Assembly: GCA_022827905.1 (NCBI GenBank)
Contig: JAJEIQ010000060.1
Coordinates: 1-37,881 of the forward strand
Length of the DNA: 37,881 bases
From: Pseudomonadales bacterium
GTDB lineage: Bacteria > Pseudomonadota > Gammaproteobacteria > Pseudomonadales > Azotimanducaceae
Reading direction: 5' to 3'
Below are positions 1 to 37,881 of this stretch, one piece after another. Every line of letters starts with the position of its first letter. Positions within the stretch are counted from its first letter, which is position 1. The position numbers and the translations under genes are program-made. The notes below the pieces were generated by a model that worked only from the letters and a program-made list of their open reading frames with translations, searched no databases and was not told the DNA's origin.

Positions 1-53
1 GCGTCCTCGAACACCGCCATCCTCCTGTCCTGGTTGACCTGAACAATGCCCAT
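1..53 (-). CDS. Transposase N-terminus, cut by window edge
   Basis: The reverse strand from 53 to 1 opens with ATG and reads MGIVQVNQDRRMAVFEDA before the window ends. This opening resembles the start of ISNCY (IS1202-like) transposases, where a short beta-like opening precedes a helix-turn-helix. Only about 18 residues are visible, so the family call rests on that resemblance and on the IS-like upstream DNA. It could be another small DNA-binding protein. The upstream 100 bp holds no other gene. Confidence 0.4.
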   Translation of the reverse strand, partial: MGIVQVNQDRRMAVFED

Positions 54-150
54 CGCCGCTCCCAAACCGATGAAGTTCGGGGCAGTCTGCAACCGGACAG
101 TTCATGTGTTACAAGACCGGACAATTTATTTGTTCTCAACACCGATGCCC
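1..150 (-). mobile_element. End of an insertion sequence (probable ISNCY/IS1202-like)
   Basis: Upstream of the truncated transposase start, the block CGGACA occurs twice about 30 bp apart (near 93 and 117), seen on the element strand as two copies of a TGTCCGGT motif. Paired TGTCCGGT-like motifs near an end are typical of this class of element. The outer boundary must lie between about 133 and the stop of the next gene at 161. The local sequence is more AT-rich than the flanking genes. The other end lies outside the window, so target duplication cannot be tested. Confidence 0.4.
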
Positions 151-160
151 GCCGAGCGGT

Positions 161-1654
161 TTACTCGATTGATGCAAGCGCCCTGCGAAGCTCAACCATC
201 GCCAGCGTGTCCTGCTTGCAGTAGGCGCGTAGCGCTTCAAACGTTTGTTTGCGTTCCGCCGCCTCGGCGTTCTTCAGCGCCAGGGCGTAGTGGGCTGCTG
301 CGGTCTGTCCATCGGCGATGGCGAGATCCTCGTAACCCGCGCCGGGCACCATCGCCGGGAGTACGCGCTTGATCGAGAACGAGCCGCGGAACTCGGGATG
401 GTAGTAGCTGCTGCGCACGACCGGGAGCAGGTCGAATAGACGCGCCTTGATTGCGGCGAGTGCCGCTGCGTGTTCCGGCACGGCGTCTATGAGGTCCTGC
501 AGCACCCGTCCCTCATAGGGGGAGTAGGTGCAGATACTGCCTTCCCGCCCGAGGGCGTCGATCAGCCGCTCCGCGATCTGTGGCCGAGGGTCGTCGCTGC
601 CTTCGTGCAGATAGTCGATGTGCTCCGTCGGTTGTCCGTCGCGCTCGACGTGAACGGAGAACAAAAAGGGGATCGCATCATACGTCCGGGTGCCAGCGAA
701 GCGCGGGATGGCCGGGGCGAAGGTCTCGAAGTCCAGGTAGTGCAGGGGCGTCTCCATCCGCGCAAGCTGCTGTTGGACGTCGCCGTGAACGATGTCTCGG
801 CCCCCGCGCACCGCCCGCCGAATGACTTGCTGCAAATCGCTAAGCGGAAAATCCTCCGGGATGTCACGAATCTCATCGATGCCCTGCGCTTCGAGTTCCG
901 CCCGGCGGGCAGGACCCAGCCAAGGCAACTCGCCGATGCCGTGTTCGGGTTGCGCCAAGTCCTTGGTGCAATGCGCAAGGAACGGGCAGTCGTACGGCGA
1001 AGTGCAGTGCTCGCCGGGGCTGATGTTCGGCGCCTTCGACTTGCCCAACATGGCTTGCATCTCGGACACCTGCGCGCCGATGGCGTCATGGAGCGCTGTC
1101 GCGTCATCCATCACCGGATGCATCTGAAACAACTCGCTAAGGTCGAGTTCACCGCCGTCATAGACGTAGTCCCGATTGAGGGTGAGCACGCCGGCCTCCC
1201 GCACGTCCAGCCCGGCACCCCGCAGCACCCAGAGCTGCACGGCGGCATCAAGAACAAAGTGCTCCTTGAGCTTGGTGGTGGATTTGACCTCGACCAGCCC
1301 CCAGCCGCCCTCGGGCAACTGTTCGAGCACATCGACGCGAACCAGCACCCCCTGATGCCTGAACGCCGGCTCAAACAAGGTTGGGGCCGACCCAGACGCC
1401 AGAATCCGGCGTGTTTCCTCAAGCGCCTCATCGATGTGTCGGTAATCGTGCGCCACCAAGTGCCCACCCGGATACCGCTCACAGGCCAGCTCGCCCACTT
1501 CGTGCCCCGTGTCGAACACCGCCTGCAACGCATCGTCAGGTTCGCCAGCCAAGTCACGGTCATAGGTCTCATACCAGAGCCGCAGATGGCACTGGGACCC
1601 AGACATGAAGCGGGATTTTGAGAGGGATGGATTGGGTGTCGCTGGCTTGATCAT
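161..1654 (-). CDS. DUF2779 protein: Cas4-like PD-(D/E)XK nuclease fused to a DEDD exonuclease-like domain
   Basis: A 497-residue protein of the DUF2779 family. The N-terminal half has the PD-(D/E)XK layout: D108 followed by E122-V-K124. C22 together with C217, C223 and C229 gives the one-plus-three cysteine spacing of Cas4/AddB-type 4Fe-4S nucleases. From about residue 305 a second domain begins with LDFET (D308, E310) and ends with a YCKQDT motif, as expected for an RNase H-fold DEDD exonuclease. Family knowledge supports nuclease folds, but the cellular role is unproven; DNA repair or defence is inference. The gene starts 54 bp after ilvA on the same strand and stops just before an IS end. 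A later in-frame start at MSGSQC would remove part of the domain, so the first ATG is preferred. Confidence 0.82.
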   Translation of the reverse strand: MIKPATPNPSLSKSRFMSGSQCHLRLWYETYDRDLAGEPDDALQAVFDTGHEVGELACERYPGGHLVAHDYRHIDEALEETRRILASGSAPTLFEPAFRHQGVLVRVDVLEQLPEGGWGLVEVKSTTKLKEHFVLDAAVQLWVLRGAGLDVREAGVLTLNRDYVYDGGELDLSELFQMHPVMDDATALHDAIGAQVSEMQAMLGKSKAPNISPGEHCTSPYDCPFLAHCTKDLAQPEHGIGELPWLGPARRAELEAQGIDEIRDIPEDFPLSDLQQVIRRAVRGGRDIVHGDVQQQLARMETPLHYLDFETFAPAIPRFAGTRTYDAIPFLFSVHVERDGQPTEHIDYLHEGSDDPRPQIAERLIDALGREGSICTYSPYEGRVLQDLIDAVPEHAAALAAIKARLFDLLPVVRSSYYHPEFRGSFSIKRVLPAMVPGAGYEDLAIADGQTAAAHYALALKNAEAAERKQTFEALRAYCKQDTLAMVELRRALASIE

Positions 1655-1708
1655 TGGAGGAATGGAAGGGCTATCTCACATTGAATCCCGGAGCCCGAGG
1701 GCGAAGCC

Positions 1709-3244
1709 CTACCGCAAAAACAGCTCGTAGGCCGGGTTCCCGGTCTCCTCCCAGTAGCGGTAGCCGATCCGGTCCAGGTAGCCGGACAGGGCGCTGCGCT
1801 CCTCCGGCCCGGCTTCGAATCCGGCCAGCACCCGGCCCCAGGCGGAGCCGTGGTTGCGGTAGTGGAACATGGTGATGTTCCAATGGCTGCCCAGGCCCTC
1901 GAGGAATTCGAGCAGGGCGCCGGGGCGTTCCGGGAACTCGAAGCGGTACAGCAGCTCCGGCTTGGCGCGGAAGGCGTGGCCGCCGACCATGTGCCGCACG
2001 TGCAGCTTGGCGGTTTCGTTGTCGGTCATGTCCACCACCGGATAGCCCGCTGCGGCCAGGCGCCCGGTCACCGCCGCCCGGTCGTCGGCGGATGCCACTT
2101 GCAGGCCCACGAAGATGTGCGCCCGGTCTGCGTCGGCAAAGCGGTAGTTGAACTCCGTGACCCCGTGGGAGCCGAGGGCGCCGCAAAAGCGCCGGAAGCT
2201 GCCGGCCTGCTCATCGATGGTGACGCCGAGCACCACTTCCCGCTGCTCACCCACTTCGGCCCGTTCGGAGATGTGGCGCAGCCGGTCGAAATTGACGTTG
2301 GCGCCGCTGATGATCGCCACGCAGCGGCGCTTCCTGCCCCGCGGGGCCGGTAGGTGCCCGGACTCGACAGCCTTCTTGAGGCCGGCGACCGCCAAGGCGC
2401 CGGCGGGTTCCGCCACCGAGCGGGCGTCGTCGAATACGTCCTTGACCGCGCCGCAAATTTCATCGGTGGAGACCGTCACCACGTCATCGACGCAGTCGCG
2501 GGCGATCTTGAACGGCAGCCGGCCAATCTGCGCCACCGACACCCCTTCCGCAAAGCGGTCGAGGGTCTTGAGCGGCAGGCGCACCCGGCGGCCGGCGGCC
2601 AGCGCCGCTTGCAGGCAGGCGGAGCCCTCCGCCTCCACGCCGATCACCCGGGTGGCGGGCCGCAAGTACTTGATGTAGGCGCCGATTCCGGCGATCAGGC
2701 CGCCGCCGCCCACCGGCACGAACACCGCGTCGGCGTCCGGGCACTGGTTCATGATCTCCACGCCGACGGTGCCTTGGCCGGCAATCACCTGGGCATCGTC
2801 GTAGGGGTGGACCAGCACCCGGCCCTCGGCTTGGGCCAGCGCCCGCGCCTTGGCGGCGGCCTCGTCGTAGCCGTCGCCGTGCAGAATGACCTCCGCGCCG
2901 AGGTCGCGCACCGCCTGCACCTTGATGGACGGCGTGTTGCGGCCCATCACCACCTGGGCATGGATTTGCAGTTCGCGGGCGGCGAAGGCGACGCCTTGGG
3001 CGTGGTTGCCCGCGGAGGACGCCACCACCCCTTTGGCCCGCTCGCGGGCGGAGAGCTGGGCCATCTTGTTGTAGGCGCCGCGCAGCTTGAAGGAGAAGAT
3101 GGGTTGCAGGTCTTCCCGCTTCAACAGCACATCGAAGCCGCGGCCCAATCGCTCGGAAATGCCCTTTGCGTATTGCAAAGGGGTTTCATTCGCGACATCG
3201 TACACGCGGGCGGCGAGGATTTTCTTGACGTAGGGCTCCAACAT
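1709..3244 (-). CDS. ilvA: Biosynthetic threonine ammonia-lyase
   Basis: Deaminates L-threonine to 2-oxobutanoate, the first committed step of isoleucine synthesis, in the cytoplasm. At 511 residues it has the length of the long biosynthetic form. The PLP lysine sits in [11 protein letters not shown] near residue 52, the glycine-rich phosphate-binding loop [12 protein letters not shown] lies near residue 180, and the last 180 residues hold two ACT-like regulatory halves that bind isoleucine and valine in the family. This separates it from the short catabolic TdcB. The gene is divergent from rpiA, with only 39 bp between the starts. The stop codon overlaps a small AGGGC-GAA-GCCCT hairpin (1698-1710), which may help end transcription, though no T-run follows. 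Confidence 0.96.
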
Positions 3245-3283
3245 GGCAGATCGGCCGGCAAATTAGGGCGAGGGGGTGAGAGT

Positions 3284-3949
3284 ATGGCGCAAGCAGCGCT
3301 GAAACGCAGTGCGGCGGAAGCGGCGCTGGCCTACATCGAGCCGCGCCTGTCGCCGAAGACGGTGGTCGGCGTCGGCACCGGCAGCACCGCTGACTGCTTC
3401 ATCGACGCCTTGGCGGCGGTCAAGCACAAGTTCGACGCCGCCGTGTCCAGCAGCGAGGCGAGCGCCGAACGCCTGCGCGGCCACGGCGTTCAGGTCATCG
3501 ACCTGAACGCCGCGCCGTCGGTGGCCGTCTACGTGGACGGTGCCGACGAGGTGGACCCGGGCCGCTGCCTGACCAAGGGCGGCGGCGGCGCCTTGACCCG
3601 GGAAAAGATCGTCGCCGCCTCGGCGGACGAGTTCGTCTGCATCGTGGACGATTCCAAGATGGTTGCGCGCCTAGGGGGCTACCCCCTGCCCGTGGAAGTC
3701 GTCCCCATGGCCCGCGGGCTGGTGGCCAGGGCGCTGGTGGGGCTTGGCGGCGAGCCGGAGTGGCGCCAAGGCTTCACCACCGACAACGGCAACCTCATCC
3801 TCGATGTCCACGGCTTGGACATCGCCGATCCCGCTGCCCTGGAGCGGGAGATCAACAACATCGTCGGCGTGGTCTGCAACGGGCTGTTCGCCGCCAACCG
3901 AGCCGATCTGGTCTTGGTGGCTGACGCGGAAGGGGTGCGCCAGCTTTGA
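3284..3949 (+). CDS. rpiA: Ribose-5-phosphate isomerase A
   Basis: Interconverts ribose 5-phosphate and ribulose 5-phosphate in the non-oxidative pentose phosphate pathway. The 221-residue product carries the family motifs VGVGTGST (phosphate binding), DGADEVD with catalytic-site acidic residues, and [11 protein letters not shown]. The frame is open far upstream, antisense to ilvA, but the ATG at 3284 follows an AGGGGGTGAG ribosome-binding site and matches the family start [14 protein letters not shown]. The stop overlaps the TTG start of the next gene as TTGA, indicating translational coupling. The divergent pairing with ilvA is common in Gammaproteobacteria. Confidence 0.96.
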
Positions 3950-4659
3950 AAGTGTTGGTGCTCCAGCACGTCGATGCGGAGCACCCGGGCACCTTCCGGG
4001 ACTGCTTTCGCGAGGACGGCGTGCATTGGGACGTGGTCCACCTCGACCAAGGCGACCGGATTCCCAAGCTGGCCGCCTACGATTGCATGCTGGTCATGGG
4101 CGGGCCCCAGGATGTCTGGGAGGAGGACGCCCACCCCTGGCTGGTGCCGGAGAAGGCGGCCATCCGGCAATTCGTGACCGAGATGCAGCGGCCCTTCCTT
4201 GGCATCTGCCTAGGCCACCAACTGCTGGCGGACGCGCTCGGCGGAACGGTGGCGCCGGGCACCCCTGAAGTGGGCGTCATGACCATCGCGCGGACCCCGG
4301 CGGGCCAAGCGGATGCGCTGCTGAGCGGTCTGCCCGACCCCATGACCGTGCTCCAGTGGCACGGCGCGGAAGTCTCCGAGCTGCCCGCCAATGCCACGCT
4401 GCTGGCCAGCTCCGCCGATTGCCGCGTGCAGGCCTTTCGAGTGGGACCGCACGCCTACGGACTTCAGTGCCATGTGGAAGTGGGCGCGGACATGGTGGAC
4501 GAATGGGCCGCCATTCCAGCCTACGCGGAGTCATTGCGTCGTGCTCTCGGCGACGATGGGCTGGCGCACTTGCAGCGCGATGTCCGCAGGCGGCAAAGCG
4601 CCTTCCGCACCGATGCCCGAATGTTGTACCGCAACCTTCGGCGGCTGGTTGCGCGTTAG
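3946..4659 (+). CDS. Type 1 glutamine amidotransferase (GMP synthase-like)
   Basis: A stand-alone class I glutamine amidotransferase of 237 residues. The nucleophile C88 lies in FLGICLGHQ and the His-Glu pair of the triad is H176/E178 in QCHVE. An N-terminal MGGPQ segment matches the oxyanion-side glycines. Such proteins hydrolyse glutamine or gamma-glutamyl compounds; the acceptor here cannot be read from sequence. Translation starts at TTG overlapping the rpiA stop, with no better in-frame start, so it is probably co-transcribed with rpiA. Its stop overlaps the stop of the convergent FAD oxidase by 4 bp. Confidence 0.88.
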
Positions 4660-6053
4660 AGCAGCTTGCCTGGGTTCATTACCCCGTTGGGGTCGAACAC
4701 GCGCTTGAGGCCGCGCATCAGCGCCACTTCCTCGGCGGAGCGGCTGTAGCCGAGAAAGTCCCGCTTGAGCAGGCCCACGCCGTGCTCGGCGGAGATGCTG
4801 CCGCCGTGCTTGGCCACCAGCTCGAACAGCGCCGGGCTGACCTCGTGGCAGCGTTCGAGGAACGGGGCCGCTTGCCAATCCGCCGGCTTTAGGATGTTCA
4901 GGTGCAGGTTGCCGTCGCCGATGTGGCCGTACCAGCACACCTCGAACTCGGGGTAGGCGGTGCCGATCAGGGCGTCCGCGGCCTCCAGGAAGGCCGGCAT
5001 GTCGCTCACTGGCACCGAAATGTCGTTCTTGTACGGGGTTTGCGGCGCGATGCTCTCGGAGATCCCTTCGCGAAGCGCCCAGAGCTTGGCCGCCTGGGCA
5101 TCGCTCTGGCTGAGCACGCCGTCCAGCGCCCAGCCGCTGTCCAGGCAACGCTCAAACGCTCGGCTGGCCGCTTCCAAGGCGGATTCGTCGAACTCCAGCA
5201 GCGCGTAGAAGGGGCAGGCCTCGCCCAGGGGCGGGTGCAGCTCCCGCGCCGTGCGCACCTTGGCCAGGGCCAGGTCGGAGAAGAACTCGAAGGCAGACAG
5301 CGGCGCCTGCTGCTGAAAGACGTCCAGCACCGGCGGCAACGCGCTGAACTCGGGACAGCCGAGCACCATCACCCGTTGCGGTTCCGGCGGGGCGGTCAGG
5401 CGCACATCCGCCTCCACCACCAGGCCCAAGGTGCCCTCGGAGCCGATGACCAGATGCCGGAAATCGTAGCCCGTGGCGTTCTTGACCAAGCCGTTGTTGC
5501 AGCGCAGCACGTCGCCGGCGCCGGTCACCAGCGTCAGCCCGGCGATCCAATCGCGGGTGAGGCCGTAGCGGATCACCCGGATGCCGCCGGCGTTGGTGGC
5601 GATGTTGCCGCCAATCTGGCTGGAGCCGGAGGAGGCGAAGTCCACCGGATAGAACAGCCCGCGCTCTTCGGCGAAGGCCTGCAGGGCCCCCGTCACGACG
5701 CCCGCCTCGCAGCGCACCAGCCGCTCGGCAGGCTTGAAGTCGAGGATGCGGTTCATGCGGTCGAACGACACCACCACCTCGCCGTGCTCGGCCACCGCCC
5801 CGCCGGAAAGCCCCGTGCGCCCGCCCGAAGGCACCAGCTTCAGCGGCTCCGCGTTGGCCAATCGCACCAGCGCCACCACCTCATCGACAGTCTTCGGGAA
5901 CACCACGGCGCTCGGCGCCGCCCGGTAGGCAGTGGTGCTGTCGCGGCCCCAGTGGGCCAGATCGGCGGGCACCCGGGTGAGCCGTTCCGGCGGGAAGAGG
6001 GCGGCGAGGGCGTCTGCCACGGCGTCAGTCCCGGGGCCGGCTTGCGAGGGCAT
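4656..6053 (-). CDS. FAD-linked oxidase, probable D-2-hydroxyglutarate dehydrogenase
   Basis: A 465-residue flavoprotein of the VAO/GlcD type. The N-terminal FAD-binding part contains PSGGRTGLSGGA and SSGSSQIGGNIATNAGG, which cradle the FAD pyrophosphate. The C-terminal FAD-oxidase domain has HIGDGNLHLNI and SAEHGVGLLKRDFLG, motifs shared by D-2-hydroxyglutarate, D-lactate and glycolate dehydrogenases. In pseudomonads a D2HGDH sits close to serA, rpiA and ilvA and clears D-2-hydroxyglutarate made by SerA; the nearby rpiA/ilvA favours this reading, but serA is not in view. The frame extends 30 codons upstream; the ATG at 6053 (MPSQAGPG) is preferred. It overlaps the preceding hydrolase by 29 bp. 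Confidence 0.85.
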   Translation of the reverse strand: MPSQAGPGTDAVADALAALFPPERLTRVPADLAHWGRDSTTAYRAAPSAVVFPKTVDEVVALVRLANAEPLKLVPSGGRTGLSGGAVAEHGEVVVSFDRMNRILDFKPAERLVRCEAGVVTGALQAFAEERGLFYPVDFASSGSSQIGGNIATNAGGIRVIRYGLTRDWIAGLTLVTGAGDVLRCNNGLVKNATGYDFRHLVIGSEGTLGLVVEADVRLTAPPEPQRVMVLGCPEFSALPPVLDVFQQQAPLSAFEFFSDLALAKVRTARELHPPLGEACPFYALLEFDESALEAASRAFERCLDSGWALDGVLSQSDAQAAKLWALREGISESIAPQTPYKNDISVPVSDMPAFLEAADALIGTAYPEFEVCWYGHIGDGNLHLNILKPADWQAAPFLERCHEVSPALFELVAKHGGSISAEHGVGLLKRDFLGYSRSAEEVALMRGLKRVFDPNGVMNPGKLL

Positions 6054-7011
6054 TGCAGCGCTCCCGCCGGGCCTCTGGCGCGCCCCATGCACAGCGCTCG
6101 TCCAACCACCGCCACATGGCTTCGCGCACCGCCGGCGCTTCATTGACCAAGTGGTGCCGGGCGGCGGGCAGGCGCAGTACCTCGGGGCTGAACAGGCGCT
6201 CCAGCACCCTGAGGTTATATCGCCAGCCCACGGTCCGATCGGCTGTCCCTTGGATGATCCTGGGACGTACCTGGGGCATCGGCGGGTAGCGCTCGAAGCG
6301 CCGCATCCATTCGACCATGGCCGTCACCCACTGCACCGGCAGCACCTTGGCCTGCAGGGGATCGCGCTTCAGCAGATGCACGAAGTCGGCGTTCTCCGCA
6401 TTCTTGCGGAAGGTTCGGGGACGCTCGCTGACCGTGTGCCGGGCGATCTGCCAGACCACTTGGTTCAGGGGCCAGTAGGCCGGACGCACCAAGGGCGCGA
6501 TGAGCAGGATCTCGCCGAAGCGCTCCGCGCCGTGCTGGACGATGTGTTCCATGATGACCGATGCGCCCATGCTCTGGCCCGCCAGGTGCCAAGGCGCCGG
6601 CAAGCCCTCGGCGGCTTCGAGCGCTGCCGCCAGGACCGCCTCGTAGGCGTCAAAGCTGGCGATGGTCGCCACCGGCCCGCTGGACAGCCCGTGCCCCGGC
6701 TGGTCGAAGGCAAACACGGCAAGGCCAGCGCCCAGCAGGTACTCGATCAGGTGGCCGTAGAGGCCCACGTGGTCGTAGTAGCCGTGGCAGACGATGACCG
6801 TGCCCCGGGGATTGGCCGGCACGAAGGCCTGGGCGGCGATGCGTTTGCCATCCACGGCCAGCCAGCCCATTCGGTGGGTGCGCCCGCTGCCCTTGGCGCA
6901 GTCGGTCAATTGGTAGAAGTTCAGGTAGGCGGCCAACTCCGCCGCGGGCGGCGCATCCTGCCCCCAGGGCGGCAAGGCCGCTCGCAGCCTTGGCGGCTCA
7001 AACGGCCTCAA
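6025..7011 (-). CDS. Alpha/beta hydrolase (serine aminopeptidase/lysophospholipase-like)
   Basis: A 328-residue cytosolic alpha/beta hydrolase. The oxyanion segment is VCHGYYDH, the nucleophile S147 lies in the elbow GQSMGAS, D258 is in QGTADRT, and H286 or H287 in ARHHLVNE completes the triad. The HGYYDH and [11 protein letters not shown] blocks resemble the monoacylglycerol lipase/lysophospholipase group, but substrate is unknown. No ATG precedes the conserved N-terminal block AALPPWGQ; the TTG at 7011, overlapping the pgk stop by 14 bp, is the most likely start. A later ATG (MGWLAVDG) would drop about 48 residues. Position in the tkt-pgk run suggests co-transcription. Confidence 0.8.
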
Positions 7012-8155
7012 GAACCGCCACCCCGGGCAGCGATTTGCCTTCCACGAATTCGAGAAAGGCGCCGCCGCCGGTGGAGATGCAGGAAATGCCGTCGCGCACG
7101 CCGTACTTGTCGATGGCGGCCAGGGTGTCGCCGCCGCCGGCGATGGAGAAGGCATTGGATTCGGCGATGCCTTCGGCGATGTGCCGGGTGCCTTCGCCGA
7201 ACTGGTCAAACTCGAACACGCCCACCGGCCCGTTCCACAGGATGGTGCCCGCATCCGCCAGCCGGGCCTTGAAGCGCCGGGCGGTTTCCGGGCCGATGTC
7301 CAGGATCGCCTCATCGTCCGCCACCTCGTCGTTGAGGCGCAGCACCGCCCGTTCGTCCGGCCCCGGCCGCCTGCCCACCATCCAGTCCACGGGCGTGGGC
7401 ACCTCGACCTTGCCCGCCACCTGCAAGGCGTCGTCCACGAGGCCGGCCTCATGCAGGGAGGCGCCGATCGGCAGGCCGCGGGCGGCGGCGAAGGTGTTGG
7501 CAATGCCGCCGCCGACGATGATGCAGTCGGCCAAGGCCGCCAAACTGTCCAGGACGTGGAGCTTGGTGGACACCTTGGCGCCGCCGACGATGGCCACCAA
7601 GGGCCGGGCGGGGTTCTCCAAGGCGCGGGACAGCGAGTCGAGCTCGCTAGCCAGCAGCGGCCCAGCGCAGGCGAGCGGCGCATGGCGGGCGACGCTCTCG
7701 GTGGAGGCCTGGGCGCGGTGGGCGACGGCAAAGGCGTCCATGACGAAGATGTCCCCAAGGCTCGCCAAGCGCTCGGCCAAGGCGTCGTCGTTGGCCTTCT
7801 CTCCAACGAGGAACCGCGTGTTCTCCAGCAGCGCAATGGGTTCGTCGGCTGCGGCAGCGGCTTCGATGCTGGGCAGCAGGGGCACGCTTCGGCCCAGCAA
7901 CTCCCCAAGCCGCGCAGCCACCGGCGCCAGCGAGAAGGCCGCATCGAACTGGCCTTCCTGAGGACGGCCTAGATGGGATAGGACGATGATCCGGGCCCCG
8001 CGCTCAAGCGCCATCCGCAGGGTCGGCAGCGCCGCCAGGATGCGGGCGTCGCTGGCCACCACGCCCTCCCGAACGGGCACATTCAAGTCCTCGCGAATCA
8101 GCAGGCGCTTGCCCGCCAACTCCAGATCTTGCATGCGTTTGAACTTGGGCACCAC
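6998..8155 (-). CDS. pgk: Phosphoglycerate kinase
   Basis: Transfers phosphate from 1,3-bisphosphoglycerate to ADP in glycolysis (reverse in gluconeogenesis). The family signature [12 protein letters not shown] lies at the N-terminus; SHLGRP, the hinge region [12 protein letters not shown], and the C-terminal nucleotide-binding GGGDTLAAI and [10 protein letters not shown] are all present. Length (385) is normal. A GTG at 8155 gives a short leader before MQDLELAGK, matching the leader seen in other gammaproteobacterial Pgk; an ATG at 8134 is the alternative. Neither has a strong ribosome-binding site. It lies 12 bp after tkt. The gap gene that usually separates tkt and pgk is absent here. Confidence 0.96.
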
Positions 8156-8167
8156 GGATTGGCCAGT

Positions 8168-10171
8168 TCAACCGCCAAGGTTGCGCCGCTGGGCTGATTC
8201 GACGGTTCGTTCGACGGTGGCCACCAAGTTCTCCGCCGTCATGCCCAGCGCCGCCATGGCTTCATCGCCCGGTGCCGACAGGCCAAAGCGGTCGATGCCG
8301 AGCACGTCGCCGTCCAAGCCGACGAATCGCCGCCAGTAATCCGGGTGCCCGGCCTCCACGGCGATGCGAACCCGGGCTTCGCGCGGAATCACCGCCTCCT
8401 GATAGTCGGCATCCTGGGCCAGGAAGACATCAACGCTCGGCATGGACACCACCCGAACGCTTAAGCCCCGCTCAGCCAAATCGGCTTGGGCGGCCATCGC
8501 CAACGCCACTTCCGAGCCCGTGGCGATCAGCACCGCATCCAGCGCGCCAGGTTCCGCCTTGAGCACGTAGCCGCCGCGGCGAATGTTGGCGAAGGCCGAG
8601 GGATCCCGGGGCTGGCAGCCGGTCTTCTGGCGGGTGAACACCAGCGCGGTCGGCCCGTCGCGCCGCGCCGCCGCATGTTCCCAGGCGAAGGCCGACTCCA
8701 CCGTGTCGCAGGGCCGCCAAGTGGAGAGGTTGGGCGTGGTGCGCAGGTTCGTGAGCTGCTCGACGGGCTGGTGGGTGGGCCCGTCCTCGCCGAGGGCCGG
8801 CGAGTCGTGGGTGTAAACGAAGATGTTGGGCAGGCCCATCAGCGCCGCCAGCCGAACGGCGTTGCGGGCGTATTCCATGAACACCAGGAAAGTGCCGGTG
8901 AACGGCCGCAGGCCGCCGTGCAGGCACATGCCGTTGGCGAGGGCCGTCATGCCGAACTCGCGCACGCCGAAGCTTAGGTAGCGATGCGCCTCGGCATCCC
9001 GCCACTTGGTGTTGTTGGAGCCGGTCATGTCCGCCGAACCGCCGAAGAACTCCGGCAACTGCGGCGCCAAGGCCTCCAGGCACAACTGCGACGACTGGCG
9101 CGTCGCCAAGGCCTTCGATTCCGCTTGGGCGCTTTCCGCCAAGGCCTTTAGCCCTTCGTCCCAGCCCTCGGGAAAGTGCCCGGTCATGCGCCGTTCAAAC
9201 TCCGCCGCCAGGGCCGGATGCGCCGTGCGGTAGGCGTCCAAGCGGCTCTGCCATTCCGCTTGGGCCGCAGCGCCGCGCGCCGCTTGGCTCCACTCTTGGT
9301 AGATGGCATCGGGAATCTCAAACGGCGGGTGCGCCCAGCCGAGGGACGCCCGCGCTGCCGCCACTTCGTCCTCGCCCAAGGCCGCGCCATGCACGGCGGC
9401 GGTGCCTTGCTTGTTGGGCGCCCCGAAGCCGATGACGGTCTTGACGCAGACCAAGGTCGGACGGCCATCGCTCAACACGGCGTTGGCCAAGGCCGTGTCG
9501 ATGTCGTGGGCATCATGCCCGTCCACGCCCCGAATCACCCGCCAGCCGTAGCTCTCAAAACGCGCCGGGACGTCCTCGGTGAACCACTCCGCAACGTCGC
9601 CGTCGATGGAGATGCCGTTGTCGTCATAGAGGCAGATCAGCTTGCCCAAGCCCAGGGTGCCGGCCAACGAGGCCACTTCGTGGGAGATGCCCTCCATCAG
9701 GCAGCCGTCGCCCACCATCACCCAGGTTCGGTGATCGACCACTTCGTGGCCGGGCCGGTTGAACTCCGCCGCCAGCCGCGCCTCCGCCAGCGCCATGCCC
9801 ACGGCATTGGCAAAACCCTGCCCAAGCGGCCCGGTGGTGGTTTCAACGCCCGGGCACTCGCCGTACTCGGGATGCCCGGCGGTCTTGGAGTGCAGTTGGC
9901 GAAAGGCCCTGAGATCGTCCATCGACACCGCATAGCCGCTCAGGTGCAGCAGGCTGTACAGCAGCATGGAGCCGTGCCCATTGGAGAGCACGAACCGGTC
10001 CCGATCCCACCAATCCGGATCCTCGGGATTGTGCCGCAACTGGTTGCGCCACAGCGCCTCGGCCACATCGGCCAGCCCCATCGGCGCTCCCGGATGCCCG
10101 GAGCGGGCCTGTTGAACGGCGTCCATGGACAGGGCGCGGATGGCATTGGCCCTTTCGGTGCGTGATGGCAT
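8168..10171 (-). CDS. tkt: Transketolase
   Basis: Thiamine-diphosphate enzyme that moves two-carbon ketol units between sugar phosphates, linking glycolysis and the pentose phosphate pathway. The 667-residue product starts [16 protein letters not shown]. It has [11 protein letters not shown] near the N-terminus, the ThDP/Mg motif beginning GDGCLMEG, the central pyrimidine-binding block around [14 protein letters not shown], and [11 protein letters not shown]. The frame runs about 77 codons further upstream through the repeat region, but the ATG at 10171 matches the family start. It heads the run tkt-pgk-hydrolase-oxidase and is divergent from metK. Confidence 0.96.
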
Positions 10172-10199
10172 GGCAGGTGATCCGAAGTGGAATGGGCGC

Positions 10200-10228
10200 A
10201 TTTTCATTGACAGAGCGCACCGAGGCAA
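10200..10228 (-). promoter_or_regulatory. Possible sigma-70 promoter for tkt
   Basis: On the minus strand TTGCCT (10223-10228) and GAAAAT (10200-10205) are separated by exactly 17 bp, each matching four of six consensus positions, about 30-55 bp upstream of the tkt start. This is pattern matching only. Confidence 0.3.
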
Positions 10229-10277
10229 TGGCGTTGGGGCGCAGATGTGCCGGGAATATCGGTTAGGGGCAAGGAGT

Positions 10278-10389
10278 GAGTGGGTGCGCGGCGCAGGCAT
10301 CCGGCACACCAGGCGGGTGCGTTTTTGTGGAGTTTGAGGGTGTGGGGCGAGCCTTATCTGTGCCGGATGCCCGCGCCGCGCACCCACTC
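10278..10389. repeat. Long inverted repeat between tkt and metK
   Basis: Arms of 31 nt at 10278-10308 and 10359-10389 are complementary at 30 positions and enclose a 50-nt centre. Just inside the arms, AGGC (10311-10314) and GCCT (10351-10354) can extend the pairing. The arms contain GTGCGCGGCGC and CATCCGGCACA. The repeat lies 107 bp upstream of tkt and 97 bp upstream of metK in a 315-bp gap, and does not match the GAGGGC palindrome family elsewhere. It may be a small non-autonomous element or a structured leader/terminator. Confidence 0.75.
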
Positions 10390-10443
10390 TCGCAATGACC
10401 AAACGACTAATCCGTTCTGCATTCCGATTCGGTTGAGTTCCGT

Positions 10444-10449
10444 TAGAAT
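10444..10449 (+). promoter_or_regulatory. Possible -10 box of the metK promoter
   Basis: TAGAAT lies 38 bp upstream of the metK ATG, in the context TTAGAATGCCG. No convincing -35 is seen at the right spacing, so this is a weak call. Similar NAGAATGCC or ATAATGC contexts precede rpoH and gshB. Confidence 0.3.
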
Positions 10450-10486
10450 GCCGCTCCTTGATTCAGCGCCGCACATGAGGAGTTTC

Positions 10487-11641
10487 ATGGCCGACTACAG
10501 CGTTTTCACTTCCGAGTCCGTCTCCGAGGGCCATCCGGACAAGGTGGCCGACCAGATTTCCGATGCCGTCGTCGACGCCATGATTGCCCAGGATCCCGAT
10601 TCCAGGGTGGCCTGCGAGACGCTCATCAAGACCGACTTGGTGGTATTGGCCGGGGAGTTTCGCTCCGCCGCCGAGGTGGACGTGGAGGCGCTGGTGCGCG
10701 AAGTCATCGCCGACATCGGCTATTCCGACTTCGACAGCGGCTTCAACTTGGATGAGTGCCGCATCGTCAACGAACTCGGCCAGCAGTCGCCGGACATCGC
10801 CATGGGCGTCGATGCCAGCGCCGAGAAGGAGCAGGGCGCGGGGGACCAAGGCCTGATGTTCGGCTTTGCCAACAACGACACCGAAGTGCTCATGCCGGCC
10901 CCGATCACCTATGCCCACCGCCTAGTGCGCCAGCAGGCCAAGGTGCGCCGCAACGGCCTCGACTTCCTGCGCCCGGACGCCAAGAGCCAACTCAGCTTCC
11001 GCTACGGCAGCGACGGCAAGCCCTTGGGCCTGGAGGCCGTGGTGCTGTCCACCCAGCATGCCCCGGACGTCACCCAGGCGCGTTTGCATGAAGCGGTGAT
11101 GGAGGAGATCATCAAGCCGGTGCTGCCGGCCAACTGGCTGTCCCGCGACACCCGCTACCACATCAACCCGACCGGCAACTTCGTCATCGGCGGCCCGGTG
11201 GGCGACTGCGGCCTCACTGGGCGCAAGATCATCGTCGATACCTACGGCGGCATGGCCCGCCACGGCGGCGGCGCCTTTTCCGGCAAGGACCCGTCCAAGG
11301 TGGACCGCTCGGCGGCCTACGCGGCCCGTTACGTGGCCAAGAACATCGTCGCCGCCGGGCTGGCGGAGCGCTGCGAAATCCAGGTCAGCTACGCCATCGG
11401 CGTGGCCGAACCCACGTCCATCAGCATCGACACCTTCGGCACCGGGCGGCTCGCCGACGACCGCATCGTGGAGTTGGTGAAGGCTCACTTCGATTTGCGC
11501 CCCCGCGGCCTGATCGAAATGCTGGACCTAAAGCGGCCCATTTACCGCGACACCGCCGCCTACGGCCACTTCGGGCGCTCCGAGGACGCCTTCACTTGGG
11601 AACGCACCGATCGGGCGGAGGCCTTGGCCAAGCATCTCTAG
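10487..11641 (+). CDS. metK: S-adenosylmethionine synthetase
   Basis: Makes S-adenosylmethionine from methionine and ATP, feeding the methyltransferases in this window (rsmE, rsmD, trmB). The 384-residue product begins [20 protein letters not shown], has the ATP-binding [12 protein letters not shown], and the P-loop-like [19 protein letters not shown]. The upstream in-frame stretch runs through the inverted repeat and is not coding; the ATG at 10487 follows GAGGAG at good spacing and matches the family start. No SAM riboswitch is recognisable in the leader. Confidence 0.97.
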
Positions 11642-11672
11642 CTGCCCTTCCCACGGCCTGCCGGACCCGAAA

Positions 11673-12395
11673 GTGCGCAGCGAAGCATCGCCGCCGCGGG
11701 TCCATCTGGCCAACTCTGCTGAGCCCAACGCCGTGTTGAGTGCCGGGGCGTCCCATCACCTGGTGCGAGTGCGGCGGCTGCGGCGAGGCGACCCCGTCGA
11801 GGTCTTCGATGGCGAGGGCCGGGTGTGGTCCGCAGTGGTTGATGACGCCAGCGCCCAGGCTTGCGCGCTCAAGATTGGCCCCCTGCTCAGCGAAACGGCA
11901 CCGCCGGCGGCGCCCATCGAGCTGGCGGTGGCCGTGATCAAGGGCGATGGGATGGACCGCATGCTGCGGGCGGCGACCGAACTCGGCGCGGACGCCATCC
12001 GGCCGCTGCTGAGCGGGCGCAGCCAAGTGGGCCAGGAGCGCGCCGACAGCCGCCAGGAGCACTGGCGGCGCATTCTCATCAGTGCCGCCGAGCAGTGCCG
12101 CCGCGCCCACCTGCCGCGCTTGCATCCCGCGCAGGGGTTCGAGGCGTTTGTCGATCAGTCCGAGCCCGCCGATTGCCTGCTTCTGCGCCCCGGCGCCCCG
12201 GCCCTGCCCATGCGTTTGCCGCACCGAGCCACCACCCTCTTGATCGGCCCCGAGGGCGGTTGGACCGACGCCGAAATCGAACGGACCGAACGGCTCGGCA
12301 TCCGCGCCTTCGGACTGGGCGAGTTGATCCTGCGGGCCGAAACGGCGCCCGTGGCCGCCTTGGCGGCGCTGCGCCACGCCTGGGGCTGGCGCTGA
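11673..12395 (+). CDS. rsmE: 16S rRNA (uracil-1498-N3)-methyltransferase
   Basis: SPOUT-class methyltransferase modifying U1498 of 16S rRNA. At 240 residues it has normal length. The N-terminal PUA-like part contains SHHLVRVRRLRRGD; the C-terminal knot carries IGPEGGWTDAEIE and LGELILRAETAPVAAL, the SAM-binding signature of the family. Translation starts at GTG, 31 bp after metK, so the two may share a transcript. The rsmE-gshB order is conserved in many Gammaproteobacteria. Confidence 0.95.
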   Translation: MRSEASPPRVHLANSAEPNAVLSAGASHHLVRVRRLRRGDPVEVFDGEGRVWSAVVDDASAQACALKIGPLLSETAPPAAPIELAVAVIKGDGMDRMLRAATELGADAIRPLLSGRSQVGQERADSRQEHWRRILISAAEQCRRAHLPRLHPAQGFEAFVDQSEPADCLLLRPGAPALPMRLPHRATTLLIGPEGGWTDAEIERTERLGIRAFGLGELILRAETAPVAALAALRHAWGWR

Positions 12396-12421
12396 GCCCC
12401 TAGAGGCATGGGCCGTATAAT
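12392..12421 (+). promoter_or_regulatory. Possible promoter for gshB
   Basis: A consensus TATAAT (12416-12421) lies 48 bp upstream of the gshB ATG, with a poor CTGAGC 18 bp further upstream. The -10 is the best in the window; the -35 is weak. It sits in the 74-bp gap after rsmE. Confidence 0.45.
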
Positions 12422-12469
12422 GCGGTTTCACTGCCAACCCCGTTGAAGCGCCTCAATTCGAGACAACCC

Positions 12470-13462
12470 ATGACCCGAATCGCCTTTCTGATGGACCCCT
12501 TGGACAGCCTCTCGCTCAAGAAGGACTCCACCTTGTCCATGATTCGCGCCGCCCAGCGGCGGGGCTGGGAGGTCGCCTTCCTCGAGCAGAAGGACCTGCT
12601 GCTGCAGGACGGCGAGATTCGGCTGTTCGCCAGCCCCCTGCGCCTGAACGAGCCGTTCGCCAGCAGCCTGGACCCGGCGGATGCGGCGGCGCTGACGGCC
12701 GACGGGACGGGCTGGCACAGTCTCGGGGAGGCCCAGCTTGAGCGGGCCGGGGCCTTTGACGTGATCATGATGCGCAAGGACCCCCCCTTCGACATGGAGT
12801 ACGTGTACAGCACCTACCTGCTCGAACGGGCCGAATTGGACGGCGCCCTGGTGGTCAACCGGCCCCAGGCCCTGCGCGACTGCAACGAGAAGTTCTTCGC
12901 CACCCACTTCCCCGAATGCTGCCCGCCGTTGATCGTCAGCCGCCGCTATGACGCGCTGCGCGGCTTTCAGCGCCAGCACGGCAACGTGGTGTTCAAACGC
13001 CTCGACGGCATGGGCGGCATGTCCGTGTTCCGGGTCATGGCGGGGGACCCCAACCTTGGCGTCATCCTCGAGACCCTGACCGAGGGCGGCCGCGAGCAGA
13101 TCATGGGCCAGACGTTCCTGCCCGAGATCGCCGACGGGGACAAGCGCATCCTCATGATCGACGGTGAGCCGCTGCCCTACGCGCTGGCCCGCATTCCCAT
13201 GGAGGGGGAGTCCCGGGGCAACCTCGCGGCCGGCGGCGCGGGGGTCGGCCGCGAACTGAGCGAGCGGGACCGCTGGATCGCCGCCCAACTCGGACCCTCC
13301 CTGCGCGAGCGCGGCCTGTTCTTCGTCGGCATTGACGTGATCGGCGATTACCTCACCGAGGTCAACGTGACTTGCCCCACCTGCATCCGCGAGCTCGATG
13401 CCCAGTTCGGCCTGGACATCGCCGGAAGCCTGCTCGATGCCGTCGCTCGCCGCCTCCCCTAG
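12470..13462 (+). CDS. gshB: Glutathione synthetase
   Basis: ATP-dependent ligation of glycine to gamma-glutamylcysteine, the last step of glutathione synthesis. The 330-residue product has the prokaryotic family layout: IAFLMDPLDSLSLKKDST at the N-terminus, MRKDPPFDMEYVYSTYLLE, the ATP-grasp strand VFKRLDGMGGMSVFR, and EVNVTCPTCIRELD near the end (most homologues have S in place of the first C). The ATG at 12470 fits the family start; an in-frame TTG nine codons earlier is less likely. It overlaps tonB by 26 bp. Confidence 0.97.
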   Translation: MTRIAFLMDPLDSLSLKKDSTLSMIRAAQRRGWEVAFLEQKDLLLQDGEIRLFASPLRLNEPFASSLDPADAAALTADGTGWHSLGEAQLERAGAFDVIMMRKDPPFDMEYVYSTYLLERAELDGALVVNRPQALRDCNEKFFATHFPECCPPLIVSRRYDALRGFQRQHGNVVFKRLDGMGGMSVFRVMAGDPNLGVILETLTEGGREQIMGQTFLPEIADGDKRILMIDGEPLPYALARIPMEGESRGNLAAGGAGVGRELSERDRWIAAQLGPSLRERGLFFVGIDVIGDYLTEVNVTCPTCIRELDAQFGLDIAGSLLDAVARRLP

Positions 13463-14243
13463 GGCGCCGCTCGCCGTCCCCGCCGCCGCGGAGCGGTTCG
13501 GTTTCGCGCTGTTTCTGGCCCTCTGCCTGCATGCGATCCTGATCCTGGGCCTGACGTTCACGCCGCCGGAGCGCACCGCCCCAAGCCGGCCGCTGGAAGT
13601 GGTTCTTGTCGGGCCGGCCGGAGTGGTCGAATCCGCCCTGCCGCAACCCGCAGCGCCTGCCGATGATCTTGGTGAGACGCCTCCGGTCGAGCTTCCCGAT
13701 GTGCAGGCTCCGGTAGCGCAAGCGCCGCAGCCAGCCGCGCAAGCGCCGGAGCACGTCGAACCCGCCGAGCCGCCGAGCCCAATGGCGGACGCCGCGCCCC
13801 AAGCGCAAGCGGAGCAGCGGGACTACGCCGCGCTCAGCGGCGAAATCGCCGCCCTCGGGCTGGCCATGGCCAACGACGCCTCCGCCGCCGGAGCGCCCAG
13901 AATCCGACAGCTATCCAACCTCACCGAAAAAAACCCAGTGGAAGCCGCCTACCTTGAAATGTGGCGGGCGCGGGTGGAGCGCATCGGCACCGCCAACTAC
14001 CCCGGCAATGGGGTGGCCGGTGAACTGCGCATGCAGGTGGTCATCCGCGACGACGGCGCCCTGCTCGACGCCCGCATCATCGAGCCGTCCGGCGTAGCCG
14101 CCGTGGACGCCGCCGCCCTGCGCATCGTCCGGCTGGCCGCGCCCTTCGCCGAGTTTCCGGTGGACATGCGCAAATCCTACGATCAGCTCGAAATCACCCG
14201 CACTTGGCGATTCTCCCGCACCGGCGCACAGGTTGGCGGTTGA
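13437..14243 (+). CDS. tonB: TonB-family energy transducer
   Basis: Periplasm-spanning protein that passes the inner-membrane proton-motive force, via ExbB/ExbD, to outer-membrane transporters. One N-terminal membrane anchor (about residues 22-42, FALFLALCLHAILILGL, with the family histidine) is followed by a proline/alanine/glutamate-rich linker and a C-terminal TonB_C domain from about residue 175 containing YLEMWRARVERIG and ending TRTWRF. Length 268. The start at 13437 lies inside the end of gshB; the gshB-tonB pair is typical of Pseudomonas-like genomes, where yqgE follows directly. Here a toxin-antitoxin pair intervenes. No exbB or exbD is nearby. Confidence 0.9.
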   Translation: MPSLAASPRAPLAVPAAAERFGFALFLALCLHAILILGLTFTPPERTAPSRPLEVVLVGPAGVVESALPQPAAPADDLGETPPVELPDVQAPVAQAPQPAAQAPEHVEPAEPPSPMADAAPQAQAEQRDYAALSGEIAALGLAMANDASAAGAPRIRQLSNLTEKNPVEAAYLEMWRARVERIGTANYPGNGVAGELRMQVVIRDDGALLDARIIEPSGVAAVDAAALRIVRLAAPFAEFPVDMRKSYDQLEITRTWRFSRTGAQVGG

Positions 14244-14248
14244 CTGGT

Positions 14249-15169
14249 TTAGGGTTTGGGACCGACCCGCTTGTAAATGCGCTTGGCCGCTGTCAAGACC
14301 TCGCAGACTTGGCGGGCTAGGTAGCCTTCGAACTGGGGATTGCCGAAAGTGCGCCGGAAGCGGTCCGTGTCGAGAAAGGCTCGCATCCGCTGCCTGAACG
14401 GCTCGCTTGACGTGATTTGCGGCAGGTCGTTGATGGTGGCGTCAACCCATTCGGTGTAGTCGGCCAAACCGTAGTCGCCGACCTTCGCACGGACGAGGCT
14501 GCCCTCAACTTCGCACCCTTGCTCAATCAGCCAATTCAGGTCCCACACGTCTTTGAAGCGGGGGCGTCCGGCGGCATGGGAGGAGGGCAGTGCAATGAGC
14601 TTGTCCGCCATGATCTCCTGTTCGGTCGCCACGGGAATCAGCGTGCCCGGATACCCGTCGGGCAAGTGCTCGTAGTTCCTGCGCAAGCCGTGAACGGCTC
14701 GCGTGTGGGCCGGAACCTGGGCGACCTCCACTTTGATCCGTTGGCTTGGCCGGTCGCGGCGGTAAGGGTCAGTGTCCACGACAAGCTCCCAGCGGTTGAC
14801 GTTGACTGCGCCGCGCTGCGAGTGGAGCGTTTGGCGCTTGGGCTCCTTCAGTCGGGAGGGCAGACCGTACCGCCGGGTGATGTGCGCTTCAATGCGAGCC
14901 TTAAAGTGGCTCAGGTCGTTCAGGTCAAAGTCAGGGGTGGCCGCGAAGTCGAGATCTTCGCTGTAGCGGTGTGCCCCGTAACAGAGGCGTAGCGCCGTAC
15001 CGCCCTGAAAGACGAGATTTCTTAGCAGCCCAGCTTCGGCCATGCAGAAAAGAGTGTCGTAGTGGAGCCATTCCTTTTGGATCACGTCCTCCAGGTGCGC
15101 ACCGCGGTCTTCGGCCGCGAGGCTGGTGAGATGGGCGAAGTCGCTTGCGCTAGTGCCAGTCGTCATCAT
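14249..15169 (-). CDS. AbiEii/AbiGii-type nucleotidyltransferase toxin
   Basis: A 306-residue nucleotidyltransferase of the AbiEii/MenA-like group, the toxin partner of type IV toxin-antitoxin systems. The signature is complete: FQGGTALRLCYG (G56, G57), then HRYSEDLDFA with D72 and D74 as likely metal ligands, a lysine in EIMADKLIAL (K190), and RFKDVWDL (K206, D207, D210). Family members act on RNA or tRNA ends or on proteins; the target here is unknown. Its start overlaps the partner antitoxin by 20 bp, the usual coupling. The gene ends 5 bp from the tonB stop and faces it, so the pair interrupts the tonB-yqgE run. Confidence 0.88.
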   Translation of the reverse strand: MMTTGTSASDFAHLTSLAAEDRGAHLEDVIQKEWLHYDTLFCMAEAGLLRNLVFQGGTALRLCYGAHRYSEDLDFAATPDFDLNDLSHFKARIEAHITRRYGLPSRLKEPKRQTLHSQRGAVNVNRWELVVDTDPYRRDRPSQRIKVEVAQVPAHTRAVHGLRRNYEHLPDGYPGTLIPVATEQEIMADKLIALPSSHAAGRPRFKDVWDLNWLIEQGCEVEGSLVRAKVGDYGLADYTEWVDATINDLPQITSSEPFRQRMRAFLDTDRFRRTFGNPQFEGYLARQVCEVLTAAKRIYKRVGPKP

Positions 15170-15692
15170 GAAGCGCCTCGTGGTCCACGAGGTCCAAGTT
15201 CCTGCCGACGTGCTTGAGGTCTTGGTAGGCCATCCATTTCTTGGCGAAGCGCAAGGGGGCGTCGAAGTGGACGGTTCCTTCGAGAATGGCGTTAACTGAG
15301 CGTGTGGTGTGGGTGAACTCGATGGTGCCGTAGGGTGTGTCGAACTCCCCGCTTCGCCCGGTGGTCATCAGGGTCAGCCGCATGGGAACTTCGGAGATGA
15401 CTCCGTGGCGTGAAAGGGCGCTCTCCAAGCTGACGTAGCTGTGGTGAGAGCGGCGCAGGGCACGGGCGATTTGGTCGAGGACGCTACCGTGCCCGGTCGG
15501 CGACAGCGCGTTGACGTAAATGCCGTAGGCTGCCCTCACCAGAACGCCACTATCGACAAGGCGCCGCAGAGTCGCATCGAAGGACTGTCTTTTGGCGTGC
15601 GGCATGAGCACCTCAAGGTCGCGCTTCGAGAACACGGGCGGCGCGGTGCGGCAGTGGCTGTGCAGCAATTGAATGGCTTGGAGTTGACGCAT
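15150..15692 (-). CDS. AbiEi-type antitoxin/transcriptional repressor
   Basis: A 180-residue protein with an N-terminal winged-helix-like part (about 15-65, ending in GVLVRAAYGIYVNAL) and a C-terminal domain with SYVSLESALSRHG, as in AbiEi antitoxins. In characterised AbiE systems the antitoxin blocks the nucleotidyltransferase's effect and represses its own operon through inverted repeats. Gene order here is antitoxin first, toxin second with a 20-bp overlap. An AT-rich palindrome lies 21-48 bp upstream. The family call rests on layout, partner and motifs; target binding is inferred. Confidence 0.82.
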   Translation of the reverse strand: MRQLQAIQLLHSHCRTAPPVFSKRDLEVLMPHAKRQSFDATLRRLVDSGVLVRAAYGIYVNALSPTGHGSVLDQIARALRRSHHSYVSLESALSRHGVISEVPMRLTLMTTGRSGEFDTPYGTIEFTHTTRSVNAILEGTVHFDAPLRFAKKWMAYQDLKHVGRNLDLVDHEALHDDDWH

Positions 15693-15712
15693 GGGCAGAG
15701 CGGTTAGTTAAC

Positions 15713-15740
15713 GAAAATATGGCAAATATATCATATTTTC
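15713..15740. promoter_or_regulatory. AT-rich palindrome, likely operator of the AbiE pair
   Basis: GAAAATATG (15713-15721) and CATATTTTC (15732-15740) form a perfect 9-bp inverted repeat around a 10-bp AT-rich centre, just upstream of the antitoxin start. It is the most AT-rich patch in the surrounding kilobases and overlaps -10-like sequences on both strands. AbiEi proteins are known to bind inverted repeats in their own promoters, which makes this the natural operator candidate. Confidence 0.6.
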
Positions 15741-15851
15741 TGTCGCGTACAGCGTCACTTCCGTCCCTTGCCACCGGTCCTCTCGTACTGAGAGTGCATT
15801 TACTGGCGGTACCGAAACTGCGAAGATCATGGCCTGAGCCCGGAGCGTTCG

Positions 15852-16400
15852 ATGGACCTGAAAAACCACTTCCTCATCGCCATGCCCAACCAGAGCGGCA
15901 GCTACTTCGGCAACACCATCACCTATCTGTGCGAGCACAACGAAGAGGGCGCGATGGGGCTGATGATCAACCGGCCCATGGAGCTGTCGGTGAGCGAGCT
16001 GATGGAGCAAACCGGGTTCAGCGGTTCATCCACGTTGGCGGACGCGCCGGTGCTTGAGGGCGGGCCGGTGTCGCCGGAGCAGGGCTTCGTCATGCACTCC
16101 GACGACGGTGGCTTCGGCGCGTCCAAGGACCTCGGCCAGGGCCTGCGGTTGACCACCAGCCGGGAAGTGCTGGAGGCCATCGCCAACGATCGGGGGCCTT
16201 ACCACTATCTCATCGCCTTAGGCTACGCCGGCTGGGGGCCGCAGCAACTCGAACGGGAGCTGGCCGACAGCGCCTGGCTCACCTGCCCGGCCAACCAGGA
16301 GATTCTCTTCGACGTGCCCTTTGAGGACCGCATCGACGCGGCCGCCAAGCTGCTCGGCTTCGACTTCCGCCTGATGTCCGGCCAAATGGGCGATGCCTGA
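15852..16400 (+). CDS. yqgE: YqgE/AlgH family protein
   Basis: A 182-residue DUF179 protein. It begins MDLKNHFLIAMPNQSGSYF and has the family blocks GAMGLMINRPMELSV, VLEGGPVSPEQGFVMH and ALGYAGWGPQQLERE. Function is not established; Pseudomonas AlgH has been linked to alginate regulation. A GGAG ribosome-binding site lies 7 nt upstream of the ATG. It overlaps ruvX by 8 bp. Because the upstream neighbours are transcribed from the other strand, it must be served by a promoter inside 15693-15851. Confidence 0.93.
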   Translation: MDLKNHFLIAMPNQSGSYFGNTITYLCEHNEEGAMGLMINRPMELSVSELMEQTGFSGSSTLADAPVLEGGPVSPEQGFVMHSDDGGFGASKDLGQGLRLTTSREVLEAIANDRGPYHYLIALGYAGWGPQQLERELADSAWLTCPANQEILFDVPFEDRIDAAAKLLGFDFRLMSGQMGDA

Positions 16401-16776
16401 AACGGTGCTGGCCATCGATTTCGGCCTCAAGCACTTCGGCCTCGCCGTCGGCCAAACCGTTTCCCGCACCGCCACCCCCCTAAGCGCCATCACCGCCAGC
16501 GACGGCATCCCGGACTGGCGCCTGCTCGACGCCGCCATCGGCGAATGGCGGCCGCACCGCCTGCTGGTGGGCCTGCCGCTGAACATGGACGGCACCAACA
16601 GCGAGATGGCCGAACGGGCGCGGCGCTTCGCCACCGCCTTGAGCAACCGCCATGGGCAGCCGGTCGAGCTGATCGACGAACGCCTGACCACCGTGGAGGC
16701 GAAACGCCTGCGGCCGGACGGCGACGACCACTCGGTCGCCGCCGCCTTGATCGCGGAGACCTGGTTGAACCGCTAA
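16393..16776 (+). CDS. ruvX: Holliday junction resolvase RuvX/YqgF (pre-16S rRNA nuclease)
   Basis: RNase H-fold nuclease of 127 residues, slightly short for the family. Catalytic acids are expected at D9 in AIDFGLKHFGLAVG, the glutamate in LIDERLTT, and the aspartate in DDHSVAAALI, all present. In E. coli YqgF takes part in 16S rRNA 5-prime maturation. Coupled to yqgE by an 8-bp overlap, a conserved pairing. Its stop codon overlaps that of convergent pilT by 4 bp, leaving no room for a terminator. Confidence 0.93.
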   Translation: MPETVLAIDFGLKHFGLAVGQTVSRTATPLSAITASDGIPDWRLLDAAIGEWRPHRLLVGLPLNMDGTNSEMAERARRFATALSNRHGQPVELIDERLTTVEAKRLRPDGDDHSVAAALIAETWLNR

Positions 16777-17807
16777 AGGCTTGCCCCATCCCGGGCGCTG
16801 CGCGCCGCCGCCTCGCGGCTGATCAGGCCGGCGTCCACCAGTTGGCGCAGGTGCTGGTCCAGGGTCTGCATGCCGGCGGCGCGGCCGGACTGCATGGCCG
16901 AATAGAGTTGGGCGATCTTGTCCTCCCGCACCAGGTGGCGCACGGCGCTGGTGCCGACCATGATCTCGTGGGCGGCGATGCGGCCGCCGCCCTGGCGCTT
17001 GATCAGCGTTTGGGCGATGACGGCCTGCAGCGACTCCGCCAGCATCGAGCGCACCAGGCTTTTCTCGCCGGCGGGGAACACGTCCACCACCCGGTTGATC
17101 GTCCCGGCGGCGGACGGGGTGTGCAGGGTGCCGAACACCAGATGTCCGGTCTCGGCGGCGGTCAGCGCCAGGCTGATCGTTTCCCGGTCGCGCATTTCGC
17201 CCACCATGATGATGTCCGGATCCTCCCGCAGCGCCGCCCGCAACGCCTCGGCAAAGCCCGGCGTGTGGCGGTGGGCCTCGCGTTGATGGACCAGGCAGTT
17301 CTTGGCGGGGTGCACGAACTCGATCGGATCCTCGATGGTCAGAATGTGGGAGCGGCGCTCGGTGTTGATGAAGTCGATCATCGCGGCGAGGGTGGTGCTC
17401 TTGCCCGACCCGGTGGCGCCGGTGACCAGCACCAGCCCCCGGGGCGCTTGGCACAGCCGTTGGAAGATGTCGCCGAACCCTAGGTCGCTGAGGCTGGGCA
17501 CTTGGGAGGACACCGTGCGAAAGGCCGCCGCCGGCCCCCGGCGATGGTGAAAGGCGTTGACCCGGAAGCGCGAGACGCCGGGCAGTTCGACCGCGAAATC
17601 CGCCTCGACATGTGCGGCGAAAGCCTGGCGCTGCCCCTCGTCCATCAACGCCGTGACGGCTTCGAGCACCTCGCTGCCTTCGAGCGGCGCCCCTTCGAGG
17701 GGTTGCAGGTCGCCGTCCAGGCGCGCCATGGGCGGCAGCCCGGCGCTGATGTGCAGGTCCGAAGCCCCCCGCTCGACCGCCAGCTTGAGCAACGCTTCCA
17801 AATTCAT
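16773..17807 (-). CDS. pilT: Type IV pilus retraction ATPase PilT
   Basis: Hexameric ATPase powering type IV pilus retraction and twitching at the cytoplasmic face of the inner membrane. The 344-residue product starts MNLEALLKLAVERGASDLHI, with the Walker A GATGSGKST at 130-138, a DPDIIMVGEMRDRETI Walker B block near 195-210, and AVRHLVREDK, the C-terminal motif equivalent to AIRNLIRE that is required for retraction. No pilU follows; a second copy cannot be excluded elsewhere. It is divergent from yggS, as in Pseudomonas. Confidence 0.96.
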   Translation of the reverse strand: MNLEALLKLAVERGASDLHISAGLPPMARLDGDLQPLEGAPLEGSEVLEAVTALMDEGQRQAFAAHVEADFAVELPGVSRFRVNAFHHRRGPAAAFRTVSSQVPSLSDLGFGDIFQRLCQAPRGLVLVTGATGSGKSTTLAAMIDFINTERRSHILTIEDPIEFVHPAKNCLVHQREAHRHTPGFAEALRAALREDPDIIMVGEMRDRETISLALTAAETGHLVFGTLHTPSAAGTINRVVDVFPAGEKSLVRSMLAESLQAVIAQTLIKRQGGGRIAAHEIMVGTSAVRHLVREDKIAQLYSAMQSGRAAGMQTLDQHLRQLVDAGLISREAAARSARDGASL

Positions 17808-17912
17808 ATCCGTTTTCCAGTTCGTCCGAGGTGTGTGGGCATATTGTTTTGAGTTGGCAGGGCAAAGTCTGTACGTTTTCTCCTACACGTCCGTAAGACA
17901 TCGGCGGTTCGA

Positions 17913-18590
17913 GTGCACGATCACGGCATTTCCAGCAACCTCGGCGCGGTGCGCGAGCGCATTGCCCGCGCCGCCCGCGCGCACGGACGCGCTCCGCAGA
18001 GCGTCACCCTGATCGCCGTCGCCAAGACCAAGCCCGCCGCCGCCATTGCCGAAGCGCACCGCGCCGGGCAGCTCGACTTCGGCGAGAACTACGCCCAGGA
18101 GGCCGCCGCCAAGGCCGAGGCGCTGGCGGGCTTGCCGCTGCGCTGGCACTTCATCGGCCGGATTCAGTCCAACAAGACCGCCCTGATCGCCCGGCACTTC
18201 GACTGGGTGCATACGGTGGACCGCCTCAAGATCGCCCGCCGCCTCGCCAGCCATCGGGCCGACGGCCCGCCGTTGAACGTGCTGGTGCAGGTCAACATCG
18301 ACGATGACCCCGCCAAGGGCGGGGTGGCGCCGGACGCGGCCAGCGACCTGGTTGACGCCATGCGCGGCTTGGCCGGGCTGCGGCTTAGAGGGCTGATGGC
18401 GGTGTTGGAGAGGGCCGGGGACGCCGAATCGAGCTATCGGCGGGTGCGCGCCCTGTTTGATGGCTTGGCGGACCAGGGCGGCAGCGATTGGAATGTGCTG
18501 TCCATGGGCATGAGCGGCGACCTGGAAGCCGCCATCGCCGCCGGGGCGACCCACGTGCGGGTGGGCACGGCGATTTTCGGCCCGCGTTGA
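17913..18590 (+). CDS. yggS: YggS/PLPBP family pyridoxal-phosphate homeostasis protein
   Basis: A 225-residue single-domain TIM-barrel PLP protein. The PLP lysine lies in LIAVAKTKP near residue 37; FGENYAQEAAAKAE, WHFIGRIQSNK and SMGMSGDLEAAIAAG are family signatures. Family members balance free PLP and affect amino-acid and keto-acid pools; no catalysis is known. Translation starts at GTG. In this gene cluster yggS is normally followed closely by proC; here a 287-bp gap with a palindrome array separates them. Confidence 0.95.
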   Translation: MHDHGISSNLGAVRERIARAARAHGRAPQSVTLIAVAKTKPAAAIAEAHRAGQLDFGENYAQEAAAKAEALAGLPLRWHFIGRIQSNKTALIARHFDWVHTVDRLKIARRLASHRADGPPLNVLVQVNIDDDPAKGGVAPDAASDLVDAMRGLAGLRLRGLMAVLERAGDAESSYRRVRALFDGLADQGGSDWNVLSMGMSGDLEAAIAAGATHVRVGTAIFGPR

Positions 18591-18600
18591 TAGCTTCCTG

Positions 18601-18801
18601 GGAGCGAGGGCGTCCCGCCCTCGAACCAAGCCGCCCGGACTCCAATCGAGGGCAAGATGCCCTCGCCCCGACGGCGGCCTCCCCGGAGCGAGGGCGTCCC
18701 GCCCTCGAACCAAGCCGCCCGGACTCCAATCGAGGGCAAGATGCCCTCGCCCCGACGGCGGCCTCCCCGGAGCGAGGGCGTCCCGCCCTCGAAATGCCGC
18801 T
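18601..18801. repeat. 84-bp tandem repeat of GAGGGC palindromes
   Basis: Two complete 84-bp units and a partial third start at 18601, 18685 and 18769. Each unit holds two hairpins: CGAGGGCG-TCC-CGCCCTCG and CGAGGGC-AAGAT-GCCCTCG. The full copies look identical, implying recent duplication. The array lies between yggS and proC and fills most of the gap; the rest (18802-18877) shows nothing recognisable. Related palindromes occur at 26701-26915, 30178-30243, 33216-33302 and 33827-33865. Confidence 0.92.
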
Positions 18802-18877
18802 TAACCTCAGCGGCGAACAAGGGCACAATGCCCCCAACCACAGCCCGGCGGCAATCGGGCGTTGACGGACGCGGACT

Positions 18878-19693
18878 TTGAACAACCCACAAATCAGTTT
18901 CATTGGCGGCGGCAACATGGCCCAGTGCCTGTTGCGCGGACTGATCGATGCCGGCCACGACGGGCCTAGCCTCACGGCCAGCGACCCGGACCCAGGGTGC
19001 CGGGAAGCCGTCGCCGGCTTGGGCGCCAACGCCGTCGAACGCAATCAGGACGCCGTCGACCGGGCCGACGTGGTGGTGCTGGCGGTGAAGCCCCAAGCCC
19101 TGCCGACGGTGCTGGACGGGCTGCGGGTGCCGGCCGACCGGCTGCTGGTGTCCATATGCGCCGGCGTGCCCATCGCCGGCATCGCCGCCGCCACCTCGGC
19201 GGACCAGCCCATCGTGCGCACCATGCCCAACACCCCGGCGCTGCTGCGCGCCGGGGTCACGGCGCTCTACGCCAACGCCCAAGTTAGCGAACGGCAACGC
19301 GCCCTCGCCGAGCGCATCCTGGCGGCTGTCGGCAAGACGGTCTGGGTGGCGGACGAGGCGCTGCTCGACGCGGTCACGGCGGTATCCGGCAGCGGCCCGG
19401 CCTACTTCTTCCACCTGATGGAGGCCATGATGGAGGCGGGCCGCGGGCTTGGGCTGACCGAAAGCTTGGCCGCCACCCTGACCGTTGAGACCGCCTTCGG
19501 GGCGGCGCTCATGGCGCGGCAAGGGACCGAGTCGCCGGCCGAGCTGCGCCGCCGGGTGACCTCCCCGGGCGGCACCACGGAAGCCGCGCTCAATACCTTA
19601 AGCCACCACCAAGCGGATCGGGCCCTTGTCGAGGCCATCGGCGCCGCCTGCGGGCGGTCGAGGGAGCTGGCGGAGGCGTTCCAAGCACCATGA
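18878..19693 (+). CDS. proC: Pyrroline-5-carboxylate reductase
   Basis: Reduces pyrroline-5-carboxylate to proline with NAD(P)H. The 271-residue product has the Rossmann motif FIGGGNMAQCL at the extreme N-terminus, AVKPQ, RTMPNTPALL, and the C-terminal family signature around VTSPGGTTEAAL. The first ATG lies inside the Rossmann glycine loop, so the TTG at 18878 must be the start. It overlaps yggT as ATGA (19690-19693). Proximity to yggS and yggT is conserved across Gammaproteobacteria. Confidence 0.95.
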   Translation: MNNPQISFIGGGNMAQCLLRGLIDAGHDGPSLTASDPDPGCREAVAGLGANAVERNQDAVDRADVVVLAVKPQALPTVLDGLRVPADRLLVSICAGVPIAGIAAATSADQPIVRTMPNTPALLRAGVTALYANAQVSERQRALAERILAAVGKTVWVADEALLDAVTAVSGSGPAYFFHLMEAMMEAGRGLGLTESLAATLTVETAFGAALMARQGTESPAELRRRVTSPGGTTEAALNTLSHHQADRALVEAIGAACGRSRELAEAFQAP

Positions 19694-20241
19694 ACAACGT
19701 GCTCTACTTCGTCATTCAGTTCCTGCTGGAGATCGTCTGCTTCGGCTTCATGGCCCGCTTCCTGCTGCAAGCCTGCCAAGCGGACTTCTACAACCCCATC
19801 TCCCAGGGCATCGTCAAGGCCACGGACCCGATCCTGCGGCCCCTGCGCACCGTGGTGCCCGCTTACCGGAACCTGGACCTGGCCGCCTTCGTGGCCGCTT
19901 GGGTGACGGCTGGGCTGATGTACTTCGTCCTTGGCCTGCTGGCCGGATCGATCGGCGGCGGTCCGCTGCAACTCATCACCGGCAGCCTGCTGCACGTTCT
20001 CCTGCGCTTCCTGGACCTCTTCTGGTGGAGCATCCTGATCGTCATCATCGCCAGCTTCCTCGCCCAGGGGCGCTACCATCCGGCGCTGCAGTTGCTGCAC
20101 CAGATCACCGAGCCGATCCTGGCGCCGGCGCGGCGCATCATTCCGCCGATGGGGGGCATGGACTTTTCGCCGATCCTGGTGATCCTGCTGCTCGGCATGC
20201 TGCAGCGCATCCTGCCGCAACTGTTCGGCGCGGTCTTCTAA
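19690..20241 (+). CDS. yggT: YggT family inner-membrane protein
   Basis: A 183-residue membrane protein made of two YGGT repeats. Hydrophobic segments lie near residues 4-26, 62-88, 96-120 and 160-178. The repeat signature NPISQGIVKATDPILRPLR (about 36-54) recurs as a related block, HQITEPILAPARRIIPPMGG, in the second half. Role is not firmly known; links to osmotic stress and division have been proposed. Translationally coupled to proC. Confidence 0.92.
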   Translation: MNNVLYFVIQFLLEIVCFGFMARFLLQACQADFYNPISQGIVKATDPILRPLRTVVPAYRNLDLAAFVAAWVTAGLMYFVLGLLAGSIGGGPLQLITGSLLHVLLRFLDLFWWSILIVIIASFLAQGRYHPALQLLHQITEPILAPARRIIPPMGGMDFSPILVILLLGMLQRILPQLFGAVF

Positions 20242-20266
20242 CCCGCTTTCCTGAACTGTCCCAAGC

Positions 20267-21448
20267 ATGGCCAAGCACTCCGCACACGAAGGCAGCGTGG
20301 GCATCGTCGCCCCGCAGCGCTTTTGCGCCCCCGGCGAGTTCGCGCTGCAGTGCGGCGAGTCCCTGGACGGCTTCGAGCTGGTGTTCGAGACCTACGGCCA
20401 GCTCAACGCCGCCCGCAGCAACGCGGTGCTGATTTGCCATGCGCTGTCCGGCAACCACCATGCCGCTGGCTACCATGCCGAGGACGACGCCAAGCCCGGC
20501 TGGTGGGACGCCTGCATCGGCCCCGGCAAGGCGGTGGACACCAACCGCTTCTTCGTCGTCTCGCCCAACAATCTCGGCGGCTGCCACGGCAGCACCGGCC
20601 CCGCCACGGTGAATCCGGCGACCGGCGCGGTGTTCGGGCCCGCCTTCCCCACCGTGACGGTCAAGGACTGGGTGCGCAGCCAAGCCTTGCTGGCCGACCA
20701 CCTGGGCATCGAGCGGTTCGCCGTCGTGGTGGGCGGCAGCCTCGGCGGCATGCAGGCCATGCAGTGGGCCATCGACCTGCCGGAGCGCATTGGCGCCGCG
20801 GTGCTGATCGCCGCCGCCGCCAAGCTCTCGGCGCAGAACATCGCCTTCAACGAAATCGCCCGCCAGGCCATCACCTCGGACCCGCAGTACCGGGACGGGC
20901 ACTATCGCTCGGCCAACGCCAACCCGGACATGGGCCTTGGCTTGGCGCGCATGATCGGCCACGTCACCTACCTGTCGGACTTCGGCATGGGGCAGAAGTT
21001 TGGCCGCGAACTGAAGTCCGGCGACCTCAGCGCCGCGCGCGACGTGGAGTTTCAGGTGGAAAGCTACTTGCGCCACCAAGGCAAGAGCTTCTCCCAGCGC
21101 TTTGACGCCAACACCTACCTGCTCATGACCCGGGCGCTGGACTTCTTCGATCCCGCCGGCGAGTGGGACGGCGATCTGGTGGCCGCCCTCGAGCAGGCCC
21201 GCTGCGACTTCCTGGTGCTGTCGTTCTCCACCGACTGGCGATTCTCGGCGGCCCGTTCCAAGGAAATCGTCGATGCGCTGATCGCTGCCGGCAGGAACGT
21301 GGTCAGCGCCGTCATCGAATCCGCCCACGGCCACGACTCCTTCCTGCTGCCGCTGCCGCGCTACACCAGCGTCTTTAAGGCCTTTATGGACCGTTTGGCC
21401 GCAGGCGCCGAGGCGGATGCGGAGGCGGGGAGCGGCGATGCGCCCTGA
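20267..21448 (+). CDS. metX: Homoserine O-acyltransferase (MetX)
   Basis: Alpha/beta-hydrolase-fold enzyme that acylates homoserine at the start of methionine synthesis. The 393-residue product has [12 protein letters not shown], the nucleophile elbow [13 protein letters not shown], the acid in LSFSTDWRF, and the histidine in SAHGHDSFL. Proteobacterial MetX enzymes include both acetyl- and succinyl-CoA users; many beta/gammaproteobacterial members next to metW are succinyltransferases, and the sequence alone does not settle which. It overlaps metW by 11 bp. Confidence 0.95.
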
Positions 21449-22040
21449 CCTGGAAATCATCGCCGACCTCATCAAGCCGGGCGCCCGGGTGCTCGACCTC
21501 GGCTGCGGCGAAGGCGAGCTGCTGGCCGGATTGCAGGCGGAGAAGCAGGTCAACGGCTATGGCCTGGACGTGGACCCGGACAACATCGCCATCTGCGTGC
21601 GCAAGGGCGTCAACGTGATCGAGCAGAACCTCGACCAGGGCCTGTCCAACTTTCCCGACGACAGCTTCGACATGGTGGTGATGACCGAGACCCTGCAATC
21701 GGTGCGCTTGCCGGCGCGGGTGCTCGACGAAATGCTGCGCATCGGCCAGGAGTGCATCGTCACCTTCCCCAACTTCGGCCACTGGCGCAGCCGCGGGCAC
21801 CTGTTCCTCAAGGGCCGCATGCCCATGGCCCGGCATCTGCCCCACGATTGGCACGACACGCCCAACATTCACCTATGCACCGTCAAGGATTTCGAGCGGC
21901 TGGTGCAGGACAAGGGCCTGCGCATCATCCAGCGCTTCGTGGCCGGCGCCGACCACCGCAACCGCCCGTTGATGAACCTGATGCCCAACCTCTTCGGCGC
22001 CATCGCCTTCTACCGGCTCGGCCGGCCCGGAGGCGCATGA
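21438..22040 (+). CDS. metW: Methionine biosynthesis protein MetW
   Basis: A 200-residue class I SAM-dependent methyltransferase-like protein, regularly encoded with metX and needed for its function in several bacteria. Motif I is [12 protein letters not shown]; further family blocks are [26 protein letters not shown] and [15 protein letters not shown]. The ATG at 21438 follows a GGGAG ribosome-binding site and lies within the end of metX; an earlier in-frame start seven codons upstream is less likely. It ends in an ATGA overlap with the DUF4426 gene. Confidence 0.94.
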
Positions 22041-22465
22041 ACCCGGTCCGCTGGACCTTGTTCTGGGTGGCGCTGCTGGCGCCCGGCATCGGGGCGGGGG
22101 AGCAGATGCAGCGGTTCGGCGATTTCGAGGCGCACTACGTGGTTTTTCCGAGCACCTTCGTGCAATCCGAGATCGCCCATCAATACGGCTTGCGCCGGGG
22201 GCCGGGGCTGGCCGTGGTCAACGTCTCGGTGCTGGACGCCTCGGGCGAGGGCACCGCCTGCGCCATCACCGGCCACTCGAAGAACCTGCTCGGCCAAATC
22301 TCGCCCTTGACCTTCAAGGAGGTGCGCGAGGGCGATGCGGTGTACTACCTGGCCGAAGTCCGTCACGCGGACCAGGAAGTGCTGCGCTTTTCGCTGACCC
22401 TCACCCCCTTGGACGCGGAGCCCTTCACCCTGAACTTCCAGCAGCGCCTCTATGTCGAGGAGTAG
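22037..22465 (+). CDS. DUF4426 exported protein
   Basis: A 142-residue protein with a signal peptide (about 1-20, ending GIGAGEQ), then the family pattern FGDFEAHYVVFPSTFVQSEI and a beta-rich body ending NFQQRLYVEE. Function unknown; it habitually lies between metW and rdgB in Gammaproteobacteria, as here. Starts in an ATGA overlap with metW and overlaps rdgB by 14 bp. Predicted periplasmic. Confidence 0.88.
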   Translation: MNPVRWTLFWVALLAPGIGAGEQMQRFGDFEAHYVVFPSTFVQSEIAHQYGLRRGPGLAVVNVSVLDASGEGTACAITGHSKNLLGQISPLTFKEVREGDAVYYLAEVRHADQEVLRFSLTLTPLDAEPFTLNFQQRLYVEE

Positions 22466-23072
22466 GGCGCTGGCAACGGAGGCGGTGCTGGCGACGGGCA
22501 ATGCGGGCAAGCTGCGGGAGATGGCGGCGCTGCTGGCCCCCATTGGGTTGCGGCTGATCGCCCAAGGCGAACTCGGCATCGCCGCGGCGGCCGAAACCGG
22601 GGTGACCTTCGTCGAAAACGCTTTGCAAAAGGCCCGCCACGCCAGTGCCGCCGCGGCGCTGCCCGCCATCGCCGACGATTCGGGCTTGGTGGTGCCCGCC
22701 CTGGGCGGCGCGCCCGGGGTGCGTTCGGCGCGCTATGCCGGCGACGACGCCACGGATGCGCAGAACAACCGAAAACTGATCGGCGCGCTGGCGGACATCG
22801 AGGATCGCAGCGCCTGGTTTTACTGCGCCCTGGTCTTCATCGAGCGCCCGGAGGACCCCGCTCCCCTGCTGGCCACCGGGCTCTGGCGGGGGCGGATCAT
22901 CGACCAGCCGCGAGGCGGGGGCGGCTTCGGCTACGACCCCCACTTCCTGGTTCCCCACCTCGGCCGCACCTCGGCGGAACTTGCCCCGGAGGAGAAAAAC
23001 GCCCTGAGCCATCGCGGCCAAGCGGTCGCGGCCTTGCTGCAACGGCTGCGCGAGCGTAGCGAGGGGCCATGA
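22452..23072 (+). CDS. rdgB: dITP/XTP pyrophosphatase (RdgB/HAM1)
   Basis: Hydrolyses dITP, dXTP and ITP to monophosphates, keeping deaminated purines out of DNA and RNA. The 206-residue product has the nucleotide-binding ATGNAGKLREM, the catalytic ADDSGLVV, GGGGFGYDPHF and NALSHRGQA motifs in family order. Overlaps both neighbours (14 bp with the DUF4426 gene, 4 bp with hemW), so it is translated as part of one operon. Confidence 0.96.
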   Translation: MSRSRALATEAVLATGNAGKLREMAALLAPIGLRLIAQGELGIAAAAETGVTFVENALQKARHASAAAALPAIADDSGLVVPALGGAPGVRSARYAGDDATDAQNNRKLIGALADIEDRSAWFYCALVFIERPEDPAPLLATGLWRGRIIDQPRGGGGFGYDPHFLVPHLGRTSAELAPEEKNALSHRGQAVAALLQRLRERSEGP

Positions 23073-24175
23073 ACCCGCTGCCGGGGCCCGGCCTCTACGT
23101 CCATTTTCCCTGGTGCGTTAAGAAGTGCCCCTATTGCGACTTCAACTCCCATCCCCTGGACGGCGATTTGGACGAGAACGGCTACGTGGAGGCGCTCACC
23201 GGCGACTTTGCGGCCAATGCCGGGGATCTGCGCTTTGCGACGGTCTTTCTAGGCGGCGGCACGCCGAGCCTGTTTTCCGCCGCCGCCATCCACGCCTTGC
23301 TCGACCGGGTGCGGCCGAGCCTAGCCGAGGACGCCGAGGTCACCATGGAGGCCAATCCCGGGGCGGTGGAGCACGGCGCCTTCGGGGCCTACCGGCAGGC
23401 CGGGGTCAACCGGCTCTCCATAGGCGCCCAGTCCTTCTCCACGGCCATGCTCGCCCGCTTGGGCCGCATCCACGGGCCGGACGAGACCGAACGGGCCGTC
23501 GCCGAAGCCCGCGCCGGCGGATTCGACAACATCAACCTGGATGTGATGTACGGCTTGCCGGAGCAGCGACCCGAGGATGCCGTGGCCGACCTCGAGCGGG
23601 CGGTGGCGCTCGAACCCGACCACCTAAGCTGGTATCAACTGACCATCGAGCCCAAGACCGCCTTCGCCCGCCATCCGCCCCCCACGCCGGACGAGGGCGC
23701 CATTGCCGCCATGGAGGATGCGGGCCGCGCCCTGTTGGCGGGCGCCGGCTATCGACGCTACGAGATTTCCGCTTACGCCCGGCCCGGCGCCGAGTGCCGC
23801 CACAACCTGGTGTACTGGACCTTCGGCGATTACTTGGGCATTGGCGCCGGGGCGGCCGGAAAGCGCCGCCGCGGCAGCGAAACGGTCCGCACCAGCAAAC
23901 CCCGGCAGCCGCGCTTGTATCTCAAAAGCCCCGGCGCGGTGTCAGAGGCGCCGGTGCCGAACGGGGAACTGCCGGGCGAATTCATGATGAACGCGCTGCG
24001 CTTGGTGGCGGGCGTTGATCGGCGGGCTTTCACCGAACGTTGCGGGCTGCCTTGGTCGGCGGTTGCGCCCGCCTGGGCACGCACCACGGCGCTGGGCCTG
24101 ACGGAGCCGAACCGCATCCGCGCCACCGCCTTGGGGCTTCAGCACCTCGACCGCCTCGTTCAGTTCTTCCTCTGA
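23069..24175 (+). CDS. hemW: Radical SAM heme chaperone HemW
   Basis: A 368-residue HemN-like protein carrying the radical-SAM cluster motif in PWCVKKCPYCDF (CxxxCxxC), then FLGGGTPSLF, SIGAQSF, DVMYGLPEQ and the C-terminal NALRLVAGVD block. HemW proteins act in heme delivery and are not the oxygen-independent coproporphyrinogen oxidase they were once named for. It is coupled to rdgB by ATGA, and its 3-prime end overlaps convergent trmB by 16 bp. Confidence 0.94.
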   Translation: MNPLPGPGLYVHFPWCVKKCPYCDFNSHPLDGDLDENGYVEALTGDFAANAGDLRFATVFLGGGTPSLFSAAAIHALLDRVRPSLAEDAEVTMEANPGAVEHGAFGAYRQAGVNRLSIGAQSFSTAMLARLGRIHGPDETERAVAEARAGGFDNINLDVMYGLPEQRPEDAVADLERAVALEPDHLSWYQLTIEPKTAFARHPPPTPDEGAIAAMEDAGRALLAGAGYRRYEISAYARPGAECRHNLVYWTFGDYLGIGAGAAGKRRRGSETVRTSKPRQPRLYLKSPGAVSEAPVPNGELPGEFMMNALRLVAGVDRRAFTERCGLPWSAVAPAWARTTALGLTEPNRIRATALGLQHLDRLVQFFL

Positions 24176-24825
24176 TAGGCGAGATCGTGGATTCGGTGGC
24201 CCAAGCGCCGGCCCCGGTCCTCGAAGCGGGTGGGCGGCCGTTCGCCGATTGGCGCGGCCACCGACAGCGTCGGCTCCGCCGCCAGCACCTCCCTCATCCA
24301 CTGGGCGTACTCCGGCCAATCCGTGGCCAGCAGCAGCCGCCCGCCGGGACGCAGCCGGGAGGCCAGCAGCCGGGCGAAGCCGGGTTGGATCAGGCGGCGC
24401 TTGTGGTGGCGCTTCTTGGGCCAGGGATCCGGGAAGAGGATGCGCGCCTCATCGAGGCTGCCCGCCTCGAACTTGCTGTCGAGCAGCAGCGCCGCATCCC
24501 CTTCGAGCAGGCGCAGGTTGGCCAGGCCCAAGCGTTCGATGCCGGCCAGCAAAGCGCCGATGCCGGGCCGGTAGATTTCGATGCCGACGATGTTCAGGCC
24601 CGGTTGGCGCGTGGCCCAGTCCAAGGTGGCCTGTCCCATGCCGAAGCCGATCTCCACGCCGAGCGGCGCGTTGCGGGCGAACACGGCGGGCCACTGGTTC
24701 GGTTCGGGATCGACGAGGTAGCGCGGGGCCAGTTCCTCAAGCGCCCGGCGTTGGCCTTGGGTCATCCGCCCTCGCCGGCGGATCTTCGGTCCGTTGTAGT
24801 TTCGCTGACGCGAAACTCCGCTCAT
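24160..24825 (-). CDS. trmB: tRNA (guanine-46-N7)-methyltransferase
   Basis: Methylates G46 in the variable loop of tRNAs using SAM. The 221-residue product has RGRMTQGQRRALEELAPRY, the SAM motif LGVEIGFGMGQATL, GIEIYRPGI, the family motif FPDPWPKKRHHKRR, and TDWPEYAQWM. The first dozen codons (MSGVSRQRNYNG) are encoded mostly by a 24-bp palindromic repeat that also occurs at 37544, and the leader is unlike normal TrmB starts. The methionine in RGRMTQGQ is too internal to be the start. Faces hemW, with overlapping ends. Confidence 0.94.
   Translation of the reverse strand: MSGVSRQRNYNGPKIRRRGRMTQGQRRALEELAPRYLVDPEPNQWPAVFARNAPLGVEIGFGMGQATLDWATRQPGLNIVGIEIYRPGIGALLAGIERLGLANLRLLEGDAALLLDSKFEAGSLDEARILFPDPWPKKRHHKRRLIQPGFARLLASRLRPGGRLLLATDWPEYAQWMREVLAAEPTLSVAAPIGERPPTRFEDRGRRLGHRIHDLAYQRKN
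24798..24817. repeat. Palindromic repeat inside the trmB start
   Basis: AGTTTCGC (24798-24805), a TGAC loop and GCGAAACT (24810-24817) make a perfect 8-bp hairpin covering codons 3-10 of trmB. Taken as the 24-mer with its flanks, it matches the hairpin at 37544-37567 at 22 of 24 positions, so it is a dispersed element and not a chance palindrome. Confidence 0.7.
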
Positions 24826-24839
24826 TGCAGTTGGGGAGG

Positions 24840-25724
24840 CTAAGCGGCCGCCAATTCGCGTTCGTCGGCCGCCTCGTCGATGGCTACCGCGGCCTTCAGC
24901 TTCTTGAGGGCGTTCTTCTCCAACTGGCGAATGCGCTCCGCGGAGACGCCGTAGCGTTCGGCCAAGTCCATGAGGGTGGTCTTGTCCTCATTCAGCCAGC
25001 GCGCCTGGATGATGTCCCGGCTGCGCTCGTCCAGGTTGGCAATGGCCTCGCCGAGCCGGGCGCGGGAGATGTCCAGCCAGTCCTCGCTGGCCACCAGGTC
25101 GGCGGGGTCGGCGTCGCTGGCCGGCAAGTAGTGGGCCGGGGCGCTGCTGGCATCGTCGTCTGAATCCACGCCGTCGAAGGCGACATCCACCCCCGCCAGC
25201 CGGCTTTCCATGCGCGAGACCTCCGCCTCGGGCACGCCCAACTCGTCGGCCACCGCCTTGGTTTCCGCCGGATTGAGCCATGCCAAGCGCTTCTTGGCGC
25301 TGCGCAGGTTGAAGAACAGCTTGCGTTGGGCCTTGGTGGTGGCCACCTTGACGATGCGCCAGTTGCGCAGGATGTACTCGTGCATTTCGGCCTTGATCCA
25401 ATGCACGGCGAAGGACACCAACCGCACGCCCACCTCCGGGTTGAACCGCTTGACGGCCTTCATCAGCCCCACGTTGCCTTCCTGGATCAGATCCGCCTGG
25501 GGCAGCCCGTAGCCTTGGTAGGTGCGGGCCAAGTGAACCACGAAGCGCAGATGGCAGAGCACCAGTTGGCGGGCGGCTTCGAGGTCGTTGTCGTAGTAGA
25601 AACGCTCGGCCAACGCCTTTTCCTCCTCCGGGGAGAGGATGGGGAAGGCGCTGATGGTCTGCACGTAGCTGTCCAAGTCCGCTCCCGGGGAGAGACTTTG
25701 CAAGGAAAGTACGTTGGTTGACAT
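24840..25724 (-). CDS. rpoH: RNA polymerase sigma-32 factor
   Basis: Heat-shock sigma factor. The 294-residue product has region 2 motifs [19 protein letters not shown] and [19 protein letters not shown], the diagnostic RpoH box QRKLFFNLR (133-141), and a region 4 helix-turn-helix in [19 protein letters not shown]. The ATG at 25724 ([11 protein letters not shown]) fits pseudomonad starts; another ATG six codons earlier is possible. In most relatives rpoH follows ftsX; here it lies between trmB and coaD on the opposite strand from ftsYEX, so the block has been rearranged. Confidence 0.95.
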
Positions 25725-25776
25725 GGTTTCGCGTTCCGACATCGCCTTGTTGTGCCCGATTAACGTGGCAAAGGGC

Positions 25777-25782
25777 ATTCTA
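25777..25782 (-). promoter_or_regulatory. Possible -10 box upstream of rpoH
   Basis: TAGAAT on the minus strand, in context GTAGAATGCCC, about 53 bp upstream of the chosen rpoH start. No good -35 is seen. It lies in the 403-bp gap between rpoH and coaD, which otherwise holds the 266-bp structured element. Confidence 0.3.
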
Positions 25783-25879
25783 CACCCATTGCCGCCCCGA
25801 GGTTAGACCCCCTTGCAGGCGTGCGGGTTCACCGCCCGGCCCTTTCTTCATGGGGACGATTGCGCGGATTTCAACCCCA

Positions 25880-26145
25880 AGTGCTCCATCAAGGTGATAA
25901 TTGCCAATCAGCGCGTCCGCAAGCGCTCAGATGCGCGGCGGAGGCCCGCAGTCGTATCCCGCCATACGTCAAGGGCCGACAACAAAGCAGATGGGCGCTT
26001 GCGGGCGCGCCCTGCGGGTGACAGCGGGAGCGCCCCGGACCGCGTTGCGCCCGCTTGAAGTAGTGCGCCTACGTCTGCGCGACCGCGCCTTGCCCGGAAC
26101 GCTCCCGCTGCCACTGATAGGCAATTATCACCTTGATGGAGCACT
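25880..26145. mobile_element. 266-bp structured element with 30-bp inverted ends (MITE-like)
   Basis: Terminal arms 25880-25909 and 26116-26145 are inverted copies matching at 29 of 30 positions (arm starts AGTGCTCCATCAAGG). Inside lie two further inverted repeats placed end to end: 25911-25926 with 25995-26010 (15 of 16), and 26018-26038 with 26094-26114 (18 of 21). Together they predict a closing stem enclosing two hairpins. No open reading frame of note is inside, and no obvious target duplication flanks it. The right arm encodes the last five residues and stop of coaD. It is probably a non-autonomous mobile element; a structured RNA is the alternative. Confidence 0.72.
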
Positions 26146-26616
26146 AGTTGCGCTTAAGGCCTCGCGCACTGCGGGATGCACGAAATTGGTGATGTCGCCG
26201 CCGAGCGTGGCGATTTCGCGCACCAGGGTGGAGGAGATGAACGAGCAGTCCTTGGAGGTGGGCAGAAAGACGTACTCGATCTCCGGGTCCAGGGACTGGT
26301 TCATTTCCGCCATCTGGAACTCGTAGTCGAAGTCGGTGACGGTGCGCAGGCCGCGCAGGATGAAGGTGGTGTTGCGGGAGCGCACGTAGTCAACCAGCAG
26401 GCTGTTGAAGCCCTCCACCGAGACGCGGTCGCCGAATTCCGCCAGCACGGTGCGGCACAGCGCGATTCGATCCTTGAGGTAGTCCTCCGGATCCTTCTGC
26501 GCCGAAGTGCCGATGGCGAGAATCACCTTGTCGAAGAGATTCAACGCCCGCTTCACCAAGTCGGTGTGCCCATTGGTGATCGGATTGAAGGAGCCGGGAT
26601 AAACGACAATCGACAT
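26128..26616 (-). CDS. coaD: Pantetheine-phosphate adenylyltransferase
   Basis: Transfers AMP to 4'-phosphopantetheine in CoA synthesis. The 162-residue product has the nucleotidyltransferase motif NPITNGHTDL (H17), LRGLRTVTDFDYEFQMA, and ISSTLVRE (127-134). The ATG at 26616 fits the family start MSIVVYPGSF; the frame runs 29 codons upstream without support. The last five residues (SAPSR) and the stop lie exactly within the right arm of the inverted-repeat element at 25880-26145, so the native C-terminal tail appears to have been replaced. It lies downstream of rsmD, as is common, with a repeat array between them. Confidence 0.95.
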   Translation of the reverse strand: MSIVVYPGSFNPITNGHTDLVKRALNLFDKVILAIGTSAQKDPEDYLKDRIALCRTVLAEFGDRVSVEGFNSLLVDYVRSRNTTFILRGLRTVTDFDYEFQMAEMNQSLDPEIEYVFLPTSKDCSFISSTLVREIATLGGDITNFVHPAVREALSATSAPSR

Positions 26617-26700
26617 GGCGCGCCTTTTCCCCTGTGAAAAAAGGGGGTGATGGTAGCGATGACCGTGCGGGGAGGCAACAAAGAAAGGCATCCCCACTAC

Positions 26701-26915
26701 CAATCGAGGGCGGGACGCCCTCGCTCCGGGGACCCCGCTGCCGCCGCCAATCGAGGGCGGGACGCCCTCGGTCCGGGGACCCCGCTGCCGCTGCCAATCG
26801 AGGGCGGGACGCCCTCGGTCCGGGGGGTCGCTGCCGCCGCCAATCGAGGGCGGGACGCCCTCGGTCCGGGGGACCCCGCTGCCAATCGAGGGCGGGACGC
26901 CCTCGGTCCGGGGGA
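26701..26915. repeat. Five-unit array of GAGGGC palindromes, about 47-bp period
   Basis: The unit core CAATCGAGGGCGGGACGCCC begins at 26701, 26748, 26795, 26841 and 26883, giving periods of 47, 47, 46 and 42. Each core is a hairpin CGAGGGCG-GGA-CGCCCTCG followed by a GTCCGGGGACC-type block with small variation. It occupies most of the 309-bp gap between rsmD and coaD; 26617-26700 shows nothing else recognisable. The cores match the family at 18601. Confidence 0.92.
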
Positions 26916-26925
26916 TTGCGCTCGA

Positions 26926-27504
26926 TCAGCGGCGTAGCAGTCCGAAGCGGCTGTCGCCGGCGTGGCCCTCGCGGTCAATCTGCCAGTCCTGCAAGTCCAG
27001 CGGCGTGTTGCGGCGGGCTTCGAAATAGATTCGGCCATCGGGCTTGAGCAGCGGGCCCTTGGCGATTAGCGCCAGCGCCTTTGCGAGCAGCCCGGAAGCG
27101 AATGGCGGGTCTAGGAAGATGCAGTCCCAACCGTGGACCGGCTCGCCGTTGATAGTGATCCCATCACTGGCCGCTTGGCGGAGAAACGCTAAGGCGCCCT
27201 GCTTGCGGACGGCGAGGTGCGTGGCACCTATTTGAACGCCGTTGCCGCGCAGCGACTCGGCGGCGCGGCGGTCGTTTTCCACCGAGGTCAGGCTGCGGGC
27301 GCCCCGGGACAGCGCTTCGAAGCCGAGGGCGCCGCTGCCGGCAAATAGGTCCAGGCAATCGCTGCCTTCGATGCTGGGCCCGAGCCAGTTGAACAGCGTC
27401 TCCCGCACCCGGGAGGGGGTGGGGCGCAGGCTGGCGCCGGCGGCAAAGCGGAGCTTTCGCCCTTTCCAAAGACCGCCGATAATGCGAACCTGATTCCTTG
27501 TCAT
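26926..27504 (-). CDS. rsmD: 16S rRNA (guanine-966-N2)-methyltransferase
   Basis: Methylates G966 of 16S rRNA. The 192-residue product begins MTRNQVRIIGGLWKGRKL, then RPTPSRVRETLFNWL, SAM motif DLFAGSGALGFEALSRGA, and the catalytic FLDPPFAS (DPPY/F class). The ATG at 27504 fits the family start; ten upstream codons are not needed. It is divergent from ftsY with 51 bp between, the classical arrangement. Confidence 0.95.
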   Translation of the reverse strand: MTRNQVRIIGGLWKGRKLRFAAGASLRPTPSRVRETLFNWLGPSIEGSDCLDLFAGSGALGFEALSRGARSLTSVENDRRAAESLRGNGVQIGATHLAVRKQGALAFLRQAASDGITINGEPVHGWDCIFLDPPFASGLLAKALALIAKGPLLKPDGRIYFEARRNTPLDLQDWQIDREGHAGDSRFGLLRR

Positions 27505-27555
27505 GAAACGATGCGGCGCGGGCGTTCGTGGCAACCCTATCTCACCGGAGCGGGA

Positions 27556-28524
27556 ATGAGCAACGCAGCGGAGCGCGAGCCGGAAGTCGAGCCGAGCCTC
27601 TGGCGGCGGCTCAAGACGGGCTTGGGCAAGACCCGGGGGCGGCTCGCCGAAGGCCTCGGCGATCTGCTGCTCGGCAAGCGCGAGGTCGATGCGGAAGTTC
27701 TCGAGGAACTCGAAGCGGCGCTGCTCATGACCGACGTGGGCATGGCGGCCACCGAGCGCATGATGGCGGCACTGAGCGCCCGGGTGCGGCGCAATCAGCT
27801 AGCCGATACCGCCGCGCTCCGCCAAGCCCTCTCGGAACTGCTCAAGGAGCAGATCCGCCCCTTGCAGGCGCCCTTCACGGTCAGCGCCGAGCGCCCTTTT
27901 GTCATCTTCATGGTCGGCGTCAATGGCGTCGGCAAGACCACCACCATGGGCAAACTGGCCAAGCGGCTTCAGGACCAGGGCTTAAGCGTCGTCTTGGCGG
28001 CTGGGGACACCTTCCGCGCCGCCGCTGTGGAGCAACTCCAGGTCTGGGGCGAGCGCAACGGCGTGGCGGTGGTCGCCCAGCCCCAGGGCTCAGACAGCGC
28101 TTCGGTGGTCTATGACGCCGTCGAGGCCGCCAAGGTGCGGGGCCACGACGTGGTGCTGGCGGATACCGCCGGACGCCTGCAGGCCAAGGCCAACCTGATG
28201 GCGGAACTGGCCAAGATCCGCCGCGTGGTGCAGCGGCTGGAGGCGGGGGCGCCGCAGCAGGTGCTGCTGGTGCTCGATGCGGGGGTCGGCCAGAACGCCC
28301 TCAGCCAGGTTGCGGAGTTCGATGCCGCGGCCGGGGTGACCGGGTTCGTCATCACCAAGCTCGACGGCAGCGCCAAGGCCGGGGTGATCTTCGCCATCGC
28401 CGAGCAGTTGCGCAGCGCCGGCACGCCAAAGCCCCTGTACTTCATCGGCATCGGCGAAGGCCTGGACGACCTCAAGCCCTTCGAAGCCGACGCCTTCGTC
28501 GATGCGTTGCTGGCCGTGGACTAG
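27556..28524 (+). CDS. ftsY: Signal recognition particle receptor FtsY
   Basis: SRP GTPase that brings ribosome-nascent chains to the inner membrane. The 322-residue form has a short acidic N-terminus and no long A domain. NG-domain motifs: G1 GVNGVGKTTT, DTFRAAAVEQL, G3 DTAGRLQAKANL, DAGVGQNALSQ (many homologues have DATTGQNA), G4 TKLDGSAK and G5 GIGEGLDDLKPF. The ATG at 27556 follows GGAGCGGGA. It heads ftsY-ftsE-ftsX. Confidence 0.96.
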   Translation: MSNAAEREPEVEPSLWRRLKTGLGKTRGRLAEGLGDLLLGKREVDAEVLEELEAALLMTDVGMAATERMMAALSARVRRNQLADTAALRQALSELLKEQIRPLQAPFTVSAERPFVIFMVGVNGVGKTTTMGKLAKRLQDQGLSVVLAAGDTFRAAAVEQLQVWGERNGVAVVAQPQGSDSASVVYDAVEAAKVRGHDVVLADTAGRLQAKANLMAELAKIRRVVQRLEAGAPQQVLLVLDAGVGQNALSQVAEFDAAAGVTGFVITKLDGSAKAGVIFAIAEQLRSAGTPKPLYFIGIGEGLDDLKPFEADAFVDALLAVD

Positions 28525-28536
28525 GGCGGGGCGTCC

Positions 28537-29196
28537 ATGGGCCGAATCGAGTTTCTCAACGTGTACAAGCGCTATCCGAGCGGCTTCGAAGCGCTGCGGG
28601 ATCTGTCCGTGGTCTTCGAGGAGGGCTCCATGACCTTCCTCACGGGCCACTCCGGAGCCGGCAAGACCACCTGCCTGAAGCTCCTGCTCTGCCTGGACCA
28701 GCCGACCCACGGCGAGATCTTGGTCAATGGCGTCAACGTGAGCCGCCTCAGCGCCCGGCGCCTGCCGCACTACCGGCAAAACCTGGGCGCGGTGTTCCAG
28801 GACCACAAGCTGCTGGCCGCCCGCAGCGTCTTCGACAACGTAGCACTGCCCTTGCGGGTGTCGGGCATGCGGGAGCGGGAGGTGCGCCGGCGGGTGAGCG
28901 CCGCCCTCAACCGGGTGGGTCTCTTGGAACGGGAGTCGCTGCTGCCCATGCAGCTTTCCACCGGTGAGCAGCAACGGGTGGGCATCGCCCGGGCGGTGGT
29001 CAGCCGCCCGAAGGTGCTCCTCGCCGACGAGCCCACGGGCAATTTGGACCCGGAACTCTCGGCGGACATCATGGCCCTCTTCCAGGGCTTCAACGAGGTG
29101 GGCGCCACGGTCATCGTCGCCAGCCACGACCGCGGCCTCATCGAGAGCCTGGACAACCCGGTGGTGGAACTGTCCCACGGCATGCGGGTTCGGTGA
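28537..29196 (+). CDS. ftsE: Cell division ATP-binding protein FtsE
   Basis: ABC ATPase that, with FtsX, controls septal murein hydrolase activation. At 219 residues it has Walker A GHSGAGKTT, Q-loop QDHKLL, signature LSTGEQQRVGIARA (most homologues read LSGGEQQR), Walker B VLLADEPTG and a histidine in SHDRGLI. Starts 12 bp after ftsY and 23 bp before ftsX, so one operon is likely. Confidence 0.96.
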   Translation: MGRIEFLNVYKRYPSGFEALRDLSVVFEEGSMTFLTGHSGAGKTTCLKLLLCLDQPTHGEILVNGVNVSRLSARRLPHYRQNLGAVFQDHKLLAARSVFDNVALPLRVSGMREREVRRRVSAALNRVGLLERESLLPMQLSTGEQQRVGIARAVVSRPKVLLADEPTGNLDPELSADIMALFQGFNEVGATVIVASHDRGLIESLDNPVVELSHGMRVR

Positions 29197-29219
29197 CTGG
29201 GCCGTGAGCGGAAAGCGTC

Positions 29220-30173
29220 ATGGCGGATAGCCCCAAGCAAGGGCCATGGCCCCGCACGTCCCACCGATGGGGTTGGTGGCGCGGGCATTGGCGCGTGGCG
29301 CGCGACGTCTTTTCCCTCGTATCGGTGCGCACCGGCACCAGCTTGCTGGTCTGGCTGCTGGTGGGCATCGCCTTGGCTCTGCCGGCCAGCCTCATGCTGT
29401 TGCAGACCAACCTGTCCCAGTTGGCCGCCGATTGGGGCGGCGGCCGTCCGAGCGTGTCCGTTTACATGGAACTCGGCGCGCTCAACGCCGCCGAATTGGC
29501 GGCGCAGCTTGAACGGCGGGCGGAAGTGGAGGCGGTGGCGCTGACCACCCAGGAGGAGGCCTTGGCGGAGTTCACCGCCTACACCGGCCTTGGCGATGCG
29601 CTCACCGGGCTTGAGCGCAATCCCTTGCCGGCCTCCCTGCGCCTGACCTTCGTGGCCGATGCCGGCGCCGACGCCCTGGAAGCGGTGGCCGCATCAATGC
29701 GCGAAGCGGAAGGGGTGGCGGACGTGGTGATCGAACGCACTTGGCTTACGCGCATCAACGCCATCTCCCGGCTGGCCCGCTCCCTCGGCCTCGTGTTCGG
29801 CGTCCTATTCGGCGTCGGCGCGGTCTTGGTGACGGCGACCACCGTGCGCTTCGCCATCGATTCGCAGCTCGACGAACTCAAGGTGATGAAGCTGGTCGGC
29901 GCGAGCGCCGGGCAACTGCGGCGGCCGTTCCTGTACTTCGGCGCGCTCTATGGCGCCGGCGGCGGCCTGGTGGCCGCCATGCTGGTGAGCTTGGGCCTCA
30001 TCGTCCTGGAGGCGCCGCTGCTCGACCTGCTCGGCAGCTTCGACCAAACCCTGGTTCTCGGCGGCTTCGACCCCGTCTTCGTAGCCGCCTTGGTCGGCCT
30101 CGGATCGGCCCTCGGCATGGCCGGCGCCATGCTCGCCGTCCGCCAACGCTTGGCGGGGCTAGAGGTGATGTGA
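29220..30173 (+). CDS. ftsX: Cell division permease-like protein FtsX
   Basis: Inner-membrane partner of FtsE. The 317-residue protein has one N-terminal membrane segment (about 40-62), a periplasmic domain (about 65-185) and three C-terminal segments (about 193-215, 240-265 and 284-308). The block IDSQLDELKVMKLVGAS is the family signature. A GGAAAG site precedes the ATG. The rpoH gene that usually follows is absent; a repeat lies downstream instead. Confidence 0.94.
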   Translation: MADSPKQGPWPRTSHRWGWWRGHWRVARDVFSLVSVRTGTSLLVWLLVGIALALPASLMLLQTNLSQLAADWGGGRPSVSVYMELGALNAAELAAQLERRAEVEAVALTTQEEALAEFTAYTGLGDALTGLERNPLPASLRLTFVADAGADALEAVAASMREAEGVADVVIERTWLTRINAISRLARSLGLVFGVLFGVGAVLVTATTVRFAIDSQLDELKVMKLVGASAGQLRRPFLYFGALYGAGGGLVAAMLVSLGLIVLEAPLLDLLGSFDQTLVLGGFDPVFVAALVGLGSALGMAGAMLAVRQRLAGLEVM

Positions 30174-30177
30174 CAGG

Positions 30178-30243
30178 ACGCTGATCCTCGGAGCGAGGGC
30201 GTGACTGAACGCTGATCCCCGGAGCGAGGGCGTCCCGCCCTCG
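30178..30243. repeat. Half and full GAGGGC palindrome after ftsX
   Basis: A 25-nt block (ACGCTGATCC, then the left half of the palindrome) occurs at 30178-30202 and again at 30209-30233 with one difference, 31 bp apart. Only the second copy continues into the full hairpin CGAGGGCG-TCC-CGCCCTCG (30225-30243). It lies between the convergent ends of ftsX and the serine hydrolase and could act as a shared transcription barrier. Confidence 0.8.
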
Positions 30244-30293
30244 AACTGCATCGTCAAATTGATACAGCGATATCGTCACACACCGTCAAAACG

Positions 30294-31424
30294 CTAGCTC
30301 GAAAGCGAGCGGTGGGCGGCCAGCAGCAGCTTGAAGCCACGTAGGTCGCCCATCAGGTTGCCTTCCATGCGGTTCATGACGTAGGAGATGCACAGGCGGG
30401 CATCCTGGTCGATCACCGCGGTGGAGCCGCCCCAGCCGCCCCAGTAGGCGATGTTCGGGTTCGGCCCCATGGGCATCGCGTCGGTGGTGATGCCGTAGCC
30501 CATGCCGAACCGGACGGGCACGCCCAGCACCAAGTCCTTGCCGAAGGTCTGCTTGTCGAAGATGGCGCGGCAGCCGGCTTCGGACATGATCCGCTTGCCA
30601 GAAGCGACGCCGAGATTTGCGGCCAGGGTCTGCACCGCCATCACGGAGCGGGCGTTGCCGTGGCCGTTGGCGGCGGGGATTTCCGCCGCCCGCCAGGCGC
30701 GGGTGGCCGAGGCCCGCGCGGAAATGAACGGATTGGCGAAGGTTCGGGCGGCGATGCTGTTCGGCTTCGACTCGTCGGCGGGGGCGGTCTTCGGCGGGAT
30801 CAGCTCGCCGATGCGGTGGTCATGCTCCGGTCCGGTGCCGATGTGGAAGTCCGCGCCCAACGGCTCCGCCAACTCCCGGCGAAAGAACTGGCCGAGGCTT
30901 ACGCCGGTCACCCGGCGCACGACTTCGCCGATGAGATGGCCCTGGGTCAGGGCGTGGTAGCCGCTCGCCGTCCCCGGCTCCCACCAAGGGGCTTGCCGGG
31001 CCAGGGCGGTCACCATCTTCTCCCAGTCATAGACGTCCTGGTCGTTCATCGGCTCGTCCATCCCGGAAAGCCCCGCCGAGTGGCTTAGGAAGTGCCGCAC
31101 CTCCACCTTGTCCTTGCCGTTCTGGGCGAACTCCGGCCAATAGCGCTTCACCGGCGCGTACAGGTCGAGTTCGCCCCGGTCGGCCAGCAGCAGGGCCGCC
31201 AGCGCGGTCATGGTCTTGGTGGTGGAATAGACGTTGACGATGGTGTCCTGCTCCCAAGGCAGGGTGCGCGCCCGGTCCCGGTGGCCCGCCCAGAGATCGA
31301 CCATGGTCTCGCCTTCGAGGCTGACGGCCACGCTGGCGCCCACGTCGCCGCGCTGCTCGAAGTTCTCCTCGAAAACAGCCTTGACGCGCTCAAACTGCGG
31401 CTTGCAGGTTCCGTGAATTTCCAA
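30294..31424 (-). CDS. Serine hydrolase, beta-lactamase/EstB family
   Basis: A 376-residue class C beta-lactamase-fold hydrolase. The nucleophile motif SxxK is STTK near residue 67, the YxN-equivalent tyrosine is in GYHALT near 155, and the third motif region is YWGGWGGS near 331. This group covers esterases, D-aminopeptidases and uncharacterised hydrolases; no signal peptide is evident. Translation starts at TTG at 31424, following GGGGGGAC, and matches the family opening IHGTCKPQFERV. It is divergent from an exported D-aminoacylase-like gene, with 100 bp between starts. Confidence 0.88.
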   Translation of the reverse strand: MEIHGTCKPQFERVKAVFEENFEQRGDVGASVAVSLEGETMVDLWAGHRDRARTLPWEQDTIVNVYSTTKTMTALAALLLADRGELDLYAPVKRYWPEFAQNGKDKVEVRHFLSHSAGLSGMDEPMNDQDVYDWEKMVTALARQAPWWEPGTASGYHALTQGHLIGEVVRRVTGVSLGQFFRRELAEPLGADFHIGTGPEHDHRIGELIPPKTAPADESKPNSIAARTFANPFISARASATRAWRAAEIPAANGHGNARSVMAVQTLAANLGVASGKRIMSEAGCRAIFDKQTFGKDLVLGVPVRFGMGYGITTDAMPMGPNPNIAYWGGWGGSTAVIDQDARLCISYVMNRMEGNLMGDLRGFKLLLAAHRSLSS

Positions 31425-31465
31425 TGCAGCGTCCCCCCGATAAGCAATGGCCGCGCAACTTACCC

Positions 31466-31471
31466 TACAAT
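31466..31471 (+). promoter_or_regulatory. Possible -10 box for the deacylase
   Basis: TACAAT lies 53 bp upstream of the deacylase ATG in the divergent 100-bp gap. No clear -35 was found, so support is weak. Confidence 0.25.
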
Positions 31472-31524
31472 CGCCCGCTAGTCAGGGGTTTTTCCACCCT
31501 TTTCCCATCCAGATAGGAGGAGCC

Positions 31525-33210
31525 ATGCGCAAAGCGGCGTTGTTTCTGGTCTGCTTGTTGCTCCACGGCGTGGCGGCAAGCGCCGATGCGCCCTTCGACT
31601 GGGTGATTCGCTCGGGCCTGATCTACGACGGCAACGGGGCGGCGCCCTACGTGGCGGACTTGGCCATTGAGGGTGACCGCATCGCCCTGATCGGGCGCAT
31701 CGACCCGGCCCGCGCCCGGCGCGTCATCGATGCCGAGGGCCTCGCCGTGGCGCCGGGCTTCATCAACATGCTCAGTTGGGCCTCCCAATCCCTCATCATC
31801 GATGGCCGCAGCCAGGGCGACATCCGCCAGGGCGTCACCTTGGAAGTGTTCGGCGAGGGCCGCTCCATGGGGCCGCTCAACGCCGCGATGAAGCAGGAGA
31901 TGCTCGCCCGGCAGGACGAATCGAAGTTCGACATCCCTTGGACCACGTTGGGCGAGTACCTGGAGCATCTGGAGCGCAAGGGCGTCTCCCCCAACGTGGC
32001 CTCGTTCGTCGGCGCGTCCACGGTGCGGGTTCACGAACTCGGCTACGCCGACCGGGCGCCCAACGCCGAGGAGCTCGCTCGCATGCAGGGGTTGGTCCGC
32101 ACGGCGATGGCCGAAGGCGCCCTCGGCATCGGCTCATCGCTGATCTACGCGCCGGCCTTTTACGCCAAGACCAGCGAATTGATCGCCCTGATGCGGGTCG
32201 CCGCCGAGTACGGCGGCATGTACATCTCCCACCTGCGCAGCGAGGGCAACCGGCTGCTGGAATCGATCGATGAATTGATCGCGATCGCCGAGGCCAGCGG
32301 CGCGCCCGCGGAGATCTACCACCTGAAGGCCAGCGGGGAGTCAAACTGGCCGAAGTTCGACGCGGCGGTGGCCCGCGTCGAGGCGGCCCGCGACCGCGGG
32401 CTGCGCATCACCGCCAACATGTACGCCTACCCGGCGGGCTCCACCGGCCTCGATGCGGCCATGCCGCCGTGGGTGCAGGAGGGTGGCTACGAGGCCTGGG
32501 CGGCGCGGCTGCAGGACCCGCAGATCCGCGCCCAGGTGGCCAGGGAAATGGCCACGCCCACGGACGACTGGGAGAACCTGCTGCTCGCCGCGGGGGCCGA
32601 AGGCGTGCTGTTGGTGGGCTTTCGCAACCCGGACCTGCGCATCCACACCGGCAGGAGCCTTGCGGAGGTCGCCGCGGAGCGCGGCACGAGCCCGTTTGAG
32701 ACGGCCATGGACCTCGTGGTGGAGGACGGCAGCCGCGTGCAGGCCATCTACTTCCTGATGTCGGAGGAGAACGTCGCCAAGGGCATCGCCCTGCCGTGGG
32801 TGAGCTTCGGCTCCGATGCCCGGTCCATGGCTGCGGAGGGGGTGTTCCTCAACACCAGCACCCACCCCCGGGCCTACGGCAACTTCGCCCGGGTGCTTGG
32901 CAAGTACGTTCGCGACGAGGGGGCGCTTTCCATGCCGGCCGCGATTCACAAGCTCACCAAGCTGCCCGCCACCAACCTGCGGCTGCGCGGGCGCGGCGAG
33001 CTTAAGCCGGGGCACTACGCCGACGTGGTGGTGTTCGACCCGGACCGGGTTCAGGACCATGCCACCTTCGCCGAGCCCCACCAGTACGCCACCGGCATGG
33101 TCCACGTGTTCGTCAACGGCGAGCCGGTGCTGGCCGACGGCGAACACACCGGCGCCTTGCCGGGCCGGGTGGTGAGGGGCCCCGGCTGGACCGGCTGGAG
33201 CGCTGACTAG
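31525..33210 (+). CDS. Exported N-acyl-D-amino-acid deacylase-like amidohydrolase
   Basis: A 561-residue member of the D-aminoacylase/amidohydrolase superfamily with a signal peptide (about 1-21). The N-terminal beta-sandwich and TIM barrel are recognisable: VIRSGLIYDGNGAAPYVADL, then PGFINMLSW at 77-85 in place of the usual PGFIDxHxH, and FGEG (E111) in place of the GNCG metal cysteine. H236 in YISHLRSEG, H266 and K268 in YHLKASG, and a GSDA motif near 444 are retained. The substitutions define a subfamily whose chemistry cannot be assumed. The ATG at 31525 follows AGGAGG. Predicted periplasmic. Confidence 0.85.
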   Translation: MRKAALFLVCLLLHGVAASADAPFDWVIRSGLIYDGNGAAPYVADLAIEGDRIALIGRIDPARARRVIDAEGLAVAPGFINMLSWASQSLIIDGRSQGDIRQGVTLEVFGEGRSMGPLNAAMKQEMLARQDESKFDIPWTTLGEYLEHLERKGVSPNVASFVGASTVRVHELGYADRAPNAEELARMQGLVRTAMAEGALGIGSSLIYAPAFYAKTSELIALMRVAAEYGGMYISHLRSEGNRLLESIDELIAIAEASGAPAEIYHLKASGESNWPKFDAAVARVEAARDRGLRITANMYAYPAGSTGLDAAMPPWVQEGGYEAWAARLQDPQIRAQVAREMATPTDDWENLLLAAGAEGVLLVGFRNPDLRIHTGRSLAEVAAERGTSPFETAMDLVVEDGSRVQAIYFLMSEENVAKGIALPWVSFGSDARSMAAEGVFLNTSTHPRAYGNFARVLGKYVRDEGALSMPAAIHKLTKLPATNLRLRGRGELKPGHYADVVVFDPDRVQDHATFAEPHQYATGMVHVFVNGEPVLADGEHTGALPGRVVRGPGWTGWSAD

Positions 33211-33215
33211 CTTCG

Positions 33216-33346
33216 GAGCGAGGGCAAGATGCCCTCGTTCCGGGAGAGCGGCCAGGGCGAGGGCAGGATGCCCTTGTTCCGGGGAGCGGTCGGGGCGAGG
33301 GCATAACGAACCGAAGGTTCGCGCCCTCGCACGGCGCGTAGCGCCG
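33216..33346. repeat. Cluster of GAGGGC and nested palindromes after the deacylase
   Basis: Three hairpins follow the deacylase stop. CGAGGGC-AAGAT-GCCCTCG is at 33219-33237. A degenerate copy lies around 33256-33276. A nested one pairs GCGAGGGC (33295-33302) with GCCCTCGC (33323-33330) around GAACC-GAA-GGTTC (33308-33320). CGGCGC-GTA-GCGCCG (33332-33346) follows. The GAACC/GGTTC inner stem recurs at 37571-37587. The cluster separates two convergent genes. Confidence 0.82.
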
Positions 33347-33350
33347 TTCC

Positions 33351-33800
33351 TCAGCCGCGGTTCACCAGCCGCCAGTGCAATAGGGTGAAGGGCGAATCGG
33401 GGTCGTCGTGGTGCTCGAAGACGCCTTCGACGGGTGCCCCGATCGGCACCGTCTGGCGGGGGTCGCCGAGCAGGTTGCCGATCAGCCGCACGCCGCCTGC
33501 GGCGGGGATTTCGACCAGCACCACCAGGTAGGGGCCTTGGTCCTTCAGCGCCGGGTGCACCGGATGCCAGACCCGCTCGTAGCTGTAGATGCGTCCCTTG
33601 GGCGCCACCGTTTCAAAGCCTAAGTCAAAGCTCAGGCAGTGGTGGCAGATCCACTCCGGCCCCCACTGCCATCCCCCGCACGTGCGGCAGCGCTGCAGAC
33701 GCAGTTCACCCTTGGCCAGCCCCTTCCAGTAGGGTGCGTCCAAGCCGTCGGGCGCCGCTGCCGGCTGCGGCAGTCCGGGGGCCAGGTAGGGGCCGCTCAC
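33351..33800 (-). CDS. DUF35 OB-fold/zinc-ribbon protein, thiolase partner
   Basis: A 149-residue acyl-CoA-associated OB-fold protein. The rubredoxin-like zinc ribbon is CRTCGGWQWGPEWICHHC (CxxC, then CxxC), followed by an OB-fold with GRIYSYERVWHP. DUF35 proteins are usually encoded with Ltp-type thiolases and stabilise them, as in the steroid side-chain retro-aldolase pair Ltp2/ChsH2. The GTG at 33800 is the likely start: it overlaps a stop codon left in a duplicated copy of the thiolase end (GTGA), the probable ancestral junction. A nine-codon longer form reading into the repeat is unlikely. Confidence 0.85.
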   Translation of the reverse strand: MSGPYLAPGLPQPAAAPDGLDAPYWKGLAKGELRLQRCRTCGGWQWGPEWICHHCLSFDLGFETVAPKGRIYSYERVWHPVHPALKDQGPYLVVLVEIPAAGGVRLIGNLLGDPRQTVPIGAPVEGVFEHHDDPDSPFTLLHWRLVNRG

Positions 33801-33900
33801 AGCGTCGCCTCGCCGCCGAAGAAGCACCGCTCCGGGAGCCTTCGGAGCGAGGGCATCTTGCCCTCGCCGCTCACAGCGTCGCCTCGCTGCCGAAGATGCA
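33792..33900. repeat. 35-bp direct repeats flanking an inserted palindrome
   Basis: The segments 33792-33826 and 33866-33900 match at 33 of 35 positions and flank 39 bp containing GAGGGC-ATCTT-GCCCTC and a small CCGGGAGCCTTCGG block. Both copies hold the thiolase end (coding EATL then stop) overlapping GTGAGCGGC. The copy at 33866 serves the thiolase and the copy at 33792 serves the DUF35 start. This is what insertion with duplication of the target would leave. Confidence 0.85.
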
Positions 33901-35049
33901 GCAGCTCACCGGCGTCACCATGGGGCCGGAGATCACCATCGAGACGTCGGCCCCCGGCACTTGGTTGCTGGACTGCCCGCGGACTTGCCGCACCGCTTCC
34001 ACGTTGAGGCCTAGGCCGTGCATGTAGCACTCGGCGAGGTTGCCGCCGCTGGTGTTCAGCGGCAGGTCGCCGTCCGGGGCCAGGAAGCGCTCCTTGACGA
34101 AGTACTCGTTGCAGCCGTCCGGCGCGCAGAAGCCGTGCTCGACAAGGCTCATCAGCACCCCGCCGGTGAAGTTCTCGTAGCTTTGCAGCACATCGACGTC
34201 GCCGGGGCCCACCCCGGCCATCTCGTAGAGGCGCGGGGCGAGGGTCTTGAACGCTGAAGTGGCGTAGTCCGGCGTGTTGTGCACCGACGCGCCGGCGCGG
34301 AAGTGGGAGCCGATGGCGGTGCCGAGCAGGTAGGCGGGCGCATGGGGGATGTCCTTGGCGCGTTCGGCGGACACCAGCACCATGGCGGCGGCGCCGTCGT
34401 TTTCCAGGCAGCAGTCGTAGAGGTGAAAGGGTTCGACGATCCAGCGGGAGGCGTCGTAGGTGGCCTCGTCGAGGGGCCGTCCGTGCATCACCGCCCGTGG
34501 GTTGTTCTGCGCGTGGTGGTAGGCGGCCAGGGAGATGGCCCGCAGTGCCTCCTGGCCCACCCCATGGTCGTGCATGAAGCGCTGCACCTTCATGGCGAAC
34601 ATCTGCGCCGGCGACATCAGCCCGTAGGGCGCTGTTTGGGCCCCTTCGCCGTAAATCGCCTTGCGCCGGGGGCCTTGGCCGAAGCGGCCAAACTGGCCTT
34701 GGGCCAGGGCCCGGAACACCACCACGCACTCAGCCAGCCCGCCGGCGATGGCGGCTGCGGCGTTGCCGATGGCGGCGGACCCGCCGCCGCCACCGCCGCC
34801 CCACTGCATGTTGGCGAACCGAAGCTCCCTGCAGCCCAAGGCGGCAGCCAAGCGCGAGGGGTCGCTGCGGTCGTCGCTGTAGGAGGCGAAGCCGTCCACC
34901 TCCCGAGGCGAAATGCCCGCGTCTTCGCAGGCCGTGATGATGGCCTTGAGGGCCAGCTTGAACTCGGGGTCCGGGGACTGGCCGCGCTTGAAGTAGCTGG
35001 TCTCGCCGACCCCGGCCACCGCGATTGAACCACGCAGGGTTCTGTTCAT
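33871..35049 (-). CDS. Thiolase-like lipid-transfer protein (SCP2-thiolase/Ltp type)
   Basis: A 392-residue thiolase-fold protein of the SCP-x/Ltp group. It starts RGSIAVAGVGETSYF and contains QWGGGGGGGSAAIGNAAAAI where a canonical thiolase would place its nucleophilic cysteine; none is present there. The C-terminal half has LQSYENFTGGVLMSLVEHGF, NTSGGNLAECYMHG and a final GPMVTPVSCCIFGSEATL. Members lacking the cysteine include retro-aldolases acting on acyl-CoA, with a DUF35 partner, which is encoded immediately downstream. Substrate unknown. Confidence 0.87.
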   Translation of the reverse strand: MNRTLRGSIAVAGVGETSYFKRGQSPDPEFKLALKAIITACEDAGISPREVDGFASYSDDRSDPSRLAAALGCRELRFANMQWGGGGGGGSAAIGNAAAAIAGGLAECVVVFRALAQGQFGRFGQGPRRKAIYGEGAQTAPYGLMSPAQMFAMKVQRFMHDHGVGQEALRAISLAAYHHAQNNPRAVMHGRPLDEATYDASRWIVEPFHLYDCCLENDGAAAMVLVSAERAKDIPHAPAYLLGTAIGSHFRAGASVHNTPDYATSAFKTLAPRLYEMAGVGPGDVDVLQSYENFTGGVLMSLVEHGFCAPDGCNEYFVKERFLAPDGDLPLNTSGGNLAECYMHGLGLNVEAVRQVRGQSSNQVPGADVSMVISGPMVTPVSCCIFGSEATL

Positions 35050-35111
35050 CGTCGGTTTCGAAGCCTCATCGGCCCAGGCGCTGCAGCGCCAGCTTGGGTG
35101 GCTGGCGGCGC

Positions 35112-35378
35112 TCAGTCCTCGAAGTTCTCCTCGCGGCCGAAAGCGGCTTCGATCTCGGCGTCCTCCCGCGCGGCCTGCTGGGCGTCGATCACTTCGTGGG
35201 AGATCAGCCCTTCGGCGATTTCCCGCAGCGCCAGCACGGTGGACTTGTCGTTCTCCACCTCCACGAGCGGTTCCGCCGCGAACTGGCGCATCTGCCGCGC
35301 CCGCCGGGCAGCCAGCATCACCAACTCAAAGCGGTTGTCCACGTTATCCAAGCAATCCTCAACCGTTACGCGCGCCAT
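35112..35378 (-). CDS. rpoZ: RNA polymerase omega subunit
   Basis: The 88-residue omega subunit, which helps assemble beta-prime. [20 protein letters not shown] and LAARRARQM are the family signature, followed by [16 protein letters not shown]. The ATG at 35378 matches the family start; four upstream codons are not needed. The usual neighbours gmk and spoT are absent: it sits between a thiolase and an alcohol dehydrogenase, so it has been relocated or the region rearranged. Confidence 0.94.
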
Positions 35379-35414
35379 CGCCGACTCCACCTAATGTGCA
35401 GGGCGCGGCAGTTT

Positions 35415-35430
35415 AGTCGCCGCGGCGACT
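35415..35430. repeat. 16-bp perfect palindrome upstream of rpoZ
   Basis: AGTCGCCGCGGCGACT is perfectly self-complementary and lies between the alcohol dehydrogenase stop and the rpoZ start. It could be an operator or part of a terminator, but no T-run follows on either strand. Confidence 0.4.
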
Positions 35431-35455
35431 CGGAGCAAGGGTGAAGCCTGCCCGT

Positions 35456-36583
35456 TTAGGCGGCGGGCATGCGCAGGATGGGTTTGATCACTTCGCCGGT
35501 GACGGCGCTGTCGTGCACGGCCTGGTCAATGGCGTCGAAGTCGTAGAACCGAACGAAGCGGTCGTACGGCAGCCGGCCGTCGCGGAACAGGGCCGCTAGG
35601 TAGGGCACGAAGGTCTGGGTGTTGGCGTCGCCCATCACCACGCCGCGGATGCCGCGGCCGAAGCCGACGTGATCCATGTCCAGGGGCACCTGGGTGCCGG
35701 CCGGAGTGGCGCCGACTTGGGCGCACCAGCCGGGCCGGCCCAAGCAGTGGACGGCGGCCGTCACGGCCTCGGCAACGCCGGAGCACTCCGCCGAGAAGTC
35801 CACGCCACCCGGAACTCGGTCCAGTATCGCCTCGGTGGCGTCCTCTTCGGCCGCATTCACCGTATCGGTGGCGCCCACCGCCTCGGCCATCGCTAGGCGG
35901 GCCGGGCGGACATCCACGCAGATGATCCGCGCGCAGCCGGCCAGCCGGGCGCCCATCACCGCCGCCAGGCCAACGGTGCCGGCACCGAAAACGGCGATGC
36001 TGGAACCGGCGGGCGGCTTGAGCGCATTGAGCACCGTGCCCACCCCGGTGGTCAGGCCGCAGCCGAGGGGGCCCAGCAGCTCAAGGGGCAGGTCCGCCGG
36101 TACCTTGATCGCCGAGCGGGCGGTGGCCACCACCTGGGTGGCAAACGAGGATTGGCCAACGAAGCGCCCGCGCAGGGGGGCGCCTTCGCAGCTCAGCGGG
36201 CTGGAGCCATCCACGCGAAAACCCGTGAGGTTGCGCTCCACGAACTCATCGCAATAGAAGGGCAGGCCCGCATGGCAACGGCGGCACTCGCCGCAGGAGT
36301 CCCCGGCCAGCACCACGGGGTCGCCCACCCGCAGGTGACGCACCGCGCTGCCCACCGCCTCCACGACGCCCGCCCCCTCGTGGCCGAGCACCATGGGCAA
36401 CGGCAACTGCACGGACTGCTCCTTGACCGCCACGTCCGTATGGCATATGCCGGCCGCCGCAATGCGCACCCGCACCTCGTCGGCGCGGGGCGGCAGCACC
36501 TCCACCTCCTGAAACTCGAACGGCCCGTCCGGGGCGGTGGCTACCGCCGCCAACGCCGTGACCGCGCCTTGCTCACCACCCAT
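35456..36583 (-). CDS. Zinc-dependent alcohol dehydrogenase (MDR family)
   Basis: A 375-residue medium-chain dehydrogenase. Catalytic zinc ligands are C47 (GICHTD), H68 with E69 (LGHEGAG) and C175 (GPLGCGLTTG); the structural zinc site is C97, C100, C103 and C111. The Rossmann motif is FGAGTVG (199-205), followed by CVDVRPARLAMA, suggesting NAD. It resembles aryl- or glutathione-independent alcohol dehydrogenases; substrate is not readable. Its start overlaps the nitroreductase stop by 11 bp, so the two are probably co-expressed. Confidence 0.9.
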   Translation of the reverse strand: MGGEQGAVTALAAVATAPDGPFEFQEVEVLPPRADEVRVRIAAAGICHTDVAVKEQSVQLPLPMVLGHEGAGVVEAVGSAVRHLRVGDPVVLAGDSCGECRRCHAGLPFYCDEFVERNLTGFRVDGSSPLSCEGAPLRGRFVGQSSFATQVVATARSAIKVPADLPLELLGPLGCGLTTGVGTVLNALKPPAGSSIAVFGAGTVGLAAVMGARLAGCARIICVDVRPARLAMAEAVGATDTVNAAEEDATEAILDRVPGGVDFSAECSGVAEAVTAAVHCLGRPGWCAQVGATPAGTQVPLDMDHVGFGRGIRGVVMGDANTQTFVPYLAALFRDGRLPYDRFVRFYDFDAIDQAVHDSAVTGEVIKPILRMPAA

Positions 36584-37247
36584 TGACGTGCATCACGCTG
36601 TCGATGGGTGGGCGGTAAGCGGGCTTGAAGTCGGTGCCCTTGGTGTAGGCGATGGGAATCAGGGCGATCTGCATGAAGTCGGCGTGGGGAATGCCGAGCA
36701 GTTCGGCGATCTCCTTTTCGTGCATCAGGTGCAGCGTGGTCCAGGCCGTGCCGAGGCCGCGTGCCCGGGCGGCCAGCATGAAGTTCCAAGCCGCCGGAAT
36801 GACGGAGCCGAGCACCGCGGTTTGGGCGAAGGCCATCGCGCCCTCGGCGTTGTCGGTGCGGCCGGCGATGCAGGGGATCATCAGCACCGGCGCCTTGCCC
36901 ATGTTGTCGGCCAGGTAGTCGGCGGAGGCGGCGGACCGGGCCTGGCTGGCGGTGAGCCGCTCATCGCCGCTGCCCTGGTGCAGCTTGTGGATGGCAAACG
37001 GCATGTCCCGGTAGATGGCGAACGCCTGGCGGTAGTACTCGCCAATCCGGCGGCGCTTGTCCGCATCGGTGACGAACACGAACTGCCAGCCTTGGGCGTT
37101 GGAGCCGGTCGGCGCCTGCACGGCCAACTCCAAGCACTCCCGAATGACATCCATGCCCACCGGACGGTCAAAGTCCAGCCGTTTGCGAACCGCCCTGGTG
37201 GTGCTCAACAGTTCATCGTTGGTCAGGCCCAACTGCTCATGTCCCAT
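36573..37247 (-). CDS. Nitroreductase family flavoprotein
   Basis: A 224-residue FMN-dependent oxidoreductase. TRAVRKRLDFDRPV near the N-terminus and CLELAVQAPTGSNAQGWQFV are the FMN-binding blocks; GLGTAWTTLHL lies toward the C-terminus. The frame is open far upstream, but the ATG at 37247 follows GGAGAG at normal spacing and matches the family start. Substrates may be nitroaromatics, quinones or enones; the overlap with an alcohol dehydrogenase suggests a shared catabolic or detoxification role, which is inference. Confidence 0.9.
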   Translation of the reverse strand: MGHEQLGLTNDELLSTTRAVRKRLDFDRPVGMDVIRECLELAVQAPTGSNAQGWQFVFVTDADKRRRIGEYYRQAFAIYRDMPFAIHKLHQGSGDERLTASQARSAASADYLADNMGKAPVLMIPCIAGRTDNAEGAMAFAQTAVLGSVIPAAWNFMLAARARGLGTAWTTLHLMHEKEIAELLGIPHADFMQIALIPIAYTKGTDFKPAYRPPIDSVMHVNGW

Positions 37248-37331
37248 AATGCTCTCCGTCGTTGCAGCCAATTGCGTTGAAGGACCGAATTCTACCCAAT
37301 GGCAGCATCGAGCTCCGAACACCACAATCCC

Positions 37332-37428
37332 CTCGCACACAAGAACTGGCCCCCGCCCCAACCCTTGTGCGAGATGTCTGATTTTCCCTTGCGGCCCTGC
37401 GGTGGGTGACGGGGACATCTCGCACGGG
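37332..37428. repeat. Three-armed inverted repeat with alternative pairings
   Basis: A middle segment (37364-37378, CTTGTGCGAGATGTC) can pair either with an upstream arm (37332-37343, CTCGCACACAAG, with a 2-nt bulge) or with a downstream arm (37414-37428, core GACATCTCGCAC, perfect over 12 bp). It lies in the 397-bp gap upstream of the nitroreductase and of the Uma2 gene. The rest of the gap holds a second hairpin pair at 37544-37587. Confidence 0.65.
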
Positions 37429-37543
37429 CGTGTGCGCGTTTGGCTACAGTAATCCATTGATTCGATTGGCAGAATTTCCGGCACCAATGCCAATGGACCG
37501 GGCCGATGCCCCGCCGCCTCACGGAGCCCCGCTCGACATCGAC

Positions 37544-37587
37544 GGAGTTTCGCGCCAGCGAAACTCCAACGCGAACCGCAGGTTCGC
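37544..37587. repeat. Two adjacent hairpins of dispersed repeat types
   Basis: GGAGTTTCGC-GCCA-GCGAAACTCC (37544-37567) is a perfect 10-bp hairpin matching the trmB start repeat. GCGAACC-GCA-GGTTCGC (37571-37587) is a perfect 7-bp hairpin related to the inner stem at 33308-33320. They lie 58-101 bp upstream of the Uma2 start. Confidence 0.75.
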
Positions 37588-37644
37588 GCCGGTGCTGTGC
37601 TAAAGTCGGCGGCGTCGAGCCACGGCCCCGCCAAGGAGTCCGAC

Positions 37645-37881
37645 ATGCCGCAAGCCGAACCCCTGCCGCAGCGTCCCGGGAAAGCGCGGCGCTTCGTGTC
37701 GCCGAAGCCGCAGCGCGCCAAGGGCGCGCCGCCGGCCGTCGTCCATTACCCCGTCTCGGACGGTAAGCCGATGTCGGAGAGCGACCTGCACGCCGACGTG
37801 TCGCACGACCTGCGCGCGGTTCTCAAGGTGCGCCACATCGACCGCCCCGATGCCTACGTGGGCGGCAACTGCTTCATGTAC
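37645..37881 (+). CDS. Uma2 family (DUF820) endonuclease-like protein, truncated by window end
   Basis: The frame from ATG at 37645 is open to the window end (79 codons) and is preceded by AAGGAG at 8-nt spacing. The visible part contains HYPVSDGKPMSESDLHAD and DAYVGGNCFMY, the pattern with which Uma2/DUF820 proteins open before their PD-(D/E)XK-like core. Uma2 genes are often multicopy and of unknown role. A charged leader (about 1-30) precedes the domain. The catalytic part lies outside the window. Confidence 0.75.
   Translation, partial: MPQAEPLPQRPGKARRFVSPKPQRAKGAPPAVVHYPVSDGKPMSESDLHADVSHDLRAVLKVRHIDRPDAYVGGNCFMY

Follow-up and report, generated by a model that had tools for sequence, protein, structure and literature searches.

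The window, by which we mean the whole stretch of 37,881 nucleotides analysed here, is contig C81 of a 4.44-Mb draft genome in 81 contigs. On its minus strand lies coaD, the phosphopantetheine adenylyltransferase gene (26131..26616, stop codon left out). The gene name is taken from the preliminary description, and the product matches Pfam CTP_transf_like with an E-value of 3.4e-21. The next gene downstream of coaD (24840..25724, minus strand), which we take by eye to encode an rpoH-like sigma factor, starts at the ATG of MSTNVLSL. At the downstream end of coaD sits an element that contains no gene. Since the outermost bases, A at 25880 and T at 26145, are part of the target copies on either side, the insertion unit is 264 bp (25881-26144, GTGCTCC...GGAGCAC) and not 266 bp. 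The right target copy is TA (26145..26146), and the left one (25879..25880), now AA, is read as a decayed TA. These limits were set from the inverted repeats, the fit at coaD and the TA rule given by other copies. Of 32 exact 12-mer inverted pairs that lie within 400 bp of each other in the window, the element accounts for 15; when the window was shuffled 20 times by mononucleotides, the count was 0-9. At the upstream end of coaD there is also a tandem array (26687-26914, period 47, 4.7 copies of CCAATCGAGGGCGGGACGCCCTCGGTCCGGGG...); units with GAGGGC occur at 18601-18793 as well, and others containing it at 30170-30233 and at 33213-33303.

The element is built from two terminal arms and a core. 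The left arm (25880..25911, plus strand) has 32 nt including the A of the target copy, the tip AGTGCTCC and the 3' end TCAG; the right arm (26114..26145, minus strand) is its inverted repeat, identical at 31/32 positions. The 30-bp inverted ends first reported are present, 29 of 30 bases matching between 25880-25909 and 26116-26145. The conserved core (25912..26114, 203 positions compared) takes in most of two hairpins, hairpin A (25911..26010; arms 25911-25929 / 25992-26010, helix 2) and hairpin B (26018..26114; arms 26018-26038 / 26094-26114, helix 3), with 98.5% and 87.4% of cells paired, respectively. The two inner inverted repeats described earlier were recovered by a repeat finder at 25911-25934/25987-26010 and 26018-26038/26094-26114, the outermost pair being 25880-25928/26097-26145, and folding gave the expected three-way junction of a closing stem and two hairpins. 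The fold energy is -167.4 kcal/mol on the plus strand and -171.2 on the minus strand (z of about -11 on both), and none of 200 shuffles folded as stably on either strand. In 7 of 14 copies (that of the window, G002b, G005a and G021a-d), but not in the other 7, mirror symmetry between the halves of the core was greater than in any of 100 shuffles. A promoter scan returned no site and a terminator scan three.

The right arm supplies exactly the last five codons and the stop of coaD, as had been proposed: on the minus strand, 26128-26145 reads AGT GCT CCA TCA AGG TGA, that is, SAPSR*. A coaD match was obtained in 16 of the 17 genomes searched, our own included, and when the 3' ends were compared, SAPSR occurred in none of the 15 relatives read, whose proteins end, for example, in ALEQSGEG*, ALEQSEGG*, ALAQPGRG* or ALGG*. 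Removing the element and one target copy leaves GCA ACT AGG GGT TGA (A-T-R-G-stop), i.e. REALSAT-RG*, and the element-free coaD aligns with G002 and G008, which run on GGGTTGAAATCCGC through the gap towards rpoH. The stretch from coaD into rpoH aligns in G002, G008 and G007; between our genome (G000) and G002, 439/461 positions of coaD and 128/148 of the coaD-rpoH gap are identical. Judging from these relatives, which are of other species, the native end was probably RG*. The element would then have entered coaD close to its end, at the TA in ...ACT AGG GGT TGA, and given the protein its present ending SAPSR* in place of RG*. The claim that the insertion replaced the native C-terminus thus stands in part: the end was changed, but only about two native codons and the stop were lost. 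coaD is a near miss, with the insertion two codons before the inferred stop. As the four aligned relatives have diverged at the coaD junction, where the left target copy is AA, the rule of insertion at TA had to be drawn from other copies.

Such copies were sought in relatives and are present. With these second copies, and with no SAPSR ending in the coaD of the relatives read, neither outcome that the preliminary description named as refuting it was seen. They occur in 8 of 97 genomes (our own included), and a search of the family gave matches in 18/206 genomes, again with our own, and in 8/37 genera, several of these being weak and partial only. There are several dispersed copies in genomes such as G005, G007, G021 and G052, as expected of an IS630-type MITE. 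Lengths fall into solo palindromes of 36 and 46 bp (in G000, G005 and G052), elements of 80-202 bp and elements of 264-325 bp. A TA lies to the right of 23 of the 24 elements tabulated and to the left of 18; L085 was counted among the 24 even though it is doubtful (arm identity 13/20). Empty sites were found by joined-flank searches, and 26 element-relative pairs were aligned (16 + 10). One TA lay exactly at the junction in 10 of them (G002a, 2/6; G002b, 1/3; G007b, 7/7), and the remaining 16, diverged or gapped, had none (G002a, 4/6; G002b, 2/3; G004, 2/2; G007a, 6/6; G007c, 2/2). Insertion at TA with duplication of the TA was thus seen at three different insertions of other copies. The copies in relatives and the single TA at the empty sites of other copies support the earlier suggestion of a MITE mobilised in trans. 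Distant blastn searches of plasmids yielded no match, nor did an exact 21-mer in viral contigs (0 matches).

Some further observations were made during these searches. One of 15 matches of the genome-contig pattern search falls in an Amylibacter MAG. Several AGTGCTCTATCCAGCT matches recurring beside GGGCTTCGAACCCAGG looked by eye like a tRNA gene and were left out of the element count. In L035:1486-1795 (G005:C57), a 46-bp solo palindrome adjoins a 264-bp copy as if inserted at its end TA. Two contigs of our own genome, L002 and L003 (G000:C42 and C41), start with 141 identical bases (1-141), which include the right end of a copy and 16 bases beyond, and then diverge. A further repeat, ...CACCGAAGTGCTCTTTCCCGTTCGTGGGC..., extends to the ends of two contigs and is found again in a third (L087, L088 and L089; G000:C22, C31 and C78). 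Finally, the element at L205:474-741 (G054:C55), AGTGTAGTGCGCCGCATGAATTGG..., is 268 bp long and matches the core weakly; its arms are near-exact and may be two nested ends.

The identification of the element as a MITE of IS630 type is well supported. An IS630 family IS from the same lineage, in G021, has terminal inverted repeats like those of the element. This IS of 1,248 bp encodes a DDE_3 transposase, ends in AGTGCTCCGTCAAG / AGTGTTCCGCCACAG and is flanked by TA; the score of its left end against the MITE ends was reached by 0/200 shuffles and that of its right end by 1/200. The 13 end bases AGTGCTCCGTCAA are common to its left end and to G021b and G021c, two MITEs in that genome, and the tip of the window element differs from them at one base in thirteen. 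ISs with transposases related to that of G021 have ends such as AGTACTCCGTCAATC and AGTACTCCAACAAG. When ten ends of five ISs were compared with the MITE ends, six had scores reached by at most 2/200 shuffles, and the other four by 15, 64, 73 and 161. Ends with at least 16/25 matching bases were found in only 8 of 27 transposase loci, in a scan biased towards AGTGCTCC-like tips because the search was seeded on them; four further transposase loci had no such ends. DDE_3 matches are present in 6 of 11 genomes, above the cut-off in five; none was found in G005, which has many copies, or in G150, G159, G054 and G052. Among the DDE_3 and transposase loci read, mostly from draft genomes, no IS carried the full arms of the window element, and in draft genomes a partner IS may have been missed. 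Two IS630-type transposases (L067:1378-2512 and L069:1378-2525) are each encoded in two frames that overlap. The break falls at one and the same position, where seven or eight A precede CG, an arrangement suggestive of a programmed frameshift.

From the tips that resemble those of IS630-type ISs in relatives, mobilisation in trans by a transposase of this type is the best reading. A transposase made elsewhere would bind the terminal arms, cut the element out and insert it at a TA, which would be duplicated. Taken as one explanation, an IS630/Tc1-mariner-type MITE with a putative transposase acting in trans, insertion at TA, and arms and core as modules accounts for the locus with high probability.

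An IS630-type MITE is an already known kind of element. RUP of Streptococcus pneumoniae, a MITE linked to IS630-Spn1, is 107 bp long, AT-rich and simple; it shares with our element the TA target, arms like those of an IS630 family IS, the lack of a gene and a tight fold with paired arms (PMC3049150, PMC2229807). Unlike RUP, the element here looks GC-rich, its long copies reach 264-325 bp, it has a two-hairpin core and its arms vary between copies. The Correia/NEMIS elements of Neisseria, called IS630-derived in one paper (PMC2817692), are likewise described in another as small, with terminal inverted repeats, TA ends, a stem-loop and one form fused to reading frames (PMC2229807), features that resemble ours; an exchange of core and arms is not described for them in the text consulted. 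ISY100 inserts at TA and duplicates it, and its arms are bound by an N-terminal domain with two helix-turn-helix motifs (PMC2170065). The target and its duplication are the same here, but ISY100 and the IS630 family ISs encode a transposase and the MITE does not.

Other explanations of the locus had to be weighed against this one. The reading frame of coaD is open through the arm, as it would be if the native end of the gene merely happened to be palindromic. This notion can practically be discarded, given that 0 of 15 relatives share the ending and that the same arms lie elsewhere in the genome, exactly at C41 and C42 and with one mismatch at C3. REP and REPIN elements are palindromic and located mostly outside genes, and the element here resembles them in both respects. 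The solo palindromes of 36-46 bp in G000, G005 and G052, together with Y1_Tnp matches in G000, G002, G003 and G008, would suit a palindrome of REP/REPIN type that is mobilised by a Y1 transposase (RAYT). We disfavour this origin as highly improbable, since no Y1_Tnp match was found in 7 of 11 genomes, including the many-copy G005, G007, G021 and G052, and our element duplicates TA. In addition, its tips are without the GTAG/GTGG head which, along with the Y1 transposase, is described for REPs (PMC2817692).

The preliminary description had also allowed for a structured RNA. This would be a regulatory RNA or an element of the 3' UTR, with a three-way junction selected as RNA. The fold is very stable, 35 of 71 pairs show two-sided change (0/500 shuffles reached any of five measures), and many copies lie directly behind genes and may be transcribed. 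However, no Rfam match in the window reached the gathering score, six loci of relatives gave only three matches to miRNA models, all in one long hairpin and below the gathering score, and palindromes of less than 50 bp with the same ends exist. The pairing itself holds in 94.5% of cells across 14 copies. On the plus strand, the non-Watson-Crick cells of hairpin A are 19 G-U and 3 A-C, and those of hairpin B are 3 G-U and 31 A-C (26/31 at two positions), so that the two hairpins lean to opposite strands, without an overall preference for either. In the closing stem, 4 of 434 cells are G-U and 8 are A-C; 20 of its 31 pairs changed on both sides, 9 are invariant, 2 depart only by unpaired cells and none changed on one side alone. 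Such a pattern would fit arms maintained as exact copies at the DNA level better than selection on an RNA. With no Rfam family, equal folding of both strands and a closing stem whose swaps are two-sided with few G-U, the RNA alternative did not hold up and we regard it as very unlikely.

We return to the IS630-type MITE and to the relation between its arms and its core. In five g1 copies (those of the window, G002a, G002b, G004 and G007a), the core is 92-99% identical over 203 positions, while the inner arm positions 12-30 are only 37-71% identical. G002a and G002b, from one genome, share 201/203 bases of the core and 14/38 of the inner arms, and the window element and G002b, from different species, have cores 97% and inner arms 47% identical. 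Both arms of each element nevertheless match one another, at 27-32 of 32 positions in 15 copies, two of them identical. Arm identity is 0.951 within elements vs 0.574 between them, a value as high being reached in 0 of 100,000 permutations of 28 elements (one duplicate dropped), which are not independent because many copies are related. The arms of G002b are nearest to those of G195a, of another genus (0.79), and its core to that of G002a (0.99); G005a and G005b show the reverse pattern (core 0.68, arms 0.88). G195b is closest to G102b in its arms and to G195d in its core, G195b and G195d having cores 0.91 and arms 0.46 identical, and G005a is closest in its arms to G007a and G005b and in its core equally to the window element, G002a and G002b. 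Within the single genome G195, clearly different arm types (0.35-0.52 identity) surround related cores (0.75-0.91), and in genus g37 the core is present with unrelated arms in most copies, e.g. AGTGGTCGAACACACTTGTAATGACC in G160 and AGTGTCACGTCAAGCCTC in G102. Between G005d and G005b, the block of positions 7-10 has changed in each of the two arms, the cores being identical at 199/201. From these comparisons it appears that terminal arms of about 32 nt, with a short common tip, and a two-hairpin core of about 200 bp behave as separate modules. This modular build, like the solo palindromes of 36-46 bp and the gene ends at the junction, goes beyond the preliminary description.

A partner IS, an exchange of arms and any role of the core are what we infer from this arrangement. 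The arms would carry the binding site specific for a transposase, and a core that received a new arm pair could thus be moved by a different IS630 transposase. Arm pairs would stay matched as each arm can serve, within the palindrome, as a template for its partner, and homologous recombination could exchange cores between co-resident copies. Without any swapping of ends, ordinary gene conversion may instead have homogenised the cores of copies that share a genome, with at least two old MITE lineages each retaining its arms, for which the chances are somewhat short of even. The cores of G002a and G002b, which differ at 2/203 in one genome, and the G195b/G195d pair fit that course, but it leaves unexplained the paired arm change within a lineage, between G005d and G005b, and sits poorly with the similarity of core, and not of inner arms, between the window element and G002b of a different species.

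A more tentative proposal, which we put forward as a plausible but less than probable course, is that the core, as a selfish module, outlasts any single transposase, repeatedly gains matched arm pairs and lands silently on stop codons. On this proposal, at least the arm types AGTGCTCC[A/T]TC, GTCAACCC, AGTGGTCGAACACACTTG and AGTGTCATGTCACCCC would represent different IS630 specificities, and a change in either arm would be copied to its partner through the palindrome. The G with which the element begins after the TA would let it land on TAA or TAG stops and restore a TAG at either of its ends, which would make such insertions silent. Among the open-access papers surveyed, no title or abstract opening named a MITE with exchangeable arms or stop-codon rebuilding.

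In 12 of 25 elements, TA together with the first G of the element makes up the TAG stop of a recognisable gene, the genes being alaS, gpsA, a desaturase gene, lpd, rplR, hemC, a PQQ dehydrogenase gene, a GcvT-like gene, an enoyl-CoA hydratase gene, holB, an integrase family gene and bolA; the ends of the desaturase gene and holB are less sure because the matched profile stops short of the protein end. At empty sites inspected by eye, a native TAA stands in frame at the alaS site (G008 and G000) and at the gpsA site (G008), and the rplR site in seven relatives has TAA in three and TAG in four. Two frames tested at the 46-bp G000 copy matched no protein family. With genes called by a heuristic, the background of stop-codon TA was 14/411 for all TA, 12/68 for YTAR and 6/25 for CTAG in the window, and 51/2,418 for all TA and 24/306 for YTAR in the pooled longer loci. 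The excess of 12/25 is large against all TA and moderate against YTAR (binomial, rate 0.15: 9.8e-5). Selection against damage is the plain cause of this excess.

Gene-end junctions of this kind offer mobile DNA a simple way into gene-dense genomes with little damage, and coaD, where the end of the protein was changed, is an instructive near miss. If arms and core truly reassort, a MITE family could switch the transposase on which it depends, which would address how MITEs persist after the parent IS has been lost.
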